Part shown: in pieces, positions 1 through 34,699 of the stretch
Position numbering within the stretch: position 1 is the stretch's first letter
Layout of the letters: every line of letters begins with the position of its first letter
Assembly (NCBI GenBank): GCA_008534395.1
Contig: SHMQ01000021.1
Span: 1-34,699, forward strand
DNA length: 34,699 bases
Direction of reading: 5' to 3'
DNA from: Candidatus Acidulodesulfobacterium acidiphilum
Lineage (GTDB): Bacteria > SZUA-79 > Acidulodesulfobacterales > Acidulodesulfobacteraceae
Notes under the pieces: generated by a model
Seen by the model: the letters and a program-made list of their open reading frames with translations, nothing else
The model's database searches: none
Told to the model about the DNA's origin: nothing
Program-made: the position numbers and the translations under genes

Positions 1-4
1 TTAC

Positions 5-80
5 TGGTGGGCTGTGTCGGGATCGAACCGACGACCTACTGATTAAGAGTCAGTTGCTCTACCGATTGAGCTAACAGCCC
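5..80 (-). tRNA. tRNA-Lys (anticodon CUU), CCA encoded
   Basis: Read on the minus strand, this folds as a complete cloverleaf of 76 nt including an encoded CCA. The acceptor arms are GGGCTGT and ACAGCCC. The anticodon stem is ACTGA/TCAGT around the loop CTCTTAA, which gives anticodon CTT and decoding of AAG lysine codons. The T arm carries the usual GGTTCGATCC. It is transcribed away from the rest of the window. Discriminator base is A. Confidence 0.95.
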
Positions 81-158
81 GAAAATATTTATTGAAAATG
101 CGGCAAAATATTAATGCCTATCAATTATATACTATTTTTATTTTTTTAGTCAATTTTT

Positions 159-186
159 TTAACAATATTTTTATTAATGATATACT
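159..186 (+). promoter_or_regulatory. Predicted sigma-70 promoter of the phosphoribosyltransferase gene
   Basis: A -35 element TTAACA (159-164) and a -10 element TATACT (181-186) are separated by 16 bp. Each matches the consensus at five of six bases. The start codon follows about 75 bp downstream, with GGAGAA ahead of it. In DNA this AT-rich chance matches are common, so confidence is moderate. Confidence 0.45.
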
Positions 187-261
187 TATAAATAGATATT
201 ATGAAAATATAAAGAGTATTATAATGATGAGGCGGGTAAAAAGATTATCCGGAGAAATTAT

Positions 262-933
262 ATGATATTTAAAAACAGGATAGAAGCGGGGAAACTGCTT
301 GGAGAAAAGTTGTCGGCGGAGAAATTCGGCGGCGGAAATACCGTGGTTATTGGTTTGTTAAGAGGCGGAATTCCAGTTGCTTATGAAATAGCGGCAATAT
401 TAAAATCACCGTTAGACGTGGCGTTGGTAAGAAAAATAGGTGCGCCTAATCAGGAAGAGTTGGCCATAGGGGCGGTAGTAGACGGAAAATCGCCGAAAGT
501 TTATCTTAACGAATCTCTTATATCGCGCATTAATATCCCTGCGGGATACTTAGGGCGCATGGAGAAGATTAAACTTAAAGAAATAAGGGAAAGGGAAAAA
601 ATATACAGGCAGGGAGCCGAAAAGATTGATGTAAGCGGCAAAACGGCTATAATAGTGGATGACGGCATTGCTACCGGAGCGTCTGCCATGGCGGTAATAG
701 AAGCAGTTAAGGATGAAAAACCTGCGAAAATAATCGTAGCTGTGCCGGTTATAGCCGCCGATACTATGAGAGAATTAAGGAAAGTCGTCGATAAAGTAGT
801 AGTTTTAAGCGCTCAGGAAGAGTTTTACGCGGTTGGGGAATTTTACGAAGATTTCAGCCAGACGACGGACGAAGAGGTGTTATATCTTCTGCAAAAATCA
901 AAAAATAGCATAAATTTTATAAACACAAATTAA
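262..933 (+). CDS. Phosphoribosyltransferase (COG1926-like PRTase)
   Basis: This 223-residue cytosolic protein is a type I phosphoribosyltransferase of the stand-alone COG1926 kind. The PRPP-binding loop is clear: VDDGIATGAS at residues 132-141, preceded by hydrophobic strand residues. A conserved N-terminal GLLRGGIPVA (31-40) and VRKIGAPNQEELAIGAV (56-72) are also typical of this group. The family transfers or releases ribose-5-phosphate using PRPP, but its substrate is generally unassigned, so I give no gene symbol. The ATG has GGAGAA about 5 nt upstream. It stands alone, divergent from tRNA-Lys and separated by more than 200 bp from the next gene, so it is probably monocistronic. Family assignment is secure and the substrate is unknown. 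Confidence 0.85.
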   Translation: MIFKNRIEAGKLLGEKLSAEKFGGGNTVVIGLLRGGIPVAYEIAAILKSPLDVALVRKIGAPNQEELAIGAVVDGKSPKVYLNESLISRINIPAGYLGRMEKIKLKEIREREKIYRQGAEKIDVSGKTAIIVDDGIATGASAMAVIEAVKDEKPAKIIVAVPVIAADTMRELRKVVDKVVVLSAQEEFYAVGEFYEDFSQTTDEEVLYLLQKSKNSINFINTN

Positions 934-1042
934 TTATATAAAATAGTTTAAAAGAAGATAAACTAAGTTTAACTTTATTTTAAATTCATATTCTTAAAAT
1001 AATATCGATAAAATTTATGAATTCTGAATTATTATTATAGAA

Positions 1043-1059
1043 TTGTGACTTAAATCAAT
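1043..1059 (+). promoter_or_regulatory. CRP/FNR-type operator-like site upstream of the DUF59 gene
   Basis: The 17-mer TTGTGACTTAAATCAAT has a CRP-like left half (TGTGA) and a degenerate right half (TCA), within an outer AATTG...CAATT dyad. A TAAACT hexamer at 1081-1086 could be the -10 box. That would place the site's centre near -41, the position of a class II activator. A nearly identical site in the same orientation precedes the hemerythrin operon on the minus strand (4173-4189), which is the main reason to believe it. Confidence 0.6.
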
Positions 1060-1150
1060 TTAAACTTTTTTTGAATTTGATAAACTTTATATTAAAAGGA
1101 AGTAAAAAATAAAATCGAATAGATTTAAAATTTTAATATAGGAGTTTATC

Positions 1151-1459
1151 ATGGCGGAATTTAATGAAAAGGACGTATTGGAAAAATTAAAAGGCATTAT
1201 AGACCCTGAGCTTGAAGTAAATATAGTCGATCTTGGGCTGGTATATAAAATCAATTTAAATCAAACAGGCGGCGTCTGTTTAGATATGACTTTAACGGCA
1301 AAGGGCTGTCCTATAAGCGACGTTATAAAATATGAGGTAGAGGAGGCAGTTAAAAGCATTCCAGGCGTTAACGGCGTAAAAGTAAATTTCGTTTGGGAGC
1401 CGGAATGGAATCCTTCGATGATTAAGACCGATGCCCTAAAAAGACTTAAAACGCATTAA
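1151..1459 (+). CDS. DUF59/MIP18-family metal-sulfur cluster assembly factor
   Basis: This 102-residue protein consists of one DUF59 (MIP18, SufT/PaaD-like) domain. The family signature DPE is at 18-20, followed by NIVDLGLVYKI (24-34). The conserved cysteine lies in KGCP (residue 53), and the C-terminal GVKVNFVWEPEWNPSMI is typical. Members help mature or repair Fe-S or other metal centres in the cytoplasm. An RBS GGAG lies 7 nt before the ATG. The gene sits alone ahead of a membrane protein (86-bp gap) and downstream of a CRP/FNR-like site. Stand-alone DUF59 genes often accompany DUF2249 and hemerythrin genes in nitric-oxide or redox-stress clusters, which fits here. Which target it serves is not visible. 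Confidence 0.88.
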   Translation: MAEFNEKDVLEKLKGIIDPELEVNIVDLGLVYKINLNQTGGVCLDMTLTAKGCPISDVIKYEVEEAVKSIPGVNGVKVNFVWEPEWNPSMIKTDALKRLKTH

Positions 1460-1545
1460 TTTTTTTAATAACGCGGTATGCAAAAAATTGCCGGTATAAA
1501 ACAAAATATAACAAAAGCATAAAAAAAGGACGGTAAATAAAATAT

Positions 1546-2802
1546 ATGAATACAACGGATAGTTCTATAGAAATAGCATTAAAACATATAAAAACCGCGC
1601 TTATTTTTTTGCCGGTTTTTTTCATAGTAATGTTTTTTGATTATAAGAGTTTTAACGGATATTTTTTTATGAATAATAAAATAATAGCCCTTACGCACAT
1701 ATTTACGCTTGGTTTTTTGCTCATGGTAATTATGGGTGCTTCTTATATGCTTTTGCCTGTGGCGCTCGGCGTGAAAATTGCTTACGAAAAGCTTTTTATT
1801 CCGGTTTATTACGGATACGTAATTTCTTTATTGCTTTTCGTTATTGGAATGCATTATCTCTGGAGCGCTATGATAGCCGCGGGCGGCATCCTCCTTTTTA
1901 TATCGGTTTTAACATATAATATAAACATTTTGATAAGTATAAAGAAGGTAAAAAAATGGGATTATTCTTCTTTGGGAATAGCATTTTCGTATTCTTATCT
2001 GCTTATAGGATTGTCCGTAGGACTGTATTTGGCTTTAACTTTTTATTTTAAAATAGGGCTGAACATTTACGATATATTGCAAGACCATATTTATCTTATG
2101 TTCATAGGTTTTGTCATAATGCTTTTTATAGCCGTTTCATACAGGCTGCTGCCGATGTTTTATATGACTAAAGCGCCGGATAATTTATACTGGAAAACGG
2201 ATTTAACCGTTATTAACGCAGGAATTATCGCAATGCTCGCATCTTCGTTTTTTGGAAACGTGTCCGCCGTTCATATTTATTTAAATGAAGCCGGAGGATG
2301 GCTTTTAGGTGCGGGTATCCTTGTGTACTGCTATATATTTTTTAGCCTTATGTTAAAAAGGCTTAAAAAAAAGTTCGATATTACGACGTTTTATCTATAC
2401 GCCGGCATTATATTTTTAGTTGCGGCGGTATTTGCCGGTCTGATTATAAATATCGTTCCGCAGGAAAAATTATTCGTATTAATCGGCATAAACGGCGATT
2501 ATTATCTTTATTATATATTCGCTTTTTTAGGACTGTTCAGCTTTGCCGGAATGGTAATTATAGGTTTCCTGCATAAAATATTTCCGTTTCTTATAAGCCT
2601 TAAATCTTTTGAAAAGGCAAAAAAAGGAGCGTACGGTAAACTGTTTTCGGATTTGAAAACTAAATATTTTGAATACGTAATATTTGCAATGTTTCTGGCA
2701 GGCTCTATTCTTTGGATATTTTATTTGGTACAGCTTTCCGCTGCAGTTCTTTTTGCGGCATCTATACTGCTTATGCTGCATATATTTTCTATGGGCTGGT
2801 AA
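1546..2802 (+). CDS. Polytopic membrane protein, heme-copper oxidase subunit I / NnrS-like
   Basis: This 418-residue protein is almost entirely hydrophobic, with roughly 11-12 membrane segments and no signal peptide. I see a repeated helix signature: His51-I...GF...M.G.SY.LLP (51-71), His181-I...GF...A.SY.LLP (181-203), and a third looser copy ending GFLHKIFPF (340-348, His343). Spaced histidines near helix ends and pseudo-threefold repeats are features of the heme-copper oxidase subunit I/NnrS superfamily, so heme or metal binding is plausible. It is not a normal terminal oxidase: no second subunit or cytochrome c gene is adjacent. It follows the DUF59 gene and faces a hemerythrin/DUF2249 pair, which suggests a role in NO or oxygen handling. 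The start has GGACGG about 12 nt upstream. The superfamily call is inference from motifs. Confidence 0.6.
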   Translation: MNTTDSSIEIALKHIKTALIFLPVFFIVMFFDYKSFNGYFFMNNKIIALTHIFTLGFLLMVIMGASYMLLPVALGVKIAYEKLFIPVYYGYVISLLLFVIGMHYLWSAMIAAGGILLFISVLTYNINILISIKKVKKWDYSSLGIAFSYSYLLIGLSVGLYLALTFYFKIGLNIYDILQDHIYLMFIGFVIMLFIAVSYRLLPMFYMTKAPDNLYWKTDLTVINAGIIAMLASSFFGNVSAVHIYLNEAGGWLLGAGILVYCYIFFSLMLKRLKKKFDITTFYLYAGIIFLVAAVFAGLIINIVPQEKLFVLIGINGDYYLYYIFAFLGLFSFAGMVIIGFLHKIFPFLISLKSFEKAKKGAYGKLFSDLKTKYFEYVIFAMFLAGSILWIFYLVQLSAAVLFAASILLMLHIFSMGW

Positions 2803-2819
2803 GAAAAACAGTAATTTAA

Positions 2820-2866
2820 AAGGCGATAACGGCATCAAATTTGAATTTTGACGCCGTTATCGCCTT
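2820..2866. terminator. Hairpin terminator between convergent genes
   Basis: A perfect 14-bp stem, AAGGCGATAACGGC (2820-2833) with GCCGTTATCGCCTT (2853-2866), can be extended inward by TCAAA/TTTGA past one mismatch. It lies 18 bp after the rightward membrane-protein gene and about 100 bp after the stop of the leftward DUF2249 gene, so it probably serves both strands. The T-run after it is weak on either strand. Confidence 0.7.
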
Positions 2867-2966
2867 GATTTATTCTTTATATTATTAAGTTTATCTCTGT
2901 CGCCGTTATTGAGTTACTGCCAGTTATCTTTGTACCTGTTCTATTTTTATCTTTTCCTCTTATTTC

Positions 2967-3506
2967 TTATTTCCAAATTTTTATCTTATAAAGGTCGTCC
3001 GCAGTTTCTTCCGTCAAGAATTTATATCCGGCGTCTTTTAATCTTGGATATAGATGCACAGGTTTTCTTTCGTGTATTATATGTATCGTTTCGTCGTTCT
3101 TTAAGTTTTCCAGAGCCGCAAATATTTTTAAAAGAGGCTGAGGCGGCTCAAGCCCTCTAACGTCAAGTTCAATAATATTCTGCTTGTGCGCAAGGTTTTT
3201 TAAATCCTCGTCGTCGAATTGATTTTCGTCTGCCCCTTCGAAAACTTTTATCGGTTTTATGTCGCCGCCGCTTCTAAAAAAAATTATTTCGAATCCTTCA
3301 GGCATATTATTGGTTATATGTTCAAAGCCCTTGTTTTTTAAAACCGAATAAAGCGGAAAAGGTTCGAAACTGTTAATTAAAACAAGAGCTTCTGCTTCAT
3401 TTAAATTATTAACCGCTTCCATTATTTTTTTAAACGGATCGTTTCCGCTTTTAATGTCTTCCCTTACGTCGAGCGTTATTTTTTTTAAGTCCGTTACGTC
3501 TTTCAT
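2967..3506 (-). CDS. Tandem DUF2249-domain protein
   Basis: This 179-residue cytosolic protein carries a clear C-terminal DUF2249 domain (about 110-179). It has ELDVRGLEPPQPLLKIFAAL, then HIIHERKPVHLYPRL, then KFLTEE. An N-terminal copy (about 8-75) has the same plan: ITLDVRE..., ALVLINSFEPFPLYSVLKNKGFEH. The domain adopts a TusA-like fold and its biochemistry is unsettled. Its genes recur beside hemerythrins, NnrS, nitric oxide reductases and DUF59 genes. An RBS AAGGAG precedes the ATG. The gene lies 70 bp downstream of the hemerythrin gene on the same strand, almost certainly one operon driven from about 4140. The first copy lacks the PPxP and HERxP residues of the second and may be structural only. 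Confidence 0.85.
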   Translation of the reverse strand: MKDVTDLKKITLDVREDIKSGNDPFKKIMEAVNNLNEAEALVLINSFEPFPLYSVLKNKGFEHITNNMPEGFEIIFFRSGGDIKPIKVFEGADENQFDDEDLKNLAHKQNIIELDVRGLEPPQPLLKIFAALENLKNDETIHIIHERKPVHLYPRLKDAGYKFLTEETADDLYKIKIWK

Positions 3507-3576
3507 AATATTATATTCTCCTTATTTTTTAAAAAAATTAAATTTAATTTTCTGTATTAATTATAACGTTAAGGTA

Positions 3577-4056
3577 TTAATTAATCGTAATCATTTTTTT
3601 CATAATATCCTGTTTTTCGTTCTGACCGAGCTGCATTTCGGCAATCTGAAACAATATACCGTCTTCTTTGTCTTCATGTTCGGATAAAAGCTCTATCAAT
3701 GCTTTCCCTGCAGACGCTATGGACTTATAATCTTTACTTCCCATTTTTTTATTTAAATCGCCGGTTAACTCTCTGCAGCTATTATGTTCTATAAGCATAA
3801 CGTTTATAGGACCAGTTTCAATGCCTATATAATTGCCCAAAATAGGAAATAAAGCATCTTCCTCTCTTTTAAAGTGCAATTCGACGTCTTTATCTAAATA
3901 CTCGGATATTTCATTAAGTTCCGAATCTGTAACGCCGTTAGGTATTTTTTTTAAAAAATTTTCAAATTTACTTAAAGCGGTTCTTATTTCGGTATGCTCT
4001 TCTCTTAAAGCGTCAAGAGGATTAAGTTCAGCATCTTTTTCGGTATACGTATTCAT
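3577..4056 (-). CDS. Hemerythrin HHE-domain protein
   Basis: This 159-residue protein is a single four-helix hemerythrin-like domain, likely carrying a non-heme di-iron centre that binds O2 or reacts with NO. Candidate ligands fall at the expected spacing: His21 (LREEH), His61 and Glu65 (ELHFKREED), His91 (IEHNSCREL), and His127 with an acidic residue near 131-132 (LSEHEDKED). A strong RBS AAGGAG is placed 6 nt before the ATG. It is the first gene of a two-gene minus-strand operon with the DUF2249 gene. A CRP/FNR-like site and TAAAAT -10 box lie upstream. It lacks the N-terminal ScdA-like domain and the cysteine pair of RIC/YtfE iron-sulfur repair proteins, so direct assignment to RIC is not justified. 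Oxygen sensing or storage is an alternative to NO detoxification. Confidence 0.9.
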   Translation of the reverse strand: MNTYTEKDAELNPLDALREEHTEIRTALSKFENFLKKIPNGVTDSELNEISEYLDKDVELHFKREEDALFPILGNYIGIETGPINVMLIEHNSCRELTGDLNKKMGSKDYKSIASAGKALIELLSEHEDKEDGILFQIAEMQLGQNEKQDIMKKMITIN

Positions 4057-4146
4057 AGTTTCTCCTTGTTTAGTTTAATTATTGCTTATATATATTTGAA
4101 TATTCCGCATCTTTTAGCATCTTTTGGTTTTTTTATTATGTATATT

Positions 4147-4152
4147 ATTTTA
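4147..4152 (-). promoter_or_regulatory. -10 box of the hemerythrin-DUF2249 operon
   Basis: Read on the minus strand this is TAAAAT, a five-of-six match to TATAAT. It puts the transcription start near 4140, about 84 nt before the hemerythrin ATG. The CRP/FNR-like site at 4173-4189 is then centred close to -41 and replaces a -35 element, which is the layout of class II activated promoters. Confidence 0.5.
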
Positions 4153-4172
4153 TCATAAAACTAATTTATAAC

Positions 4173-4189
4173 ATTGACTAAAGTCACAA
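4173..4189 (-). promoter_or_regulatory. CRP/FNR-type operator-like site upstream of the hemerythrin operon
   Basis: On the minus strand it reads TTGTGACTTTAGTCAAT. It differs from the site at 1043-1059 at two of 17 positions and has the same orientation towards its gene. An inner GACT-TT-AGTC dyad is visible. The distance to the -10 box differs by only one base between the two copies. Together they suggest one regulator of the CRP/FNR superfamily (FNR-, DNR- or HcpR-like) for both operons; the regulator gene is not in the window. Confidence 0.62.
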
Positions 4190-4255
4190 ATTAAATTTAT
4201 TAATTTAATAAATTATAAATAACTTAACGGTTTATTTTTTTATGCAGAAATAGAA

Positions 4256-4307
4256 AATGAAAATTCCCCGCATATAGTATTTAATAAATATGCGGGGAAT
4301 TTTCATT
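4256..4307 (-). terminator. Hairpin terminator downstream of nrdJ
   Basis: A perfect 20-bp stem (4256-4275 paired with 4288-4307; core AAAATTCCCCGCATAT) closes a 12-nt AT loop. It lies 78-129 bp past the nrdJ stop, in the 328-bp space between nrdJ and the hemerythrin gene. A smaller hairpin (GACCGTTT...AAACGGCCGTC) lies at about 4322-4347, nearer to the stop. No strong T-run follows on either strand, so it could also be a 3'-end-stabilising structure. Apart from these hairpins and the hemerythrin promoter I see no gene in 4057-4384. Confidence 0.6.
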
Positions 4308-4384
4308 CGGATTGTTTTACCCGACCGTTTCTCTAAACGGCCGTCGGATTATATTAATTATGCTATATAATTATAATTATTACA

Positions 4385-6835
4385 TCAGCCGCAATCGGAA
4401 TAGCCGCAGTCTAAACATACCGTACATCCTTCGGCATGCTTAAGATTTGAGCCGCCGCAGGAAGGACATGCGCCCCTTCCTTGAACGGTATGGTTTTTAG
4501 AATGTGTGCCGACGGGGTTTGCAGATGATTCTATTAACGGTTTTTTTGCGTCGGATGATAGATTTTCACAAGAAGTTATTTTTTCTTTAAGGCTTTTTTC
4601 TAAAGCTTTTCCTATCGCATCTGCGCAGGAATATATAATATTGCCGCCGAAACCGTATGGAATGTTACATCTTATGCCTTTTAGCTGGTTTATTATTTCT
4701 TCCGCGCCTATTCCCGACCTTAACGCAAGGCTTACCATTCTTCCAGTGGATTCGGTTTGCGACTGAGCGCAGCCGCCTGATTTGCCGATGGAGTTAAATA
4801 TTTCGAAAGGATTACCGTTTTCGTCGTAGTTGATTGTAACGTACATGGGTCCGCATCCCGTGACGGTTTTAACTGTTACGCCCCTTATTATATCTGGACG
4901 TTTTCTTGGTTCTATCTGCCCGCCGCTTTTTTGGTCCGATGTTTCTTTTGTTTCTTTTTCGTGAGAACTTCCGGAAGAACCAGCGGTCAATACCTGCTCT
5001 CTCGAACCGTCCCTATATACGGTTATGCCTTTTAAATTAAGATTAAAGGCAAGGGTGTAAACCTCTTCTATATCTTCTTTTTTAGCGTAGTTAGGAAAGT
5101 TGACCGTTTTACTCACCGCATTATCGGTAAATTTTTGAAAAGCCGCCTGAGTCATAACGTGCCATTTCGGCGTAATATCATGCGACGTTATAAATATTCT
5201 GCTTAAATATTCGTATTCTTTTTCAGTTAATAAATCCGCAATATCTTTTTTGTAAGTTTTTCCGAGACTGCCGTTTTTCGCTATATAATCTATTAATTTA
5301 TCGGAATACGCGCCCATTGATTCCAAAACCGTTTTAAGATTTTTATCCGTTTCTATTAATCTTTGTTTATCCAGTACGCGCCTTTCGTAAGCCAATGCGA
5401 AAAGCGGTTCTATGCCGCTCGAAGCGCCGCCTATCATACTTATAGTGCCTGTAGGCGCTATTGTCGTGGTAGTGCCGTTTCTCATAGCTTTATATCCTTT
5501 TTCTTCCCATAAAGAGCCTTTAAAATTCGGAAAACTGCCGCGTTCGGTTCCAAGCTCTTCTGATTTTACTTTAGACTCCTTATCAATGAAGCCCATGATA
5601 TTTTCGGCTATTTTAAGCGCAAGTTCGCTGTCGTACGGTACGCCCAATTTTATAAGAGTATCGGCATATCCCATTATTCCAAGCCCTATTTTTCTGTTGG
5701 AAAGCGTCATTTCTTTAATTTTTTCTAAAGGATAACGGTTTTTTTCTATTACGTTATCTAGAAAATGAACGGCTGTATGAACGGTTTGTTTAAGTTTATC
5801 GAAGTCTATGTAGCTGAGGTAACCGTCAATGATATCGTCCGGATTGCTTTCAAGTTTTTTCAGATATTCCGCAAGATTAGCCGCGTCTTGTTTAATTTTG
5901 TTTTCCTTAACGAATTTTCCGATGTTAATAGACCCTAAGTTGCACGATTCGTAAGCGACTAAAGGTTGTTCCCCGCAAGGATTTGTCGCTTCTATTTTTC
6001 CGGCATTCGGTACCGGATTTAGTTTGTTAATCCTGTCGATAAACACGATCCCAGGTTCGCCGCTCGACCATGCCGTTTCGACGATTAAATCAAAAACCTC
6101 TTTCGCGTTTAAATATTTAGTAATTTCGTTATTCCTTGGGTTTTTTAACGGATAGTCTTCATTTTTTAAAGCATGATTCATAAAATCTTCCGTTATTGCT
6201 ACTGAAATATTAAAATTGTTTAATTTTGACGTATCTTTTTTCGAGGTAATAAAATCTATTATATCGGGATGGTCTATCCTTAAAATGCCCATATTGGCGC
6301 CCCGCCTCGTTCCTCCCTGCTTAATAGCTTCGGTTGCGCTGTTAAATACCTGCATAAACGAAACCGGACCGCTTGAAACCCCTTTAGTAGAATGCACGGT
6401 ATCGTTTTTAGGCCTTAAAGACGAAAAAGAAAAACCGGTTCCGCCGCCGCTCTGATGTATAAGCGCCGTATTTTTTATAGTTTCGAATATCGACTCCATA
6501 GAGTCTTCGATTGGCAGTACGAAGCAAGCCGAAAGCTGCTGCAGAGGCCTTCCCGCATTCATTAATGTAGGCGAATTGGGAAGAAATCGAAGGGAAGACA
6601 TTTCTTCAAAAAAAATATTTGCCGTAGTTTTAGCATCTTGTTCGGATTTGCCGTAATTTAAGTCTGCCGACGATATGTTTTCGGCGACTCTCTTAAAAAG
6701 TCCTGTTACGGTTTCGATAATTTCGCCCTTCTCGTCTTTAGCCAGATATCTTTTTTTCAGGACGGTAACCGCATTTTCCGAAAATTTTTCCGTAAGCGGG
6801 TCGTTGCTTAAAATATCCGAATTTTGTTTTTTCAT
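4385..6835 (-). CDS. nrdJ: Adenosylcobalamin-dependent (class II) ribonucleotide reductase
   Basis: This 816-residue enzyme reduces ribonucleotides to deoxyribonucleotides using a radical generated from adenosylcobalamin, so it needs no oxygen. The key cysteines are visible: Cys104 (LSACF) and Cys298 (ESCNLGSIN) as the redox pair, and Cys287 with Glu289 in NPCGEQPL as the thiyl-radical site. The phosphate-binding TTTTIAPTGTISM also is present. A TSCPD domain follows (GPMYVTINYDENG, GGCAQSQTESTGR). A C-terminal zinc ribbon with four CxxC-like cysteines (ACPSCGG...GCTVCLDCGYSDCG) ends the chain, as in many bacterial NrdJ. The ATG has GAGGAG just upstream. No class I or III genes are nearby. Two NrdR-box-like palindromes and a TTGACA -35 lie in front, indicating NrdR control. 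It is monocistronic. Confidence 0.97.
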   Translation of the reverse strand: MKKQNSDILSNDPLTEKFSENAVTVLKKRYLAKDEKGEIIETVTGLFKRVAENISSADLNYGKSEQDAKTTANIFFEEMSSLRFLPNSPTLMNAGRPLQQLSACFVLPIEDSMESIFETIKNTALIHQSGGGTGFSFSSLRPKNDTVHSTKGVSSGPVSFMQVFNSATEAIKQGGTRRGANMGILRIDHPDIIDFITSKKDTSKLNNFNISVAITEDFMNHALKNEDYPLKNPRNNEITKYLNAKEVFDLIVETAWSSGEPGIVFIDRINKLNPVPNAGKIEATNPCGEQPLVAYESCNLGSINIGKFVKENKIKQDAANLAEYLKKLESNPDDIIDGYLSYIDFDKLKQTVHTAVHFLDNVIEKNRYPLEKIKEMTLSNRKIGLGIMGYADTLIKLGVPYDSELALKIAENIMGFIDKESKVKSEELGTERGSFPNFKGSLWEEKGYKAMRNGTTTTIAPTGTISMIGGASSGIEPLFALAYERRVLDKQRLIETDKNLKTVLESMGAYSDKLIDYIAKNGSLGKTYKKDIADLLTEKEYEYLSRIFITSHDITPKWHVMTQAAFQKFTDNAVSKTVNFPNYAKKEDIEEVYTLAFNLNLKGITVYRDGSREQVLTAGSSGSSHEKETKETSDQKSGGQIEPRKRPDIIRGVTVKTVTGCGPMYVTINYDENGNPFEIFNSIGKSGGCAQSQTESTGRMVSLALRSGIGAEEIINQLKGIRCNIPYGFGGNIIYSCADAIGKALEKSLKEKITSCENLSSDAKKPLIESSANPVGTHSKNHTVQGRGACPSCGGSNLKHAEGCTVCLDCGYSDCG

Positions 6836-6842
6836 AATCGCT

Positions 6843-6858
6843 CCTCAATATATAGATA
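6843..6858. promoter_or_regulatory. NrdR box-like site 2 (nrdJ proximal)
   Basis: The 16-mer CCTCAATATATAGATA contains the full NrdR core CWATATATWG. It matches 11 of 16 positions of the published consensus (ACACWATATATWGTGT). Its centre is 31 bp from that of site 1, leaving a 15-bp gap, the arrangement usual for NrdR box pairs. It overlaps the nrdJ Shine-Dalgarno (6841-6846), so it would also mask early transcript or leader DNA. Confidence 0.6.
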
Positions 6859-6873
6859 ATATTTTTTATTTCT

Positions 6874-6889
6874 ATACAATATATTGTAA
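6874..6889. promoter_or_regulatory. NrdR box-like site 1 (promoter core)
   Basis: ATACAATATATTGTAA contains the perfect 12-bp palindrome ACAATATATTGT (6876-6887). It matches the NrdR box consensus at 13 of 16 positions. It covers the likely -10 region of nrdJ, so binding would block RNA polymerase. NrdR is a nucleotide-sensing repressor of RNR genes in most bacteria; its own gene is outside the window. Confidence 0.7.
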
Positions 6890-6898
6890 TTATTTTTT

Positions 6899-6904
6899 TG
6901 TCAA
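6899..6904 (-). promoter_or_regulatory. -35 element of the nrdJ promoter
   Basis: On the minus strand this is a consensus TTGACA. The -10 is less certain: TATTGT lies 17 bp and TATATT 15 bp downstream, both inside NrdR-box-like site 1. Transcription would start about 30-40 bp before the nrdJ ATG. Confidence 0.5.
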
Positions 6905-7020
6905 TAGATTTTTTTAAAAAAAAGATTTATAATTTAAAAATATATAAAATCCAAATAAATAAACTAAAGATAAACCAAGAAACGCTAAAAAAAATAAAAT
7001 CGGAGGAACTCAGGTTTATA

Positions 7021-7758
7021 ATGATAGATAAAATTACGGGCGGAAACGCCTTAGGCGTCGTTGCCGGAAGCGCGGGTACTATGAGTATATTATCGCATAT
7101 TCTTACGACGAATATAGTAGTAAAATTAGTTTTGCTGTTACTTTTTATTTTTTCGTTAATATCCTGGGCAATTATATTTTACAAACTGCGTTATCTTGGA
7201 AAAGCAAGAAAAGAGGATAAAGAATTTCTAGATCTTTTTTGGGAATCCAAAAGACTCGATTATGTTTATACCGCCGCAAGAAATTTGGATTACAGTCCTA
7301 TAGCTTTTATGTTTAATATAACATATAAAGAATTGCTGAATATTAAGAAAAAAACGGCGGACGATCAGCAGAAAAGCGATAAGGAAAGAAATGAAGAAAA
7401 TTTAGCTTATGTGGAAAGGGCATTAAAAAAATCTCAACTTTCATCTATAGCAAAACTTGAAGTTTCCCTGCCTTTCCTTGCTACGGTGGGCTCTACCGCT
7501 CCTTTTATAGGACTTTTTGGGACCGTATGGGGCATAATGACGTCTTTTGAAAGTATCCAAAGAGCCGGAACGGCAGGTCTTGCAGTAGTAGCGCCTGGAA
7601 TAGCCGACTCTCTGATAGCTACGGCCGCAGGACTTTTTGCCGCTATACCGGCCGTTATAGCTTATAATTATTATTCCAATAAAGTAAGGGTTATAGTAAA
7701 CGAAATGGTAGATTTTGCTTATGAATTTATGACTATTATCGAAAGGCAGATTTTATAG
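7021..7758 (+). CDS. tolQ: TolQ, proton-channel subunit of the Tol system
   Basis: This is a 245-residue inner-membrane protein of the TolQ/ExbB/MotA family. With TolR it forms the proton-driven motor that energises the Tol complex during envelope constriction at division. The first membrane helix is VVKLVLLLLFIFSLISWAII (about 33-52). After a charged cytoplasmic loop come two long helices (LEVSLPFLATVGSTAPFIGLFGTVWGIM and GIADSLIATAAGLFAAIPAVIAYNYY). An in-frame ORF extends upstream to 6898, but I start at ATG 7021. GGAGGA (7002-7007) precedes it, and the extra 41 residues are a lysine- and isoleucine-rich translation of AT-rich DNA. TolR follows after 10 bp. The order matches tolQRA. Confidence 0.93.
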   Translation: MIDKITGGNALGVVAGSAGTMSILSHILTTNIVVKLVLLLLFIFSLISWAIIFYKLRYLGKARKEDKEFLDLFWESKRLDYVYTAARNLDYSPIAFMFNITYKELLNIKKKTADDQQKSDKERNEENLAYVERALKKSQLSSIAKLEVSLPFLATVGSTAPFIGLFGTVWGIMTSFESIQRAGTAGLAVVAPGIADSLIATAAGLFAAIPAVIAYNYYSNKVRVIVNEMVDFAYEFMTIIERQIL

Positions 7759-7768
7759 GGAACTATTT

Positions 7769-8224
7769 ATGTTTACTCCTTTTGACGATAAAGACGATAA
7801 AAAAAACGGGATGTCTAATTACAGGCTTATGTCGGAAATAAATATAACCCCTTTCGTAGACGTAATGCTTGTGTTGCTGGTGATTTTTATGGTTACTGCT
7901 CCTATTTTGGTACACGGTATAAAAGTTCATTTGCCGACTGCTTCGGCTCACGCTTTAAAAGCTCCGGAAAAAACTATAGTAGTGGCGGTAACATCTAATA
8001 GAGCCGTTTATATCAATAAATTCAGGGTTAATCTGCCTGTTTTAACGCAGAAACTTTCGGCGATTTACAGGCACAGGACCGACAAGCAGATATTTCTTAA
8101 GGCAAGCTCTTCTCTGCCTTACGGATACGTTATAAAAGTTATGGCGGCGATAAAAGAAGCGGGAATTACTAAAATCGGAATGGTAACGGCCAATCCCAAA
8201 TTAACTGGATCGGCAGGCAGATAA
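7769..8224 (+). CDS. tolR: TolR, Tol motor subunit
   Basis: This 151-residue protein is a TolR/ExbD family member with one N-terminal membrane helix and a periplasmic domain. The family motif MSEINITPFVDVMLVLLVIF (21-40) contains the proton-path aspartate Asp31 at the start of the helix. The periplasmic part (GIKVHLPTASA, then IFLKASSSLPYGYVIKVMAAIKEAGITKIGMVT) is typical. An RBS AGGGAA lies ahead of the ATG. It is sandwiched between tolQ (10-bp gap) and the TolA-like gene (8-bp gap), surely one operon. Length is normal for TolR. Confidence 0.95.
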   Translation: MFTPFDDKDDKKNGMSNYRLMSEINITPFVDVMLVLLVIFMVTAPILVHGIKVHLPTASAHALKAPEKTIVVAVTSNRAVYINKFRVNLPVLTQKLSAIYRHRTDKQIFLKASSSLPYGYVIKVMAAIKEAGITKIGMVTANPKLTGSAGR

Positions 8225-8232
8225 GAAGTATT

Positions 8233-9015
8233 ATGTTTAATGAAAATAATAAAGGTATAGGCTTATATATTTTTTATTCGGCAATTTTTCACTTATTATT
8301 AATAGGGCTGATATTATATCTTTCTATAAAATATAGGCCGCAAATTCAATCTATAGGTTCAAAAGTAGTAATAAGCGTAGTGAGCAGGGTTCCTGGGCAT
8401 CTTGCTTCGGTAAAATCTATAATTTATCCTCCTAAACCGAAATTAACCGAACATGCTCCAAGCAGACCTTCTCCCGTAAAAATAAAAGCGGTAAAGCCCG
8501 TTTCTATTCCTCTCGTTAAAACGCCTTCATCTATGGTTTATCCTAAGAAGACCGTGCAAAAACACGTTGCGCCCAGAAGATACGTTCAGCCGCATACTTA
8601 TGTTCCGGTTTTGTCTTCCAGCGTTTACGCTAATCTGCAAAACAGGGTAAGCCTCAATAACGCATACGGAAAACTTAATCAGTCGCTTATAAAGGGAAAC
8701 GTCCATAGATTTCAGGGTTATGTAAATAAAATTATTTCTGCTATAATTCCTAATTTCAACATATCCCTTAATCATTATCTAAATTATAAATCCATAGTGG
8801 CTTTTCAGATATCGAAATCGGGACGCATTTACGCGGTCAGATTAGTTAAATCTTCCGGCAGCGGCTATTACGATTCGCAGTCTGTAGCGGCGGTAAAATT
8901 GTCCAGTCCGCTTCCGCCTCCTCCTGCCGGTTTTATGAGATTTGAAAACAGGGAAAACGACGGCGAAGGAGTCCTTATGAATTTTAACCCAAGGCAGATA
9001 CTAAAAGACAGATAA
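8233..9015 (+). CDS. TolA/TonB-like energy-transducing protein
   Basis: This 260-residue protein has a short cytoplasmic start and one N-terminal membrane helix (about 10-32, LYIFYSAIFHLLLIGLILYL). A basic, proline-rich periplasmic stretch follows (about 60-130). The C-terminal TonB/TolA fold runs about 180-245, with IVAFQISKSGRIYAVRLVKS, then YDSQSVAAVKLSSPLPPPPA. That C-terminus is of the TonB_C type. Position after tolQR and before tolB says it does the TolA job: it links the TolQR motor to TolB and other periplasmic partners. The spacer is proline-rich like TonB rather than the long alanine-rich helix of enterobacterial TolA. Gene symbol is withheld for that reason, although tolA is the likely functional assignment. 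Confidence 0.85.
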   Translation: MFNENNKGIGLYIFYSAIFHLLLIGLILYLSIKYRPQIQSIGSKVVISVVSRVPGHLASVKSIIYPPKPKLTEHAPSRPSPVKIKAVKPVSIPLVKTPSSMVYPKKTVQKHVAPRRYVQPHTYVPVLSSSVYANLQNRVSLNNAYGKLNQSLIKGNVHRFQGYVNKIISAIIPNFNISLNHYLNYKSIVAFQISKSGRIYAVRLVKSSGSGYYDSQSVAAVKLSSPLPPPPAGFMRFENRENDGEGVLMNFNPRQILKDR

Positions 9016-9035
9016 TAGGCCGTGATAATTAGCGC

Positions 9036-9064
9036 TTGATATTTATGCTATATTTCTGTATATT
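9036..9064 (+). promoter_or_regulatory. Possible internal promoter ahead of tolB
   Basis: TTGATA (9036-9041) and TATATT (9059-9064) are separated by exactly 17 bp. Each has five of six consensus bases. They lie in the 101-bp gap between the TolA-like gene and tolB, the only wide gap in the tol cluster. That suggests tolB and the CpoB-like gene can be transcribed independently of tolQRA. Confidence 0.45.
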
Positions 9065-9116
9065 TTAACTTTATATAATTTTAATTTTAATTTGACTTTT
9101 TTTAAAGGATAACCGA

Positions 9117-10460
9117 ATGAAAAAAACAATAATTTTTTTACTCTTGTTCGTTTTATTTTTTTTAGGCGCTTTTACATTATTTACTGTTAGTTCGTATGCA
9201 AAAGTCTATATAAACATCAATGCCGCAAGGATAGAAAAAATAAGGGTCGCCGTTCCCGATTTCAAAAATATTTCCGCATACGGTCAGCATAAAAAAATAG
9301 AAAAAAACGCGGCACGCGTTATAAGGCACGATCTTTCGGTAATCGGTTATTTTCATATAGTAAACCCGCTTTCATATCTTGAAAATCCTCAGTATGCTCC
9401 AATCAGTCCTGAGCGTATACACTATTCAAACTGGAACGTTCTTAATGCCCAGTATCTTATTACGGGGGAGTATGCGACGTCGAACGGAATTATCAAGATG
9501 AAAATCAACCTTATAAGCATATTTACCAAAAAACTGCTTTTTTCGGAAAAGCTTGAAGGAATGGACGACCAGTACAGATTTCTTGCAAACAAATTTGCCG
9601 ACGGCGTGCTTAAATTTTTAACGGGAATTAAAGGACCGTTTACGACAAGGGTGTTTTTCGTAGGAGAAAACGACGGTTCTAAAAATATTTTCGTTATGGA
9701 TTTTGGAGGTCACAGAGTTACAAAGATTACAAATAACGACTCCATAAATATATTCCCGTATCCTTCCCCTCACGGCAACAAAGTTGCGTATATTTCTTTT
9801 AAAGACGGAGACCCAGCAGTTTTTATAAAGAATATGAAAACAGGAGTAACGATAAAATTAAATCTACCTGGTCCGGCGGACTATATCGCATGGTCTCCTG
9901 AGGGAAATAAATTAGCCGTTTCCCTAACTCCCGACCATATTAATACCGAAATATATACGATAAACGTTAACGGCGGAGACTTAAAGCAGTTGACTTATAC
10001 CGACGGCATAAATACATCTCCGACCTTTTCTCCGCACGGCAACAGAATCGCTTTCGTATCGGACAGAGGAGGAAGCCCGCAAATTTACGTAATGAAAGCA
10101 AACGGCAGCGGCGTCCGCAGATTGACCTACGATGAGGGAAGCTACAATACGAGTCCCGCATGGTCGCCCGACGGGAAAAAAATAGCGTTCGCTTCTTTTG
10201 TTAACGGCGCTCTCGAAATATGCATTATGAATGCCGACGGTTCCGACGAAAGGCAGGTTACCGATACCCCTTACAGCGCACAGCATGCCGCATGGACGAG
10301 GGACTCCAGGATTATTACCTTCGATACGGAAATTGCCGGAAGGCAGGAACTTTATATGATAGACGTAAATGAAAGCGGAATGATGAGGCTGACGCCTAAG
10401 TTGTTTCCGGAAATGAACAATTACTACGATGCGCAGTGGACCATGAAATCGTCTTATTGA
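9117..10460 (+). CDS. tolB: TolB, periplasmic beta-propeller of the Tol system
   Basis: This 447-residue exported protein has a signal peptide (KKTIIFLLLFVLFFLGAFTL, cleavage near the SSYA of residues 25-28). The N-terminal alpha/beta domain (about 35-170) begins IRVAVPDFKN and includes YLITGEY. Five or so PD40/WD40-like blades follow (about 180-440). They have repeated patterns such as IFPYPSPHGNKVAYIS, TSPTFSPHGNRIAFVSDRGG and TSPAWSPDGKKIAFAS. TolB docks to TolA and Pal in the periplasm. The RBS AAAGGATAA precedes the ATG. The next gene is the CpoB-like lipoprotein; no pal gene intervenes. Confidence 0.95.
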   Translation: MKKTIIFLLLFVLFFLGAFTLFTVSSYAKVYININAARIEKIRVAVPDFKNISAYGQHKKIEKNAARVIRHDLSVIGYFHIVNPLSYLENPQYAPISPERIHYSNWNVLNAQYLITGEYATSNGIIKMKINLISIFTKKLLFSEKLEGMDDQYRFLANKFADGVLKFLTGIKGPFTTRVFFVGENDGSKNIFVMDFGGHRVTKITNNDSINIFPYPSPHGNKVAYISFKDGDPAVFIKNMKTGVTIKLNLPGPADYIAWSPEGNKLAVSLTPDHINTEIYTINVNGGDLKQLTYTDGINTSPTFSPHGNRIAFVSDRGGSPQIYVMKANGSGVRRLTYDEGSYNTSPAWSPDGKKIAFASFVNGALEICIMNADGSDERQVTDTPYSAQHAAWTRDSRIITFDTEIAGRQELYMIDVNESGMMRLTPKLFPEMNNYYDAQWTMKSSY

Positions 10461-10512
10461 AAAAAAACCTTTTTTGTGATTAAATTAAATAAACGCAAAC
10501 GGGAGAAAAATT

Positions 10513-11379
10513 ATGAATAAATATAAATATGGAGATGTTGAACATTTAAAAGTTAAAAATAAAAATAAAAATAAATTGAAAGTTTTTATCCTTTTCTCTA
10601 TCTCATTGATTTTCGTAATGTCTATTCTTGCCGGATGCGCTCCTATGGAACCGACTTCCTTTCATCGCTTAAAAGTCCAGGTTAGAAAACTGAACAAAAA
10701 AACGGCCGAATTATCTCAAAATCAAAAATACGCAGAAAAAAAACTCAGCCAAATGCAGTTGAACACTGCAAATAACGGAGTGGCTATTTCTTCGTTAAGC
10801 GCTAAGATTAGAAACATTTACGGTAAATATGAAGTAGAACACCATAAGCTGAACGTTTTAAATAAGAAATTTAGGGAATACCGATTAATGGTAAATAAAC
10901 AGCTTATTAAATTATTAAAACTTGTAAAAACCGGCAAGGCTGCCTCTTCCGTAAGCTCGGTTAAAAAACAAAGTATTAAATCGGCATTGGTTAAAAAAGA
11001 AAGTTCTATGGAATCCGGCTTTAACGAAGCTATGTCGCAGTTCAAAAAAAAGAAATACAATTCTGCCTTAACTTCTTTGCGTAATTTTTTAACTAAGTAT
11101 CCTCAGTCTAAATATTCTGCCGATGCTATGTATTATAAAGCATATGCCAATTTTAAACTAAAAAAATATCCGGTTTCCATACTTGAATTTCATAAATTTT
11201 CGCGGTTATATCCCAAAAGTCCAGACGTTCCTATGTCTATATATTTGCAGGGCATGGGTTTTATGAAAGTTTCCGACCCGTCCGACGCTTCTATTCTTTT
11301 CAGACAGGTAATAGCAAAATATCCAGGTACTAAAGCGGCGGAACTATCGCAAAAGGCTATAAACGGACTTTCAAAATAA
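10513..11379 (+). CDS. CpoB/YbgF-like lipoprotein with coiled coil and TPR repeats
   Basis: This 288-residue protein has a basic N-terminus and a hydrophobic stretch (about 24-40), then the lipobox LAGC with Cys42. It is therefore probably an acylated envelope lipoprotein. A coiled-coil region (about 50-130, LKVQVRKLNKKTAELSQNQK onward) is followed by a C-terminal YbgF/CpoB TPR domain (about 165-285). That domain has FNEAMSQFKKKKYNSALTSL, FLTKYPQSKYSADAMYYKA and FRQVIAKYPGTKAAE. CpoB coordinates outer-membrane constriction with peptidoglycan synthesis at division. In E. coli CpoB is a soluble periplasmic protein behind pal; here it is a lipoprotein directly behind tolB. A GGGAG site precedes the ATG. 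Confidence 0.88.
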   Translation: MNKYKYGDVEHLKVKNKNKNKLKVFILFSISLIFVMSILAGCAPMEPTSFHRLKVQVRKLNKKTAELSQNQKYAEKKLSQMQLNTANNGVAISSLSAKIRNIYGKYEVEHHKLNVLNKKFREYRLMVNKQLIKLLKLVKTGKAASSVSSVKKQSIKSALVKKESSMESGFNEAMSQFKKKKYNSALTSLRNFLTKYPQSKYSADAMYYKAYANFKLKKYPVSILEFHKFSRLYPKSPDVPMSIYLQGMGFMKVSDPSDASILFRQVIAKYPGTKAAELSQKAINGLSK

Positions 11380-11391
11380 ATAATATGACGG

Positions 11392-12441
11392 ATGATTAAT
11401 TTAGCATTTGAATCAAGCTGCGACGATTTTTCCTGCGCAGTTCTTTTAAAGGAAAATTCCGGAAAAGACGGCATAAAAATAAAAATATTATCTAATATTA
11501 TCTATTCTCAGGATTACGTTCACGGAATATACGGCGGCGTAGTTCCGGAACTTGCGTCGAGGAACCATATAAAAGCTTTTCTTCCGGCTTTTAGAATTGC
11601 TTTGTCGGAAGCTAAAATATCTATGGAAGACGTCGGTTTCGTCTCCGCAACTGCGGGACCGGGACTTGTAGGCTCGCTTCTAATAGGCCTGATGTGCGCA
11701 AAAACTATATCTTATGCTTTAAATATACCTATAGTGCCGGTTAATCACATTGAAGGTCATATTTTCAGCCCTTTTTTAGAAATTCAAGAAACCGAAGAAA
11801 TATTTCCTTTTGCGGCTCTAGTTATTTCAGGAGGTCATACCCATCTTTATTTAGTCAATTCTCATAACGATATACGACTTATAGGAAGAACTAAGGATGA
11901 TGCCTGCGGCGAACTTTTCGACAAGGTTTCAAATTATCTTGGTTTTGGTTATCCGGGGGGAAGAATTGTGGATGAACTTGCTGAAAAAGGCGATAAACAG
12001 GCGTTTAAATTTCCCCTCCCTATGATACATAGCAAAGACCTTTATATGAGTTTCAGCGGACTTAAAACTGCGGTAATAAATAAGATAGACGAGAACGGCG
12101 GTCCAAAAAATATCAGGGAAAACGTCGTTTACGATATTTTAGCTTCTTTAAGAGAAGCGGTTTCTGAAATTCTTTTTAAAAAAACTTTTGAGGCGTGCAA
12201 GGCTTTTAAAATTAAAAATGTCTTGGTTTCCGGCGGAGTTTCGGCAAATTCAAGAATAAGAAGCATGTTTAAAGAAAGAGGATATGAGTCCGGTCTAAAA
12301 ATATTTTTCCCATCCGTTAAATATACCACGGATAATGCTGCTATGATAGGCTATGCCGGATTCTTTAAAAATGCGATAGATCCTTCGGCTCTGCGAAGCG
12401 AATTTTTAGATATTAATGCAGATCCGTCCTGGGAGTTGTGA
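11392..12441 (+). CDS. tsaD: tRNA N6-adenosine threonylcarbamoyltransferase
   Basis: This 349-residue enzyme transfers threonylcarbamoyl from TC-AMP to A37 of ANN-decoding tRNAs, acting with TsaB and TsaE. N-terminal LAFESSCDD (4-12) is the family start. The metal-binding histidines are His119 and His123 (VNHIEGH). VISGGHTHL (144-152) and TDNAAMIGYAG near the C-terminus complete the ASKHA-type nucleotide-binding fold. The length is normal. No good Shine-Dalgarno is visible 12 bp after the CpoB-like gene, so translational coupling is likely. rsmA follows after 9 bp. Confidence 0.96.
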   Translation: MINLAFESSCDDFSCAVLLKENSGKDGIKIKILSNIIYSQDYVHGIYGGVVPELASRNHIKAFLPAFRIALSEAKISMEDVGFVSATAGPGLVGSLLIGLMCAKTISYALNIPIVPVNHIEGHIFSPFLEIQETEEIFPFAALVISGGHTHLYLVNSHNDIRLIGRTKDDACGELFDKVSNYLGFGYPGGRIVDELAEKGDKQAFKFPLPMIHSKDLYMSFSGLKTAVINKIDENGGPKNIRENVVYDILASLREAVSEILFKKTFEACKAFKIKNVLVSGGVSANSRIRSMFKERGYESGLKIFFPSVKYTTDNAAMIGYAGFFKNAIDPSALRSEFLDINADPSWEL

Positions 12442-12450
12442 ACTGCGGTT

Positions 12451-13302
12451 ATGAGCAAAGAACCAAAAAGAAATAAGGTAGTTTTCGGTCAAAATTTTTT
12501 GACGGATAAAGAAATTGCCAAAGATATTGTCGATTCATGCAATTTTTTGGAATCCGACGACGTTGTCGAAATAGGTCCAGGCGATGGCATTTTAACGAAA
12601 TTAATCGCAGGCAGGGTTAAAACTTTTACTATAATTGAAATAGACCCTTTTTATTATAACCTGGCTAAAGGAAAATTTAATAAAATTAATCCGGCACCCA
12701 GCTTCGTAAACGAAGACGCTCTTAAGTTCGATTACGCGGCTTTAAGCAAAAACCTTTCGTCTAAAATCAGGGTTATTTCCAATTTGCCATATGAGATTTC
12801 CGGCCCAGTCATAGATAAATTTATAAAAGAAAAAGACGCTTTTTCTGATTTAACTCTTATGTTTCAAAAAGAGTTTGCCGAGAGGCTTTATTCAAAGGAA
12901 AACGATTCGGGAAGAGGCGCTTTAAGCGTCATTGCCGGTTTAAATTTTGACATAACAAGGCTTTTTGAAGTCGGCAAGGCAAATTTTAATCCCGTTCCAA
13001 AAGTAGATTCGACTGTTTTAAGGCTGTTCCCACGATATTTTGACGACGAAGATTATAATTGGGCGGCAAGCTCTCAATTTTTCAACTATTTCGTTCATCA
13101 AATATTTAAACTTAGAAGAAAAAAATTAAAAAATTCTATATATGCTTCATTTTTCGGTATTCCGCCGGACGTAAAAGAAAAGATTTTTTCTGATTCAAAC
13201 ATAGACTTAAATAAAAGACCGCAGGAATTAACGACGGAAGAACTTATAAAAGCGGGAAAATCCTATGATTTATATTTAAAAAACCGTGAACAGTTGAATT
13301 GA
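12451..13302 (+). CDS. rsmA: 16S rRNA (adenine(1518)-N6/adenine(1519)-N6)-dimethyltransferase
   Basis: This 283-residue SAM-dependent methyltransferase (KsgA family) dimethylates two adjacent adenosines in the 3' hairpin of 16S rRNA during 30S maturation. Seen in the sequence: FGQNFLTD (12-19), the SAM loop VEIGPGDGILT (39-49), NEDAL (87-91), the catalytic NLPYEIS (about 110-116), and the C-terminal NKRPQELT typical of the family. It begins 9 bp after tsaD and lies in the same run. The function is established for the family. Confidence 0.96.
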   Translation: MSKEPKRNKVVFGQNFLTDKEIAKDIVDSCNFLESDDVVEIGPGDGILTKLIAGRVKTFTIIEIDPFYYNLAKGKFNKINPAPSFVNEDALKFDYAALSKNLSSKIRVISNLPYEISGPVIDKFIKEKDAFSDLTLMFQKEFAERLYSKENDSGRGALSVIAGLNFDITRLFEVGKANFNPVPKVDSTVLRLFPRYFDDEDYNWAASSQFFNYFVHQIFKLRRKKLKNSIYASFFGIPPDVKEKIFSDSNIDLNKRPQELTTEELIKAGKSYDLYLKNREQLN

Positions 13303-13369
13303 CTTACACATATTTATATTGCATAATAAGGTTAATAAGGTTCAAAAACAAAAAAAATCGGAGGTAAAA

Positions 13370-13726
13370 ATGAAAAAAAGTTTTGTTTTAGGTTTAATTT
13401 TAATGCTGTTTTTGATAGCATTTTCAAAAAACTCTTTTGCGGCTAAAACGGCTGCGGTTAACGTTCACAGCGCCAAGTTTCAGTATGATAAAGGCTTAGG
13501 CGCTATGAAAGGTAAATACTATTATGATGCTGTACAACATTTTCAAAAGGCAATTCTCGTTAAGCCGCATTTTGCTCATGCATGGGCGCATATGGGAGTG
13601 GCGTTATACAGGCTTGGATTTCCTTCGCTCGGCATAGTCAGTCTTCAGAAAGCGTTAAAATATAACCCGAATATTAAATGGGCGAAAATTATATTAAAAA
13701 AATATATTGCAAGTCCTATAAGGTAA
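13370..13726 (+). CDS. Small exported TPR-repeat protein
   Basis: This is a 118-residue protein with a signal peptide (MKKSFVLGLILMLFLIAFSK, predicted cleavage after NSFA). About two tetratricopeptide repeats follow (FQYDKGLGAMKGKYYYDAVQ, then AWAHMGVALYRLGFPSLGIV). I use the ATG at 13370 because GGAGG lies 5 nt upstream and a signal peptide starts there; an in-frame ATG at 13319 would add a basic 17-residue tail without an RBS. It probably acts as a periplasmic protein-protein adaptor. It has no recognised partner and no enzymatic domain. It follows rsmA by 67 bp and precedes the nucleotidyltransferase by 9 bp. Confidence 0.8.
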   Translation: MKKSFVLGLILMLFLIAFSKNSFAAKTAAVNVHSAKFQYDKGLGAMKGKYYYDAVQHFQKAILVKPHFAHAWAHMGVALYRLGFPSLGIVSLQKALKYNPNIKWAKIILKKYIASPIR

Positions 13727-13735
13727 ATAAAATAG

Positions 13736-14578
13736 ATGAGATTTGACGGTTTTGACGCATTTGCGGAATCGCCGGTTTTTAATAATATTATAAAAAAAGA
13801 AGCTTCAAAATTAAATATCGCTTTTGTCTGTTTTTACGGTTCTAGAAACTATAATCTTGAAACGGACAAAAGCGATTACGATTTTTTTATTATCTATTAT
13901 CCGGTTTTCGAAAATTTTTTTACTCATAATTTTACTCGTTTTTCCGTTATAGAAAAAGATTACGATTATTTCATAACGCCTTTCCATGAATACTTTCGCC
14001 ATGCAATGAACGGTAATATAAAATTTATCGAACCCTTAATTTGCGGCACTTTTAAATCAGGCATAAAAGATTCCGAAAGATTTTTCGAAACATTAAAATT
14101 GACGGAAAAAATAAAAAATTTTATTTTAATTAATTTTGAAAAAAATTTCGACGCAGTTTTGGGCATTATAAAAAATAAAAAAATAAACGTAGAAAAAGAT
14201 AATTATACTTCTAATACCTTAAAATATAAAGATTTATACGGCTACGACATTAAAGAGGCAATTAATTCCTTGAGACTGTCTTATTTATTGGAAAATTATA
14301 TAAAAACGGGAGAATTTTCTTTTATAGTAAAGCGAAATTACGTTTATGAAGAGTTTGAAAATTATATGAACGAAATTAATGCCGGTAATATATCGAAAAA
14401 ACATTATTTAGACATAATAAATAAAAAAATTAAAGATTTGGAAGATTTAAGGCAAGTATCGATTTCTAAAGAAGAATCGGTAAAGTCGCAATTGATTGCC
14501 GCTAAAAGAGAAATAGAAAACGATATTATGAATATATGTAAGACCGAAGCATGTTTTGAAATTGAAAAAAACGTTTAA
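13736..14578 (+). CDS. RlaP-like nucleotidyltransferase (DNA polymerase beta superfamily)
   Basis: This is a 280-residue cytosolic protein. The nucleotidyltransferase signature is clear: GSRNYNLETDKSDYDF (35-50), giving the Gly-Ser loop and the metal-binding pair Asp47/Asp49. The C-terminal helical part (YKDLYGYDIKEAINSLRLSY, then LLENYIKTGEFSF) resembles the RNA-ligase-associated (RlaP) branch, as does the FYGSR context. Members are predicted to transfer nucleotides to nucleic acid ends or small molecules, but the substrate is unknown. The gene starts 9 bp after the TPR gene and ends 18 bp before panD. No RNA ligase or toxin-antitoxin partner is adjacent. Its AT content looks slightly higher than that of its neighbours by eye, but I could not measure it. 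Confidence 0.7.
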   Translation: MRFDGFDAFAESPVFNNIIKKEASKLNIAFVCFYGSRNYNLETDKSDYDFFIIYYPVFENFFTHNFTRFSVIEKDYDYFITPFHEYFRHAMNGNIKFIEPLICGTFKSGIKDSERFFETLKLTEKIKNFILINFEKNFDAVLGIIKNKKINVEKDNYTSNTLKYKDLYGYDIKEAINSLRLSYLLENYIKTGEFSFIVKRNYVYEEFENYMNEINAGNISKKHYLDIINKKIKDLEDLRQVSISKEESVKSQLIAAKREIENDIMNICKTEACFEIEKNV

Positions 14579-14596
14579 ATATCTTATAATATAAAT

Positions 14597-14956
14597 ATGC
14601 AAAAAATTTTACTTAAATCTAAAATACACAGGGTTAAAATAACGGATGCGAACCTCGAATACGAAGGCTCTATTTCCATAGACGAAGATCTTATGGAAAA
14701 AGCCGGAATTTTACCTTATGAAAAGGTTAACGTATGGAATATTAATAACGGCGGCAGGTTTGAAACGTATGCAATTAAAGCGGGCAGAAATTCCGGAGAT
14801 ATAATAGTAAACGGCGCCGCTTCGCGTTTAGTACAGATAGGCGATACGATAATTATCGCCACGTTCGGAATTTACGACGAAAACGAGCTTAAAAATTTTA
14901 AGCCGGTTTTGGTTTACGTCGACGAAAAGAACCGCGCAGTCGATATAGCAAAATAA
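14597..14956 (+). CDS. panD: Aspartate 1-decarboxylase (pyruvoyl enzyme precursor)
   Basis: This 119-residue protein makes beta-alanine for pantothenate. The self-cleavage site is Gly24-Ser25 in EYEGSISID; Ser25 becomes the pyruvoyl group. The conserved Lys9/His11 (SKIHRVKITDANL), NVWNINNGGRFETYAI (45-60) and NGAASRLVQIGDTIIIATF (73-91) are typical. The length is normal. The ATG has no strong Shine-Dalgarno. panC is 1.4 kb downstream, separated by an amidohydrolase, and panB is not in the window. Confidence 0.96.
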   Translation: MQKILLKSKIHRVKITDANLEYEGSISIDEDLMEKAGILPYEKVNVWNINNGGRFETYAIKAGRNSGDIIVNGAASRLVQIGDTIIIATFGIYDENELKNFKPVLVYVDEKNRAVDIAK

Positions 14957-14975
14957 AACAAAGAAATATATCGCA

Positions 14976-16238
14976 ATGAGAAAATATTATGCCGATTATA
15001 TATTAATTTCGGCTCATCCGCTGCGCTCATATCCGGTTTTTTTAAAAAACGGAGAATTGACCTCGGATGAAACGTCCGGCAGAATTATCGGCATAAGAAG
15101 CATAAAAAATTATAAAAATAATCAAAAACATAAAACTCTTATAGCACCAGGATTTATTAACGCCCATGCCCATACCGACCTTACTTTTAAGCCGAATATT
15201 CTAACTCCCCGCATCTTTTCAAAATGGGTTTTATCCCTCATAGAAAAACGCAAAAATTTTACGGCGGAAGAAAAAATAAGATTAAGGGTTAAAGCTTTTG
15301 CCGATTTCATTAAAAGCGGAGTTACTTCGATATCGGATATTATAGACCCGGCATTTTTTTACGATATAAAAGATATAAAAGCGCGTACCGCTTTAGTTCC
15401 GCGGATTAAAGCATTAATCGAACTAAGGGGCATGGATCCGGAAACGGCTTCGCAAAAAATAAAAGAATTTGAATGTCTGTTTAAACAAAACGCTTTCGAA
15501 TCTATAGGCATATCGCCTCATGCCATATATTCCGTATCGGAAAAATTATTTGAAGAAATATTAAAATTAAATAAAAAATTAAAGCTTAAAATAGCAATAC
15601 ATGCTTCCGAACATGCTTCCGAAAAAGATTTTATAAGCGGAAAAGGCGGAGATATAGCGGAAAACCTATTACCTGCGCTTATGCTTTCAAAATATTCTTT
15701 GCCGCAGAAGCGTTACAGGTCGCCGATATTTTATCTGGATTATTTGAAAATATTAAGCGCAGACGTTTCTATAATACATGCTAACGAAATCGACGACGAA
15801 GATATAGGTTTAATCAAAAAATCCGGAGCCGATATTATTCACTGCCCAAGAAGCAATGCGTTTTTTAATTCCAAAAAACTTCCTTTAAAAAAAATATTGG
15901 AAAAAGGAATTTCAGTTTCAATCGGAACGGACGGTCTTTATTCAAACGAATCGCTTAATATTTTAGACGAATTGAAATACGCGAGGGAAATTCATCCCGA
16001 AGTGCCTGCCAAAGATTTAATAGACGCCGCAACTGCCGGCGGAGCAAGGGCGTTAGCCGTAAACGGCATTACCGGAACCCTTGAAACCGGTTCATACGCA
16101 GATTTTACTGTCTTCAACTTAGGCGAAAATATCGTTCTAAATGAAGAAAATCTTTACGACTCGTTAATTTCTTTGAAACAGGACGATATATCCATGGTAG
16201 CGATAGGAGGCAATATAGTTTATGAAAATAGAAAATAA
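14976..16238 (+). CDS. Amidohydrolase-superfamily deaminase
   Basis: This is a 420-residue metallo-hydrolase of the group that includes methylthioadenosine/S-adenosylhomocysteine deaminases, aminodeoxyfutalosine deaminase and TrzA-type chlorohydrolases. The metal ligands are visible: His64/His66 (GFINAHAHTDL), His209 (IAIHASEHASE), His268 (IIHANEID) and Asp319 (SIGTDGLYSNES). The C-terminal composite-domain strand TLETGSYADFTVFNL also fits. It lies between panD (19 bp upstream) and the panC promoter. If the organism makes menaquinone by the futalosine route, an MqnX-type deaminase is one option; a nucleoside salvage enzyme is another. Substrate cannot be decided from sequence alone. Confidence 0.8.
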   Translation: MRKYYADYILISAHPLRSYPVFLKNGELTSDETSGRIIGIRSIKNYKNNQKHKTLIAPGFINAHAHTDLTFKPNILTPRIFSKWVLSLIEKRKNFTAEEKIRLRVKAFADFIKSGVTSISDIIDPAFFYDIKDIKARTALVPRIKALIELRGMDPETASQKIKEFECLFKQNAFESIGISPHAIYSVSEKLFEEILKLNKKLKLKIAIHASEHASEKDFISGKGGDIAENLLPALMLSKYSLPQKRYRSPIFYLDYLKILSADVSIIHANEIDDEDIGLIKKSGADIIHCPRSNAFFNSKKLPLKKILEKGISVSIGTDGLYSNESLNILDELKYAREIHPEVPAKDLIDAATAGGARALAVNGITGTLETGSYADFTVFNLGENIVLNEENLYDSLISLKQDDISMVAIGGNIVYENRK

Positions 16239-16281
16239 TTTATAAATATTTTCTAAATCTAAATTTTAAATGAATATATAA

Positions 16282-16311
16282 TTGCAATATACAATTATAA
16301 TAAAGTATAAT
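16282..16311 (+). promoter_or_regulatory. Predicted promoter of panC
   Basis: TTGCAA (16282-16287) and a perfect TATAAT (16306-16311) are 18 bp apart in the 96-bp gap before panC. AAGGAAG then precedes the panC ATG. The region is highly AT-rich and a second TATAAT is at 16296-16301, so this is only moderate support. Confidence 0.4.
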
Positions 16312-16334
16312 AAAAAGGTATAATAAAGGAAGTT

Positions 16335-17165
16335 ATGAAAATTATTACCGAAATAGCCGAGATGAAAGAATTCTCCCGCAATTTGAAAAAGTCCGAAAAA
16401 AAAATTTCTTTCGTGCCGACAATGGGTAAACTTCACGCAGGTCACGTAAAGCTCATAGAATCGGCTAAACGTTACGGGGAAACCATAGTTTCTATATTTG
16501 TAAACCCCTTACAGTTTGGTCGGGGCGAAGATTTCGATAAATATCCGAGAGATATCGAAAACGATGAAAAAATCTTATCCGGATTAGACGTCTCCGTTCT
16601 TTTTTATCCTGAATCCGATATAGTTAAAAATACCGATACTTTTATTGTCAATCCCGAATATTCAAAAAAATTAGAAGGGCTTTTCAGACCTTCGCATTTT
16701 CAAGGCGTGCTTACGATAGTCATGAAACTTTTCTGTATAATCGAACCCGATTTTGCTTTTTTCGGCTTAAAAGATTATCAGCAGTATGTTTTAGTAAAAA
16801 AAATGGCGGAAGATTTTTTTCTAAATATAAAAATTATTCCGGTGGAAACGGTAAGGGAAGAATCCGGCATCGCAATGAGTTCTAGAAATACATATTTAGA
16901 CGTTGTGGGAAAAGAGGCGGCAAGCGCCTTTTATAAAATATTGTCGTCGACAGCCGATTTATTTAAACAAGGAGAGAAATCGCCGCAAAAATTAACGGGA
17001 TTTGCCGTAAAAGAGTTGATAAAAAACGGATTTAAAGTTGATTACGTCGAAATAACGGACCCAGCCCTTAATAGAAAATATCAAAATGCAGAGAATGGCG
17101 ATATTCTTCTTGCCGCAATCAGATGCAAAGGGGTCAGGCTTATAGACAATGTATTTCTAAGTTGA
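16335..17165 (+). CDS. panC: Pantothenate synthetase
   Basis: This 276-residue enzyme joins pantoate and beta-alanine using ATP through a pantoyl-adenylate. Its nucleotidyltransferase motif FVPTMGKLHAGH (26-37) is the HIGH-like element. VNPLQFGRGEDFDKYPR (about 57-73), FFGLKDYQQ and the KMSKS-like MSSRNTYL (about 180-187) complete it. The length is normal. The RBS AAGGAAG is correctly placed. panD lies upstream in the same direction. Confidence 0.97.
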   Translation: MKIITEIAEMKEFSRNLKKSEKKISFVPTMGKLHAGHVKLIESAKRYGETIVSIFVNPLQFGRGEDFDKYPRDIENDEKILSGLDVSVLFYPESDIVKNTDTFIVNPEYSKKLEGLFRPSHFQGVLTIVMKLFCIIEPDFAFFGLKDYQQYVLVKKMAEDFFLNIKIIPVETVREESGIAMSSRNTYLDVVGKEAASAFYKILSSTADLFKQGEKSPQKLTGFAVKELIKNGFKVDYVEITDPALNRKYQNAENGDILLAAIRCKGVRLIDNVFLS

Positions 17166-17216
17166 AAAATGAAATTTATATGATATTATTATTTATATAT
17201 TATTATTTATAAATAG

Positions 17217-17236
17217 CAGAGACAGAATTGAATTCC
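17217..17236. repeat. Degenerate remnant of the GACAGAATT palindrome
   Basis: GACAGAATTGAATTC (17221-17235) equals, on the opposite strand, the central part of the palindromes at 29020-29048 and 34666-34694. The outer GGGG/CCCC arms are missing here. It lies in the 97-bp gap between panC and the DUF4912 gene. It may be a decayed copy, or chance, because the core is short. Confidence 0.35.
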
Positions 17237-17262
17237 AAAAATAAAAATCCTAAGAGGCGCAT

Positions 17263-18663
17263 ATGAAAGAAGATATATTTCTCACCGTTATATTCGACCC
17301 TGAAGCTATAGCAAAGACAACTTCTAAAAAAGATAAAGTTATTTATTATAAAAATCCCGATACTAAGCAGAAAATTAAAATTATAGAAAAATTAGAAAAA
17401 AAAGCCGCCGAAGACTGTATAAAATTCAATCAAAGACGATTATCCAGCATATTTAAACCTGTTTTTGAAGGCAGAATACTGTTTTATAACGACGAATTTA
17501 ATACTTTGCCGGAATTTAACGACCATGATGAATTTATAGATTTTGCCGGCGATTTTTTTGAACGGTTAAAAAATCATTACGGTATAGATATTATAGATTA
17601 TTCCGCGATAACCTTAAGCAGTAAGTCGATACTTAAAGAATACGCGCCGTGCGTATTCGATTTCGAAATTTTTAATTACAGTTTTACGACGCATAAAGCC
17701 GTAAAAACCGATTTCGTTAAATCTTTCAATATTAAAAAACTTAATGAAATAGCCAGACACGTAATAAGCGAAAAGAAATCTCATTCGTCTGCTAAGAAAA
17801 AACGTGCAATGACTAAAAAAGAAGCCGAAGTCAAGCCTAAAACTATAAAAAAGAAATCAAAAATAGATGTTAAAGGTGAAGTTCAATCCGTAGAAAAAAT
17901 AAAAGAGCCGAAATTTATCGAAAAAGAGGAAAAATTAAAAAAACAGCCTACTAAGAAATTGGTTCCCGAACTTTCAAAAAACCGGATGTCCAGAAAACCG
18001 ATTTCTAAAAATGCAGTCGAAATTGAAAGCGGTTTAGCCGATATAATTCCCGAAATTTGCGAAGTAGAATACGTCGAAAACGAAAAAAACATAGGCGAGC
18101 AGATTGGGCTTATTTCTTTAAGCTGGAGCCGTTTAAGCCCTTCGGAAAATATTCCTGTTTTAGAGCAAGGACAACCTGTTGAAATTTCCGGAGAAAGTTT
18201 GGTCAGGATATATTTCCAAAAACCTAACGTCAGGCAGATAGTATGGAGGTTGAGGCAGAAACCGGAAGTTTCGACCTATAAACCTATGATAAGGGTCTAT
18301 AAAGACGACGATATGCTATGGTACGAAGTTTTAGACGGATATTACGGCAGCAGATACGTTATTTTTCCCGAAGACCTTGAGCTTTCGCAGACATGGGCAG
18401 AGATCGGGTTTGTGACGGATGACGGAAATTTTATTTTTGTAGCAAGAAGCCCTGTATGGCCGCCGTCATGTCTTTATAAAAAACTTCCCAAATTAAAACT
18501 TGAAAGAAAAATTAAAGATATGAGAAACAGAATATTTATAGGCGCTACCGAAAGCATCCCCGGCGGTAAAAATTTGCCGGTTAATATTAATATTACAAGT
18601 TCAGGAGCCGGTTTTTCTGCTTCGGGAGAAGGTTTTACCGGATCGGGAAAAGGCGTCAAATAA
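17263..18663 (+). CDS. DUF4912-domain protein
   Basis: This is a 466-residue cytosolic protein. An N-terminal domain (about 1-165) of unrecognised type is followed by a lysine-rich low-complexity linker (about 165-260). A DUF4912-like domain (about 280-415) comes next, with LISLSWSRLSPSENIPVL, VRIYFQKPNVRQIVWRL, YVIFPEDLELSQTWAEIG and FIFVARSPVWPPS. The C-terminal tail is glycine- and serine-rich. The beta-rich DUF4912 region resembles carbohydrate- or peptide-binding sandwich folds but has no assigned function. The gene is immediately upstream of a GH57 branching enzyme, a neighbourhood I associate with DUF4912 genes, so a role in glucan handling or its regulation is possible. RBS AAGAGG. 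Confidence 0.7.
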   Translation: MKEDIFLTVIFDPEAIAKTTSKKDKVIYYKNPDTKQKIKIIEKLEKKAAEDCIKFNQRRLSSIFKPVFEGRILFYNDEFNTLPEFNDHDEFIDFAGDFFERLKNHYGIDIIDYSAITLSSKSILKEYAPCVFDFEIFNYSFTTHKAVKTDFVKSFNIKKLNEIARHVISEKKSHSSAKKKRAMTKKEAEVKPKTIKKKSKIDVKGEVQSVEKIKEPKFIEKEEKLKKQPTKKLVPELSKNRMSRKPISKNAVEIESGLADIIPEICEVEYVENEKNIGEQIGLISLSWSRLSPSENIPVLEQGQPVEISGESLVRIYFQKPNVRQIVWRLRQKPEVSTYKPMIRVYKDDDMLWYEVLDGYYGSRYVIFPEDLELSQTWAEIGFVTDDGNFIFVARSPVWPPSCLYKKLPKLKLERKIKDMRNRIFIGATESIPGGKNLPVNINITSSGAGFSASGEGFTGSGKGVK

Positions 18664-18733
18664 AAATATTTAAATGTAATGAAAATATGAGATTATTGGT
18701 TTGAATCGATAAAAATAAACAGGAGATAATTTT

Positions 18734-20428
18734 ATGTTTGATGCAAATAGAAAAAATACAGGCAAGTGGCTGCCCGTATTGCATTTTCATCTTCCTTACG
18801 TCAGGCATCCGGAAAGCTCAAAATATTTAGAAGAAGAGTGGTATTTTGAAGCCGTTACGGAAACATATCTGCCCTTACTAGAATGTTTCGACAACCTTGA
18901 AAACGACGGCGTGGATTTTAATCTAACTATGTCGTTAACCCCTACGCTTTTAAGCATGATGAACGACGACCTGCTTTCGGAGCGGCTCAAAGATTATATA
19001 GCCGTGAGGCTTAAAGTTCTCGACGAAGAGGCTTTCAGGACGGAAGGCGACCCCGAATTCCATCCGGTAACGCTGTTTTACAGGAAGAGATACAGGGGTT
19101 GGTATGAAAAAATTAAAGATAACGGAGGAAAATATCTTATAAACGGCTTCCTGAAGCATTTTCGCAACGGACATTTAGATATTATAACTTCTTCCGCTAC
19201 GCATGCTTTTTTAATTTCCATGGTCGGCGAACCAGAAGCTATAGCCGCTCAAATAGAAGTCGGCATAGAAACGCATAAAAATATACTCGGCGTTACTCCC
19301 AATGGTATATGGCTGCCGGAATGCGGTTATACGGAAGGTTTTGACGGTATTCTTAATAAATACGGACTATATTATACTTTTTTGGACAGGCACGGCATAG
19401 ATTTTGCCAAACCTAATCCGGTTAACGGATGTTTTTCCCATATAATAACCCCTTTTAACGTAGTAATGTTCGGCAGGGACCCCGAAAGTTCCAGGCAGGT
19501 CTGGTCGTCTAAAGAAGGGTATCCTGGAACTCCCGTTTACAGGGAGTTTTATAGAGACATAGGTTTTGACTTAGATTTGCCGCATTTGACTCCTTTGAGA
19601 CACGGAAGCCTTAAAACTTTCACCGGACTGAAGTATTACGCGATTACGGGGCAGGGTAATTATAAAGAAGCATACAGGCCTTCTGCGGCTAAGCGCAAGG
19701 CATACGAACACGGCGCCCAGTTTGTCTATCATAGGGAACTGCAGACTCAGTATTTAAAAAATTATATAGACGAACCCGTAGTGACTTCTATGTACGATGC
19801 AGAACTTTTCGGACACTGGTGGTTTGAAGGCCCGTGGTGGCTTGAAGCCGTTTTTAGAAGAATTAACGAAAACAGTTTCGTAAAATCGGCAAAAGCAATA
19901 GACATAGCAGATGAAGCAATTTTCAAACTTAACGGTCTTTTAAAAAAATACGACGACGAAAAGTCATATCTTGAATTAGTCGAAAATATCAACAGAAATA
20001 ATGCAAAAAACGGCATTTTTATCGCACAGCCCGCAACTTCGTCTTGGGGAGGCGGCGGTTATGCGGAGGTTTGGCTGAACGGAAAAAACGATGTAATACA
20101 GCCTTTTTTGTCCGACATTGCTTCCGTTCTTATAGATATTTGCAAAAACGGTATTAATCGTGTAAAATATCCCGAAGTCTTAAATCAGGGCGCAAGGGAA
20201 CTGATACTTGCGCAATCCAGCGACTGGCCTTTTATGCTGACTACAGGACAGGCGGTCAGTTATGCCGAAAGGAGAGTCAAAGCCCATTTAGTCAGGGCAA
20301 AACGATGCATTTTAATGGCGGTAGGCGAAGAACGTATGGATAACGACTGGTTTAACGATATTTCAGATAAAGATAATATCTTTCCTAAACTTGACGCCTT
20401 AAGTTTATACGGAAAGGATATATGCTGA
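18734..20428 (+). CDS. GH57 1,4-alpha-glucan branching enzyme
   Basis: This 564-residue GH57 protein creates alpha-1,6 branches in glycogen-like polymers. N-terminal LHFHLPYVRHPE (16-27) starts the (beta/alpha)7 barrel. The nucleophile is Glu196 in GIWLPECGY and the acid/base is Asp355 in MYDAELFGHWWFEGPWW. A C-terminal helical domain carries WGGGGYAEVWLNG and QSSDWPFML. These features match the Thermococcus and Thermus GH57 branching enzymes, not the GH57 amylases. An RBS AGGAGA precedes the ATG. It leads a run of three GH57 genes and glgA. The GlgB-type (GH13) enzyme is not seen. Confidence 0.93.
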   Translation: MFDANRKNTGKWLPVLHFHLPYVRHPESSKYLEEEWYFEAVTETYLPLLECFDNLENDGVDFNLTMSLTPTLLSMMNDDLLSERLKDYIAVRLKVLDEEAFRTEGDPEFHPVTLFYRKRYRGWYEKIKDNGGKYLINGFLKHFRNGHLDIITSSATHAFLISMVGEPEAIAAQIEVGIETHKNILGVTPNGIWLPECGYTEGFDGILNKYGLYYTFLDRHGIDFAKPNPVNGCFSHIITPFNVVMFGRDPESSRQVWSSKEGYPGTPVYREFYRDIGFDLDLPHLTPLRHGSLKTFTGLKYYAITGQGNYKEAYRPSAAKRKAYEHGAQFVYHRELQTQYLKNYIDEPVVTSMYDAELFGHWWFEGPWWLEAVFRRINENSFVKSAKAIDIADEAIFKLNGLLKKYDDEKSYLELVENINRNNAKNGIFIAQPATSSWGGGGYAEVWLNGKNDVIQPFLSDIASVLIDICKNGINRVKYPEVLNQGARELILAQSSDWPFMLTTGQAVSYAERRVKAHLVRAKRCILMAVGEERMDNDWFNDISDKDNIFPKLDALSLYGKDIC

Positions 20429-20464
20429 GACGCAAATCGAATATTAATTAATTTTACGCGAAAT

Positions 20465-22276
20465 ATGAATCTCATACTATTGTGGCATATGCATCAGCCG
20501 GAATACAGAAATTCCGGCGGGGAATTTGCGTTGCCATGGGTTTATCTGCACGCTATAAAAGATTACATCGACATGCCGCTTAACATACTTTCCAATTCCG
20601 GCATGAAAGCCAATATAAATATTACCCCGGTATTAATAGACCAGTGGCAGGATTATAACTACCGCATAGAAAAAGCGCTCGCAGAAAAGAACGCAAGGAA
20701 GGCGCTCGATATTTTACCCGATAAATTTTTAAAACCGCTTTTATTTAAAAGCGTTGACGACGGCGGAGAAGATATAAGAAAATGGATGTGCGACCATTAT
20801 ATATGGTCGAATTATGAACAGATGGTATGCAGATTTGACGATTATAAGGTTTTATACGACCTTGCTTTGTCAGGTTCCCGTCAAAGGTACTTAAACGACG
20901 ATTTTTATTTCGATTTGTGCGTATGGTTTCACCTGTCTTGGTGCGGCGAGTGCATGAAAAGATATGATCCCGTAATAAATTATTTAATAAGAAAAGGCTC
21001 CGGTTATTCCGAAGGAGACAGAAGAATACTGCTTGAAAGACTTTTAGAATGGATGAAATACGGTATTGCTTTATATGGATTTCCTGCGGTAAAAGGCGGA
21101 GAGCCTCCGGAAACGTTTCCAGAATATCCTAATATGATAGAAAAAAACAAACTTGAGGAATTAAAAGCCAGAAAAAAAGGCGAATACGAAATCAGTTTAT
21201 CGCCCCATTATCACCCCATAATACCTTTATTGTTAGATATTCATTGCGGCGGAATTTCCGCTCAGATGACAGGAATATATTACGAACCGGTTGGATTTGA
21301 AAGATACGACGGCGGATTGGAAAGCGCAAAAAGACATATGGATTCTTTAAGCGGATATTATAAATATACCGCAAAAAAAAATAGCGTAAAAGCAATGTGG
21401 CCTTCGGAAGGAGCCGTTTCGCAAGAAACGCTTCAACTTTTTAGCGAATACGGCATAGACATATGCGCAAGCGGTGAAGAGCTCTTATCTTCCTCTCTTG
21501 GCATCGATGCTCATAAACCAGTTTTTTCTCAGGGGAAAAATATTATACCTTTGTATAGGGTTTATAAATGGAAAGATACAGGCGTCAAGATACTATTCAG
21601 GGATTCCGGACTTTCCGACCTAATAGGCTTTACATATTCTAAATGGAGAGGAGACGATGCGGCAAATGATCTTGTCGATAAACTAAACGCTATAGACGAC
21701 TTTGATAAAGACGCCGCGGTTTCTATTATACTTGACGGCGAAAATCCTTGGGAATACTATTACGAAAACGGTTTTTATTTTTTAAACGACCTTTATTCGT
21801 TGATATCTTCGTCTGTTAAAATTACGCCTCTTTTATTAAGCGAAGCCGCCGGCTTATGCAATGAAAACAGCATCTCATGTATGAAGCTCGACTATATCGT
21901 GCCGGGTTCGTGGGTAAACGGAAATTTAAGAATGTGGGTCGGCGAAGAACAGAAAAATAAAGCTTGGTCTATGCTTAACGACGCAAAAAACGTTTTGCTC
22001 GACTCGATTCAAGAGAAAAATATTAATAAAACGGATTTAGAAGAAGCTTTAAAAAATCTCATGTCTGCAGAGGGTTCAGACTGGTTCTGGTGGCTTGGTC
22101 CCGACAGTCCTTTATTTTCGCAGTCTTCCATGGAAAAAATTTTCAGGGATTTTTTAAAAAATATTTACGTAAAAACAGGTAAAAAAGTACCTGATTTACT
22201 GTATGAATCTTTGTCTTCCACAAAAAATCTTATTGCCGAAAAGGGCGGAATAATGAAAAGAGGCGGAGATCTGTAA
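20465..22276 (+). CDS. GH57 glycoside hydrolase (amylase/amylopullulanase-like)
   Basis: This is a 603-residue GH57 protein distinct from its neighbours. N-terminal LLWHMHQPEYRN (5-16) is the barrel start. The candidate nucleophile is Glu315 in MWPSEGAVS and the candidate acid is Asp424 in IILDGENPWEYY. The insert between about 100 and 240 is helical. A C-terminal SAEGSDWFWWLG (about 535-546) is often seen in this subgroup. Members of the group include amylopullulanase-type and uncharacterised maltooligosaccharide-acting enzymes; the exact linkage acted on cannot be told. It begins 36 bp after the branching-enzyme gene without a strong RBS. It is intact, with both catalytic residues. Confidence 0.85.
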   Translation: MNLILLWHMHQPEYRNSGGEFALPWVYLHAIKDYIDMPLNILSNSGMKANINITPVLIDQWQDYNYRIEKALAEKNARKALDILPDKFLKPLLFKSVDDGGEDIRKWMCDHYIWSNYEQMVCRFDDYKVLYDLALSGSRQRYLNDDFYFDLCVWFHLSWCGECMKRYDPVINYLIRKGSGYSEGDRRILLERLLEWMKYGIALYGFPAVKGGEPPETFPEYPNMIEKNKLEELKARKKGEYEISLSPHYHPIIPLLLDIHCGGISAQMTGIYYEPVGFERYDGGLESAKRHMDSLSGYYKYTAKKNSVKAMWPSEGAVSQETLQLFSEYGIDICASGEELLSSSLGIDAHKPVFSQGKNIIPLYRVYKWKDTGVKILFRDSGLSDLIGFTYSKWRGDDAANDLVDKLNAIDDFDKDAAVSIILDGENPWEYYYENGFYFLNDLYSLISSSVKITPLLLSEAAGLCNENSISCMKLDYIVPGSWVNGNLRMWVGEEQKNKAWSMLNDAKNVLLDSIQEKNINKTDLEEALKNLMSAEGSDWFWWLGPDSPLFSQSSMEKIFRDFLKNIYVKTGKKVPDLLYESLSSTKNLIAEKGGIMKRGGDL

Positions 22277-22287
22277 ATTTTAACTAT

Positions 22288-24456
22288 ATGACTAAATTTA
22301 TCTTAGGATTTCATTGTCATCAGCCCGTCGGCAATTTTGATTTTGTTTTTAAAGAAGTCCATCAAAAATCTTATTCGCCCCTTATCAGAACCCTTTTCAG
22401 GCTTAATGTAAAATTTTGCCTGCATGCTTCCGGCGTACTTTTAGAATGGTGGGAAGAAAACGATTCCGAATTAATAGAAATAATAGCCGAAGGCGTAAAT
22501 GCCGGATTAATAGAGCTTATAGGAGGAGGATATTACGAACCAATTCTTGCCATGATTCCGCCGAAAGACAGATTAAAACAGCTTGAAATGCTGAACATAG
22601 CTTTAAAAAGACTTTTCGGGATATATCCTTCAGGGGCGTGGATAACCGAAAGAATATGGCAGCCCGATATAATTAAAGATTTAAAATCGGCCGGATTAAA
22701 TTATGCTTTTTTGGACGACTTTCAATTTTTTCAAGCGGGTATTTCTCCCGACTGTATAGACTCCGTTTTTAGAACCGAATACGGTGGAGAATACTTCGAT
22801 ATATTTCCTATACATGAAAGATTAAGATACAAGATACCTTTTGCCGAACCGTCGGAATCTTTAAACGAGATTTTATATCTAAACGGAAGACGTTCCGATT
22901 TGTCGGTTATGTTTGACGACGGCGAAAAAATGGGCGGATGGCCTGATACTTTCGACTGGGTTTACGGAAAAGAAGGAAACAAAGGCTGGTTGGAAAATTT
23001 TATCGATGAAGTCTCTTCAAAAGACGGGGACAGTCTTTATTCCGACATCATTTTCGAGCTTCCTTCAAATTTATTGTGCAATATGGAAAAAAGGAATCCG
23101 GTATATCTGCCTATTTCAAGCTACAGAGAAATGGGAGAATGGACTTTGCCACCGGCAACAAGAGACGCTTGCGAAAAAATAAAATCGAAGAATCCTTCAG
23201 CTCCTTTAAGTTCCGGCATATGGCATAATTTTTTAACCAGATATCCGGAATCTAATCTCCAGCATAAAAGGATGGTTAATTTAAGCCTAAAAATAGATTA
23301 TATTCAAGAAACTTACGGTAAAAATCTTAACGAAGCCGACGCAGAACTTCTTAAATCTCAAGCTAACGATGCTTATTGGCACGGAGTATTCGGCGGCATT
23401 TATCTGCCGCATTTAAGGAGAGCGATACATAATGCGCTATTATCTTCCTACGTTTTTTATAAAGATGCCGTTAGCGGAAAAATAGAGATAGAATGTTTTG
23501 ATTTCGACTCGGACGGAGAAAAAGAATTTTTGCTTTCAAACGATTTATGGTGTATAGTTTATAAGCCTTCGTCAGCTTCTTTTTCGGCATTGGATTATAT
23601 AGGAAAAGGATTGATTCATTCTCTTGGCGACGTATTCTGCCTGCATGAAGAATACGACATCTTAAAAATAAAAGAAAAAAATTCAAAAGAAGAAAGCGCC
23701 GATAGCGATATAAAAAATAAAAACGGTTCGGAAGAAGAGCCGCCTAAGACGATACATGACGAAACTAAATATCCTTCCGATTTATCGGAAAATGATATTT
23801 TAACGCACAAAGGCATTCTTCCTTCTTTTGAAATTTTATTTGAAAACAAGCCTCTTTATTTTTCCTGCGCGGATATAAAAAATATATGCGAACATGACGG
23901 TAAAAATTATATATTTGTCGAAACAAAGGCGTATCCCGTAATTACCGGCGGCGGTGAAGCCCTCCGCGATAATAATTTAAATAATTTAACGGATATAAAA
24001 GCGGAAGGTATGCCCGATGAAATTTTAGGGCTAAGCATAAAGATAGAGGAGTCTGTATCTTTTTTCATAAAATCAAGGCCGAAAATTTCCGGAAATTTAC
24101 AAGTCGTTTTCAGGTTTGCTTTCCCCGGCGGCGACGGCCCGGCAGTCAGCATAGATATGGACGGCGAAGTGAAAGGAATTAATAATATCATGAAAAAAAA
24201 CAATGCATCCGGATGCGATAATTTTATATATTTGAAAGATTCATTCTGGGGCGGAAAAATAACGCTGAAAGAACGGTCGGACTCTAATTTTTTAAAAAAT
24301 TACGACATCGTATTTAAGCCTTTGACGACTATGTCGCTTTCCGAAAACGGATACGAAAGGATTTTTCAGGGCATAGAGATAAGATATAATTTTAACTTAA
24401 ATACAGAAGAAGATTTTAGTAGTATAATATCTATAGACGTAGAAAAAATAAATTAA
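22288..24456 (+). CDS. GH57 4-alpha-glucanotransferase / alpha-amylase
   Basis: This 722-residue GH57 protein resembles Thermococcus litoralis 4-alpha-glucanotransferase. FILGFHCHQPVGNFD (4-18) starts the barrel. The nucleophile is Glu121 in WITERIWQPDI and the acid is one of the Asp210/211 pair in MFDDGEKMGGWPDTF. The conserved central segment LSSGIWHNFLTRYPESNLQH follows (about 308-330). A long beta-rich C-terminal region (about 400-722) corresponds to the DUF1925/DUF1926 domains, with a charged insertion near 465-505 (KNSKEESADSDIKNKNGSEE) that may be a linker. It would shuffle alpha-1,4-glucan chains, supplying or trimming acceptors for GlgA and the branching enzyme. It starts 11 bp after the preceding GH57 gene. 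Confidence 0.9.
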   Translation: MTKFILGFHCHQPVGNFDFVFKEVHQKSYSPLIRTLFRLNVKFCLHASGVLLEWWEENDSELIEIIAEGVNAGLIELIGGGYYEPILAMIPPKDRLKQLEMLNIALKRLFGIYPSGAWITERIWQPDIIKDLKSAGLNYAFLDDFQFFQAGISPDCIDSVFRTEYGGEYFDIFPIHERLRYKIPFAEPSESLNEILYLNGRRSDLSVMFDDGEKMGGWPDTFDWVYGKEGNKGWLENFIDEVSSKDGDSLYSDIIFELPSNLLCNMEKRNPVYLPISSYREMGEWTLPPATRDACEKIKSKNPSAPLSSGIWHNFLTRYPESNLQHKRMVNLSLKIDYIQETYGKNLNEADAELLKSQANDAYWHGVFGGIYLPHLRRAIHNALLSSYVFYKDAVSGKIEIECFDFDSDGEKEFLLSNDLWCIVYKPSSASFSALDYIGKGLIHSLGDVFCLHEEYDILKIKEKNSKEESADSDIKNKNGSEEEPPKTIHDETKYPSDLSENDILTHKGILPSFEILFENKPLYFSCADIKNICEHDGKNYIFVETKAYPVITGGGEALRDNNLNNLTDIKAEGMPDEILGLSIKIEESVSFFIKSRPKISGNLQVVFRFAFPGGDGPAVSIDMDGEVKGINNIMKKNNASGCDNFIYLKDSFWGGKITLKERSDSNFLKNYDIVFKPLTTMSLSENGYERIFQGIEIRYNFNLNTEEDFSSIISIDVEKIN

Positions 24457-24505
24457 TAAAAAGCCTTGAATTTTTAAAAAGCATGCAAATAAAAACGGGT
24501 TTAAA

Positions 24506-26140
24506 ATGAGCGAATTTAATAACGAAATATGGTTTGTAGGGGCGGAAATGTCTCCGCTGGTAAAAGCCGGAGGTCTCGGCGACGTAATGGGCAGCCTTCC
24601 TAAATTTTTGCTCAGGGCCGGCATTAACGTGCGGGTGGTAATTCCTTATTACAAAAATATAATTCCAAAAAATTTATTAGATATAAGGGAAACATATCCG
24701 GCCGGCAGAGTAAATTTCGGGGAAATTCCTTTTGAGTTTGGAATTAAAACCGGTTTTGCCTTGGGAGATATTCCTATCGTTCTTATAGAGCAGAATCATT
24801 TTTTTAACAGGGAAGAAGTTTACGGTACGCACGGAGGGGTTTGTGCATATAAAGACAACCTGTGGCGTTATGCAATGCTTGCTCATGGAACGGCGTACGC
24901 AATGAAAATTCTTGGAATACCTTTGGTCGTCCATACTCACGACTGGTCGGGAGGATTTGTTCCCGCCGTCGTAAGGCAGACGTTTGGAGATAAAAAAGTT
25001 TCGGTAAACTTAAGCGGTTCCGCCGAAGGTATTTTAAGCGGTAAATTGAGCAGGAGCGTAAGCGCAAAAGGATTAAGGCCTGCTATAGCCTTTACGATAC
25101 ATAATCTTGGTTATCAAGGCGTTTACGGTTTGGACGATTTTTACGATATAGGCTTAGATTTTAAATATAATTCTTCCGATGCTTACGAACATTTCGGAAC
25201 TATAAACAGTCTAAAAGGCGGAATTAAGCTTTCCGATATAGTTACTACGGTAAGCCCGACGTATGCCCAGGAAATAACCGACAGCAGATTCGGCTTCGGG
25301 CTTGACGGCGAGCTTAATAATCTCCGCAATGCAGGACGTCTAAGAGGGATACTTAACGGCATAGATTTAGATTACTGGAATCCGAAAACCGACAGGTTTA
25401 TAAGCTATAATTTAAATATTAAAAACGACGGATACGGAATTAAAGATTATGCAGAATGGAAAAAATTTAAATTAAATAATAAAAAGGCGCTTTTTTCGGA
25501 AATTTCCCTGCCTTTAAAAAAAGATAAAGACGGTAAAATACTTCCTCTTATAGGGGTAGTAAGCAGGCTTACCGAGGAAAAAGGCATAAACGAATTTTTG
25601 GACGCGCTTTTTAGCTGGAACGATTTTCCGTTTCAAGTAGTCATACTCGGAAGCGGCAAGGATTACATAGAAGGCAAAGCAAATTACCTTGCGGAAGTTT
25701 TCAAAGATAAGGTTTTTGCGCATACCGGAAAATACGATGAAGCTCTTTCCCATAAAATATATGCAGCATCGGATATTTTCGTTATGCCTTCAAAGTTCGA
25801 GCCTTGCGGATTGTCGCAGATGATAGCTATGAGATACGGATGCGTTATTGCGGCTGGCGATACGGGCGGTCTTCACGACACCGTTTCGGATATTACAAAT
25901 CCGGATGCTAAAAATCCGTCCGGAATACTTGTTCGATATACGGATACTAACGGAATTGCCTGGGCTCTCGACTCGCTGTATAATATTTATGCATCCGAAG
26001 GAACCGTTAAAACAGCAGGTAAAGATGGGCGTATGGGCATTAAATGGAGCGATATTGTTATTAATTCGGCCAATAAACATTTTGGATGGGAAGATTCGGC
26101 AAAAATTTATGAAGGACTTTATTATGATATTATTAAATGA
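24506..26140 (+). CDS. glgA: Glycogen synthase (GT5)
   Basis: This 544-residue GT-B fold enzyme extends alpha-1,4-glucans from ADP-glucose (or a related donor). The N-terminal sugar-nucleotide motif is KAGGLGD (20-26). HTHDWSGGFVPA, FTIHNLGYQG and the C-terminal catalytic EPCGLSQM all are present. The insert of glycine/serine residues near 170-185 (NLSGSAEGILSGKLSRSVSA) is unusual for GlgA. The gene is the last of the alpha-glucan block. No glgC (ADP-glucose pyrophosphorylase) or phosphorylase is in the window, so donor supply and breakdown must be encoded elsewhere. Confidence 0.95.
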   Translation: MSEFNNEIWFVGAEMSPLVKAGGLGDVMGSLPKFLLRAGINVRVVIPYYKNIIPKNLLDIRETYPAGRVNFGEIPFEFGIKTGFALGDIPIVLIEQNHFFNREEVYGTHGGVCAYKDNLWRYAMLAHGTAYAMKILGIPLVVHTHDWSGGFVPAVVRQTFGDKKVSVNLSGSAEGILSGKLSRSVSAKGLRPAIAFTIHNLGYQGVYGLDDFYDIGLDFKYNSSDAYEHFGTINSLKGGIKLSDIVTTVSPTYAQEITDSRFGFGLDGELNNLRNAGRLRGILNGIDLDYWNPKTDRFISYNLNIKNDGYGIKDYAEWKKFKLNNKKALFSEISLPLKKDKDGKILPLIGVVSRLTEEKGINEFLDALFSWNDFPFQVVILGSGKDYIEGKANYLAEVFKDKVFAHTGKYDEALSHKIYAASDIFVMPSKFEPCGLSQMIAMRYGCVIAAGDTGGLHDTVSDITNPDAKNPSGILVRYTDTNGIAWALDSLYNIYASEGTVKTAGKDGRMGIKWSDIVINSANKHFGWEDSAKIYEGLYYDIIK

Positions 26141-26161
26141 AACTGGCAGTATGCTGAGCAG

Positions 26162-27541
26162 GTGGAATTTAACGATTTGAATTTATTGACATATTTTAAA
26201 ATAGGAACTATACTGCTGTCAGCCGCAATATTAATTGCTCTTGCCGTCAAAAAACCTGAATTTAGAGGATTATTTGAAAAGGCCGGAGTTTTCGGAATAT
26301 TTTTATTTGCGCTTTTTATACCCGTCAAAGACGGTATTGCCGTTTTCGGAATGATTGTTGCTATAGCTTTTTTTATAGCTTATAAAATATCAAAAAGAGA
26401 ATTTTCCATACTTGAAACGGGTTTTAATATACCTCTTCTTATTTATGCAGTTATAGTAACAGCTTCTTTTTTCTGGACATTCAGCATTGCAGACAGTTTT
26501 AACGAAGGCGGAGAAATAATATATTTTATTTTATTCTTTTTTGCGGCAGCAGAACTTTTAAATTCAAAAAAAAGAATAAAAATAATGATTTATACTTTTA
26601 CGTTTTCTATATGCGCCGCTATAATTTACGGATTTTTTCAGGGAATTTTTATCGACGCTCTTCATTCGCATAATAGGCTTACGGGATTAATTGGAAACTG
26701 GGTCGGTTTTCCGGTACAGGTATCTTACGGATTAATCGTAATTATAGCTTATTATCTGCTTGATTTTAAAAAGAAAGATATCGGAGACAGAACGTCGCTT
26801 GCGGAAAAAATAACAAGAATGTCGTATTTTATTATTTTCGGAATAATGATTCTCATTGGCGTTTTCGACATAGTATTTGCAAAGGCAAGGTCTGCATGGA
26901 TAGGGATTATACCGGCTGTTTTTGTTTTAATGTATTTGAAATCAAAAAAACTTTTTGTTGCGGCGCTTATTCTGCTTTTATTATTAAACGTCGGGATTTT
27001 TTCCATTTCTAAAACGTTTAAAAGCAGGATTTTTTCTATGTTTAATCCTAAAATATATAAATTGGAACTTAAAAATCACGGCGATATAGAAAGTCATATA
27101 GCTTTAATAGAATCTGCATGGGCAGTTTTTAAAAGATATCCTTTTACCGGCATCGGAGTAGGCGCGTTTTCAAAATATTTCGACGAACATAAAGGCGTCA
27201 GATTTCCATGGTATTATAATCCAAAAACAGGTAAAAAAATATACGACCTTTATGATAACTGGCCTGAAAACGGCTATATGCAGACGCTGGCCGAAACCGG
27301 AATATTTAGTTTTATTGCGCTTATGTGGCTTTTTTTTCTTGCTTTGAAAAAACCGTTTAAATTATTTATTAATTCAAATGATAATTTTAAACGCAAAATA
27401 GCCGTAATATTAATAGGAACGTCTATAGTCTTTTATGGTTCTTTTGCCGGAGTATCTAATATGTCTAACGATCAGCTGACTAATTTATGGCTTTTCTTTT
27501 TAGCGTTGTTTGCGGCGGCAAGTTTACTGCCGGAAACCTAA
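26162..27541 (+). CDS. O-antigen ligase / Wzy-type polymerase family membrane protein
   Basis: This 459-residue inner-membrane protein has about ten membrane helices. The periplasmic loop with HSHNRLTGLIGNW (168-180) and the second with LIESAWAVFKRYPFTGIGVG are characteristic of the WaaL/Wzy (Wzy_C) superfamily. These join or polymerise undecaprenyl-linked glycans on the periplasmic side. Ligase versus polymerase cannot be told from sequence. I start at the GTG at 26162, 21 bp past glgA. No good RBS is visible, so the start is uncertain. Next is an initiating sugar transferase, which supports a role in surface polysaccharide. Confidence 0.85.
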   Translation: MEFNDLNLLTYFKIGTILLSAAILIALAVKKPEFRGLFEKAGVFGIFLFALFIPVKDGIAVFGMIVAIAFFIAYKISKREFSILETGFNIPLLIYAVIVTASFFWTFSIADSFNEGGEIIYFILFFFAAAELLNSKKRIKIMIYTFTFSICAAIIYGFFQGIFIDALHSHNRLTGLIGNWVGFPVQVSYGLIVIIAYYLLDFKKKDIGDRTSLAEKITRMSYFIIFGIMILIGVFDIVFAKARSAWIGIIPAVFVLMYLKSKKLFVAALILLLLLNVGIFSISKTFKSRIFSMFNPKIYKLELKNHGDIESHIALIESAWAVFKRYPFTGIGVGAFSKYFDEHKGVRFPWYYNPKTGKKIYDLYDNWPENGYMQTLAETGIFSFIALMWLFFLALKKPFKLFINSNDNFKRKIAVILIGTSIVFYGSFAGVSNMSNDQLTNLWLFFLALFAAASLLPET

Positions 27542-27592
27542 TTTTAACGATCAGATTTTAAAGCGGTAATTTATTGCAATATAATAAATATT

Positions 27593-29017
27593 ATGTTATC
27601 CCAAAGAAGTAAAATTCTTGCCCAGTATTTTTATATAATTTCCGTTATTTTTATTTGCGGCGCTTTTTTTCTGTCTTTTATTACTTATAACCTGATAACC
27701 CCTCTGATAATAGGATATAGGCTTTATTCAATCGATTTTTATCTATGGCTTTTAGCCCCGATAGCTTTTATTTTTTATTTTTTACTATTTTTATTTAGAA
27801 TGTATTTAAATTTAAATACGGAAAGTTTTAAATCGGACGTAATAAAGCTTTTTGAGATAACCGTAATATCGATATTTCTAATTTACGCCGTTCTTTTTAT
27901 GTTTAAGGTAGCTTATGTATCAAGGCTTTTTATAGGATATTTTTCTATATATTCATTTTTGTCGCTAATCCTTGCCGATTACGCAGGAAGAAAACTATCG
28001 GTAAAACTTAAGAGACGGGGATACTCGATAAGAAATATAGTTCTGGTAAAAGGAGATAAAAACTCTGAGGGTGTAGGATGCGAAGGCGAAGGAAAAAATA
28101 AACGTCAAAACGGCATGAGCATAAGAGATATTATTATATCGAGCGAATATCTGGGTATAAAATTAGTTAAGGAAACCGACAAAAATGATTTAAGCGGACT
28201 GATAGATTTTGTTATAAATAATCCGGTGGACGAAGTTATATTCGACATAAAGGGCGGTGAAATTGCCGACATAAAAGAAGCTACCTTACTGCTTGAAGAA
28301 AAAGGTATAGCCGTTAAGATACCGACTAACTTTATACCTTTTAAATATTCAAAAGTAGCTTTTGAAAAAGTAGGAAATTATCCCGTTATTTCATTTTATA
28401 CGTCGCCGGAAGACGATATCAGGCTTTTTGTAAAAAGATTGATAGATATAATAGGCTCGGTTTTTGCGATTTTTATATTTTTAGTTCCATCTATAATTAT
28501 AGCCGTTTTAATTAAATTGGATTCTAAAGGAAGCGTTTTATACAAAAGCAAAAGAATAGGAAAAAACGGAAGACTTTTTACTTTTTATAAGTTTAGGACT
28601 ATGTATGAAGGCAGCGATGAACTAAGAGAAGAACTTATAAAAGATTTTAGTAAAGACGGAATTGAAATAAAACTGAAAAACGACCCAAGAATTACCCGAA
28701 TAGGCAAAATTTTGAGAAAAACCAGTTTTGACGAAATACCGCAATTTTATAACGTTTTAAGGGGGGATATGAGTCTTGTAGGCCCTAGACCGCCTATGCC
28801 CGACGAAGTAAAAAAATATTCCATAAGACAGAGGCGGAGGATTTCTATGAAGCCCGGCATTACCTGTCTGTGGCAGATTAGCGGAAGAAGCATGCTGAGT
28901 TTTGAGGATAGGGTAGAATTAGACTTAAAATATATCGACGAATGGACGTTAAAATTAGATTTTATAATTATTTTAAAAACCATTCCCGCCGTTTTATTTG
29001 CAAAAGGAGCGCTTTAA
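27593..29017 (+). CDS. Polyprenyl-phosphate sugar-phosphate transferase (WbaP/WcaJ family)
   Basis: This is a 474-residue polyisoprenyl-phosphate hexose-1-phosphate transferase, the first enzyme of surface polysaccharide assembly. Four N-terminal helices (about 10-128) are followed by a Rossmann-like cytosolic domain (about 145-260). It contains a glycine/charged insertion near 157-172 (SEGVGCEGEGKNKRQN). The catalytic domain begins with KRLIDIIGS (281-289), then FYKFRTM (331-337), SFDEIPQFYNVLRGDMSLVG and GPRPPMPDE, ending ...PGITCLWQISGRS. It transfers a sugar-1-phosphate to undecaprenyl phosphate. It follows the ligase-like gene by 51 bp, and the tandem palindromes begin 3 bp after its stop. 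No glycosyltransferase is adjacent here. Confidence 0.92.
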   Translation: MLSQRSKILAQYFYIISVIFICGAFFLSFITYNLITPLIIGYRLYSIDFYLWLLAPIAFIFYFLLFLFRMYLNLNTESFKSDVIKLFEITVISIFLIYAVLFMFKVAYVSRLFIGYFSIYSFLSLILADYAGRKLSVKLKRRGYSIRNIVLVKGDKNSEGVGCEGEGKNKRQNGMSIRDIIISSEYLGIKLVKETDKNDLSGLIDFVINNPVDEVIFDIKGGEIADIKEATLLLEEKGIAVKIPTNFIPFKYSKVAFEKVGNYPVISFYTSPEDDIRLFVKRLIDIIGSVFAIFIFLVPSIIIAVLIKLDSKGSVLYKSKRIGKNGRLFTFYKFRTMYEGSDELREELIKDFSKDGIEIKLKNDPRITRIGKILRKTSFDEIPQFYNVLRGDMSLVGPRPPMPDEVKKYSIRQRRRISMKPGITCLWQISGRSMLSFEDRVELDLKYIDEWTLKLDFIIILKTIPAVLFAKGAL

Positions 29018-29019
29018 AT

Positions 29020-29129
29020 ACGGGGACAGAATTCAATTCTGTCCCCGTCACAAAATGGAAAAGGACGGAATTCAATTCTGTCCCCGTCACAAATTGGACA
29101 AGGACGGAATTCAATTACGTCCTTGTCGC
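29020..29129. repeat. Three tandem palindromic repeats, 39-bp period
   Basis: Copies are centred on C29034, C29073 and C29112, exactly 39 bp apart. Copy 1 (29020-29048) has 14-bp arms around a single base and reads ACGGGGACAGAATT on the left. Copy 3 (29098-29126) is also palindromic but with different arms (ACAAGGACG and CGTCCTTGT). Copy 2 is a hybrid: its left arm matches copy 3 and its right arm matches copy 1. Spacers share TCACAAA or TCGCAAA. The copies lie in the 202-bp gap between the WbaP-like gene and the aconitase gene. The same palindrome recurs at 34666-34694. It resembles dispersed REP-type elements, but no transposase is present. Confidence 0.85.
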
Positions 29130-29219
29130 AAATTGAGAATTTACTTTATTAAGAAAATATATTAAAATTATTCAATTAAAAATTAATACAAATAACATAA
29201 ATCGGGAGAAATTTAATTT

Positions 29220-31157
29220 ATGGGACAGAGTTTAACGTACAAAATTTTAAGCTCGCATCTTGTCGGCGGAAATTTAAAACAGGGAGAAGAAATTGCATTA
29301 AAAATCGATAGGACGCTTACGCAGGACGCTACCGGAACTATGGCATATCTGCAGTTCGAAGCAATAGGCGTACCTAAGGTAAAAACCGATTTGTCGGTCA
29401 GCTATATAGACCATAACACTCTGCAGACCGGTTTTGAAAATGCCGACGACCACAGATTTCTGCAGACGATAGCGGCAAAATACGGAATATTTTATTCTAA
29501 AGCCGGAAACGGAATATGCCATCAGGTTAATTTGGAAAGATTCGGCATTCCGGGAAAGACGCTTCTGGGTTCCGACAGCCATACGCCGACCGCCGGCGGA
29601 ATAGGAATGATAGCTATAGGCGCAGGAGGGCTCGACGTTGCGGTTGCGATGGGCGGCGGGGCGTTTTATATGAATGTTCCCAAAGTCGTTCTGGTTAAAC
29701 TTTCCGGAAAACTGCATGATTTTGTTTCGGCGAAAGACGTTATTTTAGAACTTTTAAGAAGGCTGACCGTTAAAGGCGGCGTAGGCAGAATTTTTGAATA
29801 CGGCGGCGAAGGAGTAAAAACGCTAAGCGTTCCAGAAAGAGCGGTTATTACCAATATGGGCGCCGAACTCGGCGCGACTACATCCGTTTTTCCTAGCGAC
29901 GAAAGAACTATGGAATTTTTAAAAGCCGAAGGAAGAATTCAGGATTATACGCCTATTTCCGCAGACGAAGATGCCGTTTACGACGAGATTATAGAAATTG
30001 ATTTAAGTTCGCTCGAACCGCTTGCGGCAAAACCTCATATGCCCGACCAGGTAGTAAAAGTAAGCGAATTAAAAGACGTAAAGGTGGACCAGTCCGCCAT
30101 TGGAAGCTGCACTAATTCGTCTTATGCCGACTTGATGACGGTAGCCGCAATATTAAAAGGAAAAAAAGTGCATCCCGACGTCAGTCTCGTTATTTCGCCA
30201 GGTTCTAAACAGGTCTTTGAAATGATTGCAAAAAATGGAGCTCTTGCCGATTTAATAGCTTCAGGGGCAAGGATACTGGAATCGACTTGCGGACCATGTA
30301 TAGGTATGGGGCAGGCTCCGCGTTCAGGCGCCGTTTCTTTAAGAACTTTTAACCGTAATTTTGAAGGACGGAGCGGAACTAAGGACGCAAAAATTTATCT
30401 TGTTTCGCCGCAGACAGCGGCGGCTTCTGCGCTTACCGGTTATATTACCGACCCGAGGACGCTTGGAAAAGCTCCGGAAATTAAAATGCCGGAAAAATTC
30501 GATATAGACGATTCAATGATAATCCCTCCTTCTACTAAGCCGGAAGAAGTCGAAGTTTACAGAGGGCCTAACATTCAACCGCTTCCAGTTCAGCAGAAAC
30601 TTCCGGAATCGATATCCGGAAATGTTCTTCTCAAGGTAGGCGATAATATCACTACCGACCATATAATGCCGGCAGGCTCTAAAATACTTCCGCTTCGGTC
30701 TAATATCCCTGCCATTTCTAAATATGTATTTGAAACGGTGGATCCGGCTTTTTCGGAAAGAGCGCTAAAGGAGAAAGGCGGTTTCGTAATAGGCGGCGAA
30801 AACTACGGGCAGGGTTCGAGCAGGGAGCATGCGGCGCTTGCGCCTATGTATCTTGGAGTTAAAGCCGTAATAGCTAAATCTTTTGCCAGAATCCATTTTG
30901 CAAATTTAATAAATTTCGGTATATTGCCCCTTATATTTGAAAACCCAGCCGATTATGATAAAATAAAACAGGGAGACGAACTTATCGCCCCTAACATTTT
31001 AAAAGAATTAAGCGAGCGCAAGCCGGTTACTTTTATAAATAAAAGTCAGGGAAATGCCGAATATAAGTTTAAGTATAATTTAACGGACAGACAGGTTAAA
31101 ATAATAAAAGAAGGCGGATTATTAAATGAAACAAAAGCTCTTCATAAGCATTTTTAA
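29220..31157 (+). CDS. Aconitate hydratase, Aquifex type
   Basis: This 645-residue 4Fe-4S enzyme interconverts citrate and isocitrate. The cluster ligands are Cys297 (AIGSCTNSS) and Cys357/Cys360 (STCGPCIGMG). LLGSDSHTPTAGGIGM (115-130) and the C-terminal swivel domain (GDNITTDHIMPAGSKIL, GGENYGQGSSREHAALAP, AKSFARIHFANLINFGILPL) are all intact. Its length and N-terminus (TYKILSSHLVGG) are close to the short Aquifex-type aconitases rather than the 850-900-residue AcnA or AcnB. An RBS GGGAGAAA precedes the ATG. It follows the tandem-repeat region; no other TCA-cycle gene is in the window. Confidence 0.95.
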   Translation: MGQSLTYKILSSHLVGGNLKQGEEIALKIDRTLTQDATGTMAYLQFEAIGVPKVKTDLSVSYIDHNTLQTGFENADDHRFLQTIAAKYGIFYSKAGNGICHQVNLERFGIPGKTLLGSDSHTPTAGGIGMIAIGAGGLDVAVAMGGGAFYMNVPKVVLVKLSGKLHDFVSAKDVILELLRRLTVKGGVGRIFEYGGEGVKTLSVPERAVITNMGAELGATTSVFPSDERTMEFLKAEGRIQDYTPISADEDAVYDEIIEIDLSSLEPLAAKPHMPDQVVKVSELKDVKVDQSAIGSCTNSSYADLMTVAAILKGKKVHPDVSLVISPGSKQVFEMIAKNGALADLIASGARILESTCGPCIGMGQAPRSGAVSLRTFNRNFEGRSGTKDAKIYLVSPQTAAASALTGYITDPRTLGKAPEIKMPEKFDIDDSMIIPPSTKPEEVEVYRGPNIQPLPVQQKLPESISGNVLLKVGDNITTDHIMPAGSKILPLRSNIPAISKYVFETVDPAFSERALKEKGGFVIGGENYGQGSSREHAALAPMYLGVKAVIAKSFARIHFANLINFGILPLIFENPADYDKIKQGDELIAPNILKELSERKPVTFINKSQGNAEYKFKYNLTDRQVKIIKEGGLLNETKALHKHF

Positions 31158-31214
31158 CTATAGCGCCGGAATTGACTTTCGGCGGCATTACAACGGCATC
31201 GTAACGGCAATTTA

Positions 31215-32069
31215 ATGTTTTCATCCGATTTCAATAAGAATATTAAGAGGGTTCTGGTTTCCTACAAAAAAGACGCCGCGGCCGCTTTAAAATCCGCAGA
31301 ATACGTGTGCGGACTTTTTAAAAAGAACGGCATAGAAACGATAATCAAGCCCAGTATGGATATCAAAAGTTCCGACACTAAAAACGTCGGACTTGTAGTA
31401 GTCTGCGGAGGAGACGGAACTCTTTTAATTACGCTTGGAAAGATTTTTCCTCAACTTTCCGAAGTGCCGGTAATAGGAATAGATTTCGGCACCCTGGGTT
31501 TCTTGGTAGAAGTTCCGGAGAAAAAAAAGAAAGATGCTATAGAAAGATTTTTAGACGGTACTTTGGAATTTATACCGAGAATGGCTATCGACATCGAAGT
31601 ATTCAGGAAAGGCAAATCTATCGAAAAATTAGTAGCGTTAAACGAAGCGACTATCGCAAGGGAAAAAAGTATTCATGCCAGAATTATTAATTTAACCGTT
31701 TTTGTAAACGGTTTGAGATTGAACGATTACAGGGCTGACGGCCTTATTATCGCTACTCCTACCGGCTCTACGGCTTATTCTTTATCGGCCGGAGGACCTA
31801 TAGTACAGCCGGATATGGGCGCTTTTATAATAACTCCTATATGCCCGCATACGCTCTCCAACAGACCTATAATAATAAATCCTTGCGAACTTAAAATAAT
31901 AATTATGCCGCAGGAAAGGAATATTTTTATTTCCGCCGACGGAAGGGATGGCTTGAAATTAAATAACGACGACGAAATAATAATTAAAAAACATCCTTCT
32001 AAGGTTTACCTGTCTTCGTCTTTAGATAACGATTACTGGAATATATTAAGGACAAAATTAAACTGGTAA
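31215..32069 (+). CDS. nadK: NAD kinase
   Basis: This 284-residue enzyme phosphorylates NAD to NADP. The ATP/polyphosphate-binding GGDG motif lies at 65-68 in VVVCGGDGTLL. The family's IGIDFGTLGFL, NEATIAREKSIHARIINLTVFV (lightly variant), ADGLIIATPTGSTAYSLSAGGPI and ITPICPHTLSNRPIII are all present. The length is normal. It lies 57 bp after the aconitase gene and 15 bp before recN, a common gene pair in bacteria. No convincing Shine-Dalgarno is visible. Confidence 0.96.
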   Translation: MFSSDFNKNIKRVLVSYKKDAAAALKSAEYVCGLFKKNGIETIIKPSMDIKSSDTKNVGLVVVCGGDGTLLITLGKIFPQLSEVPVIGIDFGTLGFLVEVPEKKKKDAIERFLDGTLEFIPRMAIDIEVFRKGKSIEKLVALNEATIAREKSIHARIINLTVFVNGLRLNDYRADGLIIATPTGSTAYSLSAGGPIVQPDMGAFIITPICPHTLSNRPIIINPCELKIIIMPQERNIFISADGRDGLKLNNDDEIIIKKHPSKVYLSSSLDNDYWNILRTKLNW

Positions 32070-32084
32070 AAGGTCTAGACAAAA

Positions 32085-33794
32085 TTGTTAAAAACTATAA
32101 AAATAAAAAATTTTGCCACTATAGATTTTTTAGAAATAGCTTTTTGCGGCGGGCTTAACGTTCTTAGCGGAGAAACCGGAGCCGGAAAAAGCATAATAAT
32201 TGAATCCTTAAATTTTTTGTTCGGTAAAACTAAAGGATTGGACGTTATAAGAACTGGAGAAAAAGAAGGTTACGTTACTGCGGTATTCGATTTAAACGCG
32301 TCGGTAAAGGAAAGTTTAAACGGAATATTTGCGGAATCAGACGTTGAAGGATTAATAGACTTAGTGAGTTCCGACGATTTTAATATTAAAAGAACGATTA
32401 CGGAAAGCGGTAAAAGCAGATATTTTATAAACGGGGAGCCGGTAAACAAAAACTTAATAGAGAAATTCGGCGAAAATTTGTTAAAAATATTCGGGCAGAA
32501 CGACAGGAGATTTTTAATTGACCCTGCAAGCCAGCTTGCTTTTTTGGACGATTTCTCCGGCAACGAAACTTTGCTAAAAGAAGCTAAAAAGATTTATAGC
32601 GAAATCAAAAAAATATTATCGGAAAAAGAAGAAATAACAAGAAAAATAGACGGTATATCGCGCATAAGAACCTTAAATTCATACATAGTAAACGACGTCG
32701 AAAATTTAAATATTAAATCGGCAGACGAAGAAGAAATTTTAAAGCAGGAACTAAAAAAGTTAGAAAACGCAAACGCTATAAAAGAACTTATTTTGAATTC
32801 AATAGATTTAATAGACGGCGATGAATACGGGATTTTAAAGTCTATGGCTTTATTAGTTTCCAATCTCTCAAAATTGTCCGAATTAGATTCGGCTTTTAAA
32901 AAAACGGAAAGCTTAAAAAACGCCGAAACGGCAAAAATAGAAGTGGAAGATATTCTTTTATTTTTAGAAAAATATTCCGCTTTAGAATTCGACGAAGATA
33001 GGCTTAACGAAATACGCCTTAAAATAGATTCCGTTATAGGCATAGAAAATAAATATAACGTTTCCGGTTTAGAAGAACTTATTAAGCTATACGATGAAGC
33101 AAAGCAGGAATTAGGCGGTATTGCGGAACTTGAAAGAAGAATTTCCGAAATAGACGGCGAATATGAAAAGCTTAAAGAAAATTTTTTGTGGATATCCGGA
33201 GAATTACATGCAAAAAGAATAAAATCCGCTTCTATTATGGAAAAACAAATAGAAAAAGAACTGCTTTTTTTGAAAATTAAACCTATTTTTAAAATAAATA
33301 TAGATAAAACCGATTTTGAGAAAAGTTTTTCGGAAACCGGATTGGACGATTGCATTTTTATGTTTTCAGCAAATCCGGGAGAAGAACCCAGGGCGCTTTC
33401 CAAGGTTGCTTCTGGAGGCGAACTTTCCCGCATAAGTTTATGTATTTTAAAAATTTTAAATAAAAGAAAAGATACCGCTACTTTTATTTTTGACGAAATC
33501 GATGCGGGAATCGGCGGCGACGTAGCTAATTTCGTAGGTTCGGCGCTTAAATCTATATCTGAAGCAAATCAGGTAATACTTATAACGCATCTAGCCCAGG
33601 TATCTTCGTTTGCCGACAGGCATTTTTTTGTTTATAAAGAAGTAATTAGCGGAAAAACATATACGAGGATAAAAGAGCTTAACGAAGAAGAGAGAATAAC
33701 CGAAACGGCAAGAATGTTATCGGGCGATTCAAAAGGGGAAGCGGCTTTAATGCATGCAAGAGAAATTTTAAAAAACAGGGGCGGTTTTAAATAA
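32085..33794 (+). CDS. recN: DNA repair protein RecN
   Basis: This 569-residue SMC-like ATPase acts in double-strand-break repair by recombination. Walker A is GETGAGKS (29-36). A central coiled coil (about 160-350) follows. The ABC signature KVASGGELSRI and Walker B TFIFDEIDAGIGGDV close the ATPase head. It starts at a TTG codon with AAAAGG 11 bp upstream, and the N-terminal sequence LKTIKIKNFATID is typical for RecN. It follows nadK by 15 bp, probably translationally coupled. A long antisense open frame exists here but is an artefact of codon structure. Confidence 0.96.
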   Translation: MLKTIKIKNFATIDFLEIAFCGGLNVLSGETGAGKSIIIESLNFLFGKTKGLDVIRTGEKEGYVTAVFDLNASVKESLNGIFAESDVEGLIDLVSSDDFNIKRTITESGKSRYFINGEPVNKNLIEKFGENLLKIFGQNDRRFLIDPASQLAFLDDFSGNETLLKEAKKIYSEIKKILSEKEEITRKIDGISRIRTLNSYIVNDVENLNIKSADEEEILKQELKKLENANAIKELILNSIDLIDGDEYGILKSMALLVSNLSKLSELDSAFKKTESLKNAETAKIEVEDILLFLEKYSALEFDEDRLNEIRLKIDSVIGIENKYNVSGLEELIKLYDEAKQELGGIAELERRISEIDGEYEKLKENFLWISGELHAKRIKSASIMEKQIEKELLFLKIKPIFKINIDKTDFEKSFSETGLDDCIFMFSANPGEEPRALSKVASGGELSRISLCILKILNKRKDTATFIFDEIDAGIGGDVANFVGSALKSISEANQVILITHLAQVSSFADRHFFVYKEVISGKTYTRIKELNEEERITETARMLSGDSKGEAALMHAREILKNRGGFK

Positions 33795-33800
33795 AAAGAT

Positions 33801-34508
33801 ATGTATAAAACAGGCAGACAGAGATATGAAAAAGGCGGGGCAGCTATTTTTTATCCTACCGAAATAGAAATAGAGATGGAGGCCGAAACCGAGGAAGGTC
33901 TGACCGTTGAAAGCAAAGGCGGACGCGTTAAAAACCAAAAAATCGATAAAGAAGGCGTTGTCGGCAAAGGCGTTAAGACCGTAAAAGTAGTCCTGAGAAA
34001 AGCGCTTATGTGCGACGTTAAATCGCTCTATAAACTTTTTTCGGAATATTCAAAAGCCGGCGAGATGCTTCCGCGTTCAATGAGCGATATATATACTCAT
34101 CTTAGAGATTTTTATATTGCCGAGATAGAATGTGAAACCGAAACCGGAAATGAAATTTTAAACGGAAATTATAGCGAAAAAGGCTCCTCCGGCTGCGAAC
34201 CTGAAGTTATAGGGGCATGCGCTCTTGCAATAGTATGGGAAAATCTGGCGGAAATCAGATCGTTAGCCGTAAAAAGGCCTTATACAAGAAAACTTATTGG
34301 GACGGAACTTATAAAAAAATGCATAGAAGAAGCTAAATTCTTTAAAATAACCAATATATTTGCCTTAACTTACAAACCGCAATTTTTTCAAAAATCCGGT
34401 TTTAACGTTATAGACAAATCTGAACTGCCCCATAAGATATGGAGCGACTGTATAAACTGCGTAAAATTTCCGGATTGCGACGAAACAGCCGTAATGTTGA
34501 AAATATGA
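33801..34508 (+). CDS. GNAT N-acetyltransferase, short ArgA-like
   Basis: This is a 235-residue protein. The GNAT domain starts at about residue 63 (VVLRKALMCDVKSLYKLF) and resembles the single-domain N-acetylglutamate synthases of deltaproteobacteria. It has GEMLPRSMSDIYTHLRDFYI, VWENLAEIRSLAV, TNIFALTYKPQFFQKSGF and the C-terminal LPHKIWSDCINCVKFPDC. Three odd features stand out. About 60 extra N-terminal residues are acidic and low in complexity. An insert of about 25 residues (111-136) interrupts the fold after the second strand. The acetyl-CoA pyrophosphate loop reads YTRKLIGTEL instead of the usual RGKGIG pattern. It follows recN by 6 bp with a weak RBS. Acetylating glutamate for arginine synthesis is likely, but the changed loop leaves activity uncertain. 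Confidence 0.78.
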   Translation: MYKTGRQRYEKGGAAIFYPTEIEIEMEAETEEGLTVESKGGRVKNQKIDKEGVVGKGVKTVKVVLRKALMCDVKSLYKLFSEYSKAGEMLPRSMSDIYTHLRDFYIAEIECETETGNEILNGNYSEKGSSGCEPEVIGACALAIVWENLAEIRSLAVKRPYTRKLIGTELIKKCIEEAKFFKITNIFALTYKPQFFQKSGFNVIDKSELPHKIWSDCINCVKFPDCDETAVMLKI

Positions 34509-34609
34509 AAAAGGCGTCAGATTTTATTTTCCGAATACAAAACAGTTAATTGATATAAAAATAATTGATATAAAAAGCTACTTGCGGAAAATTAATCTGG
34601 CACCTTTTT
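34508..34609. repeat. Large imperfect inverted repeat after the GNAT gene
   Basis: The left arm (34508-34533: AAAAAGG, then YGYCAGATT, then ATTTTCCG) pairs with the right arm (34585-34609) over about 25 bp. There are a few mismatches and G-U compatible changes. The hairpin ends in a CCTTTTT run on the plus strand, so it may act as a terminator for the GNAT gene. The GTCAGATT-type arm resembles another dispersed REP-like class, different from the GACAGAATT palindrome. It begins at the last base of the GNAT stop codon. Confidence 0.7.
34547..34576 (+). repeat. Perfect 15-bp tandem duplication
   Basis: The unit TAATTGATATAAAAA occurs twice without a mismatch (34547-34561 and 34562-34576). It lies in the loop of the large inverted repeat. 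It looks like recent slippage or replication in AT-rich DNA, and no function is evident. Confidence 0.85.
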
Positions 34610-34665
34610 CTAAAACAGCCTTTATTTTGAAAATATAGACAAAGCGCAATATATATATTATAATA

Positions 34666-34694
34666 ATGGGGACAGAATTCAATTCTGTCCCCAT
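34666..34694. repeat. Single GGGGACAGAATT palindrome at the window end
   Basis: A 14-bp arm reading ATGGGGACAGAATT is mirrored around C34680, nearly identical to copy 1 at 29020-29048 (outer CG replaced by TG). The following bases are ATAACAA where copy 1 has CACAAA. The window ends 5 bp later, so further tandem copies or a transposase could follow. No gene is seen in 34509-34699. Confidence 0.85.
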
Positions 34695-34699
34695 AACAA

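Follow-up and report, generated by a model that had tools for sequence, protein, structure and literature searches.

Organization of the locus

Two operons facing each other, separated by a hairpin, are found in the window, i.e. the whole stretch of 34.7 kb (Table 1). The first comprises a DUF59 gene and the gene of a mostly helical membrane protein, while the second encodes a hemerythrin and a DUF2249 protein.

Table 1. Features of the two convergent operons and their promoters
Feature	Position	Strand	Basis
Putative CRP/FNR-type operator, DUF59 operon	1043..1060	+	TTGTGAC-TTAA-ATCAATT; exact match and family conservation
Extended -10 element TGATAAACT	1078..1086	+	Alignment A1; predicted transcription start near 1093
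DUF59 / FeS_assembly_P (SufT/PaaD-like) protein, 102 aa	1151..1459	+	Pfam PF01883, E 3e-20
Membrane protein, 418 aa, mostly helical, distantly COX1-like (heme-copper oxidase I-like)	1546..2802	+	Weak PF00115 in orthologs
Hairpin between the convergent operons, probable bidirectional terminator	2820..2866	.	Fold energy
DUF2249 (TusA-like) protein, 179 aa	2967..3506	-	PF10006, E 2e-30; PF01206, E 1e-10
Hemerythrin HHE protein, 159 aa	3577..4056	-	PF01814, E 7e-18
Extended -10 element TGATAAAAT	4147..4155	-	Family spacing; predicted transcription start near 4140
Putative CRP/FNR-type operator, hemerythrin operon	4172..4189	-	TTGTGAC-TTTA-GTCAATG; exact match and family conservation

The likeness of the 418-aa protein to COX1 is a distant one. 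At a limit of E 5, PF00115 was matched by five of the seven orthologs that were aligned, the best of them at E 4.8e-4; the window's own sequence gave no match to it, a PDB profile search with this protein found nothing, and its structure model is of low confidence (pLDDT 42.5). Heme-copper oxidases have six metal-binding histidines; here, H14, H51 and H181 are invariant in all 27 orthologs and H343 is kept in 25 of them. The hemerythrin weakly resembles the C-terminal part of YtfE/RIC, and YtfE chains in the PDB are matched at E 0.003. The hairpin has folding energies of -30 kcal/mol on one strand and -32.6 kcal/mol on the other (z -8.7 and -9.1), and it probably terminates both operons; a consensus terminator scan of positions 900-4400 returned none.

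The putative operator pair and its conservation

An earlier note on this DNA had drawn attention to two similar 17-mers, and re-reading of the sequence places TTGTGACTTAAATCAAT at 1043-1059 (+) and TTGTGACTTTAGTCAAT at 4173-4189 (-), with two mismatches between them, at positions 10 and 12. Both are intergenic and each is oriented towards its own operon, the distances to the start codons being 91 bases to the DUF59 ATG (1151) and 116 bases to the hemerythrin ATG (4056), figures previously given as about 92 and about 117. The exact matches to the shared pattern, both in the window and among the 70 contigs (2.09 Mb) of the full assembly, are precisely these two, so that the exact motif is not scattered at random. 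Within a single genome nothing below the exact level rises above noise: with up to three mismatches the window holds four matches against 4.1 expected, which is the chance rate, the other 11 matches of the assembly scan carry two mismatches (the reversed-pattern control gave eight matches), and a related pattern with at most one mismatch is matched four times in the assembly versus five in its control. One of those 11 matches, C2:39894, falls within an ORF.

The family site, approximately WTGTGAY-N4-RTCA, was read directly at 26 of 27 DUF59 loci and at 21 of the 24 best hemerythrin loci, the window's own included in both cases. It is missing from the DUF59 gene of G042 (L076) and from hemerythrin loci L037, L043 and L046; at L066, counted among the DUF59 loci with a site, the left half reads TTTTGA. 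The hemerythrin survey covered 41 genomes, 31 of them with a match. The best locus was taken from each of the 24 family genomes, and seven matching genomes of other families were left aside, as were second copies except those named here: G018 and G006 have a site at another hemerythrin copy, and the second hemerythrin gene of the window's genome (G000, C1:121609) has none in the stretch read. After Markov shuffling of the hemerythrin upstream regions, a mean of 0.004 loci (maximum 1) retained a site. For DUF59, the regions entering the shuffle test were delimited approximately, and 22 of 27 sites were found in this way, versus 26 of 27 by direct reading.

Moreover, the consensus WTGTGAYNNNNRTCAMT is matched 61 times in 30 genomes versus twice for the reversed control. 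Some of these matches are doubtful: G045:C23 and G003:C7 are followed by no convincing gene, G012:C78 lies within an ORF and G016:C1:784447 stands ahead of an ORF that we take to be LpxK-like. A model combining operator and promoter recovered the two G000 sites, which were both in its training set, with E-values of 3.9e-9 and 5.4e-8, the next of the matches listed having 0.042 (scoring was applied to the best 150 among 3,565 first-look candidates). The single-genome counts described above would suit a chance pairing, or an element conserved for reasons other than regulation. Against this, conservation spans two promoters, six genera and proteins down to about 50% identity, and the spacing hardly varies. 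A chance origin of the pair was rejected on the 61 matches versus two in the control and on the shuffle tests; we give this alternative practically no credence.

Predicted promoter architecture

Counted from the first base of their sites, the -10-like hexamers TAAACT (1081-1086, +) and TAAAAT (4152-4147, -) begin 38 and 37 bases downstream, thus differing by one base as had been noted earlier, and both have TG in front, as in extended -10 elements. In alignment A1, reduced from 47 to 40 segments by the removal of identical ones, the DUF59 hexamer lies at offset 38 in 18 of 23 unique segments and at 36 in the other five, and the hemerythrin hexamer at 37 in 17/17; the spacing of TG-N-TAAAAT is the same wherever a hemerythrin locus has the site (21 loci). 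If transcription starts about seven bases past the hexamer, the operator centre falls at -40.5 to -41.5. The class II geometry near -41 put forward in the earlier note is therefore borne out by a near-fixed site-to--10 distance throughout the family, the start itself being predicted from the hexamer. Judged by their sequence, the promoters match the layout of class II CRP/FNR-dependent promoters, in which an operator centred near -41.5 takes the place of the -35 element.

The same alignment bears on whether the sites could be operators of Rex, responding to NADH/NAD+. The Rex operator is TTGTGAA-N4-TTCACAA, which is not what the family shows: at position 7, 40/40 unique segments have T or C and none has A, and position 12 is occupied by A or G and never by T. 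The idea draws on Desulfovibrio, where Rex is said, in the part of PMC5701242 available, to recognize the same sites as HcpR1. However, the Rex N-terminal domain PF06971 was found in none of the 30 genomes, a control search of 14 known genomes being positive in seven. Rex is thereby largely refuted as the regulator, and its involvement is most improbable.

Further members of the putative regulon

The earlier proposal to look for hcp behind the motif proved fruitful, since in relatives a related box stands ahead of hcp for 11 of the 12 genes (shuffle mean 0.012), that of G043 being the one with no site. In those relatives hcp would accordingly be a target, as in HcpR regulons. The 12 genes belong to 16 Prismane-family matches, which also include a truncated copy in G000 and three longer proteins (L148-L150). 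The latter are presumably CO dehydrogenase-like and not hcp; they have no box ahead. The truncated copy has 90% DNA identity to the hcp region of G005, and its promoter is unreadable because the contig ends at 7646, cutting the gene.

Furthermore, a related box stands ahead of a gene for a 180-aa protein at 8 of 14 loci of relatives (shuffle mean 0.004). There were 19 matches to this gene, of which L167-L180 were examined and L181-L185 left out as remote or partial. A Pfam search assigned the protein to no family (best E 0.08).

The candidate regulator

The unlinked regulator that had been postulated has a good candidate in a 210-aa CRP/FNR protein at G000:C28:12505-13134, with a cNMP-binding domain, encoded away from both operons. 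It was detected in 27 of 30 genomes and in 19/19 good ones, and, counting HTH_Crp_2 domain matches over the cut-off, it is the sole such protein in 20 of the 30; a CRP-like sensor that uses a different DNA-binding domain would escape this count. The operator-bearing genomes in which it was not detected are G015, G024 and G045 (86, 85 and 78% complete). Shared conserved sites together with this near-unique protein support the earlier suggestion of one regulon under an unlinked regulator, as far as sequences can tell. The stretch ahead of the regulator gene, read at 21 loci, showed no convincing self-regulation site.

The recognition helix GTAREVVSR (REVVSR) is identical in 21/21 aligned orthologs, out of 27. 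Its residues were given CRP numbers 180, 181 and 185 by way of the CRP sequence. According to the available part of PMC1274295, R180 and E181 pair with G3 and A6 of the site, both of which are present in the operator consensus, and the helix fits the published rule of R180/E181 with TGTGA sites. The G000 protein thus combines, as HcpR does, the absence of FNR cysteines with R180/E181 and a TGTGA site. Two other G000 proteins with an HTH_Crp_2 domain, C1:112443 and C36:5355, might bind the sites instead. Yet a second HTH_Crp_2 protein over the cut-off is absent in 23 of 30 genomes, 22 of which keep at least one operator (G010 being without), and the recognition helices of the two proteins (SRQRTT) have no arginine at position 185; they were rejected on these two grounds, and a role for either is very unlikely.

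As to the type of regulator, the earlier note had offered FNR, DNR or HcpR. In favour of an oxygen-sensing FNR, the core TGAY-N4-RTCAA is similar to the FNR box, a class II layout is what FNR typically uses, and part of the targets would be useful under microaerobic conditions as well; the regulon would then answer anaerobiosis rather than reactive nitrogen. Against this, the G000 regulator has zero cysteines and hence cannot hold an FNR-type cluster, and co-regulation with hcp, hemerythrin and DUF2249 suits nitrosative stress better; we regard FNR as an unlikely regulator here. One cysteine occurs in 3 of 21 aligned orthologs, and no His or Cys, as a mark of heme or Fe-S, is conserved in all of them. 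Of the three types offered, Fe-S FNR thus falls away, and the protein appears closer in kind to HcpR/DNR. The DNR chain 3dkw of the PDB matches it at E 2.8e-16, with nine CRP/FNR-family chains scoring better.

Nature of the putative regulon

HcpR of the HcpR1 type recognizes wTGTGAnnnnnnTCACAw in Deltaproteobacteria, and hemerythrin-like genes are often part of its regulons, as stated in the part of PMC1274295 available. The system described here shares with HcpR a CRP/FNR-family protein without the FNR cysteine motif, the half-site TGTGA, and hcp and hemerythrin-like targets (same source). In contrast to HcpR, the operator is asymmetric, its right half being weak and FNR-like (TCAA, not TCAC) at DUF59 and at both G000 sites, and the DUF59/COX1-like operon ranks among the main targets. 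The Pseudomonas DNR site is TTGATnnnnATCAA (PMC1274295, in part); the right half ATCAA and the N4 spacer are held in common with it, whereas the present operator has G at position 3. The E. coli CRP site, TGTGA-N6-TCACA, has the same left half, and the two regulators share R180/E181 equivalents and the cNMP-binding domain; unlike CRP, the candidate scores far below the cut-off of the CRP equivalog model (68 versus 266 bits), its sites are few and their right half is degenerate. Finally, the portions of PMC11218638 and PMC6282519 available describe DUF2249 genes (DrpA/DUF2249; haloarchaeal denitrification clusters) as induced with denitrification, and associate DUF2249 with the families of hemerythrin and heme-copper oxidase. 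Unlike those haloarchaeal clusters, the six window genes given family searches (up to 6835) include no nitrate-respiration gene.

Gene content suggests that the regulon answers nitric oxide or other reactive nitrogen species, similar to HcpR/DNR regulons. We consider it probable that a single CRP/FNR-family activator, the C28 protein, has both 17-mers as its operators and acts in class II fashion in such a response; binding, activation and NO as the signal are inferred. The activator dimer would bind with its centre near -41, covering the -35 region, and would recruit RNA polymerase to the extended -10, turning on the operon of DUF59 and the COX1-like membrane protein and that of hemerythrin and DUF2249, with hcp and the 180-aa gene as additional targets in relatives. 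The regulon is most likely HcpR/DNR-like, a well supported reading and an ordinary kind of system.

A more speculative version, which we hold to be possible but doubtful, is that the family relies on one main CRP/FNR protein, lacking any conserved Cys or His, to run a very small regulon, of which G000 shows two promoters. This protein would sense NO by a chemistry not yet described, and the DUF59/COX1-like pair would form an uncharacterised NO-removing or Fe-S-protecting membrane system co-expressed with hemerythrin and DUF2249. The conserved operator ties DUF59, the COX1-like protein, hemerythrin and DUF2249, all poorly understood families, to hcp, which provides a concrete and testable basis for their role in nitrosative-stress defence, and a probable regulator can now be named in an uncultured lineage.

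Operator pair and gene layout

The two 17-mers described in the earlier note as matching CRP/FNR-like operators were found at the places and on the strands claimed for them, both intergenic and differing from each other at two positions. The -10-like hexamers start 38 and 37 bases past the first base of the site, that is, the claimed one base apart, and both have TG directly before them. The surrounding layout includes two strong hairpins (see table), neither of which was listed by the consensus terminator scan; the one at 4257-4310 is probably the terminator of the B12-dependent ribonucleotide reductase gene.

Features around the two operators in the window
Feature	Position	Strand or orientation	Remarks
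tRNA-Lys	5-80
Phosphoribosyltransferase gene	262-933
Operator before DUF59 operon	1043-1059	plus
DUF59 gene	1151-1459
418-aa membrane protein gene	1546-2802
Strong hairpin	2820-2866		between the convergent operons; folds at -30 kcal/mol on one strand and -32.6 on the other
DUF2249 gene	2967-3506	convergent to DUF59/418-aa genes
Hemerythrin gene	3577-4056	convergent to DUF59/418-aa genes
Operator before hemerythrin operon	4173-4189	minus
Strong hairpin	4257-4310	minus	between reductase gene and hemerythrin operator; z -8.7
B12-dependent ribonucleotide reductase gene	4385-6835		beyond hemerythrin gene

The genome-wide scan proposed in the same note showed that the exact motif is not scattered over the assembly that contains the window (G000; 2.09 Mb, 70 contigs): the only two exact matches to the shared pattern are the pair at the window promoters. 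When up to two mismatches were allowed, 13 matches were obtained against 8 for the control, the other 11 all with two mismatches, and for a related pattern, with one mismatch at most, the figures were 4 against 5. Within a single genome, the signal is seen only at the exact-match level, so conservation had to decide.

Conservation across the family

The genomes compared are related by descent and the conservation counts are therefore non-independent draws. In the hemerythrin sample (a match in 31 of the 41 genomes searched; best locus per genome from 24 family genomes), WTGTGAY-N4-RTCA precedes the gene in 21 of the 24 best loci, TG-N-TAAAAT follows at one identical spacing in all 21, and first-order Markov shuffles of the upstream regions gave a mean of 0.004 loci with the site. 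In front of DUF59, sampled through the 418-aa locus of 27 of the 30 family genomes, a matching site was found in 26 of 27 loci, once with TTTTGA as left half; the -10 hexamer lies at position 38 in 18 of the 23 unique segments and at 36 in the other five. T2, T4, G5, A6, T13, C14 and A15 are invariant among all 40 unique segments, and box and -10 are largely constant while spacers and flanks vary.

The consensus WTGTGAYNNNNRTCAMT has 61 matches in the 30 genomes versus 2 for the reversed control. By reading, 26 of them precede a hemerythrin gene (one, in the relative G044, by position only), 23 DUF59, six a 180-aa gene without a family assignment, one hcp (G005) and one an HdrC-like gene (G045), four being doubtful. 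Moreover, a model based on sequence alone, trained on the 40 segments and covering both site and promoter, gave E-values of 3.9e-9 and 5.4e-8 for the two G000 sites and 0.042 for the next match in that genome; as both sites were training sequences and the best 150 of 3,565 first-look candidates in G000 were scored, the informative part is the gap. Among these 150, no third promoter of this type was found in G000.

The earlier note had also named hcp among the genes to look for, and a box (core TGAY-N4-RTCA, one or both halves being TGTGA or TCACA, for example AAGTGACTTTAATCACAT and ATGTGATTAAAATCAT) is present before 11 of the 12 hcp genes whose upstream DNA could be read in relatives (shuffle mean 0.012 of 12), the best -10-like hexamer starting at 38 in nine of the 11; none was found upstream of hcp in G043. 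Prismane-family matches number 16, from 14 of the 30 genomes, including three longer proteins, resembling CO dehydrogenase, with no box upstream. The G000 copy of hcp, 90% identical in DNA to the G005 region, is truncated where contig C54 stops (the match reaches base 7644 of 7646), and its promoter is therefore unreadable.

The 180-aa protein family, which has no convincing Pfam match, may be a further member of the regulon, with the box in 8 of 14 examined loci (L132, L133, L134, L135, L140, L141, L168 and L169; shuffle mean 0.004); the gene was not found in G000. In L168 (G015:C48) and L169 (G043:C227), from different genera, the genes and the upstream stretches examined are alike and both are 83% identical to the query, which suggests recent transfer or cross-binning.

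The candidate regulator

A CRP/FNR regulator had been predicted, and one is encoded elsewhere in the genome, at C28:12505-13134. This 210-aa protein, one of three HTH_Crp_2 proteins in G000, is by elimination the best candidate. It occurs in 27 of the 30 genomes, among them all 19 that are 90% complete or better with contamination no higher than 5%, and is the sole HTH_Crp_2 protein over cut-off in 20, of which 19 carry at least one operator (the exception, G010, is 59% complete); it was not detected in three operator-bearing genomes, G015, G024 and G045 (78-86% complete). Binding by one of the other two G000 proteins is disfavoured, since a second HTH_Crp_2 protein exceeds the cut-off in only 7 of 30 genomes and the recognition helices of both differ from that of the C28 regulator. 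These paralogues, at L015 (C1, ~112 kb) and L016 (C36, ~5.4 kb), each adjoin a paralogous multi-CXXCH (cytochrome-like) protein gene, forming a duplicated regulator-cytochrome pair.

The C28 regulator comprises a cNMP-binding domain and an HTH. An oxygen-sensing FNR is unlikely because the G000 protein lacks cysteines; three of 21 aligned orthologs have one each, and no histidine is conserved in all 21. REVVSR is the sequence of the recognition helix in every one of the 21 orthologs aligned (out of 27); the helix is numbered here by mapping to the CRP sequence. According to Rodionov et al. 2005 (PMC1274295), residues R180 and E181 go together with bases G3 and A6 of the site, and the family operator has both bases. 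The same paper describes the FNR cysteine motif as absent from HcpR and DNR proteins and counts genes of hemerythrin-like type as HcpR targets. In Desulfovibrio, Rex is able to bind a box of this sort (PMC5701242), but its domain was found in none of the 30 genomes and position 7 of the site is never A.

Possible role of the targets

According to PMC11218638 (also PMC6282519), DUF2249 genes of a haloarchaeon are upregulated under denitrification, and DUF2249 has been connected with the hemerythrin and heme-copper oxidase families. The likeness of the hemerythrin protein to YtfE is weak, and the 418-aa protein, with three invariant histidines, has a distant likeness to COX1, seen in 5 of 7 orthologs under a permissive limit (best E 4.8e-4). 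We infer for the regulon a protective role against NO or related stress, in which Hcp and hemerythrin would handle NO or hydroxylamine and DUF59 would help to rebuild Fe-S clusters, while the COX1-like protein might either transfer electrons or reduce NO. Pairs of CRP/FNR operators serving an HcpR/DNR-like regulon are an already known kind of system; a full-text literature search found no paper on DUF59, hemerythrin and DUF2249 together, so that, within the literature searched, this particular target set may not yet be described under these names.

Finally, in one genome an operator with hemerythrin-type -10 spacing (L137:3511; G045:C50:6010-6026) precedes an HdrC-like gene (heterodisulfide reductase subunit). 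A second hemerythrin gene, on G000:C1, is without operator and divergent from a GcvH-like gene (L146:7601-8116 and 6914-7363); in G045, an operator-bearing hemerythrin gene has the same divergent neighbour.
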